Assembly (NCBI GenBank): GCA_019695335.1
Contig: JAIBAF010000031.1
Location: 1 to 39,354, forward strand
Reading direction: 5' to 3'
Origin: a bacterium
GTDB taxonomy: Bacteria; CLD3; SB21
Length of the DNA: 39,354 nt
Part shown: positions 1 through 39,354 of the stretch, piece after piece
Position numbering within the stretch: position 1 is the first letter of the stretch
Layout: each line of letters begins with the position of its first letter
Notes under the pieces: generated by a model
Told to the model about the DNA's origin: nothing
What the model saw: the letters and a program-made list of their open reading frames with translations, nothing else
Databases searched by the model: none
Program-made: the position numbers and the translations under genes

Positions 1-124
1 CACTATATATTTGCACGAATTTAAGCCCTAAATTAATGTTTTTAAACCCTCAAAACACACTAAGTTAAAAACCCAATTCGGTAAGGTAGGTTTGTGTGTT
101 TGTATCCCTTATCGAAGTAACTCT

Positions 125-130
125 AAGGAG
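125..130 (+). promoter_or_regulatory. Shine-Dalgarno site that fixes the start of the Met-rich lipoprotein
   Basis: AAGGAG lies 6 nt upstream of the ATG at 137. An upstream in-frame ATG at 92 would add 15 residues in front of an otherwise normal lipoprotein signal peptide and has no comparable site, so 137 is the likely start. Confidence 0.8.
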
Positions 131-136
131 AGTAAG

Positions 137-685
137 ATGTTAAAGCGAATCGTATTATCCGTAATGGCCCTTTCGTTGACCGCTTTCGTGTTGGTCGGCT
201 GCGGCGGTCCTCCGAAAGAAGATATGGACAAAGCGACGATGGCGATGAAAAAAGCCGTTGAAGCCAAAGCCGATATGTATGCCAAAGACATGTATGAAGC
301 TGGCGACAAAGCGATGAAAGAAGGCGCTGAGTTAGTCAAGAAAAATGAATTCGACAAAGCCAAAGCCAAATACATGGAAGCCACGAAACAATTCGATGCT
401 GCTGCTAAAGCCGCTCCGGATGCTATGAATGCCATGAAAGCTGAAGTCGAAAAAATGATTGCCGATTTCGAAACCGCTTGGACTGCCGGTGAAAAAGATA
501 TGATGAAGAAAATGGGCATGATGAAAAAAGACGACAAAGCCAAAATGGACAAAATGATGGCTGATGCTAAAGCTAAATTAGCTGAAGCAAAAGAAAAAGC
601 CACTGCTGGCGATTATATGGCTGCTAAAACTGCGATCGAAGAAGCCGGTAAAATGCACATGGATATGATGCCTGCTAAGAAGTAA
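137..685 (+). CDS. Met/Lys/Ala-rich lipoprotein with helical repeats
   Basis: Exported lipoprotein of 182 residues. Residues 1-22 form a signal peptide with a hydrophobic core and the lipobox LVGC, so Cys22 is probably lipidated. The mature part is almost wholly Ala, Lys, Glu, Asp and Met, predicted to be long amphipathic helices. It contains KAKAKYMEA-type segments that resemble the DUF4398-like helical lipoproteins seen in Gram-negatives. About 23 of roughly 161 mature residues are Met, clustered near residues 125-150 (DMMKKMGMMKK, KMDKMM) and at the C-terminus (MHMDMM). No enzyme motif is seen. It is a single-gene unit: its own ribosome binding site lies in front and a strong hairpin terminator directly behind. 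Codon use is highly repetitive (gcc aaa gcc), as expected of an abundant protein. Function is unknown; a structural envelope lipoprotein or a metal-binding role are both possible. Confidence 0.85.
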   Translation: MLKRIVLSVMALSLTAFVLVGCGGPPKEDMDKATMAMKKAVEAKADMYAKDMYEAGDKAMKEGAELVKKNEFDKAKAKYMEATKQFDAAAKAAPDAMNAMKAEVEKMIADFETAWTAGEKDMMKKMGMMKKDDKAKMDKMMADAKAKLAEAKEKATAGDYMAAKTAIEEAGKMHMDMMPAKK

Positions 686-709
686 TTCTTAAGCAAGCTT
701 AAAGCTTCA

Positions 710-744
710 AACCCCGAAGATATTCTCTTCGGGGTTTTTTATTT
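710..744 (+). terminator. Rho-independent terminator of the Met-rich lipoprotein gene
   Basis: Perfect 11-bp stem (710-720 AACCCCGAAGA with 726-736 TCTTCGGGGTT), 5-nt loop and a T-rich tail. It starts 24 nt after the stop codon and is one of the clearest terminators in the window. Confidence 0.93.
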
Positions 745-755
745 TCCCGCTTATA

Positions 756-834
756 GCCACAAAAGGCACAAAAGAAAATTATTTAATTGGTGAGTCTGCT
801 TAATCAAAGGCCGGTTATTTTTTGTGCTTTTTTT
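756..834. repeat. Possible degenerate intergenic repeat with inverted arms
   Basis: The run gccacaaaaggcacaaaag (756-774) resembles the short A-rich CACAAAGGCACAAAG-type intergenic repeats common in many bacterial genomes. A partly complementary arm ttttttgtgcttttttt lies at 818-834, just past the stop of the minus-strand GNAT gene, so the pair could also act as a weak terminator for that gene. No gene is seen in 686-857. Confidence 0.3.
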
Positions 835-857
835 GCGGCGATCACTGCATCGTTAGT

Positions 858-1424
858 TTACACCACGTACCGCATGATTGGGCGAATAGGCGAAAAACGA
901 TGGACTTCCACAAATCCGGCTTTAAGGTACGCCGGAGTAAGTCCGGTCCACACAAACGGATCAGGCAAATCTTTCTTCGGCTCCTGAGGGTATCCTTCGA
1001 CAATTTTTGCACCGTGTTTTTTGGCGAGATTGACCGCGGCCTTGAGTAATTCGATCGAAATATTTTTTCGGCGAAATTCTTTGCGGACGAATAAACACGA
1101 AATCGACCATACCGGCTGATCGTCAATCGGTTTCAACACGCGGGAGCGTTCCAGCGCCGGATAGACACTTCGTGGCGCAACCGCGCACCAGCCAATGGCC
1201 TGACCTTTGTGATACGCCAGTACGCCGGGCGGCGGGCCTTTGTCGACAATTTTTTTTAATGCCCGTTTGTTGCTCGGACCTTTTTGCTTTTCAAAAACCG
1301 CTCTTTCGAGCCGCCACGTCATACACCAGCATCCGCCGCACGCCCCACGCGCACCAAACAAATCTTCCAGGTCTTTCCATCGGGACGATGTTACCGGATG
1401 AAATTTTAACTGCAATGGAGTCAT
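858..1424 (-). CDS. GNAT family N-acetyltransferase
   Basis: Predicted cytosolic acetyl-CoA dependent N-acetyltransferase of 188 residues; substrate unknown. The acetyl-CoA binding region is around residues 107-140 (WSISCLFVRKEFRRKNIS, then ELLKAAVNLAKKHGA), followed by a late GFVEVHR strand typical of the fold. The N-terminus carries an unusual Cys-rich segment, GACGGCWCMTWR, which recurs in one uncharacterised subgroup of GNAT proteins. The gene starts 3 nt after the stop of the large DUF5916 gene and probably shares its transcript, with its translation signals inside the 3' end of that gene. No good ribosome binding site is visible before the ATG, which fits translational coupling. Confidence 0.8.
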   Translation of the reverse strand: MTPLQLKFHPVTSSRWKDLEDLFGARGACGGCWCMTWRLERAVFEKQKGPSNKRALKKIVDKGPPPGVLAYHKGQAIGWCAVAPRSVYPALERSRVLKPIDDQPVWSISCLFVRKEFRRKNISIELLKAAVNLAKKHGAKIVEGYPQEPKKDLPDPFVWTGLTPAYLKAGFVEVHRFSPIRPIMRYVV

Positions 1425-1427
1425 ACA

Positions 1428-3554
1428 CTAAAATAAATAACTGAATTTTAATATTAATGAACGGTTGACGGGTTCTTTCAGGTAAACATTTTTTACGCCG
1501 TGCTGATCGAATAAGTGATTATAAACTACGAATAATTCCCGTCCTTCTTCAAGAAGATAATTAACGCGGATATTAAAACCTAGTTCGTTAGAGGCATTGT
1601 CATACTGAATCAGCGAAGCAATAAAAAAACGCGTATTAAAGGCGTAATTGATCCGCGTTTGAGCAATGTGCGTTCTGAATTCATCGTTATCTAATTTAGC
1701 AAACGTTGTCGTATAATCCTGGGACAACGTCAGGTGGTAATTCCACTTCCATAAGAGGGAGCTTCCGATTTCATAAAATGAGCCGCCGTAAAATCCGCCG
1801 CCGCTAAGCGATAATGTTCCCGACAAACGGCGACCGGGTTTGGAAGAAAGCGACAGACCGCCTGACGTTTGATGATAGTTTCCATTTTCAATTTCTACCG
1901 TACGGAAAATCGGAAACGTTGACGGGATGTATTCAAAATTCCGTTTGATAAAAACCGATATAATATCGTCCGTAACCAATTCTGTCGTGAAGTTGAATTT
2001 ATGAAAATAATTTTCAATCCGGTCATGCGGATTTTCGTAATATGTAGTTTCATATTCCGGCACGAAACGGCGCAAAACAGGATGTTTCAGATAAACCGGC
2101 CATTTAACGTCGCCATACCATTTACGGGTATCCGAACGTACAAGGAAACCCATTTGCGGGTCAAAATTTCTTCCGATACTGGTGACAGAAAAATTAAACG
2201 CCTCGCGCTCACCGCCGCGATAGATGGCAGCATTGTACATCGAAGAGCCGGGATCATCGACAGCCGATTTCGATGTCACCGCAAAAGCCGAAACGGCAAC
2301 GGTTTCGTTCAAAAAAACATTGCCATCTATACCAACGACAGAATTGGTGCGGCCTTCGGCCGGATCTTTACGCGTGCCGATCAGTCCGATATACGATCGC
2401 GGCAAAATTTCATATTTCATCCGAACGACCGAAAAATTCTGATCAGGAACATTACGGCGATCTTGCGTTTGCACGTTGAGGATGCCGATGTCAAACCGGC
2501 CGATCTTACCGGTCATTTTGCCGCCGGCAAGAATAGGAACGGTAAATAATTGTCCTGAAGTATCGGCGGCCAGCCCGATGCGGCGGCTGAAAAATACTTC
2601 AGCCTCTTGCGTCAACCCAAAAGCAAATAACGCCGAATTTTCAATAAAAAAATCGCGTTTCTCGGGAATGAAAATATTAAATCGCGATAGATTGATCTGC
2701 CGGTCATCGGCTTCGACCTGAGAAAAATCCGTGTTGTATGTAATCGTCGTCACCATGTTATCGCTCAAAGCGTACGTCAAATCCAGGCCAAGATCGCCGG
2801 ATGCCTTTGAATCGTGATGAATATAATTTTTTTCATGAGACGTTATGATCGTTGGTTTGAAAAACCAGCGTTTGTTGCCAACAATATTTTTGAAAAGAAA
2901 TTTTCTCGCTATGGAAACGTTTGGAGTGCCGTTGGCATATTGCAAGGGAATGAGCGGAGAAAAAAGATGTTCATTCGTCCGGATGATCCGCCGATAAAGA
3001 TTAATGCCCATGATATTTTCCGAGCCGGATTTAAACCGCAAGGTTGAAAATGGAATCCGTAGTTCAGCCGACCAACCGTCGCTATCGCTATGCGCCTGAA
3101 CATCCCATATTCCGTCCCATTCGACAATAAATACGTCGCCTTCATTGTTGAATTGTGCATCGACGCGTACGCCGAGCGGATTGGTTGAAAACCAAAAACC
3201 GCTCCGGCCGTCGTTATACGAATCGATCGCAATCACAAATTGTTCGTTCTGCGTCAGATCGAAATTATCACGCTGCATGACCGTGGCGGCAATGTGATCG
3301 GGTTTGCTGTCATAACATTTTACCCCCACATATAAATCGGTCGACGTGTATAGTAAAAACACTTCCGTTTTTTCCGACGGGGTTTGACCTTCATGCGGAA
3401 GACGTTGAACAAAGTCATTGATCGTAAAAGCCTGTTGCCAAACATCATCATTCAAAACGCCGTCAAGCTTTGGAATTTGTTGAGTCGTCGGCAGTTCAAC
3501 CGGATTTTGCGCGAAAAGTTTGAATGTGAAAAATAAAAGAATTAATGCCCGCAT
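1428..3554 (-). CDS. DUF5916 outer-membrane protein with CBM9-like N-terminal domain
   Basis: Large exported protein of 708 residues. Residues 1-16 are a short signal peptide ending LFAQ. Residues about 20-210 look like the carbohydrate-binding family 9-like (DOMON-like) fold: it opens with PKLDGVLNDDVWQQA and contains the YVGVKCYDSKP segment. The rest matches the DUF5916 region, rich in alternating beta strands, and the protein ends in FSYLF with a terminal Phe, as outer-membrane beta barrels do. DUF5916 proteins are frequent in Bacteroidota, Gemmatimonadota and relatives; their function is not established, and polysaccharide or surface binding is a guess. The start is supported by an AAGGGA site about 6 nt upstream. 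It is divergent from serS and heads a two-gene unit with the GNAT gene. Confidence 0.87.
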   Translation of the reverse strand: MRALILLFFTFKLFAQNPVELPTTQQIPKLDGVLNDDVWQQAFTINDFVQRLPHEGQTPSEKTEVFLLYTSTDLYVGVKCYDSKPDHIAATVMQRDNFDLTQNEQFVIAIDSYNDGRSGFWFSTNPLGVRVDAQFNNEGDVFIVEWDGIWDVQAHSDSDGWSAELRIPFSTLRFKSGSENIMGINLYRRIIRTNEHLFSPLIPLQYANGTPNVSIARKFLFKNIVGNKRWFFKPTIITSHEKNYIHHDSKASGDLGLDLTYALSDNMVTTITYNTDFSQVEADDRQINLSRFNIFIPEKRDFFIENSALFAFGLTQEAEVFFSRRIGLAADTSGQLFTVPILAGGKMTGKIGRFDIGILNVQTQDRRNVPDQNFSVVRMKYEILPRSYIGLIGTRKDPAEGRTNSVVGIDGNVFLNETVAVSAFAVTSKSAVDDPGSSMYNAAIYRGGEREAFNFSVTSIGRNFDPQMGFLVRSDTRKWYGDVKWPVYLKHPVLRRFVPEYETTYYENPHDRIENYFHKFNFTTELVTDDIISVFIKRNFEYIPSTFPIFRTVEIENGNYHQTSGGLSLSSKPGRRLSGTLSLSGGGFYGGSFYEIGSSLLWKWNYHLTLSQDYTTTFAKLDNDEFRTHIAQTRINYAFNTRFFIASLIQYDNASNELGFNIRVNYLLEEGRELFVVYNHLFDQHGVKNVYLKEPVNRSLILKFSYLF

Positions 3555-3636
3555 AAAAAATCCCTTAGTGTGTAATGGTTCTTTAATCGAAAAATAAATG
3601 CTCGGTTAGCGCAAAACTTAAGGAATCTTGCTATTT

Positions 3637-3649
3637 TGCAATTATTGCA
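3637..3649. promoter_or_regulatory. Small palindrome in the divergent DUF5916/serS intergenic region
   Basis: TGCAA-TTA-TTGCA is a perfect 5-bp inverted repeat in the 152-nt spacer between two divergent genes. The spacer must hold promoters for both directions, but I cannot assign -35/-10 boxes with confidence. The palindrome could be an operator or chance. Confidence 0.25.
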
Positions 3650-3706
3650 TTTCTTCGGTTAATTCTTTATGTTTGGCCATTCTAAAATTATTTTAAGAAG
3701 GAAGTT

Positions 3707-4975
3707 ATGCTGGAACTCAAATTCATACGCGAAAATCTGGAACTCGTCAAAAAAGCGGCCAAAGACAAAAGATTTGAAGCAGATTTTGACGCGATTATAC
3801 GATTCGATGATGAACGCAAATCGTTAATCCTGAAGGTGGAAGAATTAAAAGCAAAACGTAATAAGGCGTCGGAAGAAGTTGCCCGCCGCAAAAAAGCCAA
3901 AGAAAACGCGGACGAATTGATTGCTGAAATGAAAAAAGTCGGTGATGATATTAAAATTCTGGACGAACAATTGGCGCTGGTTGAAAAAAACCTGAATCAG
4001 GTTTTGCTTACGGTACCTAACGTTCCGCATCCGTCTGTACCCGACGGTTCGACTCCTGAAGACAACCAGACTATTTTTACGTGGGGCGAAGCGCCGAAAA
4101 CCGATTTTGAAATGAAGCCGCATTGGGACATTACGCAAAATCTCGATCTGATTGATTTTGTAACCGGAGCAAAAATTGCCGGTTCGGGATTTCCCGTATA
4201 CAAAGGCTACGGTGCGCAGTTGCAGCGTGCGTTGATCAATTTTTTCCTCGATCAGGCCGCTGTCAATGGTTACAAAGAAATTCAGCCGCCGATCGTCGTC
4301 AATGCCGACAGCGCGACTGGCACCGGACAATTGCCCGACAAAGAAGATCAGATGTACGTCGTCACGCGCGACGAATTTTATTTAATTCCGACCGCAGAAG
4401 TACCTGTGACAAATATTCACCGTCATTCCGTTTTGAAAGTTGAACAATTGCCGATCAAGTACGCCGCTTACACGCCGTGTTTTCGCCGCGAAGCGGGCTC
4501 GTACGGCAAAGACGTCCGCGGCCTCAATCGATTGCATCAATTTGATAAAGTAGAATTGGTAAAATTCGTTCATCCCGATCAATCGTACGACGAATTGGAA
4601 AGTCTTCGTACTGATGCGGAAAAACTTTTACAGCTTTTGGAATTGCCATACCGTGTTTTGTTGATGTGCAAAGGAGACATGGGTTTTACGCAAACTAAAA
4701 AATACGATCTGGAAGTATGGTCGGCCGGTCAGCAACGTTGGTTGGAAGTTTCCTCGTGCAGCAATTTCGAAGCATTCCAGGCACGGAGAATGAACATTAA
4801 ATTCAAGTCGGGTAATGAAAAACCCGAATACGTCCACACGCTCAATGGTTCGGGACTGGCGTTACCGCGCATTGTTTCGGCCATCATCGAAAATTATCAA
4901 ACCGATGAAGGCACGGTGATCGTTCCGAAAGCGTTACGTCAATATATGGGCGTGGACGTGATTAAATCTCATTGA
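3707..4975 (+). CDS. serS: Serine--tRNA ligase
   Basis: Class II aminoacyl-tRNA synthetase that charges tRNA-Ser (and tRNA-Sec where present) with serine in the cytosol. The length of 422 residues is typical. Residues 1-105 form the N-terminal antiparallel coiled-coil arm that contacts the long variable arm of tRNA-Ser. The catalytic core follows, with the TAEVPVTNIHR serine-binding loop, motif 2 around FRREAGSYGKDVRGL, and motif 3 near the C-terminus as NGSGLALPRIVSAIIENYQ. All expected core residues appear present. The ATG at 3707 is preceded by a GAAGGAAG ribosome binding site. The stop codon lies close to the next gene, the Rsm22-like methyltransferase, so both probably share a transcript. 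Confidence 0.98.
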   Translation: MLELKFIRENLELVKKAAKDKRFEADFDAIIRFDDERKSLILKVEELKAKRNKASEEVARRKKAKENADELIAEMKKVGDDIKILDEQLALVEKNLNQVLLTVPNVPHPSVPDGSTPEDNQTIFTWGEAPKTDFEMKPHWDITQNLDLIDFVTGAKIAGSGFPVYKGYGAQLQRALINFFLDQAAVNGYKEIQPPIVVNADSATGTGQLPDKEDQMYVVTRDEFYLIPTAEVPVTNIHRHSVLKVEQLPIKYAAYTPCFRREAGSYGKDVRGLNRLHQFDKVELVKFVHPDQSYDELESLRTDAEKLLQLLELPYRVLLMCKGDMGFTQTKKYDLEVWSAGQQRWLEVSSCSNFEAFQARRMNIKFKSGNEKPEYVHTLNGSGLALPRIVSAIIENYQTDEGTVIVPKALRQYMGVDVIKSH

Positions 4976-5010
4976 ACGCAGGCGATTTATCATCAAGTAA
5001 GCAGTCGGCT

Positions 5011-6180
5011 ATGAATAAAACCCCGGCGCTCCCATTGGATTTTATCGCGTTTCTTGAACGCCGGTTTATGATCGATCTTATGTCGCCTAAAACCAACGCT
5101 CTTAAGCCAGTCTCTCAAACGATTCGTCTTCTTTCAGAACAACTCAGCCGGCCTAAATTCAGAAAAGATTTTACTAACAGCGTCTACCTTAATCAACCTG
5201 CTTTTCGCCAGGCGTACCTGTTATATTTTTCCTCATGTAATCTCCTGAAAATTCATTTTCCTTTGGATGAAATTTCACATTCCGGTTTTTTTGAAAATAA
5301 AAAAAACATTAAAATTCTCGACCTTGGAACAGGTACCGGAACATTGGTTTACGGCAGCGCATTTTGGTTTCAGCAATATCACCCACACACACAAATTGAT
5401 TTTACTGCTATCGATCAATCGGCCGAATCATTAAAAGAATTTGAAACCGATTTTCGTTCGTTTAAGTTTCCTCATACGCTTCGCTGCCAAACGTACGACC
5501 TTGAAAGAATATTGAATATTGAAGAACGTTACGACCTTATTATTGGTGCAAATTTTTTGAATGAACTGTCCGATGAAGGGCGTGAAAATGTTCTGTCAAA
5601 TTTGCAGAAACATTTGGCGTATGACGGTTTTGTCATTCTGATCGAACCTGCCTTATTAGAGACATCTCGGGTACTATTAAATTTTCGTGATCGTGCCGTC
5701 GAGAAGTCATGGTCAGTGTACGCACCGTGTTTTACAAAAAAAATGTGTCCGGCACTGCAGAACGACAACGATTGGTGTCATCACGACTGGACGTGGGAAA
5801 GACCGGCATTCATCGAAGTGATAGATGAGTTGATCGGCAATATCAAAAAGTCGCTGAAATTTTCGTATGTTGTGTTAACGCAAACAGACCGGCATTTGTC
5901 CGATTTTTTGAATGGGCGTGACTATGAAAATCAATTCCGTGTCGTGAGTGAATTATTTAAAGAAAAAGGCCGGAAGAGAATTTTTTTGTGCAACGATCTT
6001 GGGAGGAAGGAATTTGTCAAAAATAACCGGGACGATTCTGAAAGTAATTCAGCCTTCGATCAATTGGAGCGGTATGATTTGGTGCAGATCAGGCCGTTTG
6101 AAATTCGAAAGAGTGATGTGAAAATTTTAGAAAAGTCAGAAGTGTTGAAAATGTCTTCAATAAAATTAAAAACCGATTGA
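5011..6180 (+). CDS. Rsm22/METTL17-like SAM-dependent methyltransferase with four-Cys motif
   Basis: Predicted ribosomal small-subunit methyltransferase-like protein of 389 residues from the ATG at 5011. A TTG at 4972, overlapping the serS stop, would give 402 residues but has no better signal. The Rossmann SAM-binding motif is ILDLGTGTGTL, followed by an acidic motif II (FTAIDQS) and GANFLNELSDEGRENV. The distinctive part is the cysteine array Cys240-x5-Cys246-x9-Cys256 (the third within DWCHHDW) with a fourth Cys327 in IFLCNDLG. This matches the Rsm22/METTL17 family, in which four cysteines bind an iron-sulfur cluster. Family members act on ribosome assembly, and in mitochondria their methyltransferase activity itself is in doubt. 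Adjacency to serS fits a translation role. It converges with the response regulator, one base between stop codons. Confidence 0.8.
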   Translation: MNKTPALPLDFIAFLERRFMIDLMSPKTNALKPVSQTIRLLSEQLSRPKFRKDFTNSVYLNQPAFRQAYLLYFSSCNLLKIHFPLDEISHSGFFENKKNIKILDLGTGTGTLVYGSAFWFQQYHPHTQIDFTAIDQSAESLKEFETDFRSFKFPHTLRCQTYDLERILNIEERYDLIIGANFLNELSDEGRENVLSNLQKHLAYDGFVILIEPALLETSRVLLNFRDRAVEKSWSVYAPCFTKKMCPALQNDNDWCHHDWTWERPAFIEVIDELIGNIKKSLKFSYVVLTQTDRHLSDFLNGRDYENQFRVVSELFKEKGRKRIFLCNDLGRKEFVKNNRDDSESNSAFDQLERYDLVQIRPFEIRKSDVKILEKSEVLKMSSIKLKTD

Positions 6181-6181
6181 T

Positions 6182-6574
6182 TCACGCGGAAGGTTGTTCG
6201 GACGGATGGCGTCCCACCAGCTTATTGATCACTTTGACGAATTCATCGATAGAAAAAAGCTTGTTCATATAATAATCAGCGCCGGCAGTCATTGCCTTTT
6301 TACGGCTTCCGGCAACCGTCAAAACTACGACAGGAATATGTTTCGTAGCCGCATGCTGCTTGAGTTCTGCGCATAGACGAAATCCATCCTTGCCCGGCAT
6401 CATGATGTCGAGCGTAATCAGGTCGGGTTTTTCATTGACGGCTTTTTGAAGGCCTTCATCGCCATCACGCGCTTCAATTACCTGATAATTAGAAAAGCGT
6501 AAGATACGGCGAATCATTTCACGCACTTCGTCCTCGTCGTCAACGACTAGAACTTTGTAATCTTTGGAAATCAA
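6182..6574 (-). CDS. Single-domain response regulator (CheY-like receiver)
   Basis: Stand-alone receiver domain of 130 residues with no output domain. Visible phosphorylation-site residues are the acidic pair Asp12-Asp13 (VVDDED), phospho-acceptor Asp56 (LITLDIMMPG), the switch Thr86 (VVLTVAG) and Lys105. Lys105 sits in NKLF where most receivers have KPF. Such proteins receive phosphate from a histidine kinase and act by protein contact; the partner is not in this window. The only start that keeps the first beta strand is a TTG at 6574, with no recognisable ribosome binding site. The gene is divergent from recG and shares its upstream spacer. Confidence 0.9.
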   Translation of the reverse strand: MISKDYKVLVVDDEDEVREMIRRILRFSNYQVIEARDGDEGLQKAVNEKPDLITLDIMMPGKDGFRLCAELKQHAATKHIPVVVLTVAGSRKKAMTAGADYYMNKLFSIDEFVKVINKLVGRHPSEQPSA

Positions 6575-6673
6575 GATCGGGTCTGCCGGGTCTGTGTTGT
6601 GCTGGAGAGAATATATAAAGATTAAAGGCGGGAAGTCAATTTGTATTTTGAATATTAAAAAATCATAATATTT

Positions 6674-6695
6674 TGTGTAAATCTTTGATTACACA
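6674..6695. promoter_or_regulatory. Inverted repeat TGTGTAA-N8-TTACACA between response regulator and recG
   Basis: A perfect 7-bp dyad (6674-6680 and 6689-6695) with an 8-nt centre lies in the divergent, AT-rich 162-nt spacer, about 40 nt before the recG start. Its geometry fits a dimeric transcription-factor operator. The regulator cannot be named from the sequence. Confidence 0.4.
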
Positions 6696-6736
6696 GAAAA
6701 ATCCGTTCGATAGTGTCATCGGCGTGTCATTGAATT

Positions 6737-8851
6737 ATGAAGCCTAATTTACAAAGCGATGTAAAATTTTTATCCGGCATCGGTCCCAAACGTTCGGAGA
6801 CGTTGAATGAAATCGGGATTTTCACGGTTTGGGACTTGTTGAATTATTTTCCTCGCCGCTATCTGGACCGGACGAATATCAGTTTGATCCGTCAGTTGCG
6901 TGTGGATGAAGCGGCCACGGTCGTCGGTCGCGTTGAAAACTTCGGTCTCATCAAAAATAAATCCGGCCGGGGCTCGCGTTTTCGGTTAATCCTGAGTGAC
7001 GATACAGGCAGCATCAACCTGATTTGGTTTCAAGGTGCGCAATATTATGAAAAAGCGTTTGAAATCGGCGAAGTGCTGGCCGTCTATGGCAAAGTCGATT
7101 TTTACGGACGCGAGCGCCAGATCACACATCCTGAATTCGACCGCCTGAGCGGTGAGGATGACGAAAATTTTCTTCATACCGGCGCGATCATTCCGGTGTA
7201 TCCGTCGAGCGAAGCACTGAGGCGCAAGTGGTTCGATAGTCGCGGATTTCGCCGCCTGATCAAACCGTTGCTCGATCTGACGGACGAGATCGAAGAATCT
7301 TTACCGTTGGAAATGCGTGAAAGTTATAAATTACTCAATCGCGCCGCCACGTATCGCCAAATTCATTTTCCGCTTACGCACGACAGCCTTCACAAAGCAC
7401 AGGAACGTATCAAATTCGAAGAATTATTTTTTCTTCAATTGCTGATGGCCTATCGTAAATCGCAGATCCATGCCACGCAAAAAGGAATCGTTTTTGAAAA
7501 AATCGGCGACAAAACAAAAGAATTGATCGATCAATTGCCGTTCCAACTCACCGAAGCGCAAAAAAACGTGATGCGGGAAATTCGGGCGGATATGAAATCG
7601 GTTCATCCGATGAACCGGTTGATTCAGGGCGACGTTGGCAGCGGCAAGACGATTGTTGCCATCATGACCATGCTGATCGCCGTCGAAAACGGATTTCAAA
7701 CCGCATTCATGGCGCCGACGGAAATTCTGGCCGAACAGCATTACTATGTTTTGCAGGAATATTTGTGGGGCATGAATGTGAACGTTGTTTTAATAAAGGG
7801 CGGCCAGAAAAAGTCCGAGCGTGAGAAAATTCTGCATGACATACAAACTCATCAGGCGGACATTGTCGTCGGTACGCACGCGATTTTCCAGGAACACGTC
7901 GATTTTGATAAACTCGGTTTGATCGTCATCGACGAACAGCATCGTTTCGGCGTCATGCAGCGCGCCGAGATGCGGAAAAAATCCGTGGAAAAAGGATTTA
8001 ATCCCGACGTACTGGTTATGACCGCGACGCCGATTCCCCGCACGCTGGCGATGTCGCTCTACGGCGATCTGGATATTTCGATCATCGGTGAATTACCCAC
8101 CGGGCGGAAACCGATCAAAACCGCTTTGCGGCGCGAAGATGCGCGGGAAAAAATTTATCAATTTATTCGCGACGAAGTTAAAAAAGGCCGGCAATGTTAT
8201 ATTGTATATCCGCTCATCGAAGCGAGCGAAAAAACCGATCTTAAAGCGGCGACGGAGGCTTATGAAAAACTGTCGGCGAAAACTTTTTCCGATCTGCGGC
8301 TTGGGTTGCTTCACGGGAAAATGAAAAGCGCGGAGAAACAAGAGATCATGACGCAGTTCAAAAATCAGAAACTGGATGTTCTCGTCAGCACGACGGTGAT
8401 CGAGGTTGGTGTGAATGTTCCTAATTCGACGATCATGCTGATCGAACATGCCGAGCGATTTGGTTTGACGCAGCTGCACCAATTGCGCGGGCGTGTCGGA
8501 CGCGGCGGCGAACAGTCGTATTGTATTCTGCTCGTCGGTAAGGATCGCCTGATGGACGAGACGGAACACCGCCTGAAAATTATGGAAGAGACCACGGACG
8601 GCTTCCGTATCGCGGAAGAGGATTTGAAGCTACGCGGGCCGGGAGAATTTTTCGGAACCAAACAATCGGGTATTCCTGAATTAAAACTGGCGCATATCCT
8701 CTACGATCAGGATATTATGAAGCTGGCGCGTACGGCGGCGTTTGAATTAGTCAAAACCGATCCGCAATTGCGTCACGCCCAAAATGCCGGTGTCCGGAAG
8801 AAATTCGAAACGGAATATAAAGATAAAATGGAATTGGGATCCGTAGGATAA
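6737..8851 (+). CDS. recG: ATP-dependent DNA helicase RecG
   Basis: Superfamily 2 double-strand DNA translocase that reverses stalled replication forks and processes recombination intermediates. The length of 704 residues is normal. The N-terminal wedge/OB domain (about 60-160) includes an RFRLILSDDTGSINLIWF segment. The helicase core has Walker A GDVGSGKT (Lys304), motif II DEQH (399-402), motif III TATPIPRTLAMSLYGDLD, and motif VI within HQLRGRVGRG. The C-terminal TRG region (RIAEEDLKLRGPGEFFGTKQ) is complete. The ATG start places the usual short N-terminal helix before FLSGIGPKR. It is followed by a 42-nt gap and the DUF1697 gene, which may be co-transcribed. Confidence 0.98.
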   Translation: MKPNLQSDVKFLSGIGPKRSETLNEIGIFTVWDLLNYFPRRYLDRTNISLIRQLRVDEAATVVGRVENFGLIKNKSGRGSRFRLILSDDTGSINLIWFQGAQYYEKAFEIGEVLAVYGKVDFYGRERQITHPEFDRLSGEDDENFLHTGAIIPVYPSSEALRRKWFDSRGFRRLIKPLLDLTDEIEESLPLEMRESYKLLNRAATYRQIHFPLTHDSLHKAQERIKFEELFFLQLLMAYRKSQIHATQKGIVFEKIGDKTKELIDQLPFQLTEAQKNVMREIRADMKSVHPMNRLIQGDVGSGKTIVAIMTMLIAVENGFQTAFMAPTEILAEQHYYVLQEYLWGMNVNVVLIKGGQKKSEREKILHDIQTHQADIVVGTHAIFQEHVDFDKLGLIVIDEQHRFGVMQRAEMRKKSVEKGFNPDVLVMTATPIPRTLAMSLYGDLDISIIGELPTGRKPIKTALRREDAREKIYQFIRDEVKKGRQCYIVYPLIEASEKTDLKAATEAYEKLSAKTFSDLRLGLLHGKMKSAEKQEIMTQFKNQKLDVLVSTTVIEVGVNVPNSTIMLIEHAERFGLTQLHQLRGRVGRGGEQSYCILLVGKDRLMDETEHRLKIMEETTDGFRIAEEDLKLRGPGEFFGTKQSGIPELKLAHILYDQDIMKLARTAAFELVKTDPQLRHAQNAGVRKKFETEYKDKMELGSVG

Positions 8852-8893
8852 ACTGTACAATGGTTAATTAAGAAATTAAAGAAATCTTTTACT

Positions 8894-9442
8894 ATGTCTA
8901 CTTATATCGCTTTACTTCGCGGAATCAATGTCAGCGGCCAGAAAAAAGTTCCGATGGCCGATCTGAAAAAAACGTTCGAAGCTTTAAAATTCAAAAACGT
9001 TCAGACGTATATCCAAAGTGGAAACGTTGTTTTTGAATGCAATCAATCCGATTCAGAAAAATTGGAATCGATGATCGAAAAACAAATCAGAAAAGATTTT
9101 GATTTTGACGTTCCTGTAATTATTCGTACACCCTCTGAGCTTCAAGGTATTTTAAAATCCAGTCCGTTTCTAAAAGATCCCAAAAAAGATAAGGATCGAA
9201 TGTATGTGACCTTTCTTGCTAAAGAGCCTCTATCCGAACATGTCAAAAAACTCGATGGGATCAGCTACCCTCAGGAAGAATTTGTCCTGAAGAATAAAAC
9301 TATTTATTTTTTCTCACCGAATGGCTATGGCAATGCTAAAATGAATAATAATTTTTTCGAGAATAAATTGAAAGTCTCGGCTACCACTCGGAATTTAAAA
9401 ACGATTCAGCAATTGATCGAGATGGCGGATAAGGACAATTAG
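8894..9442 (+). CDS. DUF1697 family protein
   Basis: Cytosolic protein of 182 residues, the normal family length. It opens with YIALLRGINVSGQKKVPM, the hallmark of DUF1697, followed by VQTYIQSGNVVFE and a C-terminal TTRNLKTIQQLIEMA segment that is also conserved. The family has solved structures but no established biochemical role. No transmembrane segment or signal peptide is seen. It lies 42 nt after recG on the same strand and may be read from the recG transcript; the next gene is separated by hairpin repeats. Confidence 0.92.
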   Translation: MSTYIALLRGINVSGQKKVPMADLKKTFEALKFKNVQTYIQSGNVVFECNQSDSEKLESMIEKQIRKDFDFDVPVIIRTPSELQGILKSSPFLKDPKKDKDRMYVTFLAKEPLSEHVKKLDGISYPQEEFVLKNKTIYFFSPNGYGNAKMNNNFFENKLKVSATTRNLKTIQQLIEMADKDN

Positions 9443-9457
9443 TGTTCGATGGTTGTC

Positions 9458-9480
9458 ACCCGAACTCGGTTCGGGTTTGT
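9458..9480. repeat. Intergenic hairpin (ACCCGAAC stem), possible terminator
   Basis: Perfect 8-bp stem (9458-9465 with 9469-9476) around a 3-nt loop, followed by TTGT. It starts 15 nt after the DUF1697 stop and could terminate that transcript. The T-tract is weak, so it may equally be half of a dispersed intergenic repeat unit together with the hairpin at 9507-9527. Confidence 0.5.
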
Positions 9481-9506
9481 AAAGCCAATGCCCTTGAATA
9501 TAACAT

Positions 9507-9527
9507 ACTCTGAGACAAGCTCAGAGT
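9507..9527. repeat. Intergenic hairpin repeat (ACTCTGAG stem)
   Basis: ACTCTGAG-ACAAG-CTCAGAGT is a perfect 8-bp stem with a 5-nt loop. On the minus strand it reads GTCACTCTGAGCTTGTCTCAGAG, which resembles the GTCATTTCGAG-type dispersed intergenic palindromes seen in many bacterial genomes and the element at 12556-12582 here. It lies between DUF1697 and the cytochrome gene. Confidence 0.5.
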
Positions 9528-9551
9528 GACTCTTTCCAAGAGGAACCGGTA

Positions 9552-10910
9552 ATGACGCGGAATTTGTTTCTAATTTTAATTTTTTCCTTTTTTTTCATTT
9601 CCTGCTCCGACTCAGGTGATTGGATTACCAATCGTTCTGTGGGCGGCGATCCTGCAAAGGGGCTGGAATATTTGTATTACGGCGATTACATCGCGGCGGG
9701 TACGCCTCTGAAAGTTTTAGGATTACCTGAACCTTCTGATGATGATACCGTTACTCTTAACGCCTTCAAAAAAAGCATCGGACTGACTCAAAATGTTTTT
9801 CGTGACGCGAACGGCGTGTGGGTCGTCAGCGGTAGTTGTTTTACCTGCCACGCAACCGTGCATGACGGAAAACTTGAAACCGGATTAGGAAATCCGTTTA
9901 CCGATTGGTCACAAAAGAACACTACTAACTTTGAAGAAAAACGCGCAAAGATCGCAGAATTTCTCAGTGAATCGAGCCTGGAGTATAAATCTTTTATCGA
10001 ATCGTGGCGTTATCAAAAGGCGTTTGCATCGAAAATAGTCACCCAATGTGCCGGCCCTAATCCGGCATTTCGCATCGAAGAAGCCGCTGCTGCACACCGA
10101 AATGCGGATTTGACCTATAACGAAAACCCGGTATTTTCAATTAATGACACCCTTCCCGTGCCCGTTTCGGACATTCCGCCGCTGTGGAATGTGAAAAAGA
10201 AAAAACGTTTATACTATAATGGCCAAGGTACAGGAGATTTTCGAAAGCTGTTGATGCAGGCAGGAATGATCGGCATTCGCGATACCGTCGAGGCGAAAAA
10301 AATCTGGCAGAAATTTGCCGATGTTGCGGCATGGATCGAATCGCTCAAACCTCCAAAATGGCCATATACCATCGATCAGGAATTGGCGGAAATCGGTAAA
10401 GATTATTTCGAGCGCGAGTGCCGTAAATGCCACGGCAGTTACGGATGGGATGGCGAATACCCGAATAAGATCATTCCGCTGAAACGTGTCGAAACCGATC
10501 CGTACTACGCCGAATATTGGAAAACGATATCTGATTTCCCCAAGTGGTTCAATCAAAGCTGGTTTGGTCAAGGCGAGCCGGCGGCGAAATTGATACCCGA
10601 AGAAGGTTATGTCGCGCCGCCGCTGGACGGTGTATGGGCATCGGCTCCGTACTTTCACAATGGTTCAGTGCCGAATCTCGCGGCTGTGCTGAATAGTTCG
10701 TTACGCCCAAAATTATGGGAGCTCGATCGAAAAAAGCCACAATATGACTCGACAAATATTGGCTGGATCTATAAAAAAGTTGACGAATCGCACGGATCAT
10801 CGACGTATGATACCCGCCGCCGGGGTTATTCCAATCACGGCCACACATTCGGTGACGGACTTTCGGAAGAAGAACGAAAAGCCATTATCGAATACCTCAA
10901 AACACTTTAA
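9552..10910 (+). CDS. RoxA-like di-haem c-type cytochrome lipoprotein
   Basis: Exported haem protein of 452 residues. The N-terminal 18 residues form a lipoprotein signal ending in FFISC. Two CxxCH haem-attachment motifs are visible: CFTCH starting at residue 96 and CRKCH starting at residue 290. A later stretch, PPLDGVWASAPYFHNGSVPN, is the conserved segment of the RoxA/RoxB and di-haem peroxidase-like superfamily. RoxA-type enzymes are haem-dependent dioxygenases that cleave polyisoprene; MauG and bacterial cytochrome c peroxidases are distant relatives. Substrate specificity cannot be read from the sequence. The start is supported by AAGAGGAA upstream. Being a lipoprotein, it is probably anchored to the outer or inner membrane facing the periplasm. 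The PagL-like gene follows after 72 nt. Confidence 0.82.
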   Translation: MTRNLFLILIFSFFFISCSDSGDWITNRSVGGDPAKGLEYLYYGDYIAAGTPLKVLGLPEPSDDDTVTLNAFKKSIGLTQNVFRDANGVWVVSGSCFTCHATVHDGKLETGLGNPFTDWSQKNTTNFEEKRAKIAEFLSESSLEYKSFIESWRYQKAFASKIVTQCAGPNPAFRIEEAAAAHRNADLTYNENPVFSINDTLPVPVSDIPPLWNVKKKKRLYYNGQGTGDFRKLLMQAGMIGIRDTVEAKKIWQKFADVAAWIESLKPPKWPYTIDQELAEIGKDYFERECRKCHGSYGWDGEYPNKIIPLKRVETDPYYAEYWKTISDFPKWFNQSWFGQGEPAAKLIPEEGYVAPPLDGVWASAPYFHNGSVPNLAAVLNSSLRPKLWELDRKKPQYDSTNIGWIYKKVDESHGSSTYDTRRRGYSNHGHTFGDGLSEEERKAIIEYLKTL

Positions 10911-10982
10911 TATTAACTTCATTAAACCCACGAAGCATCTGTCCGTCCAATGCTTTTTTAAAAATCACGTTTGTAAGGTATT

Positions 10983-11666
10983 ATGAAAAAAATTCTACTT
11001 TTTGTAATTCTGTTTACTGGAAATCAATTGTACGCACAATCATTCGCCTATGGCGACCATTGGTATGATAATCCGCTGGGGTTTAAGCCGATTGAACTAC
11101 ATACCCGGAATGGATTTCTTATTCCGGCTCTTGCGGTTGGTTTATGCGTCTGGCTGACACAGAAAGACACCACTTTGGATCGGCGCATCTCATTTTACAA
11201 TGAAACCGGCTGGTCACACGGCTACAAATATCCTCACACAAATCTGATTCAAAACAATTCAGGCATCGAAATACGGCTTCGAAAATGGATGTCAATTGGC
11301 ATCGATCTGGATGCTTATTTTCCTTACGATGATTTTAATTCCACAACGGGGGTTGGTATCAGATCTTTTGCAAGGTTTTACCCGGTAAACCAAAAACAAT
11401 GGCGTTTATTTTTTGACTCCGGAGCAGGTTTAATGTATTTCGCCGATTTCTTTCCTAAGCCAACGGATCGTGATGCACGGCTTGGGACCCATTGGAATGG
11501 GACGACGCGTTATGGAATTGGGTCTGAAATTGATTTTAGCCAGAGAATTGCGATCATTATTGCGATCCGTCACACACACGTATCGAATGGAAATAGCAAA
11601 GGCGCCGAGCGAAACCCATCGCATGACAGCAACGGTTTTTTCGTTGGAATGACTTATCGTCCGTAA
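10983..11666 (+). CDS. PagL-like outer-membrane lipid A deacylase (acyloxyacyl hydrolase family)
   Basis: Exported protein of 227 residues with a signal peptide (1-19, ending LYAQ) and alternating strands fitting an 8-stranded barrel. The C-terminal segment RHTHVSNGNSKGAERNPS matches the active-site strand of the PagL family, in which a His-x-Ser pair acts with an acidic residue to remove the 3-O acyl chain from lipid A. Here the pair is His199/Ser201. The acid is probably Asp215 at the aligned position, or possibly Glu209, so catalysis should not be assumed. The size is somewhat larger than classical PagL, with an extra N-terminal hydrophobic stretch near residues 45-60. Neighbours are also envelope proteins. 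Confidence 0.62.
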   Translation: MKKILLFVILFTGNQLYAQSFAYGDHWYDNPLGFKPIELHTRNGFLIPALAVGLCVWLTQKDTTLDRRISFYNETGWSHGYKYPHTNLIQNNSGIEIRLRKWMSIGIDLDAYFPYDDFNSTTGVGIRSFARFYPVNQKQWRLFFDSGAGLMYFADFFPKPTDRDARLGTHWNGTTRYGIGSEIDFSQRIAIIIAIRHTHVSNGNSKGAERNPSHDSNGFFVGMTYRP

Positions 11667-11675
11667 ACCGTAAAA

Positions 11676-11700
11676 TTTAAAAAACTTAAAATTTTTTAAA
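11676..11700 (+). terminator. Weak AT-only hairpin after the PagL-like gene
   Basis: TTTAAAAAA (11676-11684) pairs with TTTTTTAAA (11692-11700), starting 10 nt after the stop codon. The stem has no G-C pairs, so terminator activity is doubtful. Confidence 0.3.
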
Positions 11701-11790
11701 CCGCTTTCAATAACCCTCGTCTAATCTTCCGAATACTAAAAACCGGTTTTAATCAGAAAAGAGAGATTCATTAAGAAAAAGGACACCACC

Positions 11791-12432
11791 ATGAAACTTA
11801 TGAAACTTTTGACTTTGGCTTTGATGGGATTGGCGCTGGCACTACCGAATTTAAAAGCGCAGGAAGTTCCCGATGAAATGTTAGAAGACGATGCAAGCGT
11901 CGATGAAAGCATGGAAATGATTCGCAATGAATTGATGGCCGACGTGATGATTGAATTTCCGTTTTTTGAGGCGCCGGTCGATGAAGGTGACTTTGTTGCC
12001 GGCATACCTAATGTCATGGCTTTCAAAACACCCGGATTCGGCGGCGGCTTCGTGGCCGGCGATATGATTCAAAAAGTACAGGACGATGTGAATCTGACTA
12101 AAGAACAACGGGACAAAATCAAAAAAATTCACAGCGAATTGCAGAAGCTTAATATTCCTATCAAAAGCCAGATTGAACTGAAACGCATCGATCTGAAAGA
12201 ATTAGTTGATTCGGATAGTCCTAACAAAGATCAGATTGCGGCCAAAGTGAAAGAAATCGAATCATTGAAAACGCAGATCAAAATCAATCGGATCAACGCG
12301 CGGATTGACACGCGTAACATTTTAACCAAAGAACAACGCGACAAACTCGATCAAATGCGGATGCCGTTTATGGGAAAATCTTTCGGGAAAGATAAAATGA
12401 TGAAACGTTTCAAATGGCACAATGACGATTAA
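11791..12432 (+). CDS. Spy/CpxP-like periplasmic protein (LTxxQ motifs)
   Basis: Exported helical protein of 213 residues. Residues 1-23 are a signal peptide ending LKAQ. Two copies of the LTKEQRDK motif, near residues 107 and 189, flank a long charged helix. This is the LTxxQ signature of the Spy/CpxP/ZraP family of periplasmic chaperones and metal or envelope-stress sensors. The region between the signal peptide and the first motif (about 25-95) is acidic and Gly/Phe-rich, longer than in Spy. The C-terminus is Met/Lys/His-rich (KMMKRFKWHND). The start has an AAAAAGGA site. The gene ends in a clear terminator and appears monocistronic. No adjacent two-component pair is present to tell what regulates it. 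Confidence 0.78.
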   Translation: MKLMKLLTLALMGLALALPNLKAQEVPDEMLEDDASVDESMEMIRNELMADVMIEFPFFEAPVDEGDFVAGIPNVMAFKTPGFGGGFVAGDMIQKVQDDVNLTKEQRDKIKKIHSELQKLNIPIKSQIELKRIDLKELVDSDSPNKDQIAAKVKEIESLKTQIKINRINARIDTRNILTKEQRDKLDQMRMPFMGKSFGKDKMMKRFKWHNDD

Positions 12433-12452
12433 GTTTCTCCTCTCCATGGTAC

Positions 12453-12490
12453 AAAGGGCGGATTCGCAAACAGGGCGATCCGCCTTTTTT
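12453..12490 (+). terminator. Rho-independent terminator of the Spy-like gene
   Basis: GGCGGAT (12457-12463) pairs with ATCCGCC (12478-12484), extended by A-T pairs on the outside, with a 14-nt loop and a T6 tract from 12485. It starts about 20 nt after the stop codon. Confidence 0.85.
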
Positions 12491-12494
12491 ATTT

Positions 12495-12521
12495 ACACCA
12501 GAGTTCTCAGAGAACGCAGAG
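12495..12521. repeat. Possible degenerate intergenic repeat
   Basis: The stretch containing GAGTTCTCAGAGAACGCAGAG resembles the CACAGAG-type short intergenic repeats found between genes in many bacteria and includes the small dyad GTTCT-CAG-AGAAC. It sits in the 291-nt gap between the Spy-like gene and the aminotransferase, in which I see no gene. Confidence 0.35.
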
Positions 12522-12555
12522 CCCTGGCTGATTTGCAACGTACTTAAATCCGGGT

Positions 12556-12582
12556 GTCATTTCGAGTTTATCGAGAAATGAC
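12556..12582. repeat. Intergenic hairpin repeat (GTCATTTC stem)
   Basis: GTCATTTC (12556-12563) pairs with GAAATGAC (12575-12582), and CGA/TCG can pair inside the loop. The sequence has the form of the widespread GTCATTTCGAG...CGAGAAATGAC dispersed palindromes. It is similar in design, though not in sequence, to the hairpin at 9507-9527. Confidence 0.6.
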
Positions 12583-12713
12583 GATGAGGCGCTGACCCCA
12601 GTCAATCAATCCTGCATAAGGCTCCGTTACTTTTTATTAGCATTTGCGGCATTTTTTTTTATATTTCTGTCGCTTTCCACCACACTAAGATCAAAGTTTT
12701 GTTTAGAATCAAC

Positions 12714-12718
12714 GGAGG
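12714..12718 (+). promoter_or_regulatory. Shine-Dalgarno site supporting a TTG start
   Basis: GGAGG lies 5 nt before the TTG at 12724, which supports TTG as the true start of the aminotransferase. Confidence 0.8.
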
Positions 12719-12723
12719 TTTTC

Positions 12724-14028
12724 TTGACGGAAAAAATCGACGTACAGAAATTTTTTTCAAATGAACATGATATACGTGTTTCAGGTATGGCCGGCGGGCT
12801 TGTAGGATCGGAAATATTGAAAATTGCCGCTGACATACGCGCCATGGTTGCGGACGGACAAAAAGTTTGTAATCTTACCGTCGGCGATTTTAATCCGTCG
12901 GAATTTCGTATTCCGGAGTTCCTGGAAAAAGATATTACGCGGCAATACCAGAAAGGTCAGACGAACTATCCTCCGTCCGACGGCGTGATGGAACTGCGCA
13001 AGGCCGTTCAGCAATTTTATTCGGAATGGCTTCATCTTCAATATCCCGAGAAATCGATTATAGTTACGGGTGGCGCCCGCCCGGTAATTTATGGCATTTA
13101 TCGCGCCGTCGTCGATCCGGGTGAAAAAGTCGTTTATCCGACGCCGTCATGGAATAATAATCATTACGTGCACATGGTCGGAGCGAAAGGCGTAGCTGTT
13201 CCATGTTCGATCAAAACCTCGTTTTTGCCGACACGCGATCTATTGAAAGATGCGATCAAAGACGCCGTTCTTCTTTCGCTTAATTCACCTCTGAATCCGA
13301 CCGGTACGGCGTTCACACGGGACGTGCTGGAAGGTATTTGCGATCTGGTGCTCGAAGAAAATCGCCGGCGCGGTAAAGGCGTGAAACCTTTATATGTTAT
13401 GTACGATCAGGTTTACTGGATGCTGACGTTTGGAAAAACGGATCATTATAATCCGGTTTCCTTGCGGCCTGAAATAGCGCCGTACGTGATCTTTGTGGAT
13501 GCAATTTCGAAATCGTTTGCAGCAACAGGCGTGCGTGTCGGATGGAGCGTCGGACCGCAGGACGTGATCGAGCGGATGTCCGCAATTCTCGGCCACGTCG
13601 GAGCCTGGGCGCCGCGGGCAGAGCAGCTTGCCAGTTCAGAGCTTCTCTTGCGCAGCGGCGAAATTATCCAGTATCACCAGACCATGAAAGCGGGTGTGCA
13701 GTCGCGTCTTGAACTTTTGTATAACAACCTCATGGCCATGAAATCGGCCGGATTGGCGGTCGACGCTATCGAACCCATGGGCGCGATTTATCTGACAGCA
13801 CAATTCAATCTGATCGGAAAAAACAAGCCCGGCGGCGGCGTGTTTACAAGTAACGAAGAAATCCGCCAGTATCTTCTCCACGAAGCGCAAGTTGCAGTCG
13901 TTCCCTTTCAAGCCTTTGCGCATGCGGAACAGTCGGGTTGGTTTCGGTTGTCCGTCGGAGCCGTCTCGCTCAACGACATTGAAACAATGGTGCCGAAATT
14001 GAAAACGGCTTTGGGAAAAATTAAATAA
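12724..14028 (+). CDS. Pyridoxal-phosphate-dependent aminotransferase class I/II
   Basis: Fold-type I PLP enzyme of 434 residues, aspartate/aromatic aminotransferase-like. The N-terminal substrate segment is CNLTVGDFNPSEFRIP, the PLP-contacting asparagine region is SLNSPLNPTG, the YDQVYW strand follows, and the Schiff-base lysine is Lys263 in DAISKSFAATGVRVGW. The C-terminal domain ends with the usual arginine strand GWFRLSVGAV. It probably transfers the amino group between an amino acid and a 2-oxo acid in the cytosol; the substrate cannot be decided here. The start is TTG with a good GGAGG site. It is followed after 23 nt by a thioredoxin-like gene, then two further genes with overlaps, suggesting a four-gene operon. 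Confidence 0.92.
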   Translation: MTEKIDVQKFFSNEHDIRVSGMAGGLVGSEILKIAADIRAMVADGQKVCNLTVGDFNPSEFRIPEFLEKDITRQYQKGQTNYPPSDGVMELRKAVQQFYSEWLHLQYPEKSIIVTGGARPVIYGIYRAVVDPGEKVVYPTPSWNNNHYVHMVGAKGVAVPCSIKTSFLPTRDLLKDAIKDAVLLSLNSPLNPTGTAFTRDVLEGICDLVLEENRRRGKGVKPLYVMYDQVYWMLTFGKTDHYNPVSLRPEIAPYVIFVDAISKSFAATGVRVGWSVGPQDVIERMSAILGHVGAWAPRAEQLASSELLLRSGEIIQYHQTMKAGVQSRLELLYNNLMAMKSAGLAVDAIEPMGAIYLTAQFNLIGKNKPGGGVFTSNEEIRQYLLHEAQVAVVPFQAFAHAEQSGWFRLSVGAVSLNDIETMVPKLKTALGKIK

Positions 14029-14051
14029 ATTGCAAAAACAAGATTTTTGAC

Positions 14052-14714
14052 ATGGTTCAAATCGGCGACGCTGCTCCGAATTTAAAAATCTCAGAATGGG
14101 TTCAGGGACCGGAAACCAATCTCGATCAATTACGTGGAAAGGTTATTCTGGTTGAAGTTTTCCAGGTAAATTGTCCGGGTTGTTTCGTTTACGGATTGCC
14201 GGAAGCGATCGAAGTGTACGCCAAACATCATAAAGAAGGATTGGAAGCGATCGGGCTGGCGACCGCATTCGAAGATTTCGACAAAAACACTACAGATAAC
14301 CTGAAAAAACTGGTCAAGACAGGTGAAGTCATCGGTGAACCTTTGCGTATACTCCAAAACCGCGACTGGCTTGAAGGAAATCGATTACGTTATACTATTC
14401 CATTTCCGGTAGCGATGGACCATGTGATCGCGCACGACTCGGAACATGTCGATTCCAAAATCGCTCAAATTATCGAACACGAAATTCCTAATTTCGAACG
14501 TCTCAGTTACGGCGAACAAATGCGTGTACGTTTACGTATCCGCGATTATGTTTTGCATCAGGATTATGTTGCGGAGACGTTTGACATGTACAATCTGGGT
14601 GGAACGCCGTCGGCAATTTTGATTGACCGAAAAGGTTTTGTGCGGTATAAAATTTTTGGATCGGACGGCAAAATGGATAAGTATGTGCGAGAACTTTTGG
14701 CAGAACCGATATGA
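14052..14714 (+). CDS. Thioredoxin-fold redoxin (TlpA/peroxiredoxin-like)
   Basis: Cytosolic thioredoxin-fold protein of 220 residues with no signal peptide. The N-terminal region GDAAPNLKISEWVQG is redoxin-like, and the CPGC active site lies at Cys41 and Cys44, followed by a cis-Pro loop in GGTPSAILIDRKGFV near the C-terminus. An insert of about 90 residues between the active site and the cis-Pro strand contains helical, charged sequence and is larger than in ordinary TlpA proteins. The likely role is thiol-disulfide exchange or peroxide reduction with an unknown partner. It overlaps the 88-aa gene by four bases (ATGA), which points to translational coupling. Confidence 0.85.
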   Translation: MVQIGDAAPNLKISEWVQGPETNLDQLRGKVILVEVFQVNCPGCFVYGLPEAIEVYAKHHKEGLEAIGLATAFEDFDKNTTDNLKKLVKTGEVIGEPLRILQNRDWLEGNRLRYTIPFPVAMDHVIAHDSEHVDSKIAQIIEHEIPNFERLSYGEQMRVRLRIRDYVLHQDYVAETFDMYNLGGTPSAILIDRKGFVRYKIFGSDGKMDKYVRELLAEPI

Positions 14715-14977
14715 ATGATAAGTCCATACCTGCAGATGAAGTATTCGTCAATCTGATCCGCGTAGCCGGTGAAGATGAAAAAATCGGCAATTTTATCCGC
14801 GCCGTGATTGCGATGGACGGCTTTGGGCGTACATCGCTGATCAATTCGTTTATCCAGGAGATGGCGCTGAAAGGCGCTCCACAGGAATTCATAAAAGCTA
14901 TTGCCGCCTTGCGCGATCCTTTACTTATTGAGAAAATTCGGGAGTTATTATCCCATTCCGATTCAACTGCATTATAA
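14711..14977 (+). CDS. Small hypothetical protein, 88 aa, coupled to the redoxin gene
   Basis: I do not recognise this protein. It is 88 residues, predicted mostly alpha-helical and soluble, with no cysteine, signal peptide or membrane segment. Its start overlaps the redoxin stop as ATGA and its TAA is immediately followed by the TTG start of the amidase-deacetylase gene, so it is squeezed between two genes without spare bases. That arrangement supports it being translated. A small accessory or adaptor protein is possible, but nothing in the sequence names a function. Confidence 0.75.
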   Translation: MNDKSIPADEVFVNLIRVAGEDEKIGNFIRAVIAMDGFGRTSLINSFIQEMALKGAPQEFIKAIAALRDPLLIEKIRELLSHSDSTAL

Positions 14978-16579
14978 TTGAAAGTATACCTCTTGAAAGC
15001 ACCGGTATTTTTGATCATGATTCTGTGGACGGTTTCGGTTTTTTCACAGAACGATGGGAATAAAAACGGCCAGGCGCAAGCCGATACATTGCAGGATAGC
15101 TTGCGTACGGAATCGCTTGAAACACATGCCGGCCGTTTTGCAGAAATCATACGCCGTATTGCGTTGAAATTAAAAAGATATACGGAAACGACTCCTTCGC
15201 ACGTTCTGTACACCAATGAGAATTACGTCATCGTCATCGACCCGGGGCATGGCGGCGGCTGGTTGCAGGACAAAGGCTCCAGCGCGATTTTGGATGGCGA
15301 GACGTATTACGAACGCGACGTTATGTGGGATTACGGCGTTCTGCTGGAGAAAAAGTTAAAGGCACTCGGTTATCAAAATGTTTTTAAAACGAAAGAAGCC
15401 GTCGGGGATTCGACGATGTCGATCTTCGGGCGCATGAAAAGAATTCAAAATTTCGGGAAAGACAATAAAAAAGAAGTTATTTGCGTCAGCTTGCATTGGA
15501 ATAATTTCGAATATAAAGGTATTCGCGGAACTGAGATTTATATCGCCGAAAAAAGGAATTCGAAAAGCCGAAAATTAGCCGAATGTATTCAAGGCAGTAT
15601 GCGGCAAATTATGGATATTCACGGCAAAGGCTTTTACAGCCAGGGTATTGTTGAACGTGATTATAAATTGCTGCGTGAAAACCCGGTTGCCGTGCTTATC
15701 GAAATCGGATTTGCCAGCAACGAACAGGACATGCGGAAAATCGTATTCGAAAAAGATAATATTGCTGAAGCAATGGCTGAGGGCATTGATACGTACGCCG
15801 CATGGCTGGAAAAAAGCCATTTAAAACAATTGCAACCGGCGGCCGATTCGACTGTGCTTGCAGAAGTAGCCAAACTCAAATTACTCAATGGCAAATTGAC
15901 CGGATGGGGCTGGCGAAAATCGGATATTACCAAATCGATGGACAAAATGCTTGCGCAATATAATGCAATTTACGAAGATCCCCGTGCAGAAAAAAATCTC
16001 TATCTCACGTTTGATTGCGGTTATGAAAACGGTAACACGTCGACTATTCTTGATGTTTTGAAAACCAACGACGTGAAAGCGACTTTTTTTATTACCGGCT
16101 ATTATTTAAAAAACAATCATGAACTCGTCGCACGCATGCTCGATGAAGGGCATATTATCGGGAATCATTCCGCCAATCACCAGAGCCTGCCTAAACTGGA
16201 TTACGAATCAACCAAAGAAGAAGTGCTCGAACTTGAACGGATGTATTATGATCTTTTCGAGCAGAAGATGACGTACTTTCGTCCGCCAAGCGGCGAATAC
16301 AGCGAACGTTCGCTCGCGATCGTTTCATCGCTGGGTTACCGGACCGTATTCTGGAGTTTTGCATACGACGACTGGGATGCACACAATCTTCGGGGCAAAC
16401 AATTCGCCTATAATAAAATCATAAAAGGCATCCGAGACGGCGCGATCATGCTGTTGCATGCAACTTCCAAAGACAATGCGGATGCTCTCGATCAGGTTAT
16501 CCAGGATTTAAAAAAGCAAGGATACCAATTCAAATCCCTCGATGCGATCAATCATGCGTCGTCCGAGAGCAGCCCGTAG
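14978..16579 (+). CDS. Bifunctional N-acetylmuramoyl-L-alanine amidase (Amidase_3) / PdaA-type polysaccharide deacetylase
   Basis: Exported peptidoglycan enzyme of 533 residues with a signal peptide (about 1-24, ending VFSQ). Residues about 80-270 are an Amidase_3 domain: zinc ligands His91 (DPGHGG), Glu112 (YYERD) and His173 (SLHWNN), and catalytic Glu242 (LIEIGF). This domain removes the stem peptide from MurNAc. Residues about 310-525 are a NodB-type deacetylase most like PdaA: it has the PdaA-style GWGW entry segment, motif 1 TFDCGYENG (Asp346, with Cys347 where classical NodB has a second Asp and PdaA has Asn), zinc-binding His397/His401 (HSANH), RPPSGEYS, and the late LLHA histidine His494. 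CwlD plus PdaA make muramic delta-lactam in Bacillus. The TTG start directly abuts the previous stop; no later start keeps the signal peptide. Confidence 0.9.
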   Translation: MKVYLLKAPVFLIMILWTVSVFSQNDGNKNGQAQADTLQDSLRTESLETHAGRFAEIIRRIALKLKRYTETTPSHVLYTNENYVIVIDPGHGGGWLQDKGSSAILDGETYYERDVMWDYGVLLEKKLKALGYQNVFKTKEAVGDSTMSIFGRMKRIQNFGKDNKKEVICVSLHWNNFEYKGIRGTEIYIAEKRNSKSRKLAECIQGSMRQIMDIHGKGFYSQGIVERDYKLLRENPVAVLIEIGFASNEQDMRKIVFEKDNIAEAMAEGIDTYAAWLEKSHLKQLQPAADSTVLAEVAKLKLLNGKLTGWGWRKSDITKSMDKMLAQYNAIYEDPRAEKNLYLTFDCGYENGNTSTILDVLKTNDVKATFFITGYYLKNNHELVARMLDEGHIIGNHSANHQSLPKLDYESTKEEVLELERMYYDLFEQKMTYFRPPSGEYSERSLAIVSSLGYRTVFWSFAYDDWDAHNLRGKQFAYNKIIKGIRDGAIMLLHATSKDNADALDQVIQDLKKQGYQFKSLDAINHASSESSP

Positions 16580-16654
16580 TATTCAATAAAATATTACGAT
16601 TGCCAATCTTCATCTTTTTTCCGACCTTCATAGAAATCCTCACCGGTAAAAGTC

Positions 16655-18058
16655 ATGAATGCACACCCCGCTTTTCGCTCGCTAGGCACAACCGGCTATA
16701 CCTGTCATATTATGGGATTCGGGTGTTATCGTATTGCCGACGGCAACCCGGCGCATGAAGAAGCTTTACAAAAATACCTGAATCTCGGCGGTAACCTCAT
16801 CGATACCAGCGCCAATTACGGGGATGGTTTATCTGAAATTTTGGTCGGTAAACTCCTCAAGCGTTTCGACCGTTCACAGGTTGTGGTCGTTACCAAAGGC
16901 GGATATATTCAGGGACAAAATATGCGGCTGGCTCAGGAAATGGATTTTCCCGAAGTGGTGAAATACGGCGACGGATTGTGGCATTGCATTCATCCGGAAT
17001 TTTTGAAAACGCAGATCGACCGCTCACTTCGCCGGCTGCAATTGGATCATTGCGACGTATTTCTTCTTCACAATCCCGAATATTTTATCAATCATGCGTC
17101 GCAAACTCAGCCGATCACGGAATCCGTTTTGGATGAATTTTACCGGCGAATTCACACGGCATTTCAGTATTTGGAAACCGAGGTTCAATCGGGCCGTATT
17201 CGTTATTATGGTATCAGCTCGAATAATTTCGGTTTGCATGAAAAAGACCGTGCCCGAACAAGCGTCAAACGAGCGCTCGAACAAGCACAATTGTTGGGCA
17301 ACCACCATTTCAAAGTAATTCAATTGCCGATGAATGTGTATGAGTCCGGCGGCGCGCTTTATCCGACTCACGACGGACAATCGGTTTTACAATTTTGCAA
17401 AAAAAACGGAATCGGCGTATTGCTCAATCGCCCGCTGAATGCGTTTTACCAGGGAAAACTTTACCGGCTCGCCGATTATGTCAAAGCAGGACAGAAAAAG
17501 CCCGATGAGAATTTCCTTGTTGAATTACTTCAACCATTAAAAGTTGTTGAAGAAGAGTGTGTTCACACATTCGGCAGTGAAGCATTCGGGCAGCAGGGTG
17601 AAGGACTGGCCGCTTATTTAAAATATATTGCGCTCGATCTCCCGTCGCCGGATTACTGGAACGGCGTAATGGATCAGTACATCGTTCCACCGGTCACTCA
17701 GTGGATACGGCATGGGGCTGAACTGCACAACGTCCACCCGCAATGGAACGATTGGCAGAATCGTTTTATACGGACGATTAATGAAACGCTTGAAGGGATT
17801 GAAAAATTTTTGTATACAGCGAATCAGCCGGTTTCCGACCGGATTCGTACGAATCTTTACCGGGCCGGTTATCCTGAAAGTTCTGCATCACTAAGCCGGA
17901 TAGCTATGGCGTTGCTTGCGCAGTTGGATGGTGTATCTTGCGTGCTCAACGGTATGCGCACTTCAGATTATGTCGATGATGCCATGGGCGTTCCGTCCAT
18001 GCCTTTAGTCGAGAGCTTGCCGATTCTCCAACGTTTCCAATCATTTATTGATATATAG
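16655..18058 (+). CDS. Aldo/keto reductase with C-terminal extension
   Basis: NAD(P)H-dependent oxidoreductase family protein of 467 residues, clearly longer than the usual 280-340. The TIM-barrel part carries the full catalytic tetrad: Asp50 and Tyr55 (IDTSANYGDG), Lys81 (VVTKGG) and His139 (FLLHNPEYF). A GIGVLLNRPLNAFYQGK segment marks the later barrel strand. From about residue 300 there is an extra region of mixed helices, and the cofactor-type C-terminal segment reappears near the end as GVSCVLNGMRTSDYVDDAMG. So the extension is an insertion within the family fold rather than a simple tail. Substrate unknown. The next gene starts 8 nt downstream, so the two are probably co-transcribed. 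Confidence 0.88.
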   Translation: MNAHPAFRSLGTTGYTCHIMGFGCYRIADGNPAHEEALQKYLNLGGNLIDTSANYGDGLSEILVGKLLKRFDRSQVVVVTKGGYIQGQNMRLAQEMDFPEVVKYGDGLWHCIHPEFLKTQIDRSLRRLQLDHCDVFLLHNPEYFINHASQTQPITESVLDEFYRRIHTAFQYLETEVQSGRIRYYGISSNNFGLHEKDRARTSVKRALEQAQLLGNHHFKVIQLPMNVYESGGALYPTHDGQSVLQFCKKNGIGVLLNRPLNAFYQGKLYRLADYVKAGQKKPDENFLVELLQPLKVVEEECVHTFGSEAFGQQGEGLAAYLKYIALDLPSPDYWNGVMDQYIVPPVTQWIRHGAELHNVHPQWNDWQNRFIRTINETLEGIEKFLYTANQPVSDRIRTNLYRAGYPESSASLSRIAMALLAQLDGVSCVLNGMRTSDYVDDAMGVPSMPLVESLPILQRFQSFIDI

Positions 18059-18066
18059 GAAAATTT

Positions 18067-20553
18067 ATGAATCGCACGAAAATCTTAAAAGCAGTTTACA
18101 TCGCGATTGTGTTCTACGTCGGCGCAACCGGTATATATTATTTTGTCGACGCATTTATCATGAAACGAACGCCGAACGACCAATGTTTATGGTCGGAAGA
18201 AAAAACCGATCAAGGGAAACATATCGTGATTCGGGAAATTTTAGAAGGCGGTGTTTCCGATCGCGCCGGATTGAAAGATGGCGATATTCTGATCGCTATC
18301 AATGATACGCTGTTGCGCTCAACAGGTCATGCGTCGCAGATTCTTAATAAAGCAAGGCCCGAAGATACATTGATTTATACTGTTGTGCGTAACGATCAAA
18401 AATTACGATTGCCGTTACAGATAGTCATGACGATGAATACGCTTTATTTCGGGTTTGCTTTACTTGGATTCGGTTTTCTGTTGGTAGGATGGATGGTAGG
18501 AACAGCGAGGCCGGGCGACCGTGTTCCATCGTTGTTTTTTAAAATGTCGATGTTTGGTGCATTGCTTTTTATTCTTGGAGGTGCTGCTGTCGGTGTGAAT
18601 TATAACGGCTCACTGTTTTGGATAATCAATGTGATCGTCGGATATATTTTATTTCCAGCTCTGTTTATCCACTTTTTTCTGGTCTTTCCTAACGAACGCT
18701 TATCGTCCAAAACCAGCCGATGGCTAATTCCATCCATCTATGTTTTCTCTTTCCTCAATATTGTGTATTTCATTGTCGGTGTAATCATGAAAGCTAACGG
18801 AATCCTTTCCGTTTTTATATTTTTTTCAATGATGGGTACCGGCTTCGGATTGTTCTGCCGCAGTTATTTCAAACTCAAAGATCCGAAACAACGCAAACCT
18901 CTAAAAAGTATTTTGATCGGAACAACCTTGGGCTTTAGTGGATTTTTGTATTTGTTGATCGTTCCGAACGTTGGGCGCGCCGTTTTTATTAATTATCCCG
19001 AAGCGCTGACGCCCGTTGGCATAGTGGCGCTGATTCCGTTGTCGTTTGGTTATTCGATATTCCGCTATCGTACGATGGATATCGACGTTATCATTAAAAA
19101 GAGCCTTGTGTATGCTGCAACGACGGCCGGCGTGGCGGTTGTTTATCTCGCGATCCTTTTGATCATGGGATATGCCGTGCAGGGTATTATTGGCGGCGGT
19201 TCGCAAAATCCATATTTGCAATTTGGCGTTTTACTGATCGCGGCATTTGTTTTTGCGCCTATGAAAGAACGCATCCAAACCGTTGTCGATAAGCGCTTTT
19301 TCCGGGAACGATATAATTACCAAAAAGCGTTACTGGATTTTTCACAGGAATTGCCACATTTGACGCAATTGGACGAAATTTTACAAAAAGTTATCTATAC
19401 CGTTACCAGTACAATGCACATCGAATCGATGGCCATTGCGCTTTATGCCGACCATGCAATCAAACCGTCCAATTATATTCAGCACGGAATTGCTGAAGCT
19501 CAATGTGATCTCGAATGTTGTCCGGGTGGTCTGATTGAACAACTGGCTAAAACAAAACGGCCTCAACTGCTCGATCCCGTTAACCTTGCCGAACTGCCAG
19601 TACCCGGTCAGGAAAAATTGACGATTAGTGCATGTAAAATCGTACTGGCCGTTCCAATGGTCAAGCAAAATTCATTGATCGGCGTTTTGTTAATGGGTCC
19701 GAAGCTTTCTGAAAAACCATTTGCTCAAGAAGATATGGACTTGCTCACAACGGTAGCGAGTCAAGCAGGGATTGCTATTGAAAATGCACGCCTGATCAAA
19801 GAAGAATTGGAAAAAGCAAAACTTGAAAATGAACTGAACGTTGCGCGACGTATCCAGCAGTCATTGCTTCCTGCGCGAAGCCCGGAAATTCCCGGGTTGG
19901 ATATTGCCGGCGTGTCATTACCTGCGTTGTCCGTTGGGGGAGATTATTTCGATTATATCAAACTGGATGACCATCGTTTTATGATCGCTGTAGGCGACGT
20001 TTCAGGCAAAGGCGTTTCTGCCGCGCTATACATGTCAAAAATTCAGGGCATGATTCAAATTGCGAGCAGGCTTTACAAATCGCCGCGTGAAATTCTCATT
20101 GAGGTCAATCAATGGATGTATCACGGAATGGAACGCCAGTCGTTCGTTACCATGATCGTCGGAGTGATCGATCTTAAAAAACGTACGATGACGATTTGCC
20201 GCGCCGGCCACAATCCGGCGATTGCCATGCACGAAGGCATGTTAAAACTGATCCGCTGTAAAGGTCTCGGTGTCGGACTTGTACCGGGTGAAATGTTTGA
20301 AAAAAATCTGGAAGAAGAAACAACAGTGCTGGATGCGGGCAATACTTATATTTTTTACACCGACGGCGTTACCGAAGCGATGAATGACCGTCACGATGAA
20401 TTCGGTGAGGAGCACTTGTATGAACTTGTTCAAATGAAAAAAGATCAAACTTCTGCAGAACTTTTGAATACGATTGTTGATGAAGTAAACACATTTTGTT
20501 ACGGCGTCGAGCAACATGACGACATTACCGTTGTGATTGTGAAAGTGAAATAA
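18067..20553 (+). CDS. Membrane-bound PDZ-GAF-PP2C (SpoIIE/RsbU-type) serine phosphatase
   Basis: Multi-domain signalling protein of 828 residues. An N-terminal membrane segment (about 8-28) is followed by a PDZ-like domain (about 45-120; GGVSDRAGLKDGDILIAIN). Next come about eight to nine hydrophobic segments (124-400), including the FRYRTMDIDVIIKKSLVYA linker seen in multi-TM sensor proteins. Then a GAF domain (about 430-580), a short coiled coil (LEKAKLENELNVARRIQQ) and a PP2C/SpoIIE phosphatase domain from about 600 to the end. Metal-binding acidic residues are present in GGDYFDY (Asp626), VGDVSGKG, YTDGVTEA and the terminal HDDITVVIV. RsbU-like phosphatases dephosphorylate anti-anti-sigma proteins; none is encoded nearby. 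The start has an AGGAAA site. The PDZ domain suggests sensing of an extracytoplasmic peptide. Confidence 0.92.
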   Translation: MNRTKILKAVYIAIVFYVGATGIYYFVDAFIMKRTPNDQCLWSEEKTDQGKHIVIREILEGGVSDRAGLKDGDILIAINDTLLRSTGHASQILNKARPEDTLIYTVVRNDQKLRLPLQIVMTMNTLYFGFALLGFGFLLVGWMVGTARPGDRVPSLFFKMSMFGALLFILGGAAVGVNYNGSLFWIINVIVGYILFPALFIHFFLVFPNERLSSKTSRWLIPSIYVFSFLNIVYFIVGVIMKANGILSVFIFFSMMGTGFGLFCRSYFKLKDPKQRKPLKSILIGTTLGFSGFLYLLIVPNVGRAVFINYPEALTPVGIVALIPLSFGYSIFRYRTMDIDVIIKKSLVYAATTAGVAVVYLAILLIMGYAVQGIIGGGSQNPYLQFGVLLIAAFVFAPMKERIQTVVDKRFFRERYNYQKALLDFSQELPHLTQLDEILQKVIYTVTSTMHIESMAIALYADHAIKPSNYIQHGIAEAQCDLECCPGGLIEQLAKTKRPQLLDPVNLAELPVPGQEKLTISACKIVLAVPMVKQNSLIGVLLMGPKLSEKPFAQEDMDLLTTVASQAGIAIENARLIKEELEKAKLENELNVARRIQQSLLPARSPEIPGLDIAGVSLPALSVGGDYFDYIKLDDHRFMIAVGDVSGKGVSAALYMSKIQGMIQIASRLYKSPREILIEVNQWMYHGMERQSFVTMIVGVIDLKKRTMTICRAGHNPAIAMHEGMLKLIRCKGLGVGLVPGEMFEKNLEEETTVLDAGNTYIFYTDGVTEAMNDRHDEFGEEHLYELVQMKKDQTSAELLNTIVDEVNTFCYGVEQHDDITVVIVKVK

Positions 20554-20577
20554 ATAAGCATGTTGAATTGTATTTGA

Positions 20578-21588
20578 ATGAAAACGATCCTTATCACGCA
20601 TCCTTTTAAAAAAAAAAATATTCGAAAAGCATCTAGAATATTGAAGGCCGGCGGATTGGTTGCCGTACCGACTGAAACGGTATACGGGCTGGCGGCCAAT
20701 GCGTTAAATCCAAAAGCCGTTAAAAAAATATTCAAAGTCAAAGGTCGCCCGCAGGATAATCCGGTTATTGTACACATTGCCTCTAGAAAAAAAATAAAAG
20801 AATTGGTTGCAGAAATTCCGGCAGCAGCCGCGGTGCTGATGAAAAAATATTGGCCTGGGCCTTTGACGATCGTTTTCAAAAAATCGGCGGCGATTCCAGA
20901 AGTAACTTCCGCCGGACTTCCGACCGTTGCAGTCCGTATGCCCAAAAATAAAATTATCTTATCGCTTATCCGCGAATCGGGGTTTCCTCTTGCGGCGCCA
21001 TCGGCCAATGTCAGCGGGCGGCCAAGCCCGACGACAATTGAAGATGTGTTGGAAGATCTCGCAGAGAAAATCGACTGTGCAATCGACGGAGGAAGTACTT
21101 ATTATGGCATTGAATCCACCGTAGTGGATGTCAGCGGAAAAGTACCGACGCTCTTACGCCCGGGCAGTATTTCTATCGAGCAGTTGCGCTCAACCATCGG
21201 GAAAGTAAAAATAGCGCAAAACAATTCTGAACGCCCCAAATCGCCCGGTATGAAATACAAGCATTACGCACCGAAAGCGAAACTTATCATTATCGAAGGA
21301 AAAAAGGAAAATATAGCCAAAAAAATTCAATCGATCTTGAGTAAGAAAAAAAATGAAAAGACCGGCGTTATTACGACTCAACATTCAAACAGCTATCGAT
21401 ACGGTTTGATCCAGTTTGTCGGTTCCGACAATAACCGGATTGCCCGTAATCTTTTCAAAGCGTTGCGGGCGATGGACAGGCTCGGAGTTGAGTTAATTCT
21501 TGCGGAGGGTATTCCTGAGAAAGGCACGGGACATGCGATTATGAATCGTTTGCGTAAAGCGGCTGGATACAAGGTGATCAAAGTTTAG
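20578..21588 (+). CDS. L-threonylcarbamoyladenylate synthase, Sua5 type
   Basis: Cytosolic enzyme of 336 residues that makes threonylcarbamoyl-AMP from Thr, bicarbonate and ATP, the first step of t6A modification at position 37 of ANN-decoding tRNAs. The YrdC-like catalytic domain (about 10-205) has PTETVYGLAANALNP, the KGRPQDNP segment and SANVSGRPSPT. The linker SPGMKYKHYAPKAKL and a C-terminal Sua5 domain (about 225-336) make it the long Sua5 form rather than the short YrdC/TsaC. Upstream spacing to the phosphatase gene is 24 nt, so read-through is likely. Its 3' end overlaps the convergent DUF2784 gene by 11 bases. Confidence 0.95.
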   Translation: MKTILITHPFKKKNIRKASRILKAGGLVAVPTETVYGLAANALNPKAVKKIFKVKGRPQDNPVIVHIASRKKIKELVAEIPAAAAVLMKKYWPGPLTIVFKKSAAIPEVTSAGLPTVAVRMPKNKIILSLIRESGFPLAAPSANVSGRPSPTTIEDVLEDLAEKIDCAIDGGSTYYGIESTVVDVSGKVPTLLRPGSISIEQLRSTIGKVKIAQNNSERPKSPGMKYKHYAPKAKLIIIEGKKENIAKKIQSILSKKKNEKTGVITTQHSNSYRYGLIQFVGSDNNRIARNLFKALRAMDRLGVELILAEGIPEKGTGHAIMNRLRKAAGYKVIKV

Positions 21589-21976
21589 CGGATCGAAATG
21601 GGCGGCCCGGTCTGATCCATATTAACGTTGCTATGACGATCAACGTAAAGAGTACATAAATAATCGTAAATACATATTCCGGCGCGTTATAAAAAATAAT
21701 TTTATGAACCCAATGCTGGATAAAACTGGTTTGATAAGCGCCGCCGTTTGCCGAACGTAGTTGATTCTCCCAAGCCGTCAGTGGGCAGACGATTCCGAAC
21801 AGCGATTCACCGGCCACCAATCCGATCGCACTCAAATGAAGAATCCGGAACCAGAAATTGCGAATCCATTTCCACCGGCACCCGGCGCCAATGAAAATCA
21901 ATAGCAAGCCGGTTACTACAAATCCAACAAACAAAAAATGAATGATGAGAATAATGTCAGCCAGCATGGTTTTCAC
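21578..21976 (-). CDS. DUF2784 family membrane protein
   Basis: Small integral membrane protein of 132 residues with about four hydrophobic segments (8-30, 44-64, 93-118 the clearest). The conserved CPLTAWENQLR stretch is the DUF2784 signature. Family function is unknown. A GTG at 21976 with an AAGGG site 7 nt upstream is preferred over the ATG at 21967, which has no suitably spaced site. It is convergent with the Sua5-type gene, the last 11 bases of each overlapping. Confidence 0.85.
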   Translation of the reverse strand: MKTMLADIILIIHFLFVGFVVTGLLLIFIGAGCRWKWIRNFWFRILHLSAIGLVAGESLFGIVCPLTAWENQLRSANGGAYQTSFIQHWVHKIIFYNAPEYVFTIIYVLFTLIVIATLIWIRPGRPFRSAKL

Positions 21977-22067
21977 TTTCGTGCCCTTAAAAGGTTATTG
22001 AAATAAGAAATGGAAGTCAAGATATTGCATCCGGTGTTGATTATTATAAGCATAATGGAGGCTAAGT

Positions 22068-22628
22068 ATGACACGGAATGATGCATGGGATTTATTATGC
22101 GAATATACCCAAGGTGAAAGCTTACGGAAACATGCGTTGGCCGTGGAGTGTGCCGTACGGGCCTATGCAAAAAAATTCGGCGAGGACGAAGAATCGTGGG
22201 GCATTACCGCCCTTTTGCATGACTTCGATTACGAAAAATTTCCCGATCCGGTCGATCCCGAGGGGCATCCTTACAAGGGCAATACGATTTTAAAAGAAAA
22301 AGGATATCCTGAATTCATCTGCCGTGCGATTATGTCGCATGCCGATTATACCGGGGTTATGCGCGAAACGAAATTGGAAAAAACTTTGTTTGCTTGCGAC
22401 GAACTTTGCGGGTTTATTACTGCAGTGTCATACGTGCGTCCCAATAAAACTGTAAAAGAGGTCGAGGTTAAATCGGTCAGAAAAAAAATGAAGGACAAAG
22501 GTTTTGCGGCGAAAGTCAACCGGGATGATATTACCAAAGGCGCGGAAGAATTGGGCGTCGATTTGGATGAACATATAGGATTTGTGATTGCAGCCATGCA
22601 AGACAAGGCTGAACAACTGGGTTTGTAA
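22068..22628 (+). CDS. HD-domain protein (predicted phosphohydrolase)
   Basis: Cytosolic protein of 186 residues. The HD metal-binding pattern is visible as His22 (SLRKHALAVE), His51-Asp52 (ALLHDFDYEKFP) and a following IMSHADY histidine, the arrangement of HDIG-type phosphohydrolases. Substrates of this small stand-alone subgroup are unknown; nucleotides or phosphorylated metabolites are typical for the superfamily. The ATG at 22068 is preceded by a strong GGAGG site. It appears to be a single gene: the DUF2784 gene is divergent on one side and dnaJ follows after 106 nt. Confidence 0.85.
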   Translation: MTRNDAWDLLCEYTQGESLRKHALAVECAVRAYAKKFGEDEESWGITALLHDFDYEKFPDPVDPEGHPYKGNTILKEKGYPEFICRAIMSHADYTGVMRETKLEKTLFACDELCGFITAVSYVRPNKTVKEVEVKSVRKKMKDKGFAAKVNRDDITKGAEELGVDLDEHIGFVIAAMQDKAEQLGL

Positions 22629-22734
22629 ATCCGTTCGCGTAAGTGCAAGTTCTCAATAATTTTATTGCTAAATTAGGGTTCAATCCCTATATTTTCTCGC
22701 TTTTAAATAAAACCGGATTGATGAATTTTCACTT

Positions 22735-23868
22735 ATGACTAAACGCGATTATTACGAAATATTAGGCGTCAGTAAAAACAGTTCTTTGGAGGATATTAAG
22801 AAAGCATACCGTAAACTTGCGATGCAATATCATCCCGACCGGAATCCCGGTGACAAACCGGCGGAAGAAAAATTCAAAGAAGTAGCTGAAGCATACTCCG
22901 TACTGAGCGATGATCAAAAACGCGCCAATTACGATCGATTTGGTCATGACGGTTTGCGGGGAATGGGCGATCAGGGATTTACGGACATCAATGATATCTT
23001 TTCGCATTTCAGCGATATATTTCAAGGTTTTGGAGGATTTGATTTTTTTGGCAGTGGACAGCGTTCATCCCGTCAGGCACGTGGTGCTGACGTGGAAGTA
23101 CGGCTGAAGCTGACGCTTCAGGAAATTGCTGAAGGCGTATCGAAGAAGATCAAACTGAAAAAACGCAAACCGTGCGATACCTGCTCGGGTACCGGCGGAG
23201 CTCCGGGATCACAGCGCAATACCTGCAGTGTGTGCGGAGGAAGCGGACAAGTCAAACAAGTTTCACGTTCCGTTTTCGGACAATTTGTCAATATTACGAC
23301 TTGCCGCAATTGTGAGGGTCAAGGAACCGTCGTGAGTAAACCGTGCCCGGATTGTCAAGGCGATGGCGTGATACAAGGTGAAACGACGATCAATGTGAAA
23401 GTTCCTCCGGGTGTAACTACAGGCAATTATATTCCGCTTCGTGGGCAAGGCCACGCGGCGCAATTTGGCGGGCAACCCGGCGACGTGATCGTTATTATCG
23501 AAGAAAAAGAAGACGAAATTTTTGAACGTCATGGCGATGATGTTTTACTTGACTATGCCATCAGCTTTCCACAAGCAGTATTGGGTGATGATGTCGAAGT
23601 ACCCACGCTGGTCGGGCGAGTCAAATTGACCATACCACCTGGAATTCAATCTGGAAAAATTTTGCGCCTGCGCGGCAAAGGTATCCCGCATCTCAACGGT
23701 AACGGGTCCGGCGATCAACTCGTTCGCATTGCCGTCTACACGCCGGCGCGTGTGAGTGAGCACGAACGCCAGATGCTGAATGAAATGATGAAAAGTGAAC
23801 ATTTTAAACCTTCAGCCGATGAAGAAAAAAGTTTTTTTAAAAAAGTGAAGGAAGCATTTAGTAATTAA
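22735..23868 (+). CDS. dnaJ: Chaperone protein DnaJ
   Basis: Hsp40 co-chaperone of 377 residues that stimulates the DnaK ATPase and hands over unfolded clients. The J domain (1-70) contains the HPD motif at residues 33-35. A Gly/Phe-rich segment follows (about 75-125), then a zinc-binding domain with four CxxCxGxG repeats ([32 protein letters not shown]) at about 140-220, and the C-terminal substrate-binding domains. All four cysteine repeats are intact, so this is a full type I DnaJ. GrpE and DnaK are not next to it. No clear ribosome binding site is seen before the ATG. Confidence 0.98.
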
Positions 23869-23904
23869 GTTTTGTCTGTCTTTGGGGTTTACGGTTGAGG
23901 GAGA

Positions 23905-24438
23905 ATGAAGAATTGGTCTGAACGAGTTATTCGTTTCTTTAGCAATTTCGGTTTAACGCGCCAGGAAACGCATTTTGTTCTTTTACTATTGGTCATCACG
24001 CTGATTGGTTCATTGGTCCCGCCAAAACGCGTGACCGATTCCGGCGAAGAAGAGCTGGCAAAATTTAAAGTCGCTTCCGGCCAACACGACAGTTTGGTGG
24101 ACAGTATTACCGCTTTAGCGGTGAAAGATTCGCTGCAACTGGTATGGAAAAACCGAGCCGATACGATACGGATGATCTTGGCATCGGGCGCAACTGCGGA
24201 AACGATCGATTCTTTGATCGCTGAATCCGGCGATTCGCCTGTAAGGACGATCAATATCAATGAAGCGAATGTGCAGGAACTTGCTTCGCTTCCGCGTGTC
24301 GGTCCAAAATTAGCCGCGCGTATCGTCGACTACCGCAATCTGCACGGTCCATTCACGTCGGTCAACGATCTGCAACGTGTCAAAGGCATCGGAAAGAAAA
24401 TGTTCGATAAAATAAAACCTTTTGTAACTGTTAATTGA
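23905..24438 (+). CDS. ComEA-like membrane-anchored helix-hairpin-helix protein
   Basis: Protein of 177 residues with one transmembrane segment near residues 23-40 (HFVLLLLVITLIGSLV), a linker of about 70 residues and a C-terminal ComEA-type tandem helix-hairpin-helix domain from about 115. The signature is ININEANVQELASLPRVGP followed by RIVDYRNLHGPF and VKGIGKKMFDKI. In naturally competent bacteria such a domain binds incoming double-stranded DNA at the outer face of the inner membrane. The gene has a GAGGGAG site, lies 36 nt after dnaJ and heads a pilus-like cluster, consistent with a role in DNA uptake. Confidence 0.85.
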   Translation: MKNWSERVIRFFSNFGLTRQETHFVLLLLVITLIGSLVPPKRVTDSGEEELAKFKVASGQHDSLVDSITALAVKDSLQLVWKNRADTIRMILASGATAETIDSLIAESGDSPVRTININEANVQELASLPRVGPKLAARIVDYRNLHGPFTSVNDLQRVKGIGKKMFDKIKPFVTVN

Positions 24439-24462
24439 ACGTGCTATTACATCGGAGGATTT

Positions 24463-25020
24463 ATGGCAGATGAAAAGAAATCGGTTGAACTTCGGGTTCG
24501 TCCCAAAGGTAATATCTTTCTGGAAGTTGGAATTGTCATTATGCTCGGCATATTGATTTGGTCACTCGTAGTGCCGATGCTTGAGAGAGAACAGCAGAAT
24601 AAATTATTGAAAATCACCCGAGCCAAAATGAAAGTGTTATTCCAGCTGGAGTATCAGTATTTGTACGTCGATACGACTTACACTTCCGATTTTACGAAAT
24701 TAACTCAATTTGCTAAATCGGCCGATGCGACGATGGTGCCAGACAGCTTATTTTTGCCGCTTCAGCGAGCATACATGCGCCTCGAAGACCGTAAAGCAGA
24801 ACTGGAGAATATGAGTTTATCGGATTTTAAAAAAGCATATATTGATTCGCTTCCGATTAATTCATTGAGCGGTCAACCCTTTATCATCGAGCTTGTCAAA
24901 AAATCCGGCCGTAAAACTTTTAACTTGAAACCTTCGATGGATGAAGACGAGATTAAATGGATTGGAGCTGTTGTTGAAGGTGAAATCCATTGGGATGAAA
25001 AGGCCGAGTTAGCCAACTAA
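24463..25020 (+). CDS. Unrecognised single-pass membrane protein in the pilus-like cluster
   Basis: I do not recognise a family. The 185 residues contain a short basic cytosolic N-terminus, one transmembrane helix at about 19-41 (IFLEVGIVIMLGILIWSLVV), a charged helix (about 42-65) and a periplasmic region ending in a very acidic stretch. This bitopic topology is like PilN/PilO-type pilus assembly proteins, but the sequence does not show their motifs. The start has a GGAGG site. It sits 24 nt after the ComEA-like gene and 12 nt before the PilM-like gene, so it is very probably in the same operon and may take the place of a missing pilus alignment component. Confidence 0.8.
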   Translation: MADEKKSVELRVRPKGNIFLEVGIVIMLGILIWSLVVPMLEREQQNKLLKITRAKMKVLFQLEYQYLYVDTTYTSDFTKLTQFAKSADATMVPDSLFLPLQRAYMRLEDRKAELENMSLSDFKKAYIDSLPINSLSGQPFIIELVKKSGRKTFNLKPSMDEDEIKWIGAVVEGEIHWDEKAELAN

Positions 25021-25032
25021 ATCAGGTGCAGC

Positions 25033-26061
25033 ATGAGCATTAATGCTGAAGTAGAACGCCGTTCGTACGACCATATTGATGATGACCAGCCCCGTGAGAA
25101 AGCTGCGCTGGGTATCAGTTTCAGCGGCCAAAATATTTTTTTTGCGGAAGTAGTACGTCTTGAAGCTTCATTCATGGCCAGAAAATTCGGTACGATTGCA
25201 ACCAATATGAAATTCGGTACCGGTATTGAAGGCGTTGAAAAAAATATTCGTGACTTGTATTCGTACGTCAACGGATGCATTGAAGATAATGCGATCAAGG
25301 CCCGCAAATTGAACCTGAGCATGAATTCACAACTCATTGCTTTGCATCGGATTTTAATTGAGCCGGGTGAGACGGACGCCGAATTCGAAAATCAGGTTAA
25401 ATGGGAAATTGGACAACAAATTCTGGACGACGTCGATCAGTTTATCGTCAATACCCATGAACTGCGTTCGACCGGTTCATCGTTGACTCCCGTGCTGGTG
25501 GTAGGTGTTCGCAGGCGGTTTATCGATACCCTTAATGCGGTTTTGGAAAAAAGTAAAATCAGCTTGGCGTGTGTAGATATGGATGTTTTATGCGCACACG
25601 CAGCCTATGAGATGAATTATAATCGCGGTGAAGGTTTGACGGCGTTGGTCGAGGCTAAACCGGGCGTGGCAACTATTTTGTTGTGCAATGGCTATGATAT
25701 CGAGTCTGTTTACCAGATGACGTCGTCGGCCAAAAGTGTACCCGCAAGGCTGGGGTCTTTGATCAATCAACATTTGGACAATGCAGTAGCCGTATATAAA
25801 GAAGATACGACGATTGATCGTGTCATTTTATGCAATGCAATGGCCGCGACTGTGATACCGCACATTGAACAACGTTTTAATGCCGAAGTGATTAACCCCT
25901 TTTCCAAAATAAGACTTGCCGACGAGCTTATTCCCAAACCGGTTGAGTCGGAAGAATCCGACGAAAGTAAAGAAACTAAAAAAAGCCTACAGATTGAAGT
26001 TAAAGACTATTCTCCGTATGCCGAATGTGTCGGCGCTGCGATCAAACTTTTGGCGGATTGA
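25033..26061 (+). CDS. PilM-like type IV pilus assembly ATPase-fold protein
   Basis: Cytosolic protein of 342 residues, predicted to have the actin/FtsA-like fold of PilM. Supporting features are the opening strand LGISFSGQNIFFAEVVRLEA, the segment FENQVKWEIGQQI that matches the PilM sub-domain (PilM usually has a similar VRWEAEQYIP-like segment), LTPVLVVGVRRRFID, and a late TIDRVILCNAMA region. PilM binds the cytosolic N-terminus of PilN and links the inner-membrane pilus complex to the motor. A hydrophilic insert rich in Glu/Ser/Lys lies near residues 305-325. It is followed 3 nt later by the PilN-like gene, the canonical order. Confidence 0.72.
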   Translation: MSINAEVERRSYDHIDDDQPREKAALGISFSGQNIFFAEVVRLEASFMARKFGTIATNMKFGTGIEGVEKNIRDLYSYVNGCIEDNAIKARKLNLSMNSQLIALHRILIEPGETDAEFENQVKWEIGQQILDDVDQFIVNTHELRSTGSSLTPVLVVGVRRRFIDTLNAVLEKSKISLACVDMDVLCAHAAYEMNYNRGEGLTALVEAKPGVATILLCNGYDIESVYQMTSSAKSVPARLGSLINQHLDNAVAVYKEDTTIDRVILCNAMAATVIPHIEQRFNAEVINPFSKIRLADELIPKPVESEESDESKETKKSLQIEVKDYSPYAECVGAAIKLLAD

Positions 26062-26064
26062 CCT

Positions 26065-27054
26065 ATGATTAAAATTAATTTATTACGCAACGATCTTTCT
26101 ACGCCGGCTGCCCGTGATCGTACAGGCGAGTTACAGTTATCTGCTTCGAATAAAACTATTTCTCAGGAAGCTAAAAAAAGCTACCGCCGTTTCATCATGT
26201 TAGTCATTTTTCTCCTTGTAGTTATCGGTGGAAGTGTTTACGGTTATATGGAACGGTATTCGGTCGTAGCATTTGTCGAACAATATACAGGTCCGCTTAA
26301 CATACTGCCAGTGGAGGAAACAGGCCCGTCGGCTTCAGAACTCGAAGAGCAACGGCGGGAACGTATACGGCAATTGTATATGTCGAATACTATCAAAGTT
26401 CAAATCCGCGATTTCCAGTTACTCAGAACGATCGATTCGCTCAATACTATCAGCAAAAATTTATGGATTACAACGCTTCAATTGGAAGGTAACGACAATG
26501 CTTTTAATATGGAAATTTACGGTAAAACCGATAAGGATATTGCACAATTTACGAAAGATATTAAAGGCGTTGGCGTTATTGAATCGATCAGGCCTCAGGC
26601 GACTAAGCCGGGAACAGCCGTACCGGGTTTCCGCTTCAAAACTGTAATTTTTGGCAATCTCTATCCAGCGCCATCGGCTGATAAAGATACGGCGCTCATG
26701 AAGCCCAATTATCTCAGCGTTGCGGAAGTTAAAAAAGCAATGATTCAATTGGGTAAAAAACACCAATTGAAAATGACGGAAGAAGGTACGATGAATGAGA
26801 CCAAAGGCGTTGTGATGAATACGCATAAAGGCCAATTCCGTGTTGAAGGAAGCTATAGTGATTTTCTAAAATATGTGAAGGAACTGAATCGGCTCTCTCT
26901 GAATATGGAATGGACGAAATATAACGCCAGTTATACCATTCAAAAAGATAAGAAAAATCCAAAGCCTGACATTCTTTTGCTGGAATATAACGTTTTATCG
27001 CCGGTTCAATTAGCCGATTCCAGCAAACAAACTTCCGGTCAGTCGAATCCTTAA
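26065..27054 (+). CDS. PilN-like protein with possible PilO-like C-terminal half
   Basis: Bitopic membrane protein of 329 residues. It starts MIKINLLRND, the PilN-type N-terminus that docks on PilM, and has one transmembrane helix at about 43-62. The first periplasmic part (about 105-200) contains NLWITTLQLEGNDNAFNMEI and a KDIKGVGVIESIRPQ strand, the PilN core pattern. The second part (about 225-320) has RVEGSYSDFLKYVKELNRL, which looks like the ferredoxin-like periplasmic domain of PilO. A combined PilN-PilO periplasmic architecture would explain why no separate pilO follows. Typical PilN is about 180-200 residues, so this one is much longer. The role is inferred from position and architecture, not from a motif that proves it. 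Confidence 0.7.
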   Translation: MIKINLLRNDLSTPAARDRTGELQLSASNKTISQEAKKSYRRFIMLVIFLLVVIGGSVYGYMERYSVVAFVEQYTGPLNILPVEETGPSASELEEQRRERIRQLYMSNTIKVQIRDFQLLRTIDSLNTISKNLWITTLQLEGNDNAFNMEIYGKTDKDIAQFTKDIKGVGVIESIRPQATKPGTAVPGFRFKTVIFGNLYPAPSADKDTALMKPNYLSVAEVKKAMIQLGKKHQLKMTEEGTMNETKGVVMNTHKGQFRVEGSYSDFLKYVKELNRLSLNMEWTKYNASYTIQKDKKNPKPDILLLEYNVLSPVQLADSSKQTSGQSNP

Positions 27055-27082
27055 ATTTCCTTGATTTCAACTTTTAGTTACT

Positions 27083-27640
27083 ATGCGCATTATCGCGGGG
27101 CAGCGACGTGGTCTGGTGCTTAATTCGTTTGATGATGACCGCATCCGTCCGACCAAAGATATGGTTAAGGAATCGATTTTTAATAGTGTTGCCAACCTTT
27201 TGGATATCACTACCTGTTCCGTATGCGATATTTTTGCCGGAACGGGCAGTCTTGGTATTGAAGCTTTGAGCCGGGGTGCTGCCGCCGCGACGTTTGTCGA
27301 AAATGACAACTCGGCAGTCCAATTGATCCGTAATAATTTACTCAAAGCGAGGCTGGTCGACCACGCACAAGTGATCCAGACTGACGCTACTGTCTGGCTT
27401 AAGCAACATGCTGAAAAACCGTTTGATTTGATTTTGGCGGATCCGCCGTATACCATGCGGTTGGGGAATTTTATCATTGAAAACTCTGTGGCAAACGGCT
27501 ATCTTAAAGCCGAAGGAGTATTGGTCATCGAAAGCGCGCCGGATGAACCGATGGTTATACCCGATTCGATGAATAATTTAGTTTTGTATAAAGAAAAAAA
27601 ATGGGGCGAAAGTTTCATACGTATTTTTCGGTTTCAATAA
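27083..27640 (+). CDS. rsmD: 16S rRNA (guanine(966)-N(2))-methyltransferase RsmD
   Basis: SAM-dependent methyltransferase of 185 residues that modifies G966 of 16S rRNA during 30S assembly. The N-terminus MRIIAGQRRG and the RPTKDMVKESIFN segment are RsmD signatures. The SAM-binding motif is DIFAGTGSLGIEALSRG and the catalytic DPPY motif is at residues 120-123. The length is normal. It is followed by coaD 48 nt downstream, a gene order conserved in many bacteria. Confidence 0.96.
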   Translation: MRIIAGQRRGLVLNSFDDDRIRPTKDMVKESIFNSVANLLDITTCSVCDIFAGTGSLGIEALSRGAAAATFVENDNSAVQLIRNNLLKARLVDHAQVIQTDATVWLKQHAEKPFDLILADPPYTMRLGNFIIENSVANGYLKAEGVLVIESAPDEPMVIPDSMNNLVLYKEKKWGESFIRIFRFQ

Positions 27641-27688
27641 ATTTTACCATAACAATTTTAAAGGCTTTTCGTATAGAAACGGAGCGGC

Positions 27689-28174
27689 ATGAAAACAGCG
27701 ATCTATCCGGGTACGTTTGATCCGATTACTCACGGGCATCTGGATATCATCGGTCGGGCGTCGGCTTTGTTTGATAAAGTGATTGTGACGGTAGCAATCA
27801 ATCCAAAAAAAAAGCCGCTGTTTACTATCGATGAAAGAATGGAGTTGATTCGTTCGGTTGTTCAGCCGTATCCGAATGTCGAGTGTGAAAGCTTTGACGG
27901 GCTTTTGGTTAATTTTGCCCGTGAAAAAAACGCGACGGCGTTGATCCGTGGGTTAAGAGCCATTTCTGATTTTGAATACGAATTTCAGATGGCGTTGGTA
28001 AACCGCAAATTATCGGATAAACTCGTTACCGTTTTTCTGATGCCGGGTGAAAAATTCACCTATTTGAACTCGACGATTGTTAAAGAAGTTGCAATGTTTG
28101 GCGGTGATATCAGCGCATTTGTGCCGTCGCTGGTCGAAGCCAAGGTCAAAGAAAAAATCAAGAAAAATCATTAA
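27689..28174 (+). CDS. coaD: Phosphopantetheine adenylyltransferase
   Basis: Enzyme of 161 residues catalysing the penultimate step of coenzyme A synthesis, ATP plus 4'-phosphopantetheine to dephospho-CoA. The nucleotidyltransferase signature GTFDPITHGHLD is at residues 8-19, and the GLRAISDFEYEFQMALVN segment binds the substrate; a TYLNSTIVKEVAMFGGD stretch ends the core. The ATG is preceded by a GGAG site. It lies between rsmD and the first signal peptidase gene, 13 nt before the latter. Confidence 0.98.
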   Translation: MKTAIYPGTFDPITHGHLDIIGRASALFDKVIVTVAINPKKKPLFTIDERMELIRSVVQPYPNVECESFDGLLVNFAREKNATALIRGLRAISDFEYEFQMALVNRKLSDKLVTVFLMPGEKFTYLNSTIVKEVAMFGGDISAFVPSLVEAKVKEKIKKNH

Positions 28175-28187
28175 ATAAGGATAGTGT

Positions 28188-29129
28188 ATGGCGTACGTGA
28201 AAAACGATAAAACTAAAATGGCCAAAACTGTTCAGGCAAAAGCGAAGGGAGCACAGGTAGAAAGATCCTTTCAGGATCGTTTCGTTGAAAATGTTAAGTC
28301 GATTGCATGGGCGTTATGCGTATTTTATTTTGTCCAGACTTTTTTCCTGCAGGCTTTTTCGATTCCGACTAGTTCTATGGAAAAGACCTTACTCGTCGGG
28401 GATTTTCTTTTTGTCAACAAATTCGTGTACGGTGCACAGACTCCTGAAAACATACCCTTCACAAGTATCGAATTGCCGCGTTATCGTTTTCCTGCCTTTA
28501 AAGACCCAAAACAAGGCGATGTAGTTGTATTTCGCTTTCCACATCCAGAATTAATGCGCAGCCAGCTAGGCCTCGATTATATCAAACGATGCGTTGCAGT
28601 TGCAGGACAAACATTGGAAGTTAAAAATAAAGAACTTTTTGTCGACGGCGTTAAATTTTCCGATCAGTTCAATCTACCGGGTGTTCATTTCGATCTGCAA
28701 TCGCAGTCGGAAGGATACGTTTTCCCGCGTGCTATGGGAACGGGCGACAATTTCGGTCCGTTCAGGGTGCCGGCTGAAGGTGACGTCATCAATATCCGCG
28801 CCGATATGATCGATTTGATCCAATACCTGGCATTACGCGACGGTAAAAAATTTGAACGGCGTTCGGACGGATATTATGTGGATGGAGCCAAAACGGATCA
28901 TTATGTAGTGCGACAAAATTATTATTTCATGATGGGCGACAATCGCGATAACAGCCTCGATAGCCGTTATTGGGGGCCGGTTCCACGCGACCATATCATG
29001 GGTGAAGGCTTGCTCATTTATTGGTCCAATGTTGAAGCGGCGAAGCAAACGTCGTACGTGATGAAACTTTTTTCAACATTGAATCTCACAAAAGTTAACT
29101 GGCGCCGTATCGGTACCGTTATACATTAA
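28188..29129 (+). CDS. lepB: Signal peptidase I (first of two tandem copies)
   Basis: Inner-membrane serine peptidase of 313 residues that cleaves signal peptides on the periplasmic side. One transmembrane helix lies at about 36-56, followed by the catalytic box SIPTSSMEKTLLVGD with the nucleophile Ser63 and the general base Lys133 in YIKRCVAVAGQ. The C-terminal GDNRDNSLDSRYWGPVP motif is intact. About 60 extra residues separate the Lys box from the GDNRDNS motif compared with the next gene, including a VHFDLQSQSEG segment. The N-terminal cytosolic part is basic. It lies 13 nt after coaD and 11 nt before the second signal peptidase. Confidence 0.96.
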   Translation: MAYVKNDKTKMAKTVQAKAKGAQVERSFQDRFVENVKSIAWALCVFYFVQTFFLQAFSIPTSSMEKTLLVGDFLFVNKFVYGAQTPENIPFTSIELPRYRFPAFKDPKQGDVVVFRFPHPELMRSQLGLDYIKRCVAVAGQTLEVKNKELFVDGVKFSDQFNLPGVHFDLQSQSEGYVFPRAMGTGDNFGPFRVPAEGDVINIRADMIDLIQYLALRDGKKFERRSDGYYVDGAKTDHYVVRQNYYFMMGDNRDNSLDSRYWGPVPRDHIMGEGLLIYWSNVEAAKQTSYVMKLFSTLNLTKVNWRRIGTVIH

Positions 29130-29140
29130 GAAGTTATTGC

Positions 29141-29926
29141 ATGGAAGATGCACAGAAAGCGGTTGCGCTTAATCAGGAGTTGGCCATTAATTCCTCCGAG
29201 CAAAATATCAGCCCGTCAGAGGTGGGAGCGAATTCTAAATCCAGAAAAAAAGAAAAAAGCACAACGTACGAACTTTTTCAAATTCTGATTTACGCCCTGC
29301 TGTTTGCCTACATCGTCCGGACGTTTTTTATACAAGGATTCAAAATTCCAACCGGCTCAATGGAAGATACGTTGCTGGTGGGCGATTTCCTATTGGTCAA
29401 TAAATTTATTTATGGCGCTACAACGCCGGAGACGCTTCCTTTGACGGATATTGAAATTCCGCAATGGCGGCTTCCGGCAATTCGCGATCCCAAGCCCGGC
29501 GACGTGATTGTATTTAAATTTCCTCCCGATCCCACGGTGGATTACATCAAACGATGTGTCGGCGTGGCGGGTCAAACCGTTGAAATCAGGGACAAGGCCG
29601 TATTGGTTGACGGGCATCCGTTCTCTGAAGTTATCCAACCGGAAGGATTAAAATTCGAAGATCCGGAAATCATTCCTCGCAATAAAGGTTATGAGTCGAT
29701 GTATCCCAAAGACGCAGGGAGCCGCGATAATTATGGACCCGTTACTATTCCTGACGGTTATGTTTTTGTCTTAGGCGATAATCGCGATCGAAGTTACGAC
29801 AGCCGGCAATGGGGATTTGTCCCGCGTGAAAATATTATCGGAAAAGCATTGTTTGTTTTTTGGTCGAACGCATCCGATAATAACCTCGATGTACGGTGGG
29901 ATCGTATTGGAAAGATGATTAATTGA
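29141..29926 (+). CDS. lepB: Signal peptidase I (second of two tandem copies)
   Basis: Second signal peptidase I, 261 residues, clearly paralogous to its neighbour. The transmembrane helix is at about 45-66, then KIPTGSMEDTLLVGD with Ser73, Lys137 in YIKRCVGVAGQ, and GDNRDRSYDSRQWGFVP near the C-terminus. All catalytic boxes are intact, so both copies should be active. The cytosolic N-terminus (1-42) is hydrophilic, Ser/Asn/Glu-rich and then basic, unlike that of the first copy. The insert of the first copy is absent. The tandem pair probably shares one transcript; division of labour between substrates is possible. Confidence 0.96.
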   Translation: MEDAQKAVALNQELAINSSEQNISPSEVGANSKSRKKEKSTTYELFQILIYALLFAYIVRTFFIQGFKIPTGSMEDTLLVGDFLLVNKFIYGATTPETLPLTDIEIPQWRLPAIRDPKPGDVIVFKFPPDPTVDYIKRCVGVAGQTVEIRDKAVLVDGHPFSEVIQPEGLKFEDPEIIPRNKGYESMYPKDAGSRDNYGPVTIPDGYVFVLGDNRDRSYDSRQWGFVPRENIIGKALFVFWSNASDNNLDVRWDRIGKMIN

Positions 29927-29932
29927 TCGTTT

Positions 29933-30346
29933 ATGAAATTTCATACAGAATACCTCTGGTTCAATACCAAAGAACATCGCGAATACATTAATATTACCGA
30001 TGCCGTTCAAAAAGCGGTTAACCAATCCGGAATCGCCGAGGGAATGGTGCTCGTTTCAGCCATGCACATTACAGCCGGCGTGTATGTCAATGACGCTGAA
30101 TCAGGGCTGATTCAAGATATTGATCGTTGGCTTGAAAAGTTAGCTCCCTTTAATAAAGATTATCTCCACCATCGTACCGGCGAAGACAACGGCGATGCCC
30201 ACCTCAAAAGCCTCTTGATTCATCATGAAGTAATCGTGCCGGTTACTAAAAGCCAGCTTGATTTCGGACCGTGGCAGCAAATCTATTACGCTGAATTCGA
30301 CGGGCAACGTCGCAAACGCGTTATCATCAAAGTCATGGGCGAATGA
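29933..30346 (+). CDS. YjbQ/UPF0047 family protein
   Basis: Cytosolic protein of 137 residues, the usual family length. Conserved stretches are [13 protein letters not shown] (His45), [19 protein letters not shown] (His79, His80, His90) and the C-terminal [21 protein letters not shown], where homologues have a WQGIYLCEFDG-like sequence. The family is sometimes called secondary thiamine-phosphate synthase because E. coli YjbQ shows that side activity; its true role is unsettled. The gene lies 6 nt after the second lepB and overlaps the FAD oxidoreductase by four bases (ATGA), so it is translationally coupled to it. Confidence 0.92.
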
Positions 30347-31536
30347 CGAATTCATTTAAATGCGATGCCGCTATTATCGGTGGAGGAATTGCCGGACTCT
30401 TCATTCTCGACCGATTAAAATCCGAAGGCTACAACGCAATTTTACTTGAAAAAAATTCTATCGGTTACGGACAAACACTCGCGTCCCAGGGGATGATCCA
30501 TAGCGGTATCAAGTACCGCCTGGATGGCTCTGATCCTGAAATCTCAAAACAGCTTGTAGAAGTATCTCAGCGATGGACTGATTTTTTTTCAGGTTCTGTT
30601 CAGCCCGATTTATCGTCAAGTACCGTCCATTCAACCAAACAATATCTTTGGACAAAAAATGTTTTGTTGGATAAACTGGCGTTGAAAGTCGTTCCGATGT
30701 TTATGAATAAAGGCGCGCATAAATTGCCCGAGGCCGAACAACCGCCGGCATTCAAGTTATGCGGCTACAATAACGACGTTTATGAAATCAGCGAAACGGT
30801 CATGGACGTCAAAAGCGTATGCAATTATTTTTTTCAAAAACATTTCTCTTCCATTTATTGGGGTACGGCCGACGATTTTCAATTGAACAGTAACGGAAGT
30901 ATCCGATCCATTCAAACCGATAACATAACGATTGAAGCGGGAGCATTTTTTATTTCGTCGGGCAGCGCGAATGAAACGTTTGGGAAAACGCTCAAACTTT
31001 TGAACATTGCACAGCGGCGTCCGCTCAGGCAGTTCATGATTCGGGGAAAATTGCCATTGTTATATGGACATTGTGTTACATCACAACCGAAACCTTTGTT
31101 TTCGATAACGTCGCATCCCTACAAAAATGAAACGATCTGGTATCTGGGTGGTAACGTTGCCGAACCGCTTGATGGTAAGGGCGGCTATCAAACCCCAACA
31201 GAAATTTTCAAATTATTATTTCAGGTTTTTCCTTTTGCCAAGATGATGATTGACAGTTGGGCGACCTATACCATCGATCGCGCGGAAGCAAAAACTGCCG
31301 ACGGACGTCTTCCTAACGAACCTACGCTGATGCATCATCAGAACCTCGCTTTGTGCTGGCCGACAAAATTGGTTTATGCGCCGGTATTGGCTGACCATGC
31401 ATGCAATTTTATGAGAAAGATAGCGTCGCCATCGTTTCAAAAAACATCGCAACAGCTTTCATTGAATAAACCTAAACTTGGCGAATATCCATGGGAAAAG
31501 ACAGAATGGCAACCGTTTAAACAAGAAAGTTATTGA
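30343..31536 (+). CDS. FAD-dependent oxidoreductase (DAO superfamily)
   Basis: Flavoprotein of 397 residues. The N-terminal Rossmann motif is [10 protein letters not shown] (residues 11-20), followed by the acidic strand [18 protein letters not shown]. The IHSGIKYRL segment recalls the NSGVIHAGIYY region of the glycerol-3-phosphate dehydrogenase and 2-hydroxyglutarate oxidase group, so oxidation of a small hydroxy- or amino-acid is plausible. No signal peptide is visible. The substrate is not determinable from the sequence. The start overlaps the YjbQ-family stop as ATGA and its own stop overlaps the next ATG by one base, so three genes form a tight unit. Confidence 0.83.
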
Positions 31537-32333
31537 TGAGTCTTCCGCAAATTGAATTCGGAACCACGGGATTTAAAGTCAGTCCTCTCGGTGTCGGTGC
31601 GGTCAAATGGGGAAGAACCGAAGGATTGAAACATACACATTTCAAACTTCCGGATGATCGAACAATCATTCAACTTCTTGAAATGGCGATTGAAGCCGGC
31701 ATCAATGTTCTGGACACCGCAGCAGCCTATGGCATTTCCGAGATGCGAATCGGTAAATTACTCGAACCTTTTCGCGGTCATTTTCACATCTTTACTAAAG
31801 CCGGCGAAATTTTTGAAAATGGAAAATCACGTTGGGATTTTTCGGATGCCGGCATTCGAACAAGTGTCGAAAAAAGTCTTATTGATTTAAAAATTGAAAC
31901 GCTGGATTTACTCACACTCCACTGTTCTCCCAACGATGTTGAAACTCTGAAAAATTCACCGGCATTGTCGTGTATGGCCGAATTGAAAGCGGAAGGCAAA
32001 GCTCGTAACATCGGTGTATCAAGCACCACCGTAGAGGGCGGACTATACGCGTTACCGCTCGTCGATGTCATCATGGTTGCGTGGAATCCGGGTTTTACGG
32101 ACCATCAGCAGGTGATTGAAAAAGCGGCTACACTCAAAAAAGGAATATTGATCAAAAAAGCATTGAATTCGGGTAATATGGAACAGCACGTTAATTCAGC
32201 CGAGTACGGTTTAAAATCAGCTTTCGGTTTGCCGGGAAAACCGCTTGTGCTGGTCGGAACTATAAATCCGGATCACCTTCGTGAAAACATTCTGATTGCT
32301 ACACGCTATTTTTCTACAACAATCAAGAATTAA
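31536..32333 (+). CDS. Aldo/keto reductase
   Basis: NAD(P)H-dependent oxidoreductase of 265 residues. The tetrad is complete: Asp60 and Tyr65 (VLDTAAAYGISE), Lys88 (FTKAGE) and His129 (LLTLHCSP). The C-terminus has VLVGTINPDHLRENI, the usual cofactor-contact region. The ATG at 31536 shares one base with the FAD oxidoreductase stop (TGATG). A TTG one codon upstream is also in frame but less likely. It is only distantly similar to the 467-residue aldo/keto reductase at 16.7 kb. It ends the three-gene unit; a weak AT-rich terminator may follow. Confidence 0.9.
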   Translation: MSLPQIEFGTTGFKVSPLGVGAVKWGRTEGLKHTHFKLPDDRTIIQLLEMAIEAGINVLDTAAAYGISEMRIGKLLEPFRGHFHIFTKAGEIFENGKSRWDFSDAGIRTSVEKSLIDLKIETLDLLTLHCSPNDVETLKNSPALSCMAELKAEGKARNIGVSSTTVEGGLYALPLVDVIMVAWNPGFTDHQQVIEKAATLKKGILIKKALNSGNMEQHVNSAEYGLKSAFGLPGKPLVLVGTINPDHLRENILIATRYFSTTIKN

Positions 32334-32342
32334 AAAACCGTA

Positions 32343-32374
32343 TAAAAAAAGCAATTGCTATACTTTTTTTTTTT
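32343..32374 (+). terminator. Possible weak terminator after the aldo/keto reductase
   Basis: AAAAAG (end 32351) can pair with CTTTTT (from 32363) around AATTGCTATA, followed by a run of about 12 T. The stem is almost all A-T, so it may instead be a promoter-proximal A/T tract of the superoxide dismutase gene. Confidence 0.35.
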
Positions 32375-32427
32375 AATTACTTTAGTCCCGCTTGTCTGAA
32401 ATATTGATTGAAATTTTATTTTAAAAT

Positions 32428-32435
32428 AAAAGGAG
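32428..32435 (+). promoter_or_regulatory. Shine-Dalgarno site that fixes the superoxide dismutase start
   Basis: AAAAGGAG ends 5 nt before the ATG at 32441. This places the start there rather than at the in-frame TTG at 32408. Confidence 0.85.
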
Positions 32436-32440
32436 TTGTT

Positions 32441-33052
32441 ATGCCGTTTACATTGCCTTCACTCCCTTATCCTTATGATGCTTTAGAACCACATTTTGAT
32501 AAAATGACGATGGAAATTCATCATTCCAAACATCACCAGGCGTATATTAATAATGCCAATGCTGCGTTGGAGAAACATGCCAATTTACAATCCAAAACTG
32601 CCGAACAATTGATTGCCGATCTGAATTCAGTACCTGAAGATATTCGCACCGTCATTCGTAACAACGCCGGCGGACATGCCAATCATAGTTTTTTCTGGAC
32701 GGTTCTCGCTCCGAAAGCCGGTGGAACTCCCAAGGGCGATCTCGCCGATGCAATTAACAAAAAATTTGGCAGCTTTGATAATTTCAAAGCGGAATTTACT
32801 AAAGCCGCTACGACGCGTTTCGGTAGCGGTTGGGCTTGGCTGGCTGTCGATAAAAGCGGCAATCTTGTCATTACCAGTACGGCTAATCAGGATAGCCCGA
32901 TTTCCGAAGGTATGAAGCCAGTGCTCGGATTGGACGTTTGGGAACATGCCTATTATCTGAAATACCAGAATCGCCGTCCGGATTATATCACGGCTTTCTG
33001 GAATGTAGTGAATTGGGATAAAGCCGCGGAATATTACAAAGCCGCGAAATAA
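32441..33052 (+). CDS. sodA: Superoxide dismutase [Fe/Mn], probably Mn type
   Basis: Cytosolic enzyme of 203 residues converting superoxide to oxygen and peroxide. The metal ligands are His27, His82, Asp165 and His169 (DVWEHAYY). The pattern [10 protein letters not shown] together with Gln150 in TANQDSPIS is the combination typical of Mn-dependent enzymes; Fe enzymes carry the active-site Gln at the other position. Cambialistic use of Fe cannot be excluded. There is no signal peptide with the ATG at 32441, which has an AAAAGGAG site. It is followed 25 nt later by nuoB; the shared transcript would end at the strong terminator after nuoB. Confidence 0.96.
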
Positions 33053-33077
33053 TTTTATTTCCCTGAAAGGTTAAATT

Positions 33078-33653
33078 ATGGACCTGACCAAAGAACTCAA
33101 AGATAATGTTTTGACAACAACGCTCGACGCGCTGTGGAATTGGGGTCGGAAGAATTCACTCTGGCCGATGCCGTTCGGTACTGCTTGCTGTGCGATCGAA
33201 ATGATGGCGACGCTCGGACCGCGTTACGATATGTCGCGTTTCGGCGCTGAAGCGATTCGTTTTTCGCCACGTCAGGCCGATTTGATGATCGTGTCAGGAC
33301 GTGTTTCAATCAAAATGATGCCGGTTTTGAAACGTATATGGGACCAGATGCCCGATCCGAAATGGTGCATTTCGATGGGCGCCTGTGCTTCGTCGGGAGG
33401 TTTTTTTAATACCTACACTCTTATTCAAGGTGTTGATCAGTTTATTCCGGTAGACGTTTATATTCCCGGATGTCCTCCGCGTCCTGAGGGATTGATCGAA
33501 GCGTTGATGAAAATTCAACGACTGATCGAGAAAAAAGAGAGTGTGTATAAACGCGATGTTAAAGATGAGGGAATGTACGGTGATGAACATGTTGGAGTGC
33601 AAGACCGTAAAGGCGATCTCGTTCCTGAAGTTGTTACCGGTCATTATGAATAA
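33078..33653 (+). CDS. nuoB: NADH-quinone oxidoreductase subunit B (orphan)
   Basis: Complex I peripheral-arm subunit of 191 residues that carries iron-sulfur cluster N2, the last electron carrier before quinone. The four expected ligands are present: adjacent Cys37-Cys38 ([11 protein letters not shown]), Cys103 (GACASSGG) and Cys132 (PGCPPRPEG). The C-terminal tail after residue 150 is charged and ends in a [10 protein letters not shown]-type stretch. The usual neighbours nuoA, nuoC and nuoD are absent: superoxide dismutase lies upstream and folC downstream behind a terminator. The rest of complex I must be elsewhere, or this is a second copy. Confidence 0.95.
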
Positions 33654-33674
33654 ATCACAAAAAATATGATTTCT

Positions 33675-33710
33675 AAAAAGCTGTATGAATTTCATACAGC
33701 TTTTTTTATT
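33675..33710 (+). terminator. Strong Rho-independent terminator after nuoB
   Basis: AAAAAGCTGTATG (33675-33687) pairs with CATACAGCTTTTT (33693-33705) around a 5-nt loop, followed by more T. It starts 22 nt after the nuoB stop and its tail reaches almost to the folC start. Confidence 0.93.
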
Positions 33711-33721
33711 TAATATTTAAA

Positions 33722-34996
33722 ATGAATATGTCGGTCAAGGAAACGTTGAAATATCTCTACGATCTTCAATTTTTCGGGATGAAACTCGGCCTGGAAAATA
33801 CGATTAAACTGCTCAAAACTTTGAACAATCCGCAGCATACCTTTCCTTCGATCCATGTCGCCGGAACCAATGGTAAAGGTTCGACATGTTCCATGATGGC
33901 TTCGATTTTTCAAGCTGCCAAATTGAAAACAGGACTGTACACATCACCGCATATTTTGAATTTTTCCGAGCGAATTCGTGTCAATGGTTCGGAAATTCCT
34001 GAAAGCGAAATCATTCATATCACTGAGAAAATGAAGAAGACAATCGATGAACTTCGCTGCACTTTTTTTGAAGCAACGACCGTGATGGCATTCGATTATT
34101 TTGCCAATCAGCAAATTGATATCGGAATTATTGAGACCGGTTTAGGTGGCCGTTTAGACGCAACTAACGTAGTTGTGCCGGAAGTGTCGGTTATTACTAA
34201 CATTGGAATGGATCACACTGAACACTTAGGAACAACTTTGGATGCTATTGCTGGAGAAAAAGCAGGGATTATTAAAGAACAAGTTCCTTGTTTGATCGGG
34301 CCGATTGAAGCCGAATTAAAACCTGTTTTTAAAAACATTGCTGATGCACGTCAGTCTCCATTATTTTTTTACGACGATATAGTGCAAGTTACATCCAAAA
34401 AATTGACGGATCATGGAAGTTTGGTTGATCTTTATTTCAAAGTGAATAACCATGGATATGCCCTGAATGAATTAGAGATCAATTTAGCCGGACATCATCA
34501 AATTCAGAATGCCGTTATGGCCGTAGCTGCGGTGAGGCTGCAGAAAAAATTTGAAGTAAGTGAGTCAGCTATTCGCGAAGGATTGTGTTCCGTCGATTGG
34601 AAAGGACGGCTGCAGATCATCCAGCATCAGCCACTGATTATCGCCGATGCGGCCCATAATCCTATGGGGATGCAAAAACTTCGTGAGAGCATTGAAACGA
34701 TTTATCGCTCGAAATACGATAGAATGATTCTTGTTCTGGGCATGCTGGCCGATAAAGATTTTGAATCGTGTGTGAATGCGATTGCCGGTATCTTTGATAC
34801 AATTTACACAGTCACACCGAACAGCCCAAGAGCCTTGTCAGCCGAAACTCTAGCGAAGGTGGCCAAGCAACGACACGCACAAGTATTTGTGGGCGGTTCA
34901 GTGAACTCGACCGTGGAAAAAATCAAAACCGGCATGACTGATCGGGATCTACTGGTCATTGCCGGTTCACATTTTGTGTTATCGGAAATTTTTTAG
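33722..34996 (+). CDS. folC: Bifunctional folylpolyglutamate/dihydrofolate synthase
   Basis: ATP-dependent ligase of 424 residues that adds glutamate to dihydropteroate and to reduced folates. The P-loop is HVAGTNGKGST (GTNGKGS at 48-54), the omega-loop region follows (LKTGLYTSPHILNFSERI), and DHTEHLGTTLDAIAGEKAGIIK holds metal and ATP contacts. The C-terminal domain has DAAHNPMGM. The start is ATG at 33722 or 33728, only about a dozen bases after the preceding terminator and without a clear ribosome binding site, so the transcript may be nearly leaderless. It converges with the ferredoxin gene, overlapping it by 3 bases. Confidence 0.96.
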   Translation: MNMSVKETLKYLYDLQFFGMKLGLENTIKLLKTLNNPQHTFPSIHVAGTNGKGSTCSMMASIFQAAKLKTGLYTSPHILNFSERIRVNGSEIPESEIIHITEKMKKTIDELRCTFFEATTVMAFDYFANQQIDIGIIETGLGGRLDATNVVVPEVSVITNIGMDHTEHLGTTLDAIAGEKAGIIKEQVPCLIGPIEAELKPVFKNIADARQSPLFFYDDIVQVTSKKLTDHGSLVDLYFKVNNHGYALNELEINLAGHHQIQNAVMAVAAVRLQKKFEVSESAIREGLCSVDWKGRLQIIQHQPLIIADAAHNPMGMQKLRESIETIYRSKYDRMILVLGMLADKDFESCVNAIAGIFDTIYTVTPNSPRALSAETLAKVAKQRHAQVFVGGSVNSTVEKIKTGMTDRDLLVIAGSHFVLSEIF

Positions 34997-35346
34997 TTTT
35001 TCTTTCTGTGTTCGCATGCCGGAGAATTAATGCATGAATCTTTGATTTGCAATCGCTCGACCGTGCGTCCTTCTGCAAGTGATTGTACTATTTCTTCCAC
35101 ATCCGTTTCCTTAACCCATCCGTACCACGTAGCATCCGGATAAATGACAACCGTCGGCCCGTGTTCGCATTGATCAAGACAGCCTGATCTGTTCGAACGA
35201 ACGGTATCTTTTAATCCATGTTTTGTCAACGCCTCTTTGAAAAGTTTTATTAAAGTGCTTTGATTTTCAGGATTGCAACAGCCGCGTGGGTGGCCGTTTT
35301 CCCGCGTATTCTGACAAATGAAGATATGATGTTTATATTTAGCCAT
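34993..35346 (-). CDS. Thioredoxin-like [2Fe-2S] ferredoxin
   Basis: Small iron-sulfur protein of 117 residues. Cysteine spacing matches the thioredoxin-like ferredoxin family: Cys11, Cys23 or Cys24, Cys56 and Cys60 (SGCLDQCEHGP). The HHIFICQNTR opening and PTVVIYPDATWYGW strand are also typical. Two further cysteines (105 and 111) lie in a C-terminal tail and may not bind the cluster. It is an electron carrier with an unknown partner. Its ATG overlaps the clpP stop by one base, so translation is coupled to clpP, an unusual pairing. Confidence 0.93.
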   Translation of the reverse strand: MAKYKHHIFICQNTRENGHPRGCCNPENQSTLIKLFKEALTKHGLKDTVRSNRSGCLDQCEHGPTVVIYPDATWYGWVKETDVEEIVQSLAEGRTVERLQIKDSCINSPACEHRKKN

Positions 35347-35978
35347 CAGATCGCGCTCATTTTTTCAACCTGACGTGAAATCATTCCATATTTGATCGCT
35401 TCGTCCGTAGTAAACCAATAATCACGATTGGTGTCTTCCTGTACCTGTTTGATTGGTTGACCGGTTTCCTTCGCCAGAATTTCATTGAGTTGCTCGCGCA
35501 GGCGAATAATCTGGCGCGCGCTGATTTCAATATCTTTTGTGCTGCCGCGAGCACCGCCCAGAGGCTGATGAATCATAATACGGGAATTAGGCAAAGCGAG
35601 CCGGTTTTCTTTTTTCGCGGCGACAAGGATAATGGCCGCGGCACTGGCGGCGAGTCCGCAGACAATCGTCTTGACCGGCGCGTCAATCAGTTTGATCAGG
35701 TCATAAATGGCTAGACCATCATCGGCCACGCCACCGGGCGAATTGATATACATTTTAATTTCTTTTTTAGGATCTTGTGCGTTCAGGAAAAGCAGTTGTG
35801 TAATAATTCGGCGCGTAACTTTCGGCTCGATCTGCTCGAAGAGAAGAACGATTCGCGATTCAAGAAAATATTCCATCATTTTTTTGCTGAGAGGATCTTC
35901 TTTGGCGTCGTCTTTTTCATTTTCCTCTTCGTCGTCATGTAACTTATGCAAAAGTTCATCCTGCAGGTACGAATTCAT
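35346..35978 (-). CDS. clpP: ATP-dependent Clp protease proteolytic subunit
   Basis: Serine peptidase of 210 residues forming the barrel of the Clp protease. The catalytic triad is Ser112 (GLAASAAA), His137 (RIMIHQPLGG) and Asp186 (NRDYWF). The residues 1-35 are unusually acidic (DDEEENEKDDAKED) and replace the standard ClpP N-terminal entry sequence. The head-domain segment is also divergent (SRIVLLFEQIEPKVTRRIITQLLFLNAQD). No Clp ATPase gene is adjacent. A strong AAGGAG site stands 5 nt before the ATG. It is followed by the ferredoxin gene, overlapping by one base, and preceded by the PdxJ-like gene 36 nt away. Confidence 0.95.
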   Translation of the reverse strand: MNSYLQDELLHKLHDDEEENEKDDAKEDPLSKKMMEYFLESRIVLLFEQIEPKVTRRIITQLLFLNAQDPKKEIKMYINSPGGVADDGLAIYDLIKLIDAPVKTIVCGLAASAAAIILVAAKKENRLALPNSRIMIHQPLGGARGSTKDIEISARQIIRLREQLNEILAKETGQPIKQVQEDTNRDYWFTTDEAIKYGMISRQVEKMSAI

Positions 35979-36014
35979 AAAAGCTCCTTGATATGATAAA
36001 ACGGTGATAACATT

Positions 36015-36719
36015 TTATGCATGAATAATATCGATAACGTCCCGGATGGCTTTGTCGAGACCGACGAATAACGCCCGCGCACAAACACTATGGCCGATAT
36101 TGATTTCTTCAATGGCTTCGATAGACATAATGGGGCGAAGATTGCCGTAATGTAAGCTACCGGACGCACTAATGCCTAAATTTAATTTTGATGCAGCCAT
36201 CGCAATAGTTTTGAGGTTTTCCAGTTCCTGTTCCATTTTAGCCAGACTGTCGGCCGTCGCATAATGAGCTGTGTACAATTCAACATAATCGACGCCGATT
36301 TTAACGGCTGCCTTGATTTGATCCACTGATGGTTCAATCAAAATGTTCGTGACGGCTCCGCCTTGACGCAGTTTATCAACGGCAGTCTGAATGACGCTTT
36401 CCTGTCCGAGCAGATTGATCGGACTTGATGGATATCCTGCGTGGATCAGCGTTACCATTTCCGGACGCGCCTGGATTGCTTTGGCAACCATTGCTTCAGA
36501 CATCGGAATGCGTAAATTAAAATGTGTGTGGATACAATCCCGCAGAATTCTTAAATCCCGCTCTTCCGCTGACGATGGCTTTTCGGATATCGTGTATACA
36601 ATTCCATCTGTTCCGGCCATTTCGATCATGGCTATGGCATGAATGGGATCCGGTGTCGACTGGTCGCCAAATTCACGCATGCGGACGATGGCATCGATTT
36701 CTATTCCCAATCGTTTCAA
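36015..36719 (-). CDS. PdxJ-family protein (pyridoxine 5'-phosphate synthase homologue) with altered active site
   Basis: TIM-barrel protein of 234 residues recognisable as PdxJ, which condenses 1-deoxyxylulose 5-phosphate with 3-amino-2-oxopropyl phosphate. Conserved parts are PDPIHAIAMIEMAGTDGI, ERDLRILRD, DQIKAAVKIGVDYVELYT and EINIGHSV. But the catalytic HLREDRRH loop reads TISEKPSS (residues 43-50), putting Thr43 and Ser45 where E. coli has His45 and Arg47. The later NAGHGL loop reads SASGSL (184-189), replacing His193 with Gly187. The first-strand histidine of NIDHIATLR is Ala10. Glu148 (E. coli Glu153) and His210 are kept. It is therefore probably not an ordinary pyridoxine phosphate synthase. 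The start is TTG at 36719 with GGAGA upstream. Confidence 0.82.
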   Translation of the reverse strand: MKRLGIEIDAIVRMREFGDQSTPDPIHAIAMIEMAGTDGIVYTISEKPSSAEERDLRILRDCIHTHFNLRIPMSEAMVAKAIQARPEMVTLIHAGYPSSPINLLGQESVIQTAVDKLRQGGAVTNILIEPSVDQIKAAVKIGVDYVELYTAHYATADSLAKMEQELENLKTIAMAASKLNLGISASGSLHYGNLRPIMSIEAIEEINIGHSVCARALFVGLDKAIRDVIDIIHA

Positions 36720-36833
36720 GTGATGTCGTCTCCATTTTAGTAATAATGACCGAAAAATGTCGTCAATTGTCCGCTGAAATTCAACAGAAATTCACGTCGT
36801 CATAGCCATACATTCTCATCAAAGAGCACGAAT
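36720..36833 (-). other. Intergenic region with three spaced GACGACAT-like direct repeats
   Basis: On the minus strand GACGACAT occurs at 36723-36730 and 36757-36764, and GACGACGT at 36794-36801, spaced 34 and 37 bases. The copy nearest the PdxJ-like TTG start is just upstream of it. They may be regulatory or chance. No gene is seen in this 114-nt gap. Confidence 0.25.
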
Positions 36834-37238
36834 TTATTCGAAAAGCGGAGGGGCATCGCAATCATGTTCTTCAGCCAGGCGTTCATTTACATACAAATAA
36901 GTCGGATCTTCCGGCTTAAGGATCGTTGTGGGTGAACCGGAAGGCTTGCGTTCCTCAGATGCAAAAAATTTTAAATAATGCGGATGATTATAGTTCATCC
37001 ATTTAACCCATCCGAAAGTCGCTTCCTGATGAACAATTAAAAAAGCAGGACAACGGAATCCGACGTCAACATGTGTTTGTGAAACGGTCTTTTTAACAAA
37101 GTTGTTTTCATTGAGAAGTTTGATAAACAGCTCCGTACAATCATTTCCATCGTGCACGAGCGAATGACGAAAACGTTTGACGATTTTTCCTTTGATGATT
37201 TCTTCAAACGCTTCGCGGATTTCAGTTTCAGACAGCAT
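36834..37238 (-). CDS. Hypothetical protein, 134 aa, downstream of the Xaa-Pro aminopeptidase
   Basis: I do not recognise this protein. The 134 residues form a soluble mixed alpha/beta sequence with three cysteines (about residues 34, 63 and 129), several aromatic residues in the middle (FGWVKWMNYNHPHYLKFF) and an acidic C-terminus (EEHDCDAPPLFE). No signal peptide or membrane segment is visible. It starts 3 nt after the stop of the M24 aminopeptidase and is probably translated from the same message, although no ribosome binding site is seen. The long, well-formed frame with no overlapping alternative supports a real gene. Confidence 0.75.
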   Translation of the reverse strand: MLSETEIREAFEEIIKGKIVKRFRHSLVHDGNDCTELFIKLLNENNFVKKTVSQTHVDVGFRCPAFLIVHQEATFGWVKWMNYNHPHYLKFFASEERKPSGSPTTILKPEDPTYLYVNERLAEEHDCDAPPLFE

Positions 37239-37241
37239 GCG

Positions 37242-38321
37242 CTAGATTTCTATCAGATCGATCGGTAAACGCATCAGGTTTTCGCAACCGTCACTGGTAA
37301 TACACACGTCATTTTCGATGCGTATGCCAAATTGGTCGGGTAAATATATCCCGGGCTCGATCGTTACGACATTGCCTTCTTCAAGCAAAGTGGTATCCGT
37401 TCTTCCCAGAAGAGGTGCTTCGTGAATTTCCAAACCGATGCCGTGGCCAAGGGAGTGTGTGAAATAGTCACCGTATCCCTGTTCGGTAATAATCGAACGT
37501 GCAACGCGGTCCACTTCAGCTGTCGGTAATCCCGGTTTTGCAGCCGCTATTGCTTTTTCGACAGCGCTTTTAACAGTACCATAAATACGACGTTGTAAAT
37601 CGGATGCCCGCCCAACGACCACGGTCCGCGTCATGTCGGCATGATAACCGTTGTAGACGGCGCCGAAATCAAACAATAATACTTCACCGGTCTGAACCTT
37701 TGCATTCGTCGGACGTGCGTGCGGCAGAGCGCTTCGCGCGCCGGCGGCAATTATTGTTTCAAACGCTTCTCTTTCACCTCCGAATTGCCGCATCAACCAG
37801 ACGATACGGCCGGCTATTTCCAATTCCGTCATTCCGGGTTTGATTTCTTTGATGATCGTTTCAAATGTTTTTTCAGTAATAGCAATGGCTTTGCGCAGGC
37901 TTTCAATTTCAAAACGATCTTTGATCCGTGCAATCGTTTCAATGGCGTTTTGAGTTGGCAGAAATCGACATGACGGTAGTTTCGAAACTAAATCTGCATG
38001 CGATTGAAAACTTATATGCATCGATTCAAACCCAACATGGCTTTTGTCCGGTAAAAATTTACATTCGGATAATTTGTCAAAAATGTTTTGACCAATGCCG
38101 GTGATACGGATGTCGGCGTTTTGAACTTGTTGTTTGGATTGTTCGATGTAGCGTCCGTCGGTAAGAAAATGAACGGAAGATCGTCCGATCAAGCACAGTC
38201 CGTTCGATCCGGTAAACCCGGTGAGATAATGCACGTGCGGAGGAAAAATGGTCAGAAAGTAAGAGACATTTAATTTCTCGAAACGAGAACGAAGTTTTTC
38301 AATACGCTCGGAGTAGTTCAT
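37242..38321 (-). CDS. Xaa-Pro aminopeptidase (M24 family metallopeptidase)
   Basis: Cytosolic dinuclear metallopeptidase of 359 residues that removes N-terminal residues preceding proline. The N-terminal creatinase-like domain (1-125) includes NVSYFLTIFPPHVHYLTGFTG. The C-terminal pita-bread domain has the five metal ligands Asp218, Asp229 (FGAVYNGYHADMTRT), His293 (SLGHGIGLEIHE), Glu322 (TIEPGIYLP) and Glu336 (RIENDV). The length and order fit the short PepP/PepQ-like enzymes found next to efp-accB-accC in many bacteria; here accC lies directly upstream, 26 nt away, while efp is not adjacent on this side. Confidence 0.94.
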   Translation of the reverse strand: MNYSERIEKLRSRFEKLNVSYFLTIFPPHVHYLTGFTGSNGLCLIGRSSVHFLTDGRYIEQSKQQVQNADIRITGIGQNIFDKLSECKFLPDKSHVGFESMHISFQSHADLVSKLPSCRFLPTQNAIETIARIKDRFEIESLRKAIAITEKTFETIIKEIKPGMTELEIAGRIVWLMRQFGGEREAFETIIAAGARSALPHARPTNAKVQTGEVLLFDFGAVYNGYHADMTRTVVVGRASDLQRRIYGTVKSAVEKAIAAAKPGLPTAEVDRVARSIITEQGYGDYFTHSLGHGIGLEIHEAPLLGRTDTTLLEEGNVVTIEPGIYLPDQFGIRIENDVCITSDGCENLMRLPIDLIEI

Positions 38322-38347
38322 AGGGCAACATCTAAAAAGAACAAATT

Positions 38348-39354
38348 TTACATATTCAGCAATCGTTCGACAAATTTTGTATCAAAATCACCGCTGACAA
38401 AATTAGGATTTCTCATCATTTGTTTATGAAACGGAATCGTCGTTTTGATGCCTTCGATAATAAACTCATCCAGCGCGCCGCACATTTTCTCGATGGCTTC
38501 CTGGCGTGTTTCGCCGTGGACGATCAGTTTACCGATCATGGAATCGTACGTCGGCGGAATTTGATATTCCGCATAGGCGTGCGAATCGACGCGAACGCCA
38601 AAACCGCTCGGAGTGTGAAAGGCATGAATTTTTCCCGCCGAAGGTCTGAATCCATGTTCCGGATCTTCCGCATTGATACGGCATTCGATGGCGTGACCGC
38701 GCGGTTTCAGATCGGCTTGCTTGAACGGCAATTTTTCACCGGCCGCGACGCGGATTTGCCACTTGATCAGATCAATGCCATACGCCATTTCAGTGACGCA
38801 ATGTTCGACCTGGATACGGGTGTTCATTTCCATGAAATAAAAATTTTTATCCTTGTCCATCAGGAATTCGATCGTGCCGACGCTTTCGTAGTTGACGCTT
38901 TTAGCGCCACGCACGGCTGCGCTGCCGATCTTTTCGCGCAATTCCGCATCGACGGCAGGCGAGGGCGATTCTTCGATCAATTTCTGTTGGCGACGCTGCA
39001 TCGAACAATCGCGCTCACCAAGATGAAACACATTGCCGTGCTGATCGCCGATGAGTTGGATTTCTATGTGGCGCGGTTTTTCGATAAATTTTTCAATATA
39101 AACGTCGGGATTACCAAACGCCGTTTGCGCCTCGGCACGTGCCGTATTAAATGCATTGTCGAATTCCGATTCTTCGCGCACGATACGCATGCCGCGCCCG
39201 CCGCCGCCGGCCGTTGCTTTGATGATTACCGGCAAGCCGGTTTGTCTCATCAGCTCTTTAGCTTCTTTCAGGTCTTTCACAATGCCGTCACTGCCCGGCA
39301 CGACCGGAACTCCGGCTTTCATCATCGTTTCTTTGGCAACGGCTTTGTCGCCCA
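38348..39354 (-). CDS. accC: Biotin carboxylase subunit of acetyl-CoA carboxylase (5' end outside window)
   Basis: ATP-grasp enzyme that carboxylates biotin on AccB, the first step of fatty-acid synthesis. The frame stays open to the window edge, and the residues GDKAVAKET before the first internal Met match the conserved AccC region upstream of [11 protein letters not shown], so the N-terminal domain is cut off by the window boundary; about 336 residues are visible. Recognisable are the glycine-rich ATP loop [42 protein letters not shown], and the metal/ATP site [11 protein letters not shown]. The C-terminal lid region GFRPSAGKI is intact. accB would be expected just beyond the window. Confidence 0.96.

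Follow-up and report, generated by a model that had tools for sequence, protein, structure and literature searches.

The closest described route to muramic δ-lactam is that of the spore cortex, in which CwlD (7rag; TIGR02883), a germination-specific amidase, acts before PdaA, the spore-cortex MurNAc deacetylase/transamidase (TIGR02884; BsPdaA of Bacillus subtilis, 1w1a, 1w17 and 1ny1). CwlD followed by PdaA suffices for formation of the lactam in vitro, with PdaA accepting only peptide-free MurNAc and itself catalyzing the cyclization (PMC10116595). The same pair yields lactam in E. coli (PMC5855634), so a Gram-negative wall is a usable substrate. In BsPdaA, Asp73 is the base for deacetylation and is lost in the cyclase-only SwsB, Thr71 matters for deacetylation, and His222 is needed for cyclization (PMC12444981). 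Two further enzymes are known from Gram-negatives. MdaA of Agrobacterium is a stand-alone CE4 deacetylase of anhydro-MurNAc in which Cys replaces a metal-coordinating Asp (PMC10838918). SddA (YibQ) of E. coli, a separate protein of the divergent PF04748 family with a functional link to amidases, deacetylates septal strands bared by amidases, acting on GlcNAc (PMC11870482).

The gene described here lies in a stretch of 39,354 nucleotides (the window) and joins an Amidase_3 domain to a PdaA-type deacetylase domain in one chain. The open reading frame is intact from 14978 to 16579 (+ strand, 533 aa), as in the initial annotation, but translation more likely starts at the TTG at 14993, so that the preferred reading of the gene is 14993–16579 (+ strand, 528 aa) and the 14978 start is five codons longer. 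The later start is favored because a same-genus ortholog (89% identical) has no start codon at the equivalent of 14978 (TCG) and has GTG at the equivalent of 14993. In both sequences GAAAG, a putative ribosome-binding site located at 14980–14984 (+ strand) in the window, lies 8 nt upstream of the 14993-type start. The hydrophobic N-terminal segment, MKAPVFLIMILWTVSVFSQ (14993–15049, + strand), is a plausible signal peptide, putatively of the Sec type, by which the protein would be exported. An 88-aa ORF (14711–14977, + strand), kept in the same-genus ortholog, overlaps the stop codon of a redoxin gene (14052–14714) and abuts the fusion; co-transcription is possible. With these genes upstream and an aldo/keto reductase downstream, the immediate surroundings hold no peptidoglycan or sporulation context, and outside its own genus the neighbors of the fusion differ. 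Elsewhere in the window, two genes for signal peptidase I (S26) follow one another (28188–29129 and 29141–29926, + strand), and there is a gene for a PagL-like lipid A 3-O-deacylase, an outer-membrane protein (10983–11666, + strand), which is adjoined by that of a RoxA-like cytochrome c (9552–10910).

The fusion was found, as one copy per genome, in all seven genomes (four genera) of one family of a small candidate phylum, represented by nine genomes in the collection, and in neither of the two genomes of the sister family. Its relatives are deposited as MAGs of an uncultured 'bacterium' or 'Bacteroidetes bacterium'. A profile search of genome contigs with the full-length fusion alignment returned nothing beyond the known family, and a literature search found no Amidase_3–deacetylase fusion. 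Among 398 Bacillota genomes searched, 72 had PdaA-type matches, none of them fused; their frames of 261–391 aa are too short for an amidase–PdaA fusion.

The two domains are separated by a variable linker of about 37 residues (272–308; 15791–15901, + strand) with indels and lower conservation. Between two same-genus orthologs, dN/dS was 0.059 overall, with 0.026 in the amidase, 0.046 in the PdaA half and 0.175 in the linker (residues 276–313); the values for the two enzyme halves indicate that both are maintained by selection. Together with the seven orthologs, they rule out a chance ORF or an assembly artefact. Carriage by one family only might suggest a vestigial or mis-assembled fusion with no coordinated function, but this is extremely improbable, being already contradicted by conservation: seven separate assemblies from four genera have the same domain order and invariant catalytic residues, and the overall dN/dS is low.

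Neither Spo0A nor SleB/CwlJ-type hydrolases were found in any of the nine genomes of the phylum, host included; of three Bacillota genomes used for comparison, two gave Spo0A and all three gave Hydrolase_2. LpxC is present in the host and in five of the seven fusion genomes, the two without it being an 85%-complete assembly and one of 310 contigs. On these markers the host is a non-sporulating LPS bacterium, in agreement with the initial annotation, which had called it a non-sporulating Gram-negative. An endospore cortex pathway is rejected for the nine genomes on the same absence of Spo0A and SleB/CwlJ.

The Amidase_3 domain spans residues 85–271 of P0001 (15230–15790, + strand; Pfam E = 1.9e-27), with Foldseek matches to CwlD (7rag), 4rn7 and 1jwq. 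Alignment of the seven orthologs and of 7rag and 4rn7 identified three zinc ligands by homology, His91 (GHGG; 15248–15250), Glu112 (15311–15313) and His173 (SLHWN; 15494–15496), and a catalytic Glu242 (LIEIG; 15701–15703), all on the + strand. These residues match the active sites of the solved amidases and are invariant in the seven orthologs. From its sequence, this half is an ordinary, if divergent, Amidase_3 domain with a complete set of His/Glu/His zinc ligands and catalytic Glu, and amidase activity is predicted. The initial annotation had likened it to CwlD, which was not supported. Although it has the Amidase_3 fold and the four catalytic residues in common with CwlD, as well as the place proposed for it in the pathway, the CwlD model TIGR02883 gave 71.2 bits against a cut-off of 221.55 (true CwlD proteins of three Bacillota genomes score 267–283 bits), and in the amidase tree CwlD sequences and fusions fall into two distinct groups, each forming one side of a branch. 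A CwlD ortholog is thereby ruled out, and the chain is to be read as PdaA joined to another Amidase_3 enzyme rather than as the two Bacillus partners fused; unlike CwlD, this amidase sits in one chain with its PdaA domain.

The C-terminal half has a Polysacc_deac_1 match at residues 335–457 (E = 1.2e-34), and its PdaA-type CE4 domain spans residues 309–524 (15902–16549, + strand). The PdaA equivalog model TIGR02884 matched residues 314–524 with 283.6 bits (E = 1.1e-84), 14 bits short of the cut-off of 298; of the 72 Bacillota genomes that match PdaA at E ≤ 1e-60, 31 likewise score below it. The other CE4 models gave 163.5 (PdaB), 117.8 (SwsB/YlxY, TIGR02873; cut-off 391.5), 108 (PgdA) and 100 bits (NodB). 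Across 386 domain-wide genomes, PdaA-grade matches (at least 260 bits) were confined to the seven fusion genomes, two small genomes and G334, a large genome with Spo0A; the next match had 159 bits, so that the fusions lie above a gap running from 260 to 159 bits. Among solved structures, the top matches were PdaA of B. subtilis (3.6e-60) and 2j13 of B. anthracis. Identity to BsPdaA is 46.9% over 209 residues, as compared with 51% between BsPdaA and another spore-type PdaA (L056).

In an IQ-TREE phylogeny of 41 CE4 domains, which did not include MdaA, the seven fusion halves fell in a PdaA clade (100/100) whose other members included three spore-type PdaA, two stand-alone PdaA of a small-genome lineage, a Monoglobus plasmid protein and a gut-phage protein. 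NodB, PdaB-like, Thermus, Streptomyces and Mycolicibacterium sequences lay outside the clade, as did a separate CE4 protein of the host. A second run with 31 more PdaA retained the clade (100/99) and placed the fusions in one clade of their own (100/100), the sister group of which was not settled. By profile score, identity and tree position the deacetylase half is classed as PdaA-type and not as a generic CE4 domain, as initially annotated, and CE4 profile scores and tree together rule out a chitooligosaccharide or PgdA-type deacetylase, with neither of which it groups. Another CE4 protein of the host (G000:C40:23493-24086; L002/L033) has TFDAC as motif 1, and this motif recurs in other genomes of the family.

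AlphaFold2 models were built from five sequences and were of low confidence (pLDDT 60.2 for the full chain and 53.3 for the PdaA half). Foldseek on the full model nevertheless placed PdaA structures first (1ny1, 1w17 and 2j13), followed by amidases including CwlD; with pLDDT this low, the ranking backs the fold assignment but no finer detail.

Alignment to BsPdaA located motif 1, TFDCGYENG, at 16007–16033 (Thr344, Asp346 and Cys347 corresponding to Thr71, the catalytic base Asp73 and Asn74), motif 2, HSANH, at 16166–16180 (His397 and His401, corresponding to the metal ligands His124 and His128), motif 3, RPP, at 16280–16288 (Arg435, corresponding to Arg163), and His494, the equivalent of the cyclase-essential His222 (PMC12444981), at 16457–16459, all on the + strand. 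The six BsPdaA residues Thr71, Asp73, His124, His128, Arg163 and His222 are all kept and are invariant in the seven orthologs, so that the catalytic sets of both halves are complete, as had been annotated. The HSxNH, LLH and DNADALD segments reported earlier are likewise present, whereas the GWGW entry segment is found here but reads GWSW in other genera. Motif 1 lacks the second Asp, again as annotated: the Asn74 position holds Cys in six of the seven orthologs, Asn in one (the same-genus ortholog) and Asp in none, where stand-alone PdaA have Asn or Glu. At the position of BsPdaA Arg166, all fusions have Ser. SwsB/YlxY, the monofunctional muramic-lactam cyclase, is a CE4 relative of PdaA from the same pathway but is without the catalytic Asp; because Asp346 is kept, the fusion should deacetylate. 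Membership of the SwsB type is rejected on this residue and on the TIGR02873 score.

Based on these comparisons, the fusion is probably an exported two-step peptidoglycan enzyme. The Amidase_3 half would remove the stem peptide from MurNAc, and the tethered PdaA-type half would remove the N-acetyl group from the peptide-free sugar and join the amine so released to the lactyl carboxylate; the wall of this non-sporulating Gram-negative would thereby contain muramic δ-lactam. In this arrangement the amidase would provide the PdaA half with peptide-free MurNAc, and PdaA is known to accept no other substrate. The steps are not equally secure. Deacetylation of the bared MurNAc is likely, whereas lactam closure, the weakest step, is somewhat favored from clade membership and His494; to our knowledge, no sequence determinant other than His222 separates cyclization from deacetylation. 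Several features count against the lactam reading, namely Cys for Asn74 in six of seven orthologs, Ser for Arg166 in all, a TIGR02884 score below cut-off, an amidase half that is not CwlD, poor AlphaFold models and the absence of SleB/CwlJ-type hydrolases, the known readers of muramic δ-lactam that were searched for. Relative to PdaA itself, then, the likeness lies in the clade, the 47% identity and the six residues, and the difference in the amidase partner, the non-sporulating LPS host, the two substitutions and the shortfall in bits.

The main rival to lactam formation is an amidase joined to a MurNAc deacetylase that does not cyclize. Bared strands would then carry free muramic acid as its product, or would end in deacetylated anhydro-MurNAc, which would either shield them from muramidases or lytic transglycosylases or control SPOR-type readers (cf. 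MdaA and SddA). The Cys at a motif-1 metal-ligand position (Cys347 in six of seven fusions) recalls MdaA, compared here by description only, which also acts on a MurNAc-type sugar in a Gram-negative (PMC10838918), and the Ser at the Arg166 position points the same way. Against this, the deacetylase domain lies inside the PdaA clade (in trees without MdaA), in the same-genus ortholog the Cys position is occupied by Asn, the very residue of BsPdaA, and the equivalents of Asp73 and Thr71 for deacetylation and of His222 for cyclization are all kept. With SddA there is a precedent for the deacetylation of amidase-bared strands in Gram-negatives (PMC11870482), but this enzyme is of another family and takes GlcNAc. 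A non-cyclizing enzyme is accordingly considered unlikely, although it deserves more weight than any other alternative. For the lactam-forming enzyme, a septal or turnover mark would be a reasonable first guess at a role, given that bared strands arise at the septum and that SddA deacetylates them there in E. coli. The initial annotation had suggested a mark of turnover or of resistance to lytic enzymes.

A secreted enzyme that degrades the walls of other bacteria or shed peptidoglycan, for nutrition, predation or competition, with deacetylation merely aiding digestion, would also account for the signal-like N terminus, and Amidase_3 domains are common in lysins. The Pfam search of the fusion, however, returned no wall-binding or secretion-system domain, no lytic-cassette genes were found among its neighbors, and it is kept as a single copy per genome across the family under strong purifying selection. 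Moreover, we know of no case in which PdaA-type modification aids lysis by non-cognate enzymes, and a wall-degrading role is regarded as improbable. 

Returning to the lactam reading, we give about even chances to its fullest form: a single-chain muramic δ-lactam synthase whose CE4 metal site contains Cys, which acts in the envelope of vegetative cells in a candidate phylum with LPS, and whose product is recognized by readers that are not SleB/CwlJ. Muramic δ-lactam, supposedly restricted to spores, may then also occur outside them. As a natural amidase–PdaA fusion in a non-sporulating Gram-negative, the protein reduces the lactam question to one gene, and it would serve as a one-chain reagent for the energy-free amide-bond formation of PdaA.

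PdaA-clade proteins were also seen in other settings. The stand-alone proteins L057, L058, L159 and L160 belong to a lineage with genomes of 1.2–1.4 Mb (G044, G189, G781 and G782); the two genomes tested, G044 and G189, are without Spo0A, SleB/CwlJ and LpxC, and on these two the lineage is a second non-spore setting for PdaA. A literature search found no report of PdaA in Coprothermobacter. A Monoglobus plasmid (NZ_OY725741.1, 202195–203460; L083) encodes a clade member with a long N-terminal extension. Although they share the clade, the proteins of the small-genome lineage and of Monoglobus differ from the fusions in being unfused and in having Glu in motif 1 where the fusions have Cys or Asn. 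On a gut phage contig (MT836426.1, about 5563–6108; L089), a further clade member has TFNEIL as motif 1, the catalytic Asp being replaced by Asn in a manner reminiscent of the cyclase-only SwsB.
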